Below are positions 1 to 33,458 of a stretch of DNA of 33,458 nucleotides, in pieces. The stretch's first letter is position 1; each line of letters opens with the position of its first letter. This DNA comes from Burkholderiaceae bacterium (GTDB lineage: Bacteria; Pseudomonadota; Gammaproteobacteria; Burkholderiales; Burkholderiaceae_E). The DNA lies in the NCBI GenBank assembly GCA_019635275.1, contig JAHBZV010000032.1, positions 1 through 33,458 on the forward strand, read 5' to 3'. The notes under the pieces were generated by a model, which did not search any database, was not told the origin of the DNA, and saw only the letters and a list, made by a program, of their open reading frames with translations. A program made the translations under genes and the position numbers.

Positions 1-861
1 ACGCTGATCGGCGTCGCGCGCCTCTCGTCGAACTGGCTGGTGGCGCGCCTCGCCTCGGCGTACGTCGAGTTCATGCGCAACATCCCGTTGCTGTTGCAGC
101 TCTTCGTCTGGTACGGGCTGGTCACCGAGTTGTTGCCGCCGGTGCGCGAGGCGTTCGCGTTCGGCGACCTCGCGTTCCTCAGCCAGCGCGGCCTGCGCTA
201 TGCCTGGCCGCAACCGTCGCCCGCCTGGAGCGCCGCGGGCTGGGGGCTCGCCGCGGCATTCGTGCTCGCGCTGGCGTGGGGCCACCTCGCGCGGCGCCAG
301 CAGCGCGCCACCGGAGCCCAGTGGCCGGTGATCTGGCCATCGCTCGCGCTGCTCGTCGCGCTGCCCGTGGCCGCCTGGCTGGCCGGCGGCGCACCGACCG
401 CGCTCGACGTGCCGCAGCTCGGCGGGTTCGACTTCCAGGGCGGCCGATCGCTGTCGCCCGAGTTCATCGCGCTGCTGGTCGGCCTCGCGACCTACACCGC
501 CGCGTTCATCGCCGAAGTCGTCCGCGGCGGCATCCTGTCGGTGCCCCGCGGGCAGACCGAGGCGGCCATGGCGCTCGGCCTGAAGCCGGTGCAGCGGCTG
601 CGGCGGGTGACGATGCCGCAGGCGCTGCGCGTGATCATCCCGCCGCTGACCAGCCAGTACCTGAACCTGACCAAGAACTCGTCGCTGGCGGTCGCCATCG
701 GCTATCCGGACCTGGTCGCAGTGGCCAACACCACGATGAACCAGACCGGCCAGGCGATCGAGGCGATCGCGATCCTGATGGCGGTCTACCTCGCGGTCAG
801 CCTGGCGATCTCGCTGCTGATGAACTGGTACGCAGCGCGCGTGCGCCTGGTCGAGCGATAG
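1..861 (+). CDS. aapQ: Polar amino acid ABC transporter permease AapQ-like, 5' truncated by window edge
   Basis: Inner-membrane permease of a general L-amino acid (AapJQMP/BztABCD-type) ABC importer. The frame is open from base 1, so the N-terminus lies outside the window; the GTG at 40 is an internal codon. The visible protein begins TLIGVARLSSNWLVARLAS and continues with MRNIPLLLQLF, typical of the HisM/AapQ family. The C-terminal half has the conserved cytoplasmic loop that contacts the ATPase (RGGILSVPRGQTEAAMALGL), then PQALRVIIPPLTSQYLNLTK. Several hydrophobic membrane segments are apparent. The stop lies 7 nt before aapM, so the genes are co-transcribed. The periplasmic binding protein gene (aapJ) is expected just upstream but is not in view. 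Family assignment is firm; substrate range is inferred from family. Confidence 0.93.
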   Translation, partial: TLIGVARLSSNWLVARLASAYVEFMRNIPLLLQLFVWYGLVTELLPPVREAFAFGDLAFLSQRGLRYAWPQPSPAWSAAGWGLAAAFVLALAWGHLARRQQRATGAQWPVIWPSLALLVALPVAAWLAGGAPTALDVPQLGGFDFQGGRSLSPEFIALLVGLATYTAAFIAEVVRGGILSVPRGQTEAAMALGLKPVQRLRRVTMPQALRVIIPPLTSQYLNLTKNSSLAVAIGYPDLVAVANTTMNQTGQAIEAIAILMAVYLAVSLAISLLMNWYAARVRLVER

Positions 862-868
862 CGCCGCG

Positions 869-1912
869 ATGACCTGGATCCGCGCCAACCTGTTCTCGTC
901 GCCGGCCAACGCGGCACTGACGATCGCGATGGTCGGCCTGCTCGCGTGGGTGCTGCCGCCGGCGCTGCGCTGGCTGGCGTTCGACGCGGTCTGGGGCCAC
1001 GCGCCGGCTTCGGCCTGCGATGCGGTGCGCGGACACGGCGCCTGCTGGGCGGTGGTCGCCGAGAAGTTCCGCTTCATGCTGTTCGCCGTCTATCCGTACG
1101 ACCAGCAGTGGCGACCTTCGATCGTGATCGTCGTGCTGTGTGCGTTGCTGGTCGTGTCGGGCGTGCGGCGCTTCTGGCGCCCCTGGCTCGCGGCGATCTG
1201 GGCGCTGGGCATCGCACTCGCCTTCTGGCTGATGGGCGGCGGCGCGGGCCTCGTGCCGGTGCGAACCGAGCAGTGGGGCGGGTTGCCGGTGACGCTCATC
1301 CTCTCGATCTTCGGCATCGCGTTCGCGTTTCCGCTGGGCGTGCTGCTGGCGCTCGGTCGGCGTTCGCGCCTGCCGATCGTCCGGTCGCTGTCGATCGTCT
1401 ACATCGAGGTGATCCGGGGCGTTCCGCTGATCACCGTGCTGTTCATGGCCTCGGTGATGTTCGCGCTGTTCCTGCCGGAGGGGATGCGAATCGAGCAATT
1501 GCTGCGGGCGCAGGTCGCGATCATCCTGTTCGTCGCGGCGTACCTCGCCGAAGCGGTACGCGGCGGGATGGAGGCGGTGCCGCGCGGGCAGTACGAGGCC
1601 GCCGAGGCGCTCGGTCTGCCGTACTGGAAGTCGATGGCGCTGGTGATCCTCCCGCAGGCGCTGCGCGTGTCGATCCCGTCGATCGTCAACAGCTTCATCT
1701 CGCTGTTCAAGGACACCTCGCTGGTCGTGATCATCGCGATCTACGACTTCGCCTACGCGGTGAAGAAATCGGTCGAGACCGACTTCGCGTGGAAGAAGTA
1801 CTTCATCGAGGCGTTCCTGTTCTCGATCGTCGTCTACTGGATCTTCTGCTTCGCGATGTCGAAGTACAGCCAGTGGCTCGAGCGCGACCTCGCGCGCGGC
1901 GAGCGACGCTGA
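869..1912 (+). CDS. aapM: Polar amino acid ABC transporter permease AapM-like
   Basis: Second permease of the Aap/Bzt-type amino acid importer, 347 residues and apparently complete. The N-terminal half holds a periplasmic-type insertion with the family-typical stretch [17 protein letters not shown]. The C-terminal half has the ATPase-contact loop [20 protein letters not shown] followed by [16 protein letters not shown] and KDTSLVVII. The ATG is 7 nt after the aapQ stop, and the next gene (aapP) starts 19 nt after this stop, so this is a tight operon. AapQ and AapM are expected to form the heterodimeric membrane channel. The call rests on family-specific motifs in both halves. The exact amino acids carried cannot be read from sequence. 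Confidence 0.94.
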
Positions 1913-1931
1913 GCTTTCACGGGTATCCGCC

Positions 1932-2714
1932 ATGGCCGACACGATCCGACCCCCTTCCGCCGCCGGTGCGTCCTCCGACGCGCCGGCGATCCTGATCGAG
2001 GGGCTGAGCAAGTGGTTCGGCGACTTCCAGGTGCTCCGGGACGTCGACCTGCGCGTCGCCCGCGGCGAGCGCATCGTGATCTGCGGACCCTCGGGCTCGG
2101 GCAAGTCGACGCTGATCCGCTGCATCAACCGGCTCGAGCCGCACCAGAAGGGGCGCATCGTCGTCAACGGAACCGAACTGACCGACAACCTGAAGACCAT
2201 CGACAAGGTGCGCTCGACCGTCGGCATGGTGTTCCAGCACTTCAACCTGTTCCCGCACCTGACCGTGCTGCAGAACTGCACGCTCGCGCCGGTCTGGGTG
2301 CTGAAGAAGCCTGCTGCCGAGGCGCAGGCGACCGCGATGCGCTACCTCGAGCGGGTGCACATCGCCGAACTGGCGCAGAAGTACCCCGGGCAGATCTCCG
2401 GCGGCCAGCAGCAGCGCGTCGCAATCGCGCGCGCGTTGTGCATGAACCCTTCGATCATGCTGTTCGACGAGCCGACCTCGGCGCTCGACCCGGAAATGGT
2501 CAAGGAGGTGCTCGACACGATGATCATGCTGGCCGGCGAAGGGATGACCATGGTATGCGTCACGCACGAGATGGGCTTCGCCAAGGCCGTTGCCGACCGG
2601 GTGATTTTCATGGACCGGGGCGAGATCGTCGAGCAGGACGTGCCCGAGCGCTTCTTCGAATCGCCGAAGAACGAGCGCACCCGGCAGTTCCTCGGCCAGA
2701 TCCTGCACCGCTGA
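1932..2714 (+). CDS. aapP: Amino acid ABC transporter ATP-binding protein AapP-like
   Basis: Cytoplasmic ATPase of the amino acid importer, 260 residues. Walker A is GPSGSGKST at residues 52-60, the Q-loop region is [13 protein letters not shown] near 99-111, the signature is ISGGQQQ at 155-161, Walker B is IMLFDE at 175-180, the D-loop is SALD, and the switch histidine lies in VTHEMGF. All ATPase elements are present, so it should be active. About 20 residues of low-complexity sequence precede the ABC fold. It closes the aapQMP set. Its stop is 36 nt from the convergent end of the FAD-oxidase gene, with no evident intrinsic terminator between them. Confidence 0.96.
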
Positions 2715-2750
2715 CCCGGCGACGCCGCATCGCGGCCGTGGCCGACGCGC

Positions 2751-4163
2751 TCAGAGCCTGAAGATCTTCCCCGGATTCATGATGTCGTCGGGGTCGAGCG
2801 CGCGCTTGATCCGCCGCATCAGGTCGAGCGCGTCGTCACCCGCTTCCTCCTCGAGGAAGCCGATCTTGTGCAGGCCCACCCCGTGCTCGCCGGTGCAGGT
2901 GCCGTCCATCGACAGCGCGAGGTGCACGATCGCGTCGTTCAGTCGTTCGGCCTCGGCCATCTCCTGCGGATCGTTCGGGTCGATCACCAGTACCGCATGG
3001 AAGTTGCCGTCGCCGACGTGGCCGACCATCATCGTGGGGAACTTCGCCGTGTCGAGGATGCGCCGCGCCCCGGTGATCGAGTCGCTCAGTCGCGAGATCG
3101 GCACGCAGGTGTCGGTGGAGATCGCGCGGCTGCCCGGACGCACCTGCAGGCACGCGAAGTAGGCGTTGTGCCGCGCGGTCCACAGGCGCGTGCGGTCCTC
3201 GGGGCGCGTGGCCCACTCGAAGTCCTGTCCGCCGTGCTCGCGCGTGATCTGCTGCGCGATCCCGGCCTGCTCGGTGACCGACGCCTCGCTGCCGTGGAAT
3301 TCGAAGAACAGCGTCGGCGCTTCGCGCAGAGTCGTGTGGCTGTAGGCGTTGATCGCGCGGATCGCGTTCTCGCAGACGTACTCGCAGCGCGCCACCGGCA
3401 CGCCGAGCTGGATGATCTGGATGACCGCGTCGATCGCCTGCGCCAGGCCCGGGAAGCTGACGACCGCCGCCGACATCGCCTCGGGCACCGGGTACAGGCG
3501 CACCGTCACCTCGGTGATCACGCCGAGCGTGCCCTCGGAGCCGACGTAGAGCCGCGTCAGGTCGTAGCCGGCCGACGACTTCTTCGCGCGTCGCGCGGTG
3601 CGCACCACCTTGCCCTCGGCGGTGACCACGGTGAGCCCGAGCACGTTCTCCTTCATCGTGCCGTAGCGCACCGCGTTGGTGCCCGATGCGCGGGTCGCCG
3701 CCATGCCGCCGAGGCTGGCGTCGGCGCCGGGGTCGATCGGGAAGAACAGCCCGGTGGACTTCAACTCCTCGTTGAGTTGCTTGCGGGTGACGCCCGCCTG
3801 CACCGTCACCGTGAGGTCCTCGGCGTTGACGGCCAGCACGCGATTCATCTGCGACACGTCGATCGACACGCCGCCCTGCACCGCCAGCAGGTGTCCCTCG
3901 AGCGAAGAGCCGACGCCGAACGGGATCACCGGCGCCTTGTGCGCGCGGCACAGGGCGACCGCGTCGGCGACCTCCTCGGTGGAACGCGCGAACACCACGG
4001 CGTCGGGCGGCGTGGGCGGGAACGGGGATTCGTCGCGGCCGTGGTGCTCGCGCACCGCGTGGGCCGTGCTGAAGCGCTCGCCGAACCGGGCGCGAAGCGA
4101 GGCGACCAGGGCATCGGGAAGGGGGCGCTTGAGCGCCTCGGCCAGCGCGCGGGGATGGTTCAT
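2751..4163 (-). CDS. FAD-linked D-lactate dehydrogenase / glycolate oxidase (GlcD/Dld) family protein
   Basis: 470-residue flavoprotein of the PCMH-type FAD-linked oxidase family, which oxidises D-2-hydroxyacids such as D-lactate or glycolate and passes electrons to cytochrome or quinone carriers. The N-terminal half has the FAD-binding signatures PVIPFGVGSSLEGH and FFPIDPGADASLGGMAATRASGTNAVRYG, and YVGSEGTLGVITEVTVRLYP. The C-terminal half has the metal/substrate motif GHVGDGNFHAVL and GTCTGEHGVGLHK, ending MNPGKIF as is usual. I chose the ATG at 4163 because GGAG lies 6 nt before it and MNHPRALAEAL fits the family start; the frame is open a further 32 codons upstream without homologous-looking sequence. 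Divergent from the cobalamin adenosyltransferase gene. The specific hydroxyacid cannot be decided from sequence. Confidence 0.9.
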   Translation of the reverse strand: MNHPRALAEALKRPLPDALVASLRARFGERFSTAHAVREHHGRDESPFPPTPPDAVVFARSTEEVADAVALCRAHKAPVIPFGVGSSLEGHLLAVQGGVSIDVSQMNRVLAVNAEDLTVTVQAGVTRKQLNEELKSTGLFFPIDPGADASLGGMAATRASGTNAVRYGTMKENVLGLTVVTAEGKVVRTARRAKKSSAGYDLTRLYVGSEGTLGVITEVTVRLYPVPEAMSAAVVSFPGLAQAIDAVIQIIQLGVPVARCEYVCENAIRAINAYSHTTLREAPTLFFEFHGSEASVTEQAGIAQQITREHGGQDFEWATRPEDRTRLWTARHNAYFACLQVRPGSRAISTDTCVPISRLSDSITGARRILDTAKFPTMMVGHVGDGNFHAVLVIDPNDPQEMAEAERLNDAIVHLALSMDGTCTGEHGVGLHKIGFLEEEAGDDALDLMRRIKRALDPDDIMNPGKIFRL

Positions 4164-4267
4164 GGCGTTCTCCGGGGAGCCGGCAGATTGTAGCCCGGTG
4201 ACAATGCCCGCGACGGCGTCGGGTTCGCGCCTGCGGCGCCCGCAGCCCGCGCGGTACACTGCCCGCC
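4164..4267. promoter_or_regulatory. Divergent promoter region between FAD oxidase and adenosyltransferase genes
   Basis: On the minus strand a TACAAT -10-like hexamer (4187-4192) lies 23 nt before the oxidase ATG, with GGAG as its ribosome site. On the plus strand TACACT (4255-4260) lies 7 nt before the adenosyltransferase ATG, with a CTGCGG 18 nt further upstream. The minus-strand -10 forms one arm of a dyad, ATTGT-N9-ACAAT (4187-4205), which could be an operator. All calls are by eye and unsupported by transcript data. Confidence 0.4.
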
Positions 4268-4819
4268 ATGGGACATCGACTCTCGAGGATCACCACGCGC
4301 ACGGGCGACGACGGCACGACCGGGCTGGGCGACGGCAGCCGCGCGCGCAAGGACAGCCTGCGGATCGCCGCGATCGGCGACGTCGACGAGCTGAATTCGA
4401 CGATCGGGCTGCTGCAGGCCGAGCCGCTGCCGGAACCGGTACGCGCCGCGCTCACCGACATCCAGCACGACCTGTTCGACCTCGGCGGCGAGCTGTGCAT
4501 CCCCGGCTTCGAGAACCTGCCGGAAGCACGGGTCGCGCGCCTGGACGAGCTGCTCGAGCACTACAACGCCGACCTGCCGCGGCTGCAGGAGTTCATCCTC
4601 CCCGGGGGGTCGCGCGCAGCGGCGATCGCCCACGTCGCGCGCACTGTCTGCCGCCGCGCCGAGCGCGCGATCGTCGCGCTGGGAAGCGCCGAGGCGGTCC
4701 GTCCGGCGTGCCGCCAGTACGTGAACCGCCTCTCCGACCTGCTGTTCGTACTGGCGCGCGTGCTCAACCGCCACGCGGGCGGCAGCGACGTGATGTGGGA
4801 GAAGGGCCGAACGCGCTAG
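4268..4819 (+). CDS. Cob(I)alamin adenosyltransferase, PduO type
   Basis: 183-residue ATP:corrinoid adenosyltransferase that makes adenosylcobalamin from cob(I)alamin and ATP in the cytosol. The diagnostic ATP-binding N-terminus TTRTGDDGTTGLGDG (residues 9-23) is present. VDELNSTIG (39-47), LPGGS (111-115), RTVCRRAER (125-133) and YVNRLSDLLFVLARVLN (151-167) are the other family motifs and include the salt-bridge Arg and Glu residues. Length is normal. It starts at ATG 4268; no good Shine-Dalgarno is visible and a TACACT hexamer lies 7 nt upstream, so the message may have almost no leader. It ends 17 nt from the convergent cyclic-nucleotide-domain gene. No cobalamin riboswitch or B12-dependent enzyme is seen nearby. 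Confidence 0.94.
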   Translation: MGHRLSRITTRTGDDGTTGLGDGSRARKDSLRIAAIGDVDELNSTIGLLQAEPLPEPVRAALTDIQHDLFDLGGELCIPGFENLPEARVARLDELLEHYNADLPRLQEFILPGGSRAAAIAHVARTVCRRAERAIVALGSAEAVRPACRQYVNRLSDLLFVLARVLNRHAGGSDVMWEKGRTR

Positions 4820-4836
4820 CGCGCCGGGGCCGCGCC

Positions 4837-5430
4837 TCACGCGTCGCGCGCGGCCTCGAGGTAAGACACCAGCTTGGCGCTGGTCTGGCGCAGGCGCTCG
4901 GACAGCAGTTGCACCAGCTTCAGCAGGATCTTGTTGCCGAGCTTGGGCTCCTCGCCCAGGACGAGCATCAGCGCGTCGCGCGTGAGCACCGCGATCCGGC
5001 TGTTCTCGAGCGTGACGCACGACGCGAAGCGCGGCTCGCCGTCGAACATCGACATCTCGCCCAGCGAATGGCCCGAGTGCGCCACGGCGATCCGCGACGG
5101 ATAGTTGTAGCGGTTGCGGCGCAGCACGTCGACCATGCCCTGCATCAGCAGCATCATGAAGTCGCCGGCTTCGCCCTCGTTGATGATCGTGACCCCCGGG
5201 GGCGCCTCGTACACGTACATGAACGTGCCGAGCTTGCGCGTCTCGTCGATGTCCAGGCCCGAGAACAGCGGCGTCTGGGCCATCAGCCCGTGAATCTGGT
5301 CGGCGAACTCGCTGGCGCGCCCGACCGGGCGAAGGCCGAGCGCGAGCAGCCGCTCGTGCGGCGTGCGCTTGACCGAACCGGCCGCGGTCGCCGATGCCTG
5401 CGGCACGGCGGTGCCCTTGACCGCTTCCAT
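4837..5430 (-). CDS. Cyclic nucleotide-binding (Crp-like) domain protein without DNA-binding domain
   Basis: 197-residue protein with a single cNMP-binding fold at about residues 50-165. It shows LFSGLDIDETRKL, GVTIINEGEAGDFMMLLMQGMVDVL, then the phosphate-cassette region SLGEMSMFDGEPRFASCVT and IAVLTRDAL. In a true cNMP binder the cassette usually reads FGE-(A/L)-AL-x-x-x-x-R-(A/T)-A. Here it is LGEMSMFDGEPRFAS, keeping Glu and Arg, so ligand binding is possible but unproven. The remaining about 30 C-terminal residues look helical, with no helix-turn-helix, so it is not a Crp-type transcription factor. The start at 5430 has a strong site, GGGAGG, 5 nt upstream. The frame stays open upstream into the aroG antisense region, but nothing there looks coding. 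Confidence 0.8.
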   Translation of the reverse strand: MEAVKGTAVPQASATAAGSVKRTPHERLLALGLRPVGRASEFADQIHGLMAQTPLFSGLDIDETRKLGTFMYVYEAPPGVTIINEGEAGDFMMLLMQGMVDVLRRNRYNYPSRIAVAHSGHSLGEMSMFDGEPRFASCVTLENSRIAVLTRDALMLVLGEEPKLGNKILLKLVQLLSERLRQTSAKLVSYLEAARDA

Positions 5431-5452
5431 GGCTACCTCCCGATTTTCGACG

Positions 5453-5479
5453 TTTATAGCATGTAATGCGCGCTGTCGA
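5453..5479 (-). promoter_or_regulatory. Candidate promoter for the cyclic-nucleotide-domain gene
   Basis: Minus strand reads TCGACA (-35-like, 5474-5479), 15 nt spacer, then TATAAA (-10-like, 5453-5458) preceded by TGC, giving an extended -10. The spacer is short, but an extended -10 tolerates this. Predicted transcription start is near 5446, leaving a short leader that contains the GGGAGG ribosome site. It implies the gene is transcribed independently of aroG. Confidence 0.5.
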
Positions 5480-5508
5480 GGCAGTGCTGCAGGCCTGCGC
5501 GGCCGCGC

Positions 5509-5525
5509 GTCGGCGTTTTGCCGAC
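5509..5525 (-). terminator. Hairpin downstream of aroG, possible weak terminator
   Basis: A perfect 6-bp inverted repeat (GTCGGC / GCCGAC) with a 5-nt loop lies about 43 nt past the aroG stop codon. No U-tract follows, so it is at best a pause site or part of a Rho-dependent terminator. It sits just upstream of the candidate promoter of the next gene. Confidence 0.25.
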
Positions 5526-5567
5526 AGGTGGCGGCCCGCGGCCCCGGCGGATCGCCGCCCGACTGCC

Positions 5568-6632
5568 CTACTCGTCCGCCTTCAGGCGCCGGGCGCGCAC
5601 GCCCTCGGCCAGCGCGTCGAGCACTGCGACCGTGTCGTCCCAGCCGATGCAGCCGTCGGTGATGCTCTGGCCGTAGACCAGCGGCTTGCCACGCACCAGG
5701 TCCTGGCGCCCCGCCTGCAGGTGGCTCTCGACCATCACGCCGAAGATGCGCATGTCGCCGGCGGCAAGCTGCGCGGCGATCGCCGACGTGACGGCCGTCT
5801 GGTTCTCGGGCTTCTTCTGGCTGTTGCCGTGGCTTGCGTCGATCATCAGCCGGCACGCCAGCGCGGCCGCGGCGGCCTCGTGGCAGGCGGCCTCGACGCT
5901 GGCCGCATCGTAGTTCGGCTTTCGGCCACCGCGAAGGATCACGTGGCAGTCCTCGTTGCCGTTGGTGGACACGATCGCCGAGTGCCCGCCCTTGGTGACC
6001 GACAGGAAATGATGCGGCTGCGAGGCGGCCTTGATCGCGTCGAGCGCGATCCTCAGGCTGCCGTCGGTGCCGTTCTTGAACCCGACCGGGCACGACAGCC
6101 CGGAGGCCAGTTCGCGGTGCACCTGCGATTCGGTGGTGCGTGCGCCGATCGCCCCCCATGCGATGAGGTCGGCGATGTACTGCGGCGTGATCATGTCGAG
6201 GAACTCGGTGCCCGCCGGCAGCCCCATCTCGTTGATGTCGAGCAGCAGCTCGCGCGCCGTGCGAAGGCCCTTGTTGATGTCGAAGCTGTCGTCGAGATCG
6301 GGATCGTTGATCAGGCCTTTCCAGCCGACGGTCGTGCGCGGCTTCTCGAAATAGACGCGCATCACGATCTCGAGGTCGGCCACCAGGCGCTCGCGCTCGC
6401 CGCGCAGCCGGCTCGCGTACTCGCGCGCCGCCTTCGTGTCGTGGATCGAGCACGGCCCGACGACGACGACCAGCCGGTCGTCCATGCCGTGCAACACGCG
6501 GTGGATCGCCTGGCGCGCGTCGAACGTGGTGGCGGCCGCGCGCTCGCTGATCGGGAACTCGCGCAGCAGGTGGGAGGGAGGCGCGAGCTCCTTGATCTCG
6601 CGGATTCGCAGGTCGTCGGTGGTGTGGGGCAT
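5568..6632 (-). CDS. aroG: 3-deoxy-7-phosphoheptulonate (DAHP) synthase, class I, AroG type
   Basis: 354-residue enzyme that condenses phosphoenolpyruvate and erythrose 4-phosphate, the committed first step of the shikimate pathway to Phe, Tyr and Trp. It follows E. coli AroG closely: DDLRIREIKEL at the N-terminus, VVGPCSIHD with metal ligand Cys61, MRVYFEKPRTTVGWKGLINDP, LDMITPQYIADL, GARTTESQVHRELASGLSCPVGF, then a metal-site His (ASHGN), Glu (MVESH) and Asp (ITDGCIGW). The region around SQVHRELASGLS matches the Phe-sensitive AroG form more than AroF as I recall them, suggesting Phe feedback. The ATG at 6632 has no strong ribosome site, but the family N-terminus fits. It lies 42 nt after a terminator preceded by a Phe/Tyr-rich leader peptide, so expression is probably attenuated by aromatic amino acids. 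Confidence 0.97.
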   Translation of the reverse strand: MPHTTDDLRIREIKELAPPSHLLREFPISERAAATTFDARQAIHRVLHGMDDRLVVVVGPCSIHDTKAAREYASRLRGERERLVADLEIVMRVYFEKPRTTVGWKGLINDPDLDDSFDINKGLRTARELLLDINEMGLPAGTEFLDMITPQYIADLIAWGAIGARTTESQVHRELASGLSCPVGFKNGTDGSLRIALDAIKAASQPHHFLSVTKGGHSAIVSTNGNEDCHVILRGGRKPNYDAASVEAACHEAAAAALACRLMIDASHGNSQKKPENQTAVTSAIAAQLAAGDMRIFGVMVESHLQAGRQDLVRGKPLVYGQSITDGCIGWDDTVAVLDALAEGVRARRLKADE

Positions 6633-6673
6633 GGCAGGCGGCGCTTTCTGGCAGTCGGGAAACGGGAAGAGGC

Positions 6674-6702
6674 AAAAAAAAACCGCCGGGCGGGGCCGGC
6701 GG
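6674..6702 (-). terminator. Rho-independent terminator (attenuator) upstream of aroG
   Basis: On the minus strand CCGCCGG (6696-6702), a 6-nt loop, and CCGGCGG (6683-6689) form a perfect 7-bp G/C stem, extended by G-U and A-U pairs and followed by nine T (6674-6682). The terminator lies between the leader peptide stop (6727) and the aroG ATG (6632), so it can only act as an attenuator of aroG. Its 5' arm is also exactly complementary to CCGGCGG at 6757-6763 inside the leader coding sequence (antiterminator). Confidence 0.88.
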
Positions 6703-6726
6703 CTTCATCGGATTCGGTTCGTTGCT

Positions 6727-6813
6727 TCAGGTCTGCGAACGCGCTCCCGACTCGTCCCGCCGGCGGCAGGAAAAGCCGAAGAAGTAAAAATAGAACGCGA
6801 CGCGGTGCAGCAT
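6727..6813 (-). CDS. Phe/Tyr-rich leader peptide of aroG (attenuator leader)
   Basis: A 28-codon open reading frame starts at ATG 6813 and stops with TGA at 6727-6729. Residues 7-14 are FYFYFFGF: five Phe and two Tyr in eight codons (6772-6795). Four of these use TTC, two TTT, one TAT and one TAC counting Phe and Tyr codons together with Gly excluded, unusually A/T-rich for this genome. The rest is Arg-rich (SCRRRDESGARSQT) and looks structural, encoding RNA segments. The start falls at the position where the promoter candidate would initiate. A ribosome stalled for charged tRNA-Phe or tRNA-Tyr would cover CCTGCC (6765-6770), freeing the next segment to block the terminator. Small leader genes like this are usually left unannotated. 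Confidence 0.85.
   Translation of the reverse strand: MLHRVAFYFYFFGFSCRRRDESGARSQT
6756..6770 (-). promoter_or_regulatory. Attenuator segments 1 and 2 (protector hairpin / antiterminator arm)
   Basis: Minus strand CCTGCC-GCC-GGCGGG folds locally into a 6-bp stem with one G-U pair (segments 1 and 2). The overlapping CCGGCGG (6757-6763) is a perfect complement of the terminator's 5' arm at 6696-6702 and is identical in sequence to its 3' arm at 6683-6689. Segment 2 can therefore pair with 1 or 3, and 3 with 2 or 4, the classic attenuation switch. It lies within codons 15-20 of the leader, directly after the Phe/Tyr run. Confidence 0.75.
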
Positions 6814-6819
6814 GAATCC

Positions 6820-6848
6820 AGTGTAAGGCCGGATCGCCGCCTCCGCAA
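6820..6848 (-). promoter_or_regulatory. Candidate sigma-70 promoter of the aroG leader
   Basis: Minus strand TTGCGG (6843-6848), 17-nt spacer, TACACT (6820-6825). The last base of the -10 is 7 nt before the A of the leader ATG at 6813, so initiation at the usual distance would make the leader peptide mRNA leaderless. Hexamers match consensus only partly (3/6 and 4/6). Confidence 0.5.
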
Positions 6849-6951
6849 GTCGGCCGCCCGGCGATGTGGCTTCGGCGTCGCGGACGGGTCGCGGGGCGCG
6901 GGGTCCCGCGGTTATCCTGCTGGCGATGAGCCGGCCGCCGAACCGGAACCC
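6849..6951. other. Divergent intergenic region between aroG leader and FUSC gene
   Basis: The sequence between the aroG leader promoter and the FUSC start shows one near-perfect palindrome, CGCGGG-GT-CCCGCG (6897-6910), immediately followed by TATCCT (6913-6918), a weak -10 candidate for the FUSC gene. The palindrome could be an operator. A nine-codon frame (ATG 6926) ends on the TGA overlapping the chosen FUSC GTG; I do not consider it a gene. Nothing else is evident. Confidence 0.35.
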
Positions 6952-9141
6952 GTGAGCGGGGCGACTGCAGCCGCCCTGCGGCGGCGCCTGCGTGGCCCGC
7001 CGGCGTACGTGCTGAACGGCATGGCGGTGGGCCTCGGCATCGCCGCGATCCAGCTCGTGTTCGCGCTGCTCTTCGACCGCCACGTGGCACAACTCGCCGT
7101 CGCGGGCGCGGTCTACGCCAGCCTCGCCGACCTGCCGATGCGCGTCGAGCGCTCGTGGCGCAACGTCCTCGCGGCGGGCGCCCTCGGCTGCGCCACGGCC
7201 CTCGCGCTCGGGCTGCTGCGCCCATGGCCCGCCGCATTCGCGCCCGGCATCGCCGCAATCGGCTTCGCGGCAGCGATGGCGATGGCCTGGGGGACGCGCG
7301 CCGGACCGATCTCGTTCGCGCCGATCCTGTCGATCGTCTTCACGATGGCGCAGCCCCCGCACCCCGATCACGTGCTCGCCGGACCGGCCTGGAACGCCGC
7401 GGGAGCGACGGCCTACCTGGCCTGGTCGATCGCGGCCTGCGCCGCGCTGCAGCGGCGCTACCGCAGTCTCGCGGTGGCTGCCGCGCTCGAAGCGACCGCC
7501 CGGCTGATGCGCTCTCGCGCCGACGCGCTGGAGCAGCCCGGGGGCGCCGACGCGGACGTTCGGGCGCTACGAACCTGGATCGGCGACGAAGCGCAGCTCG
7601 CCGAGCGATTGCAGGCGGCACGCGACCTGCTCTTCGCCGCGCCGGACACGGCACGCGTGCGCCGCGAGACGGCGATCCTGCTGCGCACGATCGACCTGCG
7701 CGACATCCTGGCCGCCAGCCGGCTCGACGTCGACCTGCTGGGCGACGATGCGCCGGGACGCGCGGTCCGCCAGGCGCTGGCGAACGGGCTGCGCCGGATC
7801 GGCGCCGCGCTCGAGCTCGCCGACGAAGCGATGCGCCGCGGCACCGCGACGTCGCCGTTCGCGTCCCCGGACCCGCCTGCGGTTCGACCTTTCGAGGACG
7901 TGCCGTTCGAGCCGGGCGATCCGCGGCGGCGTCTGTTGCCGGCGCTCGCCGGCCGGCTCGCGCTTCTCGAGGGCGACGTCGAGCGGATTGGCGCGCTGCT
8001 CGGCGGCGAAGCGCGGGCACAGGACACCTCGCTGTCGCGCACGCAGCTCGGCCTGTTCGTGGCGCCGGAGCGCTGGCCGCTGAACGCGCTGCGCGCGAAC
8101 GTCTCGCGGCGATCACCGGTCTTCCGTCACGCGGTGCGCACGGGCCTGGCGCTCGGGACTGCGTACCTGATCGGGTTGGCCTTGCCGTGGGCCGCCCACC
8201 CGTACTGGCTCGTGCTCAGCGTGGCCGTGGTGTTGCGCGGCAACCTGGAGCAGACGCTGTCGCGGCGCAACGCGCGTGTGCTCGGCACGGTGCTCGGCTG
8301 CCTGCTGGTGCTGGCGCTCGCGCGGCTGCAGTCGCCGACGTTGCTGGCCGGCGTGTTCCCCGTCTCGGCGGGCGTCGCGCACGCCTTCGTCGGGGTGCAG
8401 TATCTCGTGACCGCCGCAGCGGGCACGGTCACGGCGCTGCTGCAGGCGCATCTGCTGGATCCGGCGAGCGGGTTCGCGATCGTCGAGCGGCTCGCCGACA
8501 CCCTGCTCGGCGCGCTGCTCGCGTGGGGCTTCAGCTACGTGCTGCCGTCCTGGGAGCGGCGCGCGCTGCCACAGGCGATCGAACGCGCGATGCAGGCGCT
8601 GCGCGAGTACGCCGCGCACTCGCTGAGCTGCGACGCCGACGCGGCGCTCGCGCAGCGGCTGGCGCGACGCAGTGCCTACGACGCGCTGGGGGCGATCGCC
8701 GGGGCCGTCAAGCGCAGCGCCTTCGAGCCGCCGGCGGTGCGTCCGCCGGTGCACGAGCTGACCGTGCTGCTCGATCATGGACAGCGGCTGATGGCGCACC
8801 TGTCGATGATCCGCCTGATGCGGGCGAACGGCGGCGCAGCGCTGCACAGCCCCGAGGCGATCGGCGCGCTGCACGCGGCCGCTCGCGCGCTGCAGGCATC
8901 GCTCGGGGCGGGCGCGCCCGTCGCCGCCGGTCCCGATGCACCGGGCATGCCGGGCACGCCAGGACTCGCGCTGCTGCCGGCCGAACCGCCGGCCGATGAC
9001 CTGCTGCCCTGGCTGCTTCGGCGGCTCACCGTGGCCGCGGCCGAGGGGCCGGCCATCGCGCGCGCGGCCCATGCCGCGCTCGCGGCACTGGGCAATTCGC
9101 GAACGATGGGTTACAAGGCGGCATCGGGAGGAACACGATGA
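6952..9141 (+). CDS. FUSC-family membrane protein (AaeB/YccS-like)
   Basis: About 729 residues with the FUSC layout: an N-terminal block of membrane helices (from NGMAVGLGIAAIQLVFALLF to about residue 170), a soluble helical middle (about 170-380), and a second membrane block starting FRHAVRTGLALGTAYLIGLALPWAAHPYWLVLSVAVVLRGN. The stretch PYWLVLSVAVVLRGNLEQTLSRRNARVLGTVLGCLL is the recognisable fusaric-acid-resistance signature (the T-RxxxRxxGTxxG pattern). FUSC members are efflux components for aromatic acids, or envelope proteins of unknown role; substrate is not readable here. I took GTG 6952, preceded by GGAA; the frame is open further upstream, so the start is uncertain. Its stop overlaps the next gene's ATG (ATGA). 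Confidence 0.82.
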   Translation: MSGATAAALRRRLRGPPAYVLNGMAVGLGIAAIQLVFALLFDRHVAQLAVAGAVYASLADLPMRVERSWRNVLAAGALGCATALALGLLRPWPAAFAPGIAAIGFAAAMAMAWGTRAGPISFAPILSIVFTMAQPPHPDHVLAGPAWNAAGATAYLAWSIAACAALQRRYRSLAVAAALEATARLMRSRADALEQPGGADADVRALRTWIGDEAQLAERLQAARDLLFAAPDTARVRRETAILLRTIDLRDILAASRLDVDLLGDDAPGRAVRQALANGLRRIGAALELADEAMRRGTATSPFASPDPPAVRPFEDVPFEPGDPRRRLLPALAGRLALLEGDVERIGALLGGEARAQDTSLSRTQLGLFVAPERWPLNALRANVSRRSPVFRHAVRTGLALGTAYLIGLALPWAAHPYWLVLSVAVVLRGNLEQTLSRRNARVLGTVLGCLLVLALARLQSPTLLAGVFPVSAGVAHAFVGVQYLVTAAAGTVTALLQAHLLDPASGFAIVERLADTLLGALLAWGFSYVLPSWERRALPQAIERAMQALREYAAHSLSCDADAALAQRLARRSAYDALGAIAGAVKRSAFEPPAVRPPVHELTVLLDHGQRLMAHLSMIRLMRANGGAALHSPEAIGALHAAARALQASLGAGAPVAAGPDAPGMPGTPGLALLPAEPPADDLLPWLLRRLTVAAAEGPAIARAAHAALAALGNSRTMGYKAASGGTR

Positions 9142-9842
9142 AGTTCGACGATCGATGCGTGATGGTGACCGGCGCGGCCGGCAACCTCGGCCGCGCCGTG
9201 GCGCGCGCCTTCGCCGCCCGCGGCGCGGCGCTGGTGCTGGTCGACTCGCGGGCCGCGAATCTGCAGCGCGCGTTCGGCGGCGAGAGCGACAAGCGCCGGT
9301 TCGCGCCGGTCGACCTGCTCGATCCGGCGAGCGTCGAGGCGGCCGTGTCCGCCGCGATCGCGCGCTTCGGCCGAATCGATGCGCTGTGCAACCTGGCCGG
9401 CGGGTTCCGCATGGGCACGGCCGCACACGAGACGAGCGACGGCGACTGGGACGACATGTTCGAGCTCAACGTGCGCACGCTGCTGCGTGCGACACGGGCC
9501 GTCGTTCCGCGGATGATCGACGCCGGCGGCGGGCGCATCGTCAACGTCGGCGCGTTCGCGGCGCAGAAGGGTGCCGCACTGATGGGCGCCTACGTGGCCG
9601 CGAAGTCGGCGGTGATCCGCATCACCGAGACGATGTCGGCCGAACTGCGCGACCGGGGCATCAACGTGAACTGCGTGCTGCCGACGATCATCGACACGCC
9701 GGAGAACCGCGCCGCGATGCCCGATGCCGATCCGACGCGCTGGGTCGCACCCGACGACCTGGCGAACACGATCGTGTTCCTGGCCTCGAGCGAGGCCCGC
9801 GCGGTGCACGGCGTCGCGCTGCCGGTCACCGGGCTCGGCTGA
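9138..9842 (+). CDS. Short-chain dehydrogenase/reductase (SDR) with substituted catalytic serine
   Basis: 234-residue classical SDR: cofactor loop TGAAGNLG (11-18), VDS at the end of beta-2 (Asp36, favouring NAD), CNLAGG (84-89), and Y152-x3-K156. In FabG-like enzymes the catalytic Ser lies 13 residues before the Tyr; here that position is Ala139 in NVGAFAAQKG. NVGA in place of NVSS also occurs, from memory, in some related SDRs, so activity is not excluded. It starts on the ATGA overlapping the FUSC stop, implying translational coupling and a functional link. The end is 3 nt from the convergent DUF748 gene. Substrate unknown. Confidence 0.88.
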   Translation: MKFDDRCVMVTGAAGNLGRAVARAFAARGAALVLVDSRAANLQRAFGGESDKRRFAPVDLLDPASVEAAVSAAIARFGRIDALCNLAGGFRMGTAAHETSDGDWDDMFELNVRTLLRATRAVVPRMIDAGGGRIVNVGAFAAQKGAALMGAYVAAKSAVIRITETMSAELRDRGINVNCVLPTIIDTPENRAAMPDADPTRWVAPDDLANTIVFLASSEARAVHGVALPVTGLG

Positions 9843-9845
9843 AAG

Positions 9846-12800
9846 CTACTTCAGCGACAGGTCGACGCGGGAAACCGGCGGCGCGCTGCGGGGCGCAGTC
9901 GTCGGGGCGGCGGCCGGCGCTTCGGCCCCCGGGGCGGCAGCGGCCGGGACGGTCGCAGCCGGTGCGGTGCCAGCCGGTGCGGTGCCGGCCGGTGCGGTGC
10001 CGGCCGGTGCAGCCGGTGCGGTGGCGGCCGGTGCCGCCTCGGGCGCGGCGCCCGGCTGCCTGCCCGCCTCGCTGCCGGCCGCGACGCTGCGGTCGCCGCC
10101 TCCCAGCTTCGGCGACACGATGAACATGCGCTCGCCGGGCACCTTGCCGGTCTCGACCAGCCAGTCCTTCACGTGCTGCGCGCGCTCGTTGGCCAACGCG
10201 GTCAGCTCGGCGTCGCTCGCTTCGATGTGCGCGAGCATCATGCGCTCCATCTCCGCGGGGGGCTGCGACTTCACCAGGCCGATCGCGTTGCGCGGCTTGT
10301 CGAACTTCGCGGCGCGCCACGCCATCTCGAGGTACTTCGGGTATTCCTGGGGATCGATCTGCACCTTGTCGACGGCCGCGACGTCGCCACCGCTACCCAC
10401 CGTTTCCTTCAGCTTCTGCGCCTTCACCGCCCTGAGCAGCGCGAGGCGGCGAAGCGCCTCCCGGTCAGCGACCGGGTCGGCACGGCCGGACACGTCGAGC
10501 TTCAGGCCCGGCCGGTCGGTCAGCGCCTTCGCCACCGCCTCGAGCTTCTTGCGCGCAGCCGCGTCGAGCTCCGGATTGCCCGGCTCGAATCCGACCCACG
10601 ACAGCTCGGCGCCGCTGGCGCCGACCAGGTTCGCGATCAGCGTGAACGGCGCGGTGACCGCCTTGACGATCAGGTTGACGATGATCCGCAGCACGATGCC
10701 GCCGACACTGAACTGCGGATCGTCGAGCGAACCGCTGATCGGCAGGTTCACGTCGATCACTCCGTTGCGGTCCTTCAGCAGCGACACCGCGAACAGCACC
10801 GGCAGCTTGATCGCGGTCGGGCTGTCGACCTTCTCGCCGAAGGTCAGCTGGTCCAGGATGATGTTGTTCTCGGCGGTGAGCTGCCGGTTCTCGACCTTGT
10901 AGGCGACCTTCGCCGACAGCTTGCCCTTCTCGATGCCGTAGCCGACGTACTTGCCGGAGTACGGCGACAGCCGTGGCAGGTCGATGTCGCTGGCGTTGGC
11001 CTTCAGGTCGAGGAACAGCGGGTCGGCCAGCGGGTTCACCTTGCCGAGGATTTCGACGCTGCCGGTGTGGTCGACGCGGCCGCGCAGTTCCAGGTCGCCG
11101 GCCTGGCCCGGCGTGATCTGGGAGATCTGCCCGTTCATGCCGGTGAGGTTCGCCGAGTAGTTCGGCTTGACGAAGAAGTCGCTGAAGTCGATGTTGCCGT
11201 TGACCAGCCGCACGCCGCCCACGCGCAGGTTGCGCGCAGGGCCCGGCGCGGCGGCCGGCGGGCCCAGTGCGACGGTGCGCGAGCGCGAGCCGGCATCGGG
11301 CGCCTGCGTCGCCATGCCCGGCATCGCCCCGACGGCGGCGTCGTCGACGCGCGACGGCGTCGGCGCCGTCGCGGGCTTCGCCGCCGCTGCGGCCTTCGCA
11401 GGCGCGCCCTCGCCCGGCTTCGGCGCCGAGCGATCGACGAGGATCTCGCGCAGGTTCAGGCGGCCCTCGGCGTTCAGGATCACGCGCGCGTAGAAGTCCT
11501 CGAGCGCGATGCTGCCGACGTCGACCTTCAGCGGCTCCGAAGCGAAGTCGACCTGGTCGAAGGCCAGCGACTTCCACCGCAGCAGGTCGTCGTTCGCTTC
11601 CTTGGAGACCGCCGCGAAATCGGCAACCGAGGCCCGGCCCTTCCACGTCACCTGCGGCGCGCCCCGCTCGGGAACGGAGAAGCGCAGGCTGCCGTCGGCG
11701 CTGACCGACCCGCTCGAGACCAGCGCGTTGACGTACTCGGTGAAATAGGGCTGCAGCGGCACGATGACCAGGCTGCGCGCGGTCACGCGCAGTGCGCCGG
11801 CGAGGGGCTTGATGCCGACGTCGCCGGCCACCGACAGCGTGCCGCGGCGATCGACCCGCGCGCGCACCTCCACCTTGGCGGGCGGTGCGCGATCGACGGT
11901 CGACAGCTTGCTCGCGCCCACGTCGATCGCCTGGATGCGCAGGTTGGCCGCCTTGCCACCGCGCTGGTCCTCGACGTCGACGCCGAAGCCCCCGATCGCG
12001 AGCTTGTCGAGCGTGAGCGCCCAGTCGGCCCCCGCTTCGCTCGCGGCGGGCGCCGGGCGGGCCGGCCCGGGCTTCGCATCGGAGGGCTTTGCGGCGCCCC
12101 CGTCGGCGAGCACCAGCCGCTGCAGGTTCAGCCGCGCATCGTTATCGCGACGCACCAGCAGCTGGCCGCCCTTCGTCGCCAGCGTGCCCAGCGCGACCTT
12201 GCGCTGCGCGACGTCGACCGACACGCCGTCGAGTTCGAGCTGCGGCAGCGACAGCAGCGTGCGCTTGTCCCAGCGCTGGCGCAGCGACAGGTCGGCGAGC
12301 CGGGCCGAACCCTCCTCGACGCGTATCGCCGGATCACCGCCGCCCTTCGAAGGCGTGACCCGCACCCGCGCATCGAGGGCGAGCTTGCCGCCGGTCGCAT
12401 CGACCGCGAGCCTGGGCTCGGCGAGCCACCACCACTTCTCGAGCTCGACGTCGGACACCTGCGCCTTCGCATCGACCGCGGCGTCGCGCCACGACGCGGT
12501 GCCCGCCGCCTTCACGCGCTCGCCGTTGTCCAGCCCGAACGCGAGCTCGAAGTCGGCGGCCACGGCGGGATCGCTGACCAGCTTGCGCACCGTCGCCTCG
12601 ATCGCCCCGGCATTCACGCGCAGAGGCTTCGGCTGGAACTGCGCGTCGTCGAACGCGAGCTTGCCGCCGGTGACGACGATCTCGTCGACGCCCCACTGCG
12701 GCGCGGCCGCAGGCGCAGGTGCGGCCGGCGCTGCCGGTGTCGTGGCGGGCGCCGGTGCGGCTGCCGTTCCGGCCGAGGACGAACTCGCGGGTGCAGGTGC

Positions 12801-14054
12801 GGTGGCCGTTGCATTCGCGGCGGCGGTTGCGGTCGTGGGGGCGGTCGTGGGGGCGGTCGTGGGGGCGGTCGTGGGGGCGGGCGCGGGCGTCGCCGGCGCC
12901 GCCGCGGCCGCGCTGCGGCTGCGCTCGATCGCCGCGAGCACCGGCTCGAGGAACCTTCGCTGCCCGGGTGCCCGCTGCACCGCCACCTCGGGCGCGTTCA
13001 CCGTGACCCGGCCGATCGTGTACCGGTTGGCCGGCCATTCGAGCGAAACCGGATCGGCGGCCACCGACTCGGCGGCGAACAGCGATGCGCCGCCGGGCTG
13101 GCGCAGGTCGATCGACGCGAGCTTCGCGTTGCCGGTGACGGAAATCGACGGCGCCGCGCCGACCGCCTGCGAGAACGCCACCTTCAGTGCGGTGTCGAGC
13201 TTCGCGGACCGGATCTCGACCGGCAGCGCGACCGGCGAATAGCCCACGAAGCGGGTCAGGTCGATGCCGTCGAGGTCGACGTCGATCGTCGACTCGTGCG
13301 TCGGGCTGAACGGCAGCGACCGGCCGTCGAGTTCGAAGGCGGCGCCATTGACCGACGCGCGCAGGCTGGGCTCGACGTACACCTTCTCGTCGACCGGAAG
13401 GCTCGAGACGAACGGCACGCGCAGGGCGAACGGCGCGACCTCGTGTCGCACGCCGAGCTCGCCGTCGTCGAACGCGAATCGCCCGTCGTCGATCACGATG
13501 TTGGCCACCGAGAAGCGCGGCGTCGGCCCGGGCCCGGACGGTGGTCGCGCCGCCCACCTGTCGAGAAGGTCCTGGATGCTCGAACGCCCCTGCGCATCGC
13601 GCGCCAGGTGCACGCGCGGCTGCTTCAGCGAGAGCGACGACAGCACCGGCGCCAGCCGGTACAGCGAGCGCCACGACGCGTCGGCCTCGAGCTGCGAGAA
13701 GCCGGCGAACTCGGTGCCGCCGGCGGGCTCGGCCACGCTGAAGTCGTGAACGCGCAGCACCAGCGTGAACGGATTGAACTCGATGCGCCCGATCGACACC
13801 GGCCGCGAGAGCTCGGCCGACAGCCGCTCGGTGAGCTGGCCCTGCGCGACACGCGGCGCCACGACGAAGCCGAGCAGCGCATACAGCCCCACCAGCGCGA
13901 GCACGACGAGCAGCGCCCGCAGCCCGCGCCGCGGACGGCGTGACGTGGGGGGCACGACGGTTGGCGCCGCAGGCGGCGTGCCGGCCGGCGCGCCCGGCGA
14001 CGACGCGGCGGCAGGCTGTCCCGCGGCGGCCGGGCCTTCTGCGTCGCCGCCCAT
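9846..14054 (-). CDS. Giant DUF748 (AsmA-like) envelope protein
   Basis: 1402 residues. An Ala/Pro-rich cytoplasmic N-terminus (1-40) precedes one membrane helix (about 44-66), then a long periplasmic part of AsmA/DUF748 character: LSAELSRPVSIGRIEFNPFTLVLRVHDFSV right after the helix, and repeated VDxGSIAL/VNGNIDFSDFFVKPNYSANLTGMNG-type segments. Near the C-terminus FEPGNPELDAAARKKLEAVAKAL and LDVSGRADP recall an OmpA-like fold. Two low-complexity linkers (PTTA repeats near residues 390-405, and AGTAP repeats near the end) interrupt it. Such proteins span the periplasm and are candidates for phospholipid transport or envelope maintenance; the exact role is unknown. It is last in a block with yhdP, nit and tldD, 9 nt after the tldD stop. 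Confidence 0.85.
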   Translation of the reverse strand: MGGDAEGPAAAGQPAAASSPGAPAGTPPAAPTVVPPTSRRPRRGLRALLVVLALVGLYALLGFVVAPRVAQGQLTERLSAELSRPVSIGRIEFNPFTLVLRVHDFSVAEPAGGTEFAGFSQLEADASWRSLYRLAPVLSSLSLKQPRVHLARDAQGRSSIQDLLDRWAARPPSGPGPTPRFSVANIVIDDGRFAFDDGELGVRHEVAPFALRVPFVSSLPVDEKVYVEPSLRASVNGAAFELDGRSLPFSPTHESTIDVDLDGIDLTRFVGYSPVALPVEIRSAKLDTALKVAFSQAVGAAPSISVTGNAKLASIDLRQPGGASLFAAESVAADPVSLEWPANRYTIGRVTVNAPEVAVQRAPGQRRFLEPVLAAIERSRSAAAAAPATPAPAPTTAPTTAPTTAPTTATAAANATATAPAPASSSSAGTAAAPAPATTPAAPAAPAPAAAPQWGVDEIVVTGGKLAFDDAQFQPKPLRVNAGAIEATVRKLVSDPAVAADFELAFGLDNGERVKAAGTASWRDAAVDAKAQVSDVELEKWWWLAEPRLAVDATGGKLALDARVRVTPSKGGGDPAIRVEEGSARLADLSLRQRWDKRTLLSLPQLELDGVSVDVAQRKVALGTLATKGGQLLVRRDNDARLNLQRLVLADGGAAKPSDAKPGPARPAPAASEAGADWALTLDKLAIGGFGVDVEDQRGGKAANLRIQAIDVGASKLSTVDRAPPAKVEVRARVDRRGTLSVAGDVGIKPLAGALRVTARSLVIVPLQPYFTEYVNALVSSGSVSADGSLRFSVPERGAPQVTWKGRASVADFAAVSKEANDDLLRWKSLAFDQVDFASEPLKVDVGSIALEDFYARVILNAEGRLNLREILVDRSAPKPGEGAPAKAAAAAKPATAPTPSRVDDAAVGAMPGMATQAPDAGSRSRTVALGPPAAAPGPARNLRVGGVRLVNGNIDFSDFFVKPNYSANLTGMNGQISQITPGQAGDLELRGRVDHTGSVEILGKVNPLADPLFLDLKANASDIDLPRLSPYSGKYVGYGIEKGKLSAKVAYKVENRQLTAENNIILDQLTFGEKVDSPTAIKLPVLFAVSLLKDRNGVIDVNLPISGSLDDPQFSVGGIVLRIIVNLIVKAVTAPFTLIANLVGASGAELSWVGFEPGNPELDAAARKKLEAVAKALTDRPGLKLDVSGRADPVADREALRRLALLRAVKAQKLKETVGSGGDVAAVDKVQIDPQEYPKYLEMAWRAAKFDKPRNAIGLVKSQPPAEMERMMLAHIEASDAELTALANERAQHVKDWLVETGKVPGERMFIVSPKLGGGDRSVAAGSEAGRQPGAAPEAAPAATAPAAPAGTAPAGTAPAGTAPAATVPAAAAPGAEAPAAAPTTAPRSAPPVSRVDLSLK
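9961..10029. repeat. 15-bp in-frame tandem repeat in DUF748 gene
   Basis: Three adjacent copies of GGTGCGGTGCCGGCC (9961-10005, first with one mismatch), then a 9-bp partial unit and a degenerate fourth (10015-10029). On the coding strand it gives AGTAP-type residues in a Pro/Ala linker. The unit is a multiple of three, so slippage would change linker length without frameshift. Confidence 0.85.
12832..12879. repeat. 12-bp in-frame tandem repeat (4 copies) in DUF748 gene
   Basis: Four perfect consecutive copies of GTCGTGGGGGCG. On the coding strand these encode APTT repeats in a Thr/Ala/Pro-rich linker in the periplasmic part. Exact identity of the copies suggests recent expansion and likely length variation between strains. 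Confidence 0.9.
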
Positions 14055-14063
14055 CGTCGCGCC

Positions 14064-15533
14064 CTAGGCCGTCCCGCCGACGGTGAGCGCCTCGATCCGC
14101 AGCGTCGGCTGGCCGACGCCGACCGGCACGCTCTGGCCGTCCTTGCCGCACACGCCGATGCCCGCATCGAGCTGCATGTCGTTGCCGATCATCGTGACGC
14201 GCGTGAGCGCATCGGGTCCGTTGCCGATGATCGTGGCGCCCTTGACCGGGTACTGCAGCTTGCCGTTCTCGACCCACCACGCCTCGGACGCCGAGAACAC
14301 GAACTTGCCGTTGGTGATGTCGACCTGCCCCCCACCGAAGTTCACCGCGTAGAGCCCGCGATCGACCGACGCGATGATCTCCGCCGGATCGCGTTGCCCG
14401 TTGAGCATGTAGGTGTTGGTCATCCGCGGCATCGGCAGGTGGGCGAACGACTCGCGCCGGCCGTTGCCGGTGACCGGCACCTTCATCAGTCGCGCGTTGA
14501 GCGTGTCCTGCAGGTAGCCCTTGAGGACGCCGTCCTCGATCAGCACGTTGCGTTGCGACGGATTGCCTTCGTCGTCGATGTTCAGCGATCCGCGACGATC
14601 CGGCAGCGTGCCGTCGTCGACGACGGTGACGCCCTTGCTCGCCACGCGCTGCCCGATCCGGCCGGCGAACACCGACGAGCGCTTGCGATTGAAATCGCCC
14701 TCGAGTCCGTGGCCGACCGCCTCGTGCAGCAGCACGCCGGGCCAGCCCGGGCCGAGCACGACCGTCATCGTTCCGGCCGGCGCCGGCCGGGCGTCGAGGT
14801 TGGTGAGCGCCGAGTGCACCGCTTCGTCGACGTAGCGCCCGAGCCGCGCGTCGTCGAAGTAACCGAGGTCGAAGCGACCGCCGCCGCCGCTGTGTCCCTG
14901 CTCGCGACGACCGCCCTGCTCGGCGATCACGGTGACCGAGACCCGCACCAGCGGCCGAACGTCGGCGGCGATCAGTCCGTCCGAGCGCGCCACCAGCACC
15001 ACGTCGTACTCGGCAGCCAGGCCGGCCATCACCTGCCTGATCCGCGGATCGCGGGCGCGCGCCATCCGCTCGGCGCGCTCGAGCAGCGCGACCTTGGCGG
15101 CGGCGTCCAGGCGCGGGATCGGGTCGTCGGCGCGGTAGAGCGACCGCCCTGCGGCCGGGGTCAGCGCGCCGGCGACCTTGACGCGCCCCGCGCCGCGGGA
15201 GGCGATCGTGCGCGCCGCCCGCGCCGCGGACATCAGCGCGTCGGCGCCGATCACGTCGGAGTACGCGAACGCAGTCTTGTCGCCCGACACCGCGCGCACG
15301 CCGACGCCCTGGTCGATCGAGAAGCTGCCCGACTTGACGATGCCTTCCTCGAGGCTCCAGCCCTCGCTGCGCGTGAACTGGAAATAGAGGTCGGCATAGT
15401 CGACGCGGTGGCGGAAGATTTCCGACAGCGCGGCCCCGAGGTGCGTCTCGTCGAGCCCGTAGGGCTCGAGCAGCACCGATCGCGCGATCGCGAGGTGCTC
15501 GAAGGGGGGGTCTGCAGGTTTCATCCCGGACAT
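14064..15533 (-). CDS. tldD: TldD metalloprotease
   Basis: 489-residue member of the TldD/PmbA zinc metalloprotease family. The protease motif HEAVGH (HExxxH) lies at residues 270-275 followed by GLEGDFNRKRSS, with the zinc-ligand region near the C-terminus (IGNDMQLDAGIGVCGKDGQ). Known E. coli TldD works with TldE to process microcin B17 and to degrade unfolded or small peptides. TldE (PmbA) is not in this window. The start at 15533 lies 1 nt past the stop of the amidase gene (TAGCATG), implying coupled translation; an alternative ATG three codons later (15524) cannot be excluded. Part of the yhdP-nit-tldD block commonly seen in betaproteobacteria. Confidence 0.96.
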   Translation of the reverse strand: MSGMKPADPPFEHLAIARSVLLEPYGLDETHLGAALSEIFRHRVDYADLYFQFTRSEGWSLEEGIVKSGSFSIDQGVGVRAVSGDKTAFAYSDVIGADALMSAARAARTIASRGAGRVKVAGALTPAAGRSLYRADDPIPRLDAAAKVALLERAERMARARDPRIRQVMAGLAAEYDVVLVARSDGLIAADVRPLVRVSVTVIAEQGGRREQGHSGGGGRFDLGYFDDARLGRYVDEAVHSALTNLDARPAPAGTMTVVLGPGWPGVLLHEAVGHGLEGDFNRKRSSVFAGRIGQRVASKGVTVVDDGTLPDRRGSLNIDDEGNPSQRNVLIEDGVLKGYLQDTLNARLMKVPVTGNGRRESFAHLPMPRMTNTYMLNGQRDPAEIIASVDRGLYAVNFGGGQVDITNGKFVFSASEAWWVENGKLQYPVKGATIIGNGPDALTRVTMIGNDMQLDAGIGVCGKDGQSVPVGVGQPTLRIEALTVGGTA

Positions 15534-15534
15534 G

Positions 15535-16404
15535 CTACATGACGCGATGCGACAGTGCGGGAAGACCCGCTCGCACCTGCCGCAGGCGGGCGCGGGCCAC
15601 TTCGCCGACCACGACGCCCTCCCCGTCGTCGGCCCGCATCGCGACGACCTCGCCCCACGGATCGACCAGCATCGAGTGGCCCCAGGTCCGCCTGCCGTTC
15701 TCGTGCTGGCCGCCTTGCGCGGGCGCCAGCAGGTAGCACTGGTTCTCGATCGCGCGCGCGCGCAGCAGCACCTCCCAGTGCGCGTTGCCGGTGGTCCACG
15801 TGAACGCGGACGGCACCAGCATCAGGTCCGCGGGCGCCAGCGCGCGATAGAGCTCGGGAAAGCGCAGGTCGTAGCAGACCGAGAGACCGACGCGCCAGGT
15901 CGCCGCGGGCGCACCGGGCGACTCGAGGTCGAACACCGTCGGCGTGCGCCCCGGCGCGATGGTCGCGGCCTCGTCGAAGCGCTCGCTGCCGTTGTCGAAT
16001 CCGAACAGGTGGATCTTGTCGTACCGCGCGACGCGACGGCCGTCGGGGCCATAGACCAGCGTGCTGTTGAGCACCTTGCCGGGGTGGGTGCTCGCCAGCG
16101 GCAGCGTGCCACCGACCAGCCAGATGCCGTGCGCCGCCGCCTGCCCCGACAGGAACGACTGCAGCGGCCCGTCGCCGTCGGCCTCGCGGATCGACAGCTT
16201 GTCCCGGTCGCTGCGCCCGAGCAGCACGAAGTACTCGGGGAGCGCGACCAGCCGCGCGCCGGCCGCCGCCGCCTCGCCGATGAGCTGCTCGGCGCGGGCG
16301 AGGTTCTCCGACACGTTGGCGGCCGACACCATCTGCACCGCTGCGACGCGCAGCGTCGGCTCGGCCGCCGCCAAGGTCTCGGTCGCCATCCTTGCCTGCG
16401 TCAT
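15535..16404 (-). CDS. Carbon-nitrogen hydrolase (Nit1/deaminated glutathione amidase-like)
   Basis: 289-residue cytoplasmic nitrilase-superfamily amidase. The catalytic triad is visible: Glu57 (LPEYF), Lys130 (RYDKIHLFGFD) and Cys177 (SVCYDLRFPELYR). The Cys motif and DKIHLF are typical of the Nit1/NitFhit-like branch, known to hydrolyse deaminated glutathione, so that is the likeliest substrate (inference). The ATG at 16404 has GGGAG 6 nt upstream; it begins 16 nt after yhdP and ends 1 nt before tldD, so all are in one transcript. No metabolic partner nearby points to its substrate. Confidence 0.92.
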   Translation of the reverse strand: MTQARMATETLAAAEPTLRVAAVQMVSAANVSENLARAEQLIGEAAAAGARLVALPEYFVLLGRSDRDKLSIREADGDGPLQSFLSGQAAAHGIWLVGGTLPLASTHPGKVLNSTLVYGPDGRRVARYDKIHLFGFDNGSERFDEAATIAPGRTPTVFDLESPGAPAATWRVGLSVCYDLRFPELYRALAPADLMLVPSAFTWTTGNAHWEVLLRARAIENQCYLLAPAQGGQHENGRRTWGHSMLVDPWGEVVAMRADDGEGVVVGEVARARLRQVRAGLPALSHRVM

Positions 16405-16420
16405 CCGTGTCTCCCGGGGA

Positions 16421-19400
16421 TCATGGGGGGGTCGGCGCCGGCGTCGCCGCCGGCCGCCGCGAGCGCTCGGTCACCTGCGGATCGCTCCAGGGCCCGGTGA
16501 CGTCGTATTCGTAGGCAAACAGCTGCTGCAGCGGCTCGCGCAGCGCCATCTGCGCGACCAGCGAGCCGAGGCCGATCGCCGGGTTGGCCAGCGCCGCATA
16601 GGCGAGCGAAGCCAGCGCGGCGTTGAGTTCCGGGCGGACTTCGACCCGCAGCGACTGCGTCTCGGCCGCGATGTCGGCCTGGCCGCTGATGCGGACCTGC
16701 GCCGCGACACCGCGCATCTCGAAGTCCTCGGTGCGCGCAATGCCGCCGTCGATGCGCGCGTTGCCGTTGATGCGGTCGAACGCGAAGCCTTCGGCGAACA
16801 CGTCGCGGAAGTCGAGCGCCAGCCGTCGACGCAACGACTGCAGGCTCAGCACGCCGATCAGCTTGGCGATGCCCGGATCGGACTTGAGGAACTGGCCCTT
16901 GCCCATGTCGATCGACAACTCGCCGTCCAGGCTGCGGTAGTCGAGCCGCATCGGCGAGCCCACCCAGCGGACCTGCCCGTTCAATCGCCCGGTGCCGCCG
17001 CGCACGGTGTTCGGGAAGCCGAACAGCGCGAGCAGTGCGCCGGCATCGCCCATCTGCAACTCGAAGTCCATCGCGGTCGCGCGCTTGACCACGCCGGGCC
17101 GGGTCTGCCAGCTGCCGCTGGCGCTCAGCGTGGCAGCCCGATTACGGATGCGCAGCTTCTTCACCTGCCACACCGGCGCGGCCGCGCTGCCGGTGTTCAT
17201 CGCCTCGAGTTCGAGCGCGCCGAGCCGGCGATCGTTCAGGATCAGTTCTTCGGCCGCGACGTCGAGCGCCGGCAGCGCCTCGGGCGTGGTGTCGAGCAGC
17301 GTCTCGAAGTCGTCGATGCGGTTGCGCGGGATCTCGAGTCTCGCGAAGCGCGCGACCAGCGCGCCCTGCGTCTCGCCCGGGCCGGCCTGGCGCCAGTTGA
17401 AGTAGCCGTCGATCTCGCGGGCATGGATGTTCGCGCGCCAGAAACCGTCGGCGCGCGAGGCGCCGAGCACCACGTCGTGCAGCGACTTGCCGGCGACGCC
17501 CACCGAGCCGGCGACGAGCGAAACCGTGTCGGGCAGCAGCGAGAAGCCGTTGCCCGCGCCGGCACGCGGCCTGGCCAGCCACTCGTCGCCGAGCAAGGCG
17601 TTCCAGGCGTCGAGGTCGATGCTCGGCGTCCGAAGCAGCACCGCGAAGCCGCGATCGGGCAACGTCGGCGCGTCGGCGAGCGCGAACGCACCGCGCCGCA
17701 CCGTGAGCTGCTGCGAGCCCGCGTCGCGCTCGCGCTCGAACACCAGGCGCACGTCGTCTCGCAGCGCGACGGTGAGCGTGTCGCGCGCCGGCCGCTCGTC
17801 GGGCGAGGACGCCGGCACCGGCCGAGACTCGATCCGCAGCGGCCACTTCGCGTCGGCGGCCTTGCCGAACGGCGCGGGCAGCGCGCTCGATAACCCTTCG
17901 AGGTCGGAGGTGACGACGAGCGTCGCGGCGCGCCGGCGCACGTCGACCTCGGCGCGATACGGCGCCGACCCTGCGAGTCGCCGCGTCAGCGCGTTGTCGA
18001 CCAGCCGGACGATCCCCTCGGCCGGCATCGTTCCCTGGGCGCGCAGCACGAAGCGCCCGGGCTCCGGCGTGTCTCCGTCCACGCTCACCGGCCCGCCGAG
18101 CAGCGTCGCGGTCAACGATCGCAGGGCCAGCCGGCTCTCGGTGAACTCGAGCCGACCCGCCACGCCCTCGAAGCGCGGCAGCGTCCGGTCGAGCGACAGG
18201 TCGTTGCCGGCGAGCACGACGCTGCCGCGCACCCGCGTCGCGTCGATGTCCTCGAGCGGCATCTCGAACGCCAGCTGCAGCGTGGCGCCGCCGCCGATCG
18301 CGACGTCGCGGGTGAAGTCGTCGATCCGCGTGAGCAGCGGGCTTTCGTTGACGAAGCGCACCATGTCGCGGGCCGGGCCCTGTCCGCCCCCCTCGATGCG
18401 CAGCAGCGGTTCGCGGAACTCGGCGATGCGCGCCGTGGTCTGCGTCAACGCGACGTCCCAGACGCGGCCCGTGCGGACGTCGATCTCCATGCCCGCACGC
18501 TCGAAGCGCAGGTGCCCCTGGACGCGGTCGATTGCCGGCCAGCCGGGCGCGTAGGCGAGCGTCGCGTCCGCCAGCGTCGCCTCGACCCGGAACTCGCCGG
18601 TGGACGGATCGCGATACGGAAAGTCGGCGAGATCACCCGCCAGCACGAAGCGCACATCGTTCGAGCGGCCGGCGCGCACCGACTCGCGCACCCAGTCCCG
18701 GACCTTCGCCGGAATCTCCAGCGGCAGGTAGCGAGCGGTACGCGCCGCGTCGGCGCGCTGGAGGCTGCCCTTCAGGTCGACCAGCCCGGCGCCCTTGCCG
18801 CCGCTTCGGTAGCGGCCGCTGACTTCGCCGCTGGCATCGGCATTGGCGAAGCGGAAGGCCTCGATGGTCAGGTCGATCGACGGCGCGGCGCCGGCGGCCG
18901 GCGCCGGCGCGAGCGTCCAGCTGGCCTGCGCGTCGAGTCGGTCGAGCGGCACCTCGGGTTCGGCGAACAGGCCCGGAAAGCGCAGGACGACCGCCTCGCC
19001 GTGCAGCTGAACGCGCCCTCCGTGTTCGGTGAGCCGGGCGCTGCCGGAGACGTTGGCGAAACCCGGCAGCTTCAGTTCACCCGGGCGCGGCGGCGCCTCG
19101 ATCCGATGCAGGCTCAGCCGCTCGAACGCGAGGTCGACGCCGAAGCGCGAAGGCGTCGCCCCGGCGGCATCGACGACCGCGTCGGCCGACCAGTCGACCG
19201 ACAGCCGGTCGACGAGCCCGGCAACGTGCAGCGACGCGAGGCTGCCGCGCAGGCTCTCGGGCACCGGCAGTCGCCCCAGCAGGGTCGCGACGCCGGCCGC
19301 GTCGAACCGCCCGAGCGCCAGTCGCGCCGCGACCGGCTGGCCCCGGGACGACAGCACGAGGCGCGACCCCTCGCCGGCTGCCGACAGCGATTCGCCCTGA

Positions 19401-20482
19401 TCGTCGGTGACCCTCAGCACGGGAAATGCGACCACCGTACTGCCGTCCGGTTGTCGGTGCGCGCGCGCCTCTGCGACGAGCACGCGCAGCGGCACCGGCC
19501 GGTCGTCGACGCGCGCGTCGATGCCGTCGGCGTCCAGCTTGACCAGCGCGTCGAGCAGCGCTCCGCGCTCGAAGCCGGACCAGGCGCGCAGCCGCGCCTG
19601 CCCGGCGCCGATCGTCACGCCGGAGGCGTCGCCGCCCCATTCGCGCCATCGCCGCGAGAGCGCCGCGAGCTCGACACGCTCGGCGCCGACATAGGCCTCG
19701 CCCCGCCACTGGCGCCAGTCGCCGACGGCGGCGAACGGCGCTCGCTGGAACTCGATCGCGACGTCGATGCCACGGCCGAGGTCGAGCAGCTCAGGGGCCC
19801 GCAACGACGCCCGGTGGCGGCGTCCGACCGATCCCAGCGCGACGTCGATGTCGCGCAGCGTGGCCGTCTCGCCGACGACCCGGTCGCTCCAGTCGACCTG
19901 CGCGTGCCGCAGCACGATGCGGCGCTGGGCGAACAGCCGGTCGAGCACGCCGGTTCCGGACGCCGCGTCGAGGTCGACGTCGACACCGGCCACGCGCAGC
20001 CGCCGCGCCGCGAGACGCTCGACGCGCAGCGAGGCCGAATCGATCTCGAGCAGCGCCAGCGCGGGCCGCCCGGCCAGCAGCGAACGCAGCGACAGCACCG
20101 CGCGAATCTCGCCGGCGGCGAAGGCCTGGCGGCCGTCGGCGTCGTCGATCGACACGTTGCGGACGACGAGTCGCGGTCGCAGCCCGTCGAAGCCGGTCAG
20201 CAGTTCGCCGAGCTTCACCGGCCGGCCGACCGCGCCGGCGATCCGGCTCTCGATCGCCGGCCGCCAGCGATCGAGATGCGGCCACACGTAGTAGCGGACG
20301 GCGAGCCAGGACAGGCCCACGAAGACCAGCGATGCGACGGCCGCCCAGGCGGTCCAGCGCAGGACGCGGGCCGCACGGCCTGCCCACGGAGTCGGACGGC
20401 CGCCGGACCGCACATCGGACTCCCCCGCTGGCAGGGCCTCGGCGGTCGGTTCGGCGGGGTTCGAAGGAGGCAGCAAGGACAT
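16421..20482 (-). CDS. yhdP: YhdP-family (TIGR02099) AsmA-like envelope protein
   Basis: 1353 residues from ATG 20482. A short cytoplasmic tail is followed by one membrane helix (about 43-65, LRWTAWAAVASLVFVGLSWL), then a very long periplasmic region. VGRPVKLGELLTGFDGLRPRLVVRNVSIDD just after the helix is a family signature, and the C-terminus (GELSIDMGKGQFLKSDPGIAKLIGVLSLQSLRRRLALDFRDVFAEGFAFDRINGNARIDGG) carries the conserved AsmA-like block. E. coli YhdP is one of the AsmA-like proteins that move phospholipids toward the outer membrane; the same role is inferred here. I chose ATG 20482 over an in-frame ATG at 20527, which overlaps the divergent glnE start. Confidence 0.94.
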   Translation of the reverse strand: MSLLPPSNPAEPTAEALPAGESDVRSGGRPTPWAGRAARVLRWTAWAAVASLVFVGLSWLAVRYYVWPHLDRWRPAIESRIAGAVGRPVKLGELLTGFDGLRPRLVVRNVSIDDADGRQAFAAGEIRAVLSLRSLLAGRPALALLEIDSASLRVERLAARRLRVAGVDVDLDAASGTGVLDRLFAQRRIVLRHAQVDWSDRVVGETATLRDIDVALGSVGRRHRASLRAPELLDLGRGIDVAIEFQRAPFAAVGDWRQWRGEAYVGAERVELAALSRRWREWGGDASGVTIGAGQARLRAWSGFERGALLDALVKLDADGIDARVDDRPVPLRVLVAEARAHRQPDGSTVVAFPVLRVTDDQGESLSAAGEGSRLVLSSRGQPVAARLALGRFDAAGVATLLGRLPVPESLRGSLASLHVAGLVDRLSVDWSADAVVDAAGATPSRFGVDLAFERLSLHRIEAPPRPGELKLPGFANVSGSARLTEHGGRVQLHGEAVVLRFPGLFAEPEVPLDRLDAQASWTLAPAPAAGAAPSIDLTIEAFRFANADASGEVSGRYRSGGKGAGLVDLKGSLQRADAARTARYLPLEIPAKVRDWVRESVRAGRSNDVRFVLAGDLADFPYRDPSTGEFRVEATLADATLAYAPGWPAIDRVQGHLRFERAGMEIDVRTGRVWDVALTQTTARIAEFREPLLRIEGGGQGPARDMVRFVNESPLLTRIDDFTRDVAIGGGATLQLAFEMPLEDIDATRVRGSVVLAGNDLSLDRTLPRFEGVAGRLEFTESRLALRSLTATLLGGPVSVDGDTPEPGRFVLRAQGTMPAEGIVRLVDNALTRRLAGSAPYRAEVDVRRRAATLVVTSDLEGLSSALPAPFGKAADAKWPLRIESRPVPASSPDERPARDTLTVALRDDVRLVFERERDAGSQQLTVRRGAFALADAPTLPDRGFAVLLRTPSIDLDAWNALLGDEWLARPRAGAGNGFSLLPDTVSLVAGSVGVAGKSLHDVVLGASRADGFWRANIHAREIDGYFNWRQAGPGETQGALVARFARLEIPRNRIDDFETLLDTTPEALPALDVAAEELILNDRRLGALELEAMNTGSAAAPVWQVKKLRIRNRAATLSASGSWQTRPGVVKRATAMDFELQMGDAGALLALFGFPNTVRGGTGRLNGQVRWVGSPMRLDYRSLDGELSIDMGKGQFLKSDPGIAKLIGVLSLQSLRRRLALDFRDVFAEGFAFDRINGNARIDGGIARTEDFEMRGVAAQVRISGQADIAAETQSLRVEVRPELNAALASLAYAALANPAIGLGSLVAQMALREPLQQLFAYEYDVTGPWSDPQVTERSRRPAATPAPTPP

Positions 20483-20525
20483 GAGCGACAATCCCTGACA
20501 AGGATAACCTTTCGGGCACGGCACC

Positions 20526-23198
20526 ATGGAGTTCCAGGGCGAGCGGCATTCCGGCTACTTCCGCCGGACGCTGCAGGCACTTTCGGCGGCGATCGGCGAA
20601 GACGCGGCGCGAAGCCGGCTCGCCGAACTGGCGCAGGGGGCGCTGGACGACGCAGCGATCGAGGCACTCGCGCAGGCCGTCGCGGTGCCGGGCGACACCG
20701 GCGCCACGCTGCGGCGCACGCGCAGCTGGCTGATGCTCACGCTGATCGAGCGCGACCTGGGCGGCGCGGCCTCGCTCGAAGAGGTGTGCGCCACGATGAC
20801 CCGGTTCGCGACGTTCGCCACCGGCAGCGCGCTGCGCTGCGCCGCCGCCGAACTGGCCGGCCGGCACGGCCGGCCGCTCGATCGCCAGGGACGCGCACAG
20901 GACCTGCTGGCCGTCGGCATGGGCAAGGCCGGCGGCAACGAGCTCAACGTCTCGTCCGACCTCGACCTCGTGTTCGTGTATCGCGAGGACGGCGAATCCG
21001 AGGGCGTCGACGGGTCGGGGCGAATCGCCAGCAGCGAATGGATGCACCGGCTGGCCCGCCGCGCGATCGAGTTGCTGGCCGACTACACGGCCGACGGCTT
21101 CGTGTTCCGCGTCGACACGCGGCTGCGCCCGAACGGCGACTCGGGGCCGCTGGTGGTCTCGCACGGCATGCTCGAGCAGTACTTCTACGGCCAGGGCCGC
21201 GAGTGGGAGCGCTTCGCCTGGCTCAAGGGCCGGGTGCTGGCCGACTCGGGGCTCGCCGGCGAGGCGACGCGCCGCGACGACGAGTCGTCACTGGAGCGGA
21301 TCGTCACGCCGTTCGTGTTCCGCCGGTACATGGACTACGAGGCGTTCGCCGCGTTGCGCGACCTGCACTCGAAGATCCGCAGCGAAGTCGCGCGCCGTGC
21401 CGCACGCGATCCGGGCGCGATCGACGTCAAGCTCGGCCGGGGCGGCATCCGCGAGATCGAATTCACGGCGCAGCTGTTCCAGATCGTGCGCGGCGGGCGC
21501 GACCCGGCGCTGCGCAGCCGCAGCACGCTCGAGACGCTGGCGACGCTGGTCGATCGCGGACTGCTGCCCGAGGACGAATCCGCGGCGATGGTGGCGGCGT
21601 ACCGGCTGCTGCGACGCACCGAGCACGCGTTGCAGTATCGCGAGGACGCGCAGACGCACCGGTTGCCGCACGACGACGCCGATCGCGAGCAGGTGGCCGC
21701 GATGCTGCGGATGCCGCGCGCCGACTTCGACCGCTCGATCGCCGGCAGCACCGAACAGGTCGCCCGGATCTTCGACCGGCTGCTCGCGCCCGAGGAAGCC
21801 GCCGACGAGGCCGCGCACGATGCGCAGGCCGGCGGCGGCGAACTCGACGCCGAGGTGCAGCGGCGATTCGACGCGTTCCGGTCCGGCCCGCGCTACGGCG
21901 CTGCACGCGCGGAAACGCGCGCGGCGATCGAGCGCCTGCTCGCCGCCGCCGTGCACAAGCGCACCGGCAACGCCGGGCTGGTGCGGCTGGTCGACCTGCT
22001 CGACACCGTCTGCCGGCGCCCGGCCTACGTGGCCCTGCTCGGCAAGTACCCCGAAGCGTTCGGTCGCGTGCTGCGCATCCTCGACTGGGCGAAGTGGCCG
22101 GCCGACTACCTGATGCAGCATCCGGTGGTGCTCGACGAGCTGCTCGACGGCCAGCTGCTCGAGCCGACCGACTACGAGAGCTGGGCGCGGCAGCTTCGCG
22201 AGCGCGTCGAGGCCGCCCGGCACGACGGCGAGCCCGACGTCGAGCGCCAGATGGACATCGTCCGCGAGGCGCACCACGCACAGGTGTTCCGCCTGATGGC
22301 GCAGGACCTCGCCGGGCGACTCACCGTCGAGCGCGTCTCCGACCACCTGAGCGAACTGGCCGACCGCGTGCTCGGCCTGGCCATCGAGCTGGTCTGGGCG
22401 ACGCTCAGGCTGCGCTTTCGCGACACGCCGCGCTTTGCCGCCGTGGCGTACGGCCGGCTGGGCGGCAAGGAGCTCGGCTACACGTCGGACCTCGACCTCG
22501 TCTTCCTGTACGACGACGACGACGAGCGCGCGCCCGAGGCCTACGCGCAACTCGCGCAGCGCCTGTCGGGATGGCTGTCGGCGCGCACCGCCGCCGGGCT
22601 GCTGTTCGAGATCGACCTGCGGCTGCGACCAAACGGTGCGGCCGGCATGCTCGTGTCGAGGCTCGGCGCGTTCGAGGCCTACCAGCGCGAATCGGCGTGG
22701 GTCTGGGAGCACCAGGCGCTGACGCGCGCGCGGTTCTCGGCCGGCGACCGCGAGATCGGTGAACGCTTCGAGGAGATCCGCCGCGCGGCGCTGTCGCAAC
22801 GTCGCGAGCTGCCCAGGCTTCGCGACGAGGTCATCGCGATGCGCCGCAAGATGCACGAGGGGCACCCGAACCGCAGCGAGCTGTTCGACCTCAAGCACGA
22901 CCGCGGCGGGATGGTCGACATCGAGTTCCTGGTGCAGTACCTGGTGCTCGGGCACTCATGCGACCACCCGACGCTGCTCGACAACGCCGGCAACATCGCG
23001 CTGCTCGGGCGCGCGGCCGCGTGCGGGCTCGTCGACGCGGGGCTGGCGACGCGCACTGCCGACGCCTACCGGCGCTACCGCCGGTTGCAGCACCAGCTCA
23101 AGCTCGACGACGCGGCCTACGCCCGCGTCGAGCCGGGCGTGGTCGCGGCGGAGCGCGAAGCGGTGACCGGGCTGTGGGACGCGGTGCTCGGACCCTAG
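20526..23198 (+). CDS. glnE: Bifunctional glutamine synthetase adenylyltransferase/deadenylase
   Basis: 890-residue enzyme that adds or removes AMP on a Tyr of glutamine synthetase, responding to PII and glutamine. Two nucleotidyltransferase modules are clear: the N-terminal deadenylase motif GMGKAGGNELNVSSDLDLVF (about 131-150) and the C-terminal adenylyltransferase motif YGRLGGKELGYTSDLDLVFLY (about 641-661). Each is followed by a C-terminal helical part (RGGIREIEF after the first, DRGGMVDIEF after the second). Length fits betaproteobacterial GlnE, slightly below the 946 of E. coli. Divergent from yhdP with under 50 nt between starts, so promoters overlap. Its stop shares bases with the convergent azlD stop (CTAG). 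No strong ribosome site is visible. Confidence 0.97.
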   Translation: MEFQGERHSGYFRRTLQALSAAIGEDAARSRLAELAQGALDDAAIEALAQAVAVPGDTGATLRRTRSWLMLTLIERDLGGAASLEEVCATMTRFATFATGSALRCAAAELAGRHGRPLDRQGRAQDLLAVGMGKAGGNELNVSSDLDLVFVYREDGESEGVDGSGRIASSEWMHRLARRAIELLADYTADGFVFRVDTRLRPNGDSGPLVVSHGMLEQYFYGQGREWERFAWLKGRVLADSGLAGEATRRDDESSLERIVTPFVFRRYMDYEAFAALRDLHSKIRSEVARRAARDPGAIDVKLGRGGIREIEFTAQLFQIVRGGRDPALRSRSTLETLATLVDRGLLPEDESAAMVAAYRLLRRTEHALQYREDAQTHRLPHDDADREQVAAMLRMPRADFDRSIAGSTEQVARIFDRLLAPEEAADEAAHDAQAGGGELDAEVQRRFDAFRSGPRYGAARAETRAAIERLLAAAVHKRTGNAGLVRLVDLLDTVCRRPAYVALLGKYPEAFGRVLRILDWAKWPADYLMQHPVVLDELLDGQLLEPTDYESWARQLRERVEAARHDGEPDVERQMDIVREAHHAQVFRLMAQDLAGRLTVERVSDHLSELADRVLGLAIELVWATLRLRFRDTPRFAAVAYGRLGGKELGYTSDLDLVFLYDDDDERAPEAYAQLAQRLSGWLSARTAAGLLFEIDLRLRPNGAAGMLVSRLGAFEAYQRESAWVWEHQALTRARFSAGDREIGERFEEIRRAALSQRRELPRLRDEVIAMRRKMHEGHPNRSELFDLKHDRGGMVDIEFLVQYLVLGHSCDHPTLLDNAGNIALLGRAAACGLVDAGLATRTADAYRRYRRLQHQLKLDDAAYARVEPGVVAAEREAVTGLWDAVLGP

Positions 23199-23566
23199 CT
23201 CGCCCACCAGAAGACGGCGACCGCGCTCGCCAGCGCCACGAAGGCATTGCCGCCGATGCGGCCGACGACGACCAGCACCGCCGCCGAGAGCAAGCGCGGG
23301 TCCGCCGCGAGCGCGGCGAACTGGCCGGGCGCGGACGCTGCCGCCGCTCCCGCCGCTTCGGGCGCGGCCGGCTCGAGCAGCGAGTGCAGCACCTCGGGAG
23401 CGACCAGCGCGACCAGCGCCGCCAGCGGCGCGTAGCGCAGTGCGCGCTCGACGATGCCGCGCGGCAGCCAGGCGCGAGGCGCCACGAGGAACGCGTTGCG
23501 CAGCGCGACGATCACCAGCGTCAGCAAGGCGATCGTCGTCCAGACACCGGTCGCGGACATGTCCAT
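23195..23566 (-). CDS. azlD: AzlD-family branched-chain amino acid transport subunit
   Basis: 123-residue hydrophobic protein with about four helices, the AzlD small subunit. It carries LTLVIVALRNAFLVAPRAWLP (the family has a TxxxRxxPF-type start), ALRYAPLAALVALVAPEVL, and a C-terminal RLLSAAVLVVVGRIGGNAFVALASAVAVFW. It should pair with AzlC to export branched-chain amino acids or analogues. Its ATG overlaps the azlC stop by one base (TGATG), so they are translationally coupled. A central Ala-rich loop (APEAAGAAAASAPG) is variable. A second in-frame ATG lies two codons later (23560), so the exact start is uncertain. Confidence 0.87.
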   Translation of the reverse strand: MDMSATGVWTTIALLTLVIVALRNAFLVAPRAWLPRGIVERALRYAPLAALVALVAPEVLHSLLEPAAPEAAGAAAASAPGQFAALAADPRLLSAAVLVVVGRIGGNAFVALASAVAVFWWAS

Positions 23567-24297
23567 CAGTCGCTCCTCACCGTCCGCGCGCGCCAGCGCG
23601 CCATCGCCTGCTCGATCGCCAGCGCCGCCAGCACGCCGGCCACGATCGCCGCGAACATGCCGAGTCGCCACGGCCAGTGCCAGCCGGCGACCGCCACGGC
23701 CGCTGCGACGACGGTGGCGCCCAGTGCAGGCCACGACGCGATCATCGGCACGATCACTGCCAGCACCGCGAGCACCCCGAGGTAGGCGAAGCCGGCCGAG
23801 GCGGGCATGGCGCTGGCGAGCAGGATTCCGGCCAGCGAGCCGAGGTGCCACGCCGCCCAGACCGGCAGGTTGTAGCCGACGTACATCGCCACCCGCTGCG
23901 GCGGCGCGCCGCGCGCACGCCGCATCTGGTACAGGCCGAGGCCCGTGTCGGTCATCAGGTAACCGAGCAGCAGTCGCCGCGGCAGCGGCAGGCGAACCAG
24001 GTCGCGCGACACCGACGCGCTGTAGACGATGAAGCGCAGCCCGGTGAGGATCGCCGTGACTGCGATCAGCAACTGCGAGGCGCCGGCCACCATCAGCGGA
24101 AGCGCCACCAGCTGGGTCGTCCCCGAGAACACCAGCATCGACATGCCCAGCGCCTGGGGCAGCGTGAGCCCGGCCTGGATCATCGCCACCCCGGTGATCA
24201 CGCCCCACGAGCCGGTGCCGAAGAGCGCCGGCCACACTGCGGCGAATGCTTCGCGGAACCGGCGCCGCCGGATCCTCGCGACCGCGGCGGAACTCAC
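23566..24297 (-). CDS. azlC: AzlC-family branched-chain amino acid permease
   Basis: 243-residue AzlC/YgaZ-type inner-membrane protein that, with AzlD, exports branched-chain amino acids. The family N-terminal helix region is AVWPALFGTGSWGVITGVAMIQAGLT, followed by MLVFSGTTQLVALPLMVAGAS, LTGLRFIVYSASVS and YLMTDTGLGLYQMRRA, all diagnostic. It starts at GTG 24297, whose GTGA overlaps the upstream MFS stop, and its stop overlaps azlD. All three genes thus form one translationally coupled minus-strand operon, divergent from ilvE. Family known; transported substrate inferred. Confidence 0.93.
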   Translation of the reverse strand: MSSAAVARIRRRRFREAFAAVWPALFGTGSWGVITGVAMIQAGLTLPQALGMSMLVFSGTTQLVALPLMVAGASQLLIAVTAILTGLRFIVYSASVSRDLVRLPLPRRLLLGYLMTDTGLGLYQMRRARGAPPQRVAMYVGYNLPVWAAWHLGSLAGILLASAMPASAGFAYLGVLAVLAVIVPMIASWPALGATVVAAAVAVAGWHWPWRLGMFAAIVAGVLAALAIEQAMARWRARTVRSD

Positions 24298-25499
24298 GGG
24301 CGCGCCGGAACGCGGCCCAGCGCCCAGCCGTTGCGCGCCGCCAGCCACGCCACCGCGCCGAGCACGGCCAGCACGAATGGCAGCGACAACAGGTTCAGGA
24401 TCGACCAGCCGTTGACGAACAGCAGCGCGCCCGACGACGCGGAGCTCGTGATCATCACGGTGAACACGCACAGGTCCATGAAGCCCTGCACCTTGTTCTT
24501 CTCGGCCGGTCGGTAGGCGCTGGTCAGCAGCGTCGAGGCGCCGGTGTACATGAAGTTCCAGCCGATGCCGAGCAGCACCAGCGCTGCGACGAAGTGCGCG
24601 AGATCGACCCCGGACAGCGCGATCGCCACGCAGCCCAGCATCAGCAGGCAACCGCTCACGATGACCGGCAGCACGCCGAAGCGGCCGATCAGCGAGCCGG
24701 TCGCGAGTCCCGGCGCGAACATGCCGATCACGTGCCATTCGATCACCAGCGCCGCCGACGCGTACGGGTGGCTGCAGACCTGCATCGCCAGCGGCGTGGC
24801 CACCATCAGCAGGTTCATCACCCCATAGGACAAGGCCGCGCACGCGATCGCCACCCAGCAGGCGGGCTGGCGGAGGATCTCGCCGAGCGGTCGCGCGTCG
24901 CCGGCCACGCCGGCCGGCGGCGGCCGCCGCAGCCGAAGCAGCTGCGCGAGCAGCAGCGACCCCAGCGCGAAGCCGACCAGCGTCAGGTAGGTGCCGGCGA
25001 ACTGCGTCGGCAGCCACCCGCGCGACCACTTCGAGATCTCCGGGCCGAGCACGCCGCCGGCGATTCCGCCGGTCAGCACCAGCGACATCGCCCGCGCGCG
25101 GAAGTCCGGGCGATAGGTGTCGGCGACGTCGGCCGCCGCAAAGCGCAGGCTCGCGCCGAACGCGTTGTACAGGCCGCTCGCGAAGGTCGCCACGCACAGC
25201 AGCGCCAGGCTGCCCAGCGTCATCGCGTGCCACGCGAGCAGCGCCCCGCCCATCGCCGCGACCGAGCCGACCGTGTAGCCGGCGCGCCGGCCGTAGCGGC
25301 GCATGAACGCCGCCGCCGGCATCGACCACAGGGCGCCGCCCAGCACGTAGCCGGTGACCGGAAGCGTCGCGAGCAGCTTGTTGTCGGCCAGTTGCAGGCC
25401 CGCCAGGCCGTTGACGGCGATCAGCGTGACGTTGTTGGTGAGCAGCAGCGCCTGCATGAGCGCCAGCAGCCCGACCTGGAAGCGCAGGGTGGCGAGCAT
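24294..25499 (-). CDS. Major facilitator superfamily transporter
   Basis: 401-residue protein with about 12 hydrophobic segments. It has the MFS loop motif MRRYGRRAGYTVGSVAAMGGALLA between helices 2 and 3 (the G-x3-D/G-R-R type signature) and a second-half FGVLPVIVSGCLLMLGCVAIAL. It resembles the YnfM/Cyanate-like antiporter branch in overall look, but I cannot assign a substrate. It is first in an operon with azlC and azlD (GTGA overlap), so a related export role is possible. Start ATG 25499 has no ribosome site; TAAACT (25509-25514 on the minus strand) lies 9 nt upstream, so the message may have a very short leader. Start codon is not secure. Confidence 0.85.
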   Translation of the reverse strand: MLATLRFQVGLLALMQALLLTNNVTLIAVNGLAGLQLADNKLLATLPVTGYVLGGALWSMPAAAFMRRYGRRAGYTVGSVAAMGGALLAWHAMTLGSLALLCVATFASGLYNAFGASLRFAAADVADTYRPDFRARAMSLVLTGGIAGGVLGPEISKWSRGWLPTQFAGTYLTLVGFALGSLLLAQLLRLRRPPPAGVAGDARPLGEILRQPACWVAIACAALSYGVMNLLMVATPLAMQVCSHPYASAALVIEWHVIGMFAPGLATGSLIGRFGVLPVIVSGCLLMLGCVAIALSGVDLAHFVAALVLLGIGWNFMYTGASTLLTSAYRPAEKNKVQGFMDLCVFTVMITSSASSGALLFVNGWSILNLLSLPFVLAVLGAVAWLAARNGWALGRVPARP

Positions 25500-25510
25500 G
25501 GGGGCGACAG

Positions 25511-25540
25511 TTTAGCGCGCAGGCGCGCCTTCGCTAGAAT
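25511..25540 (+). promoter_or_regulatory. Candidate promoter for ilvE
   Basis: TAGAAT (25535-25540) is a good -10; a TTTAGC (25511-25516) is 18 nt upstream. Predicted start near 25547, leaving about 25 nt before ATG 25573, including GGGAG 8 nt before the ATG. The region also holds the divergent MFS promoter candidate. Confidence 0.45.
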
Positions 25541-25572
25541 GAGAGGTTTCGCGCGCAAACGGGAGAATTTCC

Positions 25573-26493
25573 ATGTCGATGGCGGACCGCGACGGTCATA
25601 TCTGGTTCGACGGCAAGATGGTCGACTGGCGCGACGCCAGGATCCACGTGCTCACCCATTCGCTGCACTACGGCATGGGCGTGTTCGAGGGCGTGCGCGC
25701 CTACAAGACGAAGTCGGGCACCGCGATCTTCCGGCTGGCCGAGCACACGCGCCGGCTGTTCAACTCGGCGAAGATCTTCCAGATGCAACTGCCGTACACG
25801 TTCGAGACGATCGTGCAGGCGCAGAAGGACGTCGTGCGCGCCAACGCGCTCGAGTCGTGCTATCTGCGGCCGATCGCGTGGATCGGCTCCGAGAAGCTCG
25901 GCGTCTCGCCGCGCGGCAACACGATCCACGTCGCGATCGCCGCCTGGGCCTGGGGCGCCTACCTCGGCGAGGAAGGGCTCAGCAAGGGCATCCGCGTCAA
26001 GACCTCGTCGTACTCGCGGCACCACGTCAACGTGTCGCTGGTGCGCGCCAAGGCCAGCGGCTACTACATCAACTCGATCCTGGCCAACCAGGAAGTCACC
26101 GCGCACGGCTACGACGAGGCGCTGCTGCTCGACACCGACGGCTACGTCTCGGAGGGCGCCGGCGAGAACGTGTTCATCGTCCGCGACGGCGTCCTCTACA
26201 CGCCCGACCTCGCGTCGTGCCTCGCCGGCATCACGCGCGAGTCGGTGATCACCATCGCCCGCGACCTCGGCATCGAGGTGCGCGAGAAGCGCATCACGCG
26301 CGACGAGATGTATTGCGCCGACGAGGCCTTCTTCAGCGGCACTGCCGCCGAGATCACGCCGATCCGCGAGCTCGACGACCGCCAGATCGGCGAGGGCCGC
26401 CGCGGGCCGATCACCGAGAAGCTGCAGTCGACCTTCTTCGACGCGGTCGCCGGGCGCAACGAGCGCTATGCCAAGTGGCTGAGCCCGGTCTGA
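25573..26493 (+). CDS. ilvE: Branched-chain amino acid aminotransferase
   Basis: 306-residue fold-type IV PLP enzyme that interconverts Leu, Ile and Val with their 2-oxo acids using glutamate/2-oxoglutarate. It has the N-terminal HYGMGVFEGVRAY motif, PLP Lys160 in RAKASGYYINSILAN, GYVSEGAGENVFIV (phosphate-binding), ITRESVI and FFSGTAAEITPIRELD, in the order seen in E. coli IlvE. GGGAG is 8 nt before the ATG. The zinc-finger gene follows 14 nt after the stop. Divergent from azlCD, which suggests branched-chain synthesis and export are regulated near each other. Confidence 0.96.
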   Translation: MSMADRDGHIWFDGKMVDWRDARIHVLTHSLHYGMGVFEGVRAYKTKSGTAIFRLAEHTRRLFNSAKIFQMQLPYTFETIVQAQKDVVRANALESCYLRPIAWIGSEKLGVSPRGNTIHVAIAAWAWGAYLGEEGLSKGIRVKTSSYSRHHVNVSLVRAKASGYYINSILANQEVTAHGYDEALLLDTDGYVSEGAGENVFIVRDGVLYTPDLASCLAGITRESVITIARDLGIEVREKRITRDEMYCADEAFFSGTAAEITPIRELDDRQIGEGRRGPITEKLQSTFFDAVAGRNERYAKWLSPV

Positions 26494-26507
26494 GGCCACG
26501 CGACGCG

Positions 26508-26738
26508 ATGACTGCCATGAGCGACCAGTCCAGCCCCGCCGCCGAGCGCCCGTCGCGCGGCGTCGTCGAACTCGACGGCGCCGACCTGCCGGCGTATTGC
26601 CCCAACCCGAAGATGCCGCTGTGGTCGTCGCACCCGAGGGTCTACCTCGACGTCGCGCACGGCGACCCGGTGCAGTGTCCCTACTGCAGCACCGTCTACC
26701 GGCTCAAGGCCGGCGCCGTCGTCCGCGGCGGCCACTGA
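26508..26738 (+). CDS. Small zf-CHCC zinc-finger protein
   Basis: 76-residue protein from ATG 26508 (a second ATG at 26517 is equally possible). Residues 31-60 have the zf-CHCC pattern C31...H42...C57-x2-C60: CPNPKMPLWSSHPRVYLDV then VQCPYCSTVYRL. The fold is shared with mitochondrial NDUFS6 subunits of complex I; the bacterial role is not established. It follows ilvE by 14 nt and precedes waaF. It is too short to stand out by length and lies in the same frame as long spurious reading on the plus strand. Confidence 0.9.
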   Translation: MTAMSDQSSPAAERPSRGVVELDGADLPAYCPNPKMPLWSSHPRVYLDVAHGDPVQCPYCSTVYRLKAGAVVRGGH

Positions 26739-26748
26739 ATTCCCGGCC

Positions 26749-26774
26749 CGGCCCGGCCGGCGCCGGCCGGGCCG
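26749..26774. repeat. 26-bp perfect G/C palindrome after zinc-finger gene
   Basis: A perfect, loop-free 26-bp palindrome built on GGCCCGGCCGGC and its complement, 11 nt past the zinc-finger stop. As RNA it forms a very strong hairpin with no following U-tract; it could be a partial terminator or an operator. The rest of this gap shows CTGTC-N9-GACAG (26779-26797) and no clear promoter for waaF. Confidence 0.75.
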
Positions 26775-26897
26775 CCGACTGTCAATTCGGCCGACAGGAA
26801 CAAGGTCGACGCACCGCGACGGCGGCGTCGCCACAATGGCGCACTCAGGCGTACGATCGAACAAGACAGCCAAAGTGTGCCCGGCCGGGAACCTGCC

Positions 26898-27950
26898 ATG
26901 AGTGCCAACGCGCTCGTGATCGCTCCGAACTGGATCGGCGAAGCCGTGATGGCGCAGCCGCTGCTCGCGCTGTTGCACCAGCGCGAGCCGTCGCTTCGGA
27001 TCGATGCGCTGTGCGCGCCGCGCACGGCGGCGGTGTTTCGCGCGATGCCCGAAGTGAACGAAGTGCTCGAACTGCCTGCCGCGAGGCGGCGCCTGGCGCA
27101 GCTCGGCGGCGCCTGTCGGCTCGGGCGGCGGCTGCGCTCTCGCGAGTACCGTCGCGCGTACGTGCTGGGCGACGCGCCAGGCGCGGCGCTGGCCGCGCTG
27201 GTCGCGGGAATCCCGGAACGCATCGGCCACCGCGGCGAGGCGCACCGGCTGTCGATCAACCGGGCGCACGAGCCGCAGGCCGCGGGGGCGCTGCCGAAAG
27301 TCGAGCACTATGCCCGGCTGGCATTCGCCCCGCGCGAGCCGCTCCCCGGCAGCCTCCCCGTCCCCCGGCTGCAGCGGCGCGCCGAGCGCGAGCGAGCGGT
27401 ACGCGCGCGCTTCGGGCTGGGCGACGCCGGGCCGCTGATCGTGCTGTGCCCCGGCGCCGACCAGGGGCCGGCGCGGCGCTGGCCGACGCGCCACTTCGCC
27501 GCGCTCGCCAACCTTCTCGCCGACGAGTGGCCCGAGGCGCAGCTGGTGCTGCTCGGATCGGCAGGCGAGCGACCGGTCGCCACCGAGATTGCCGCCCTTT
27601 CGGGGCAACCGGTGCGCAACCTGGCGGGCGAGACCGGCATCGACGACGTCGTCTCGATCGTCTCGCAGGCCGGCGGCATCGTCTCGGGCGACACCGGGCT
27701 GATGCACCTGGCGGCGGCGTTCGGCCGCCCGCAGGTGGCGATCTTCGGCGCGACCGATCCGCGGCACAGTCCGCCGCGCTCGCCGCGCGCCCACGTCGAG
27801 TGGCTGCACCTCGGTTGCAGCCCGTGCTTCGGTCGAGACTGCTCGCTCGGCCATCTCGATTGCCTGGGCCGCATCGCCCCGGCCACGGTCTTCGACAGCC
27901 TGTCGAAAGCGATGCGCTTCGAGGCCGCCGGCATCCGCTCCGTGCGCTGA
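26898..27950 (+). CDS. waaF: ADP-heptose:LPS heptosyltransferase II
   Basis: 350-residue glycosyltransferase of family GT9 that adds the second heptose to the LPS inner core on the cytoplasmic face. It has the N-terminal NALVIAPNWIGEAVMAQPLL, and the ADP-heptose-binding VLCPGADQGPARRWPTRHFAALAN and VSGDTGLMHLAAAFGRPQVAIFGATDP. A Cys-rich ending (GCSPCFGRDCSLGHLDCLGRI) is typical of WaaF. ATG 26898 has GGGA 8 nt upstream; an in-frame Met seven codons earlier is less likely. The preceding zinc-finger gene and ilvE are often next to waaF in related bacteria. Length matches E. coli WaaF (348). Confidence 0.93.
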   Translation: MSANALVIAPNWIGEAVMAQPLLALLHQREPSLRIDALCAPRTAAVFRAMPEVNEVLELPAARRRLAQLGGACRLGRRLRSREYRRAYVLGDAPGAALAALVAGIPERIGHRGEAHRLSINRAHEPQAAGALPKVEHYARLAFAPREPLPGSLPVPRLQRRAERERAVRARFGLGDAGPLIVLCPGADQGPARRWPTRHFAALANLLADEWPEAQLVLLGSAGERPVATEIAALSGQPVRNLAGETGIDDVVSIVSQAGGIVSGDTGLMHLAAAFGRPQVAIFGATDPRHSPPRSPRAHVEWLHLGCSPCFGRDCSLGHLDCLGRIAPATVFDSLSKAMRFEAAGIRSVR

Positions 27951-27970
27951 GCCCGCCAGGTCCGAGCGCA

Positions 27971-27993
27971 TACACTGCGGGTTTCGCCGAAAC
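27971..27993 (+). promoter_or_regulatory. Candidate -10 and short dyad before NTF2-like gene
   Basis: TACACT (27971-27976) is a plausible -10; no good -35 is seen. GTTTCG-C-CGAAAC (27981-27993) is a perfect 6-bp dyad covering the predicted start of transcription and could be an operator. Prediction only. Confidence 0.3.
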
Positions 27994-28005
27994 GGACCCT
28001 TTGCG

Positions 28006-28434
28006 ATGCGCCGCGCGCCGATCCTTTCCACCGCCGAAGCCGTCGAGGAAGCGTTCTACGACGCGATGCAGCGCGCCGACCTCGAAGCGATGATGGCCCT
28101 GTGGGCCGACGACGACGAGGTGATGTGCGTGCACCCGGGACACCAGCGCCTGATCGGCCTCGACGCGATCCGGGCTTCGTGGGCAGCGATCTTCGCCAAC
28201 GGCGGCATCGACGTGCGCACCGACGACGTTCGCGCGCACACCGGCGCGATGCTCGCCGTGCACAACCTGGTCGAGCACGTCGTCGTCGCCGGTCGCGAAG
28301 GCCAGGAGATCGTCGCGTGCGTCGCCACCAACGTCTACGTCAAGCACCCCGGCGGCTGGCGCATCCTGCTGCACCATTCCGGGCTGGGTTCCGGCGAGGC
28401 GCCGACGGTCGCCAGCGGAACGGTGCTGCACTGA
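28006..28434 (+). CDS. NTF2-like (SnoaL/DUF4440-type) protein
   Basis: 142-residue cone-fold protein of the NTF2-like superfamily. It shows the usual N-terminal helix VEEAFYDAMQRADLEAMMALWADDDEVMCVHPGHQRLIGLDAIRASWAAIF, then strands including NVYVKHPGGWRILLHHSGL. The His-rich CVHPGH and HHSG positions line the pocket. In this superfamily members range from isomerases to binding proteins, so no function can be given. It precedes the YheT-type hydrolase by about 40 nt and is probably co-transcribed. GGACC 8 nt before the ATG is a plausible ribosome site. Confidence 0.82.
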   Translation: MRRAPILSTAEAVEEAFYDAMQRADLEAMMALWADDDEVMCVHPGHQRLIGLDAIRASWAAIFANGGIDVRTDDVRAHTGAMLAVHNLVEHVVVAGREGQEIVACVATNVYVKHPGGWRILLHHSGLGSGEAPTVASGTVLH

Positions 28435-28475
28435 CCGGGCGCCGCACGCCCGGTCGCGAGTCGACAGGCTGGACG

Positions 28476-29522
28476 GTGCCCGCGACCCCGTATCGTCCGC
28501 CGCGCTGGCTGCCGGGCGCGCACCTGCAGACGATCTGGCCCGCGACGCTGTCGCCGTGCCCGTCGATCGGCTGGCGGCGCGAGCGCTGGGACACGCCGGA
28601 CGGCGATTTCGTCGACGTCGATTTCGCCGATGCCGGTGTCGGTGCCGGTGTCGAGGTCGGCCCCGCCGACGCCCACGTCGCGGGAGCCGGCCGCGACCGG
28701 CCGCGCGCCGGCGCACGCGCGCCGACGCTCGTGCTGTTCCACGGCCTCGAAGGCGGCTCGCGCAGCCACTACGCGCGCGCCTTCGCCGGGGCAGCGCGGC
28801 GGCGCGGCTGGCGCATCGCGGTGCCGCACTTCCGCGGTTGCAGCGGCGAGCTCAACTGGGCGCCGCGCGCGTATCACTCCGGCGACTCGGCCGAGATCGA
28901 CTGGATCCTGCGCCGTTTCGCGCGCGACGCCACGGGCGGCGAGCCGCTCGTGGCCGTCGGCGTGTCGCTGGGCGGCAACGCGCTGCTCAAATGGCTCGGC
29001 GAGCAGCGCGAGGCGGCGCGCATCGTCCGTGCCGCCGCCGCGATCTCCGCGCCGCACGACCTGCACGCGAGCGCGGTCGCACTGTCGCGCGGCTTCAACC
29101 TCGTCTACATGCGGCACTTCCTGAAGTCGCTCAAGCGCAAGAGCGACGCGAAGCTCGCGCAGTATCCGGGGCTCTTCGACCGGCGGCGCATGCTGCGCTC
29201 GCGCGACTTCTTCGACTTCGACGACGCGGTCACCGCGCCGATGCACGGCTTCGCGAGCTGCTTCGACTACTGGGAGCGCTCGTCGTGCCGGCGCTTCCTC
29301 GCCGGCATCCGCGTGCCGACGCTGGTGCTCAACGCGCGCAACGATCCGTTCGTGCCCGCGCCCGCGCTGGCGCCGCGCGACGAAGCGTCCGACCTGGTCA
29401 CGCTCGACTATCCTGCCGAGGGCGGCCACGCCGGGTTCCCGCAGGGGCTCCCGCCCGGGCGCCTCGACTGGCTGCCGCAGCGCACGATGGACTGGCTCGC
29501 GGGGGTGCTCGCCGATGGATGA
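28476..29522 (+). CDS. YheT-type alpha/beta hydrolase
   Basis: About 348 residues from GTG 28476 (AGG 8 nt upstream; the start is uncertain because the frame is open further). YheT features: YRPPRWLPGAHLQTIWP at the start, LFHGLEGGSRSHYARAF as oxyanion region, PHFRGCSGELN, nucleophile Ser in GVSLGGNALLKWLGE, acid Asp in NARNDPF, and catalytic His in GGHAGF. These proteins are predicted esterases or lipases of unclear physiology. An Ala/Gly/Val-rich insertion after about residue 50 separates the first strands. The stop overlaps the next gene by 8 nt, implying coupling. Confidence 0.9.
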   Translation: MPATPYRPPRWLPGAHLQTIWPATLSPCPSIGWRRERWDTPDGDFVDVDFADAGVGAGVEVGPADAHVAGAGRDRPRAGARAPTLVLFHGLEGGSRSHYARAFAGAARRRGWRIAVPHFRGCSGELNWAPRAYHSGDSAEIDWILRRFARDATGGEPLVAVGVSLGGNALLKWLGEQREAARIVRAAAAISAPHDLHASAVALSRGFNLVYMRHFLKSLKRKSDAKLAQYPGLFDRRRMLRSRDFFDFDDAVTAPMHGFASCFDYWERSSCRRFLAGIRVPTLVLNARNDPFVPAPALAPRDEASDLVTLDYPAEGGHAGFPQGLPPGRLDWLPQRTMDWLAGVLADG

Positions 29523-30063
29523 ACAGGTCCTGCGCGCGATGGCGCGATGGCCCGACGTACCGGCGGTCTGGGGATGGCTGCGGCTGGACCGCCGCGGCCG
29601 CTGGCTGCTCGTCGATCGCGGCCGCCCCGGCTTCGACGAGGCGCGCGACGGCGCCGGCAGCCCGATCGGCAACCCGCAGATCGTCGAGTTCATCGGGCGC
29701 AACTACGCCGCCGACGAGGCGGGTCGCTGGTACTGGCAGAACGGGCCGCAGCGCGTCTATGTCGACGTCGAATCGGCGCCGCTGGTGCTGAGGGTGCTCG
29801 GCACGGCACCGCGCCTGCGGCTGGTCGCGCACACCGGCCTGCCGATCGCGCGCGTCGACCAGGCCTGGCTCGGCCCCGCGGGCGAGGTGCTGCTGCGCAC
29901 CGACGCCGGCCCGGCGGTCGTGCACGATCTCGATCTCGCGGCGCTCGCATTGTCCCAGGACGGCGACGCCGTGGTGCTCGAGATCGACGGGCGCGCGCTG
30001 CGCCTCGAGGCCACCGACTCGCCCCCGGACACGCTCGGCTTCGTCGCGAAGCCGCGAGGCTGA
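29515..30063 (+). CDS. Conserved betaproteobacterial hypothetical protein (possibly DUF2946 family)
   Basis: 182 residues. From memory it resembles a betaproteobacterial family labelled DUF2946 in annotation, marked by VWGWLRLDRRGRWLLVDRGRP at the start and IVEFIGRNYAADEAGRWYWQNGPQRVYVDVE in the middle; the label is not certain. No membrane helix, signal peptide or catalytic motif is visible; it looks like a soluble beta-rich protein. It overlaps the YheT-type hydrolase stop by 8 nt, so the two are probably translated together and may cooperate. Convergent with bepA (1 nt between stops). Function unknown. Confidence 0.8.
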   Translation: MDEQVLRAMARWPDVPAVWGWLRLDRRGRWLLVDRGRPGFDEARDGAGSPIGNPQIVEFIGRNYAADEAGRWYWQNGPQRVYVDVESAPLVLRVLGTAPRLRLVAHTGLPIARVDQAWLGPAGEVLLRTDAGPAVVHDLDLAALALSQDGDAVVLEIDGRALRLEATDSPPDTLGFVAKPRG

Positions 30064-30064
30064 A

Positions 30065-31555
30065 TCAGCCGCCGTTCTCGCGACGCTCCTGCTGCTCTTC
30101 ACGCCATCGCGCTTCGAGCTGTCGTAACCGCGCGTCGACCTCCGACGCGGTCTGGAAGTCGAGGCCGCCCGCGCGCTGGGCCAGCCGCAATTGCTCGATC
30201 GCCGCGGGCGTCGCGCCCAGCAGCACGAACTGCTCGGCCGCGGCGCGGTGCGCCCGCGCGGTCCGGCCCAGGCCGTCCTGCGCGGCCGACAGCATCCGCC
30301 ACAGGTCGGCGTCGCCGCGGTACAGCTTCAGCGCGTCCTCCAGCACCGGCACCGCCGCGGCGTAGTCGCGCCGCGCGAGCAGCACGACGGCCTGCATGTG
30401 CATCAGCGCCCGCGACGACGGGTATTGGGCGAGCGCCGCGTCGACGATCTTCTGCGCGGCCGCCGGGTCTCCGGCGTCGAGCTCGATCCGCGCGGCCAGC
30501 CGCTCGACGAAGGGGTGCCCGGCCGGGAGCCGGCGGCGCACCTCGGCGAGCGCCTTGCGTGCCGCCGGCCAGTCGCGAGCGGCCGCCGCCACCGTGGCCA
30601 GCCCGAACCAGTTGGCCGCGTCGTCGATCGTGCGCTCGCGCACGCGGCGCTCGAACTGCGCGCGCATCAGCCGCAGGCCGTCGACGCTGGTATCGGAGAG
30701 TGCGCGCAGCTTGGCGCGCGCGAGGCGGAAATCGATGCTGTCGGCGCGCTGCCGGTAGCGGGTCTCTCCGACCCGGCCCTGGATGTCGGCGATGCGCTCG
30801 GACGTGATCGGGTGCGTGCGCAGGTACTCCGGCGCGCTGCTCTCGTAGAGACGCCCGGCCTGCTGCAGCCGTCCGAAGAACGACACCATGCCGTTGGCGT
30901 CGAAGCCGCCCTGGCGCAGGATGTCGAGGCCGACCCGATCGGCCTCGCGCTCGGCATCGCGCGAGAAGCTGAGCATCTGCTGCTGGGCAACCGTGCTGCC
31001 GAGCGAGGCCAGCCCGCCGACGGCCTGCGGGCTCGAGCGCGCGGCCAGCGCCGCGAGCACCAGCGCCGCCAGCATCACGACCGAGGCCTGGCGCTCCCGC
31101 GAGAGCATTCGCGCGAGGTGCCGCTGCGTCACGTGGCCGATCTCGTGCGCGAGCACCGACGCCAGCTCGGACTCCGACTGCGCCGCGACGATCAGCCCGG
31201 TGTGCACGCCGATGTAGCCGCCGGGCAGCGCGAACGCGTTGAGCGTGCCGTCGCGAACCAGGAAGAACTCGAAGCCGTAGCCGGCCGCCGGCGTCGTCGC
31301 GGTCAGCTGGGCCGCGAAGCGGTTCAGGTAGTCGGTGATCTCGACGTCGTCGTGGATCGAGCCGCGACGGCGCATCTCGCGCACGATCGAATCGCCGATG
31401 CGGCGCTCGGTGGCCGGCGACAGCTCGTCGGCCGACGCGTCGCCGAGCCTGGGCAGGTTGTCGACCTGCGCGCGGGCGAACGAGGGGGCGAACGCCAGCG
31501 CGCCGGCCAGCAAGGCCGCCATGCATCGCGACGACAGGCTACGACGGGGCAACAC
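30065..31555 (-). CDS. bepA: Periplasmic M48 metalloprotease/chaperone with TPR domain (BepA/YfgC-like)
   Basis: 496-residue secreted protease-chaperone of outer-membrane protein assembly. The signal peptide runs to about residue 29 (FAPSFARA/Q). The zinc site is HEIGH (137-141), with E202 and D206 in AEREAD as third ligand and helper, and H248 in [10 protein letters not shown] as the regulatory His known in E. coli BepA. A hydrophobic loop lies between ([12 protein letters not shown]). From about residue 310 onwards there are TPR-like helices ([42 protein letters not shown]). The GTG start (31555) is chosen because it supplies the basic n-region MLPRRS. It degrades misfolded LptD in E. coli; the same role is inferred. 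Confidence 0.93.
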
Positions 31556-31577
31556 CGGAAATCCAGGAGAGGCGGGT

Positions 31578-31587
31578 TGCTATCATA
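31578..31587. promoter_or_regulatory. Shared symmetric -10 region between bepA and moaC
   Basis: On the plus strand TGC-TATCAT (31578-31586) is an extended -10 for moaC. On the minus strand TATGAT (31582-31587) is a -10 for bepA. The two hexamers overlap in TATCATA, so one symmetric element may fire both ways. Predicted leaders are about 14 nt and 20 nt. No good -35 is seen on either side. Confidence 0.45.
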
Positions 31588-31607
31588 GTCGGGACCGGAG
31601 CCCCACC

Positions 31608-32126
31608 ATGACCAGAGCCCCCCGAGCGTCGCCGGGCGACGCGCTGACGCATTTCGACCCGGCCGGTCGCGCGCACATGGTCGACGTCGCCGGCAAGGCA
31701 GTCACCCATCGCGTGGCCGTCGCGCGCGGCACGATCCGCATGAAGCCCGCGACGCTGGCGCTGGTGCGCGAAGGCACCGCCAAGAAGGGCGACGTGATCG
31801 GCGTGGCGCGCATCGCCGCGATCCAGGGGGCCAAGCGCACGGCCGACCTCATCCCCCTGTGCCACCCGCTGCCGATCACGCGGGTCGCGGTGGACTTCGA
31901 CATCGACGAGGCCGCCAGCGCCGTGCACTGCACGGCTACGGTCGAATGCGAAGGCAAGACCGGCGTCGAGATGGAAGCCCTGACGGCGGTGCAGGTCGGC
32001 CTGCTCACCGTCTACGACATGTGCAAGGCGGTCGATCGCGGCATGGTGATCGAACGCGTGCAGCTGATGGAGAAGCACGGCGGCAAGAGCGGGAGCTTCG
32101 TGGCCGCCGGGCCCGACGCGCCCTAG
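31608..32126 (+). CDS. moaC: Cyclic pyranopterin monophosphate synthase MoaC
   Basis: 172-residue enzyme that converts the MoaA product (3',8-cyclo-GTP) to cyclic pyranopterin monophosphate in molybdenum cofactor synthesis. The family opening [28 protein letters not shown], the [30 protein letters not shown] block, [14 protein letters not shown], and the catalytic Asp/Lys region [11 protein letters not shown] are all present. ATG 31608 has GGAG 8 nt upstream; the frame is open further upstream but only across the bepA 5' end. Other moa genes are not in the window. The badI-like gene starts 64 nt downstream on the same strand. Confidence 0.97.
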
Positions 32127-32190
32127 CCTGCGGCCCGCGGCCGCGCGCGCGGCGGGTCCATCGAAGTCCCCTCACCGGAGCCAGAAGACC

Positions 32191-32979
32191 ATGGACAGGA
32201 ACTACCAGGACATCCTCTACGAAGTGCGCAACGGCGCCGCGTGGATCACGATCAACCGCCCCGACAAGATGAACGCGTTCCGCGGCCAGACCTGCGACGA
32301 GCTGATCCACGCGATCAACCGCGCCGGCTACGACCGCGAGATCGGCGCGATCGTGCTGGCGGGCGCCGGCGATCGCGCGTTCTGCACCGGTGGCGACCAG
32401 TCGGCGCACGAAGGCCAGTACGATGGCCGCGGCACGATCGGCCTGCCGATGGAGGAGCTCCACGCGGCGATCCGCGACGTGCCCAAGCCGGTGATCGCGC
32501 GCGTGCAGGGCTACGCGATCGGCGGCGGCAACGTGCTGTGCACGATCTGCGACTTCACCATCGCCTCCGAGAAGGCGGTGTTCGGCCAGGTGGGCCCGAA
32601 GGTCGGCTCGGTCGATCCCGGCTACGGCACCGCGTTTCTCGCGCGCGTCGTCGGCGAGAAGAAGGCCCGCGAGATCTGGTACCTGTGCCGACGCTACCCC
32701 GCGGCCGAGGCGCTGGCGATGGGGCTGGTCAATGCGGTGGTGCCGCACGACCAGCTCGACGCCGAGGTGCAGAAGTGGTGCGACGAGATCATGGAGAAGA
32801 GCCCGACCGCGATCGCGATCGCCAAGCGCTCGTTCAACATGGACACCGCGCACCAGGCGGGCATCGCCGGCATGGGGATGTACGCGCTCAAGCTCTACTA
32901 CGACACCGAGGAATCGCGCGAAGGCGTGCAGGCGTTCCTCGAGAAGCGCAAGCCGCAGTTCCGCAAGTACTCGAAGTAG
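32191..32979 (+). CDS. badI: 2-ketocyclohexanecarboxyl-CoA hydrolase (BadI-like), crotonase family
   Basis: 262-residue crotonase-fold enzyme. It matches, as I recall it, the Rhodopseudomonas palustris BadI sequence over its whole length: RNGAAWITINRPDKMNAFR (13-31), FCTGGDQSAHEGQYDGRGT (64-82), YAIGGGNVL (108-116), FGQVGPKVGSVDPGYGTAF (131-149) and AIAKRSFNMDTAHQAGIAGM. BadI opens the ring of 2-ketocyclohexanecarboxyl-CoA to pimelyl-CoA in alicyclic/anaerobic aromatic acid degradation. MenB, a close relative, reads SFDGGWG where this reads SVDPGYG, so BadI fits better. Its usual partners (badH, aliA/B) are not here; it stands after moaC and before a convergent gene, 17 nt away. GGAG lies 14 nt before the ATG, a weak position. 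Confidence 0.85.
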   Translation: MDRNYQDILYEVRNGAAWITINRPDKMNAFRGQTCDELIHAINRAGYDREIGAIVLAGAGDRAFCTGGDQSAHEGQYDGRGTIGLPMEELHAAIRDVPKPVIARVQGYAIGGGNVLCTICDFTIASEKAVFGQVGPKVGSVDPGYGTAFLARVVGEKKAREIWYLCRRYPAAEALAMGLVNAVVPHDQLDAEVQKWCDEIMEKSPTAIAIAKRSFNMDTAHQAGIAGMGMYALKLYYDTEESREGVQAFLEKRKPQFRKYSK

Positions 32980-32996
32980 CCGGCCCCGGGCGCCGC

Positions 32997-33458
32997 TCAG
33001 ACCCGGTAGCCGACCGCCGCCTCGATCTGCTGCCGCTCGATGACGCCGCAGACCTCGCCGGGTCGCGCGGCGTCGCCGCTGCAGACCACGGCGATCGGCG
33101 CCTGCGCCTGGTCGAGCCCGCGCAGCGCCTCGCCCAGCGTCGCGTGAAGCGACACGATGGCGAACGGCAAGGCGTCGCGGCCGACCGCGTCGCGCGGCGT
33201 TTCGGCGAGCGCCTGCGCCCGCAGCACCGCGCCGATCGAATCGCCGTCGGCGAGCAACAGCCAGTCCGGATCCGAGGCCAGCGCCTCGTCCCATCGCGCC
33301 GGCGGCGACGAGCGATCGACGATCGCGAAGCGCCCGTTCATCGCCGCCGCGACCCCGGTGCGATCGAGCAGCGCTGCGACCGGGTCGAAACGGTAGTCCA
33401 TGCCGCGGCCGCGCAGGATCGCGACGAAGATCGGGTCCTGTCCGAATGCCGCGCGCGC
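32997..33458 (-). CDS. ClC-type chloride channel C-terminus with CBS domain region, 5' truncated
   Basis: About 153 residues are visible, open to the window end, so the transmembrane ClC core lies outside. It begins ARAAFGQDPIFVAILRGRGMDYRFD, typical of the linker after a ClC transporter core in Burkholderiales proteins (ClcB-like), then a degenerate CBS pair: NGRFAIVDRSS..WLLLADGDSIGAVLRAQAL and LPFAIVSLHATLGEALRGLDQAQAPIAVVCSG..EVCGVIERQQIEAAVGYRV. The ATG at 33401 is internal. The assignment as ClC is inferred from this linker and ending alone; a different CBS-containing membrane protein is possible. Convergent with badI, 17 nt apart. Confidence 0.65.
   Translation of the reverse strand, partial: ARAAFGQDPIFVAILRGRGMDYRFDPVAALLDRTGVAAAMNGRFAIVDRSSPPARWDEALASDPDWLLLADGDSIGAVLRAQALAETPRDAVGRDALPFAIVSLHATLGEALRGLDQAQAPIAVVCSGDAARPGEVCGVIERQQIEAAVGYRV

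Follow-up and report, generated by a model that had tools for sequence, protein, structure and literature searches.

The window, by which we mean the whole 33,458-base stretch of DNA that was analysed (72% GC), carries a gene for DAHP synthase, aroG, on its minus strand (Table 1). The product scores 577.7 bits against the NCBIfam model NF006723, whose cut-off is 568, and 537 bits against TIGR00034. Directly 3′ of aroG, and possibly co-transcribed with it, is a minus-strand frame for a Crp/cyclic-nucleotide-binding-like protein (positions 4837-5439; matches below cut-offs). A divergent plus-strand frame (positions 6436-9141) resembles YccS/YhfK transporters at a score below the family cut-off and has its upstream region in common with the aroG leader.

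Table 1. Coordinates of aroG and of the proposed elements of its leader in the window.
Feature	Positions	Strand	Basis or remark
aroG, DAHP synthase, 354 aa, proposed controlled gene	5568..6632	minus	NF006723, TIGR00034
U run of intrinsic terminator, nine T	6674..6682	minus	sequence; sole run of at least nine T/A in window
Segment 4, CCGGCGG, terminator 3′ arm	6683..6689	minus	sequence and terminator scan
Segment 3, CCGCCGG, antiterminator 3′ side or terminator 5′ arm	6696..6702	minus	sequence and pairing comparison
Segment 3′, extra antiterminator 3′ strands (CGAACCG, UCCGAU)	6707..6721	minus	fold and alignment
Leader frame, MLHRVAFYFYFFGFSCRRRDESGARSQT then stop, 28 codons	6727..6813	minus	sequence and translation
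Segment 2′, extra antiterminator 5′ strands (GUCGGG, CG, GUUCG)	6736..6751	minus	fold of masked leader
Segment 2, CCGGCGG, partner of segment 1 or segment 3	6757..6763	minus	sequence and pairing comparison
Segment 1, 5′ side of 1:2 hairpin (outer 6782-6773 bulged, inner 6771-6765), overlaps last control codons	6765..6782	minus	fold
Control codons FYFYFFGF, F7-F14 (TTC TAT TTT TAC TTC TTC GGC TTT)	6772..6795	minus	sequence; shuffles; conserved spacing to segment 2
-10-like hexamer TACACT, 6 bases 5′ of leader ATG	6820..6825	minus	sequence and promoter-like scoring
-35-like hexamer TTGCGG	6843..6848	minus	17-base spacer to -10-like hexamer; similar layout in own-genus loci

A sequence-only reading of the window had described this region as an attenuator, and the parts it listed are all in place on the minus strand. 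The 28-codon frame with its FYFYFFGF run is present base for base, and direct reading places its ATG at 6813-6811 and its TGA stop codon at 6729-6727. The stretch CCTGCC-GCC-GGCGGG, said to be able to form a hairpin between segments 1 and 2, is found at 6770-6756. Segment 2 was also claimed to be exactly complementary to the 5′ arm of the terminator, which it is; segments 2 and 4 are identical in sequence. The terminator 3′ arm runs into nine T as described, and aroG follows with its ATG at 6632, 41 bases past the T run. Both hallmarks of the leader are rare in this DNA. Six or more Phe or Tyr residues within eight occur at a single place in the six frames of the window, a run of at least nine T or A likewise occurs once, and neither appears in any of 60 dinucleotide shuffles of the window. 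A terminator scan called one terminator, versus 0.6 expected in shuffles of the same region.

We then compared the regions upstream of aroG in other genomes. An AroG match was present in 164 of 200 related genomes, and 80 named loci, the best 80 of their search, were added. Among 170 loci, 169 include the AroG N terminus (L162 is without it), and 166 distinct upstream regions were left when three duplicates had been dropped. With a threshold of at least five F, Y or W in eight residues, an aromatic-rich frame is present in 107 of the 166 regions (59 fall below the threshold), and a terminator was called in 105 of these 107. Both parts therefore occur together in 105 regions, the frame alone in 2, the terminator alone in 15 and neither in 44. 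The terminator lies downstream of the aromatic run in 102 of the 105 two-part loci and upstream of it in three. For position-by-position comparison we used an anchored set of 87 loci, obtained from the 166 by loss of the 59 frameless and two terminatorless regions, the three with the terminator upstream, six without CCGCC/GGCGG arms and nine without GGCGG in segment 2. Two loci (L007 and L016) are truncated at contig ends.

Within the best 80 named loci, the frame is present in all six from Bradyrhizobium and all eight from Xanthomonadales, and also in loci from Burkholderia, Paraburkholderia, Caballeronia, Cupriavidus (for example L048, from a relative of the laboratory strains), Bordetella and several Oxalobacteraceae. 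Quisquiliibacterium transsilvanicum DSM 29781 (L015/L033), which belongs to the family of the window, has both frame and terminator, with GGTGG in its segment 2. None of the three enteric loci (Pantoea, Dickeya and Pectobacterium) and none of the six Rhodocyclus/Thauera/Azoarcus-type loci in that set has it. The AroG proteins of Bradyrhizobium and Xanthomonadales (L085-L094, L081-L109) are 68-73% identical to that of the window over the best segment, and their genes have the same type of leader. This sharing raises the question of whether the leader is an ancient inheritance or has been transferred together with the gene.

The leader frame is probably leaderless. Because the -10-like hexamer ends 6 bases before the ATG, transcription is predicted to start at or beside the A of this codon. 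A promoter-like score of at least 9 is reached in 55 of the 87 anchored loci, and the distance from the end of the -10-like box to the ATG is 6-10 bases in 36 of these, 11-20 bases in none and more than 20 bases in 19. Shine-Dalgarno matches of four bases occur in two of the 87 loci and matches of three bases in 24. A stricter consensus promoter scan of positions 6600-7000 found no promoter, and for this reason we only infer the leaderless start.

The placement of the aromatic codons is informative about function. Frames had been picked for aromatic density, and the search for segment 2 began 12 bases downstream of the first base of the run, so that density is no evidence here and only position relative to segment 2 counts. 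The codon that ends 15-17 bases before segment 2 is aromatic in 82 of the 87 loci, which is the peak, and the codon immediately 5′ of segment 2 is aromatic in none. Codons over segment 2 itself include no Phe or Tyr, and six for Trp, from TGG within TGGCGG. A ribosome reaches about 10-11 bases past its A-site codon, and one that held the peak aromatic codon in its A site would, with this footprint, leave segment 2 free. Across the 87 loci, the control codons are thus placed as in an attenuator, where a stalled ribosome has to free segment 2.

The leader peptide of the window contains no Trp. Counted anywhere in the peptide, Phe is present in all 87 anchored leaders, Tyr in 82 and Trp in 55. 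Since 55 of these orthologous leaders include Trp, the signal that is sensed may be the supply of aromatic amino acids in general, not Phe and Tyr alone.

Codon-level constraint is visible among 12 leaders of the window's own genus. Of 187 codon differences between pairs of these leaders in the control region, 155 are silent or swap F, Y and W for one another, and where the distance from the ATG to segment 2 differs, it does so by complete codons. Beyond the control codons, the RNA and not the peptide appears to be kept, because the segment 2 RNA is read in all three frames among the 87 loci (18, 21 and 48), and the peptides encoded over the same core RNA are accordingly RRRDESGARS, PAGGLSRERVRS and PLADREG/PLAEEG.

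These data bear on a different explanation, that the leader peptide itself arrests the ribosome in response to a free aromatic amino acid and not to uncharged tRNA. TnaC is a case of such peptide stalling, with Trp. In favour of nascent-peptide arrest, the aromatic run is strongly conserved, and the tail is near RRRDESGARSQT in eight of the 12 own-genus leaders. However, no tail peptide is kept across the three reading frames, the leaders differ in how many F, Y and W they have and in what sequence, with insertions and deletions of whole codons, and high aromatic amino acid concentrations would have to switch a biosynthetic gene on, which is the wrong direction. We therefore consider peptide arrest highly improbable.

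The second line of evidence for an attenuator comes from the two pairings in which segment 3 can take part. In 39 aligned sequences of the window's family, standard pairs fill 96.7% of the cells of the 2:3 helix, versus 16-57% when the partners are slid, and 99.3% of the cells of the 3:4 helix, versus 15-52%. One segment 3 column holds G or A, and the bases that it faces in segments 2 and 4, C or U in each case, vary with it. Specifically, the 2:3 pair (columns 33/103) is CG in 23 sequences, UA in 11, UG in three and broken in two, and the 3:4 pair (columns 103/117) is GC in 26 and AU in 13. At the key position, the 87 anchored loci have a standard 2:3 pair in 72 cases and a standard 3:4 pair in every case, and none of 2000 shuffles reaches either value. 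The three-way states of these loci include CC/GG/CC (17 loci), CT/AG/CT (35), GA/TC/GA (1) and AA/TC/GA (1), with 22 states overall. The outer 2:3 position is weaker, being paired in 68 of the 87 loci, a value reached by 70 of 2000 shuffles, and broken in seven of the 39 own-family rows.

The counts of joint change are inflated because the loci are related. An AroG tree of 75 loci shows four changes of segment 3, and three supported independent pairs gave, on average, 1.8 that agree, none that oppose and 1.2 without a difference; starting from segment 2, five pairs gave 1.8 that agree and 3.2 without a difference. Tree-aware covariation is in the right direction, with too few events for significance. 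When segment 3 was matched to the leader tail in an unanchored duplex test, 77 of 102 loci paired better than dinucleotide shuffles at p ≤ 0.05, and 39 did so at p ≤ 0.01. The window itself gave p = 0.03, and seven of 15 own-genus loci (L003, L006 and L009-L013) missed p ≤ 0.05. Terminator and antiterminator are mutually exclusive and change jointly, as they should in an attenuator, and the independent events are few.

The antiterminator of the window extends beyond the seven pairs of segments 2 and 3. When the masked leader (see below) is folded, positions 6751-6736 form helices with 6721-6707, so that the strands GCCGGCGG, GUCGGG, CG and GUUCG are predicted to pair with CCGCCGGC, UCCGAU and CGAACCG. 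In 11 distinct sequences, 95.2% of the cells of the extended antiterminator are paired, against 16-43% with slid partners; for segment 2′ the value is 98.6%, and no pair has a double change. Among 13 aligned leaders the extended strands hardly vary, which leaves no covariation available for these helices; the loop at the apex differs both in its sequence and in its length. A long antiterminator would account for the conserved nucleotides of the tail. Outside the genus, the extension is only suggestive: of the 87 loci, 55 have antiterminator flanks that pair better than with a random partner, 25 exceed shuffles at p ≤ 0.05 and two do so at p ≤ 0.01. Consensus folds made for each lineage all contain some second helix, with few double changes.

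The remaining helix, between segments 1 and 2, is longer in the window than first noticed, with an outer helix that pairs 6782-6773 with 6753-6745 in the local fold. The 5′ strand of this outer helix is formed by the last control codons, and GUCGGG of segment 2′ also lies within its 3′ side. The local minimum free energy is -23.3 kcal/mol (z -1.61). The 1:2 hairpin is strong in the lineage of the window and weak in Burkholderia and Bordetella. Segment 2 pairs upstream in 67 of the 87 loci, and the mean z is only -0.54. A consensus fold of 49 rows from the family retained only two 1:2 pairs and no covariation, and a seven-row subset gave 17, without any double change.

In the window, the stop codon lies nine codons past segment 2, and the sequence-only reading had cautioned that the unstalled case would then depend on formation of the 1:2 hairpin and on 3:4 winning kinetically. 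Part of this concern is relieved by the greater length of the hairpin and by the finding that loci with a distant stop codon have a more stable local hairpin. The distance of the stop codon from segment 2 correlates with local hairpin energy at a Spearman coefficient of -0.61 (85 of the 87 loci, two frames with a very distant stop codon being omitted; kinship is ignored), and the mean energies are -10.1 kcal/mol for the 20 loci with a near stop codon and -15.2 kcal/mol for the 65 with a far one. We infer that a terminating ribosome covers segment 2 where the stop codon is near, and that a re-formed 1:2 hairpin takes this role where it is far. Lineage and base composition could also be sources of the correlation.

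To calculate the switch, we folded the 87 leaders either free or with everything up to 3 bases 5′ of segment 2 masked. Before segment 4 exists, the mean probability of the 2:3 helix is 0.59 in free and 0.93 in masked leaders, and masking raises it in 85 of the 87. At full length, free leaders have mean probabilities of 0.93 for 3:4 and 0.02 for 2:3; in masked leaders the means are 0.73 and 0.20, and the values for the window are 0.01 and 0.60. On average, masked full-length leaders hence prefer 3:4 at equilibrium, and antitermination in those loci must be kinetic. The leader of the window already prefers 2:3 (0.85) before segment 4 exists and with no ribosome present, which implies that termination there needs a moving ribosome or kinetics.

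The specificity of the element was assessed with a covariance model built from 39 own-family leaders (39 of the 49 own-family rows aligned). The only match of this model in the genome of the window is the element itself. At E ≤ 0.01 the model matches 135 of the 200 genomes at least once, often only in part and at a terminator. Full-length matches at E ≤ 1e-8 number 87, and by hand count 83 of these lie just upstream of an AroG homologue. The other four comprise two that are cut before the gene by contig ends (G024 and G053) and two that lie elsewhere (G041:C58 and G116). At this threshold, and again by hand count, a match beside aroG or cut by a contig end is present in all 18 genomes of the own genus, in 61 of the 74 from the family and in 23 of 126 further genomes of the order; sensitivity is low outside the family because the model was trained on the family. 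Conservation in close relatives, on which the sequence-only reading had made itself dependent, was borne out for the frame and the pairing arms alike: all 18 own-genus genomes match the model at E ≤ 1e-21, and frame and arms recur beyond the genus in many Burkholderiales, in Xanthomonadales and in Bradyrhizobium. In positions 6400-7100 of the window, Rfam returned no family at its gathering score. At E ≤ 10 there were five weak, unrelated matches, with no amino-acid leader among them, and the Phe_leader model was not listed.

Thirteen of the full-length matches listed lie away from aroG. Twelve were inspected (all but that in G155), and 11 of these look like plain terminators and have no such aromatic frame. 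The remaining one (G009:C7) is upstream of another AroG gene with a leader of its own. This locus (L240), from the same genus as the window, encodes a further AroG homologue that is 69% identical over the available part; its leader peptide ends in MSRFTLFFAYFWFSRRPGAGEDSA followed by a stop codon, includes Trp and is accompanied by a terminator. The element thus appears to travel with, or to have arisen on, an aroG paralogue.

Such terminators are common, and the fact that the model also matches plain ones elsewhere in the relatives could mean that the terminator of the window merely closes an upstream transcript, with an aromatic frame present by chance and no attenuation. The neighbouring upstream frame is on the other strand, however (YccS/YhfK-like, below cut-off). 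Moreover, frame and terminator co-occur (105 regions with both, two with the frame only) and neither arose in the 60 shuffles, and the leader shows codon-level constraint. A chance association is extremely improbable.

The genome of the window encodes a second AroG (L170, G000:C79), 62% identical to the first, and the 330 bases upstream of its gene contain neither an aromatic frame nor a terminator. If the leader is an attenuator, the two isoenzymes would consequently be controlled differently. In the trpE region of the same genome (L171:1213-1290), a frame encoding MRPVQEMQSARNANGWRAWRWWCWR and a stop codon has clustered Trp codons and is located some 135 bases upstream of the probable trpE start codon, making it a candidate trp leader. 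The scanned stretch has no run of five or more T, and the candidate is therefore not an ordinary intrinsic-terminator attenuator. A simple scan of the pheA (L172) and ilvB (L173) regions of this genome detected no comparable leader.

The proposal that aroG is subject to ribosome-mediated attenuation is supported by the comparison, through conservation, joint changes of the 2:3 and 3:4 pairs, codon spacing, association with aroG and the switch as calculated. We consider it very likely that the leader is a ribosome-mediated transcription attenuator by which the supply of Phe and Tyr controls aroG. RNA polymerase would start at or beside the leader ATG, with a ribosome trailing on the Phe/Tyr frame. 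A shortage of charged tRNA-Phe or tRNA-Tyr would make the ribosome stall within FYFYFFGF, and a stall at the later control codons would cover segment 1 and leave segment 2 free. Segments 2 and 2′ could then pair with segments 3′ and 3 to form the long antiterminator, which would block the 3:4 helix and allow aroG to be transcribed. With a good supply, the ribosome would run past segment 2 to the stop codon, and segments 1 and 2 would re-pair behind it. A ribosome between segments 2 and 3 would permit 3:4 to form, and transcription would end near position 6675 to give an RNA of about 140 nt.

The probable leaderless start also invites the idea that the leader mainly affects aroG translation or Rho access, or that the terminated RNA (about 140 nt) has targets in trans, as Sinorhizobium rnTrpL does, with attenuation secondary; like the S. 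meliloti trp leader as described in the available text of PMC10117765, this leader would set free a small RNA. Both the nine-U intrinsic terminator and the presence of two conserved pairings that exclude each other indicate control at transcription instead, and we regard a chiefly translational or trans-acting role as very unlikely.

In E. coli, aroG is repressed by TyrR, which is the familiar mode of control for this gene. Vitreschak and colleagues reportedly surveyed the attenuators of Proteobacteria in 2004. Among the literature matches listed, we found no leader-peptide attenuator of aroG in Proteobacteria, and the word aroG is absent from the main text of PMC2965389. In the available parts of other sources, attenuators have been predicted near tyrA operons, including that of Bordetella parapertussis (PMC1173090), TyrR control of aroG has been predicted in Vibrionales (PMC5343134) and a Leu/phe leader of Lactococcus has been tabulated (PMC2864571). 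What may be new here is the aroG target, the breadth, the probable leaderless start and the reading of several amino acids.

On balance, we lean slightly towards the broader view that these leaders belong to one family of leaderless attenuators, widespread and so far undescribed, by which aromatic amino acids act on aroG in Beta-, Gamma- (Xanthomonadales) and Alphaproteobacteria (Bradyrhizobium and Devosia). Such leaders would read Phe, Tyr and, in many lineages, Trp, and would thereby respond to the combined supply of the three end products to which the AroG reaction leads. The antiterminator would comprise about 21 pairs in the lineage of the window, and the RNA core would be constant while the peptide shifts among three frames. 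If attenuation of aroG is borne out, the charging of aromatic tRNAs would govern how much carbon enters shikimate synthesis in many Burkholderiales and in Xanthomonadales and Bradyrhizobium, and the leaders would represent an RNA family without an Rfam match and a clear case of selection on RNA rather than on a leader peptide. Natural variants, with or without Trp, with near or far stop codons and with strong or weak 1:2 hairpins, would be usable for testing models of attenuation.

The E. coli pheA (pheL) and trp attenuators combine control codons, alternative hairpins and an intrinsic terminator, and are represented by Phe and Trp leader families in Rfam. Their mechanism is the same as that proposed for the window, but the gene is different, and the present leader matches no amino-acid leader of Rfam. 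The attenuator mechanism is already known, and attenuators ahead of genes for DAHP synthase have been published for Corynebacterium (PMC4046766) and Acholeplasma (PMC8632094). In Corynebacterium glutamicum, a putative Phe-Tyr-Phe leader likewise precedes a DAHP synthase gene, aroF, and an attenuator transcript was seen by RNA-seq (PMC4046766). That leader is actinobacterial and, by its published description, has a shorter aromatic run than the window's. The Acholeplasma uORFC-13-1 is likewise a predicted Phe-coding uORF beside an intrinsic terminator and before a DAHP synthase gene (aroF), but it is described with a ribosome-binding site and at least one Phe codon, and is reported only from Acholeplasma and unassigned environmental sequences (PMC8632094). 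Two candidate uORFs of shikimate genes also code for Phe and Tyr, from a search of five genomes with no betaproteobacterium among them (PMC6429828, as far as its available text describes). Finally, trpL/rnTrpL of Sinorhizobium meliloti attenuates aromatic amino acid synthesis with a frame that is leaderless, as is probable in the window, but it acts on trpE and has described functions in trans (PMC10117765, available text).
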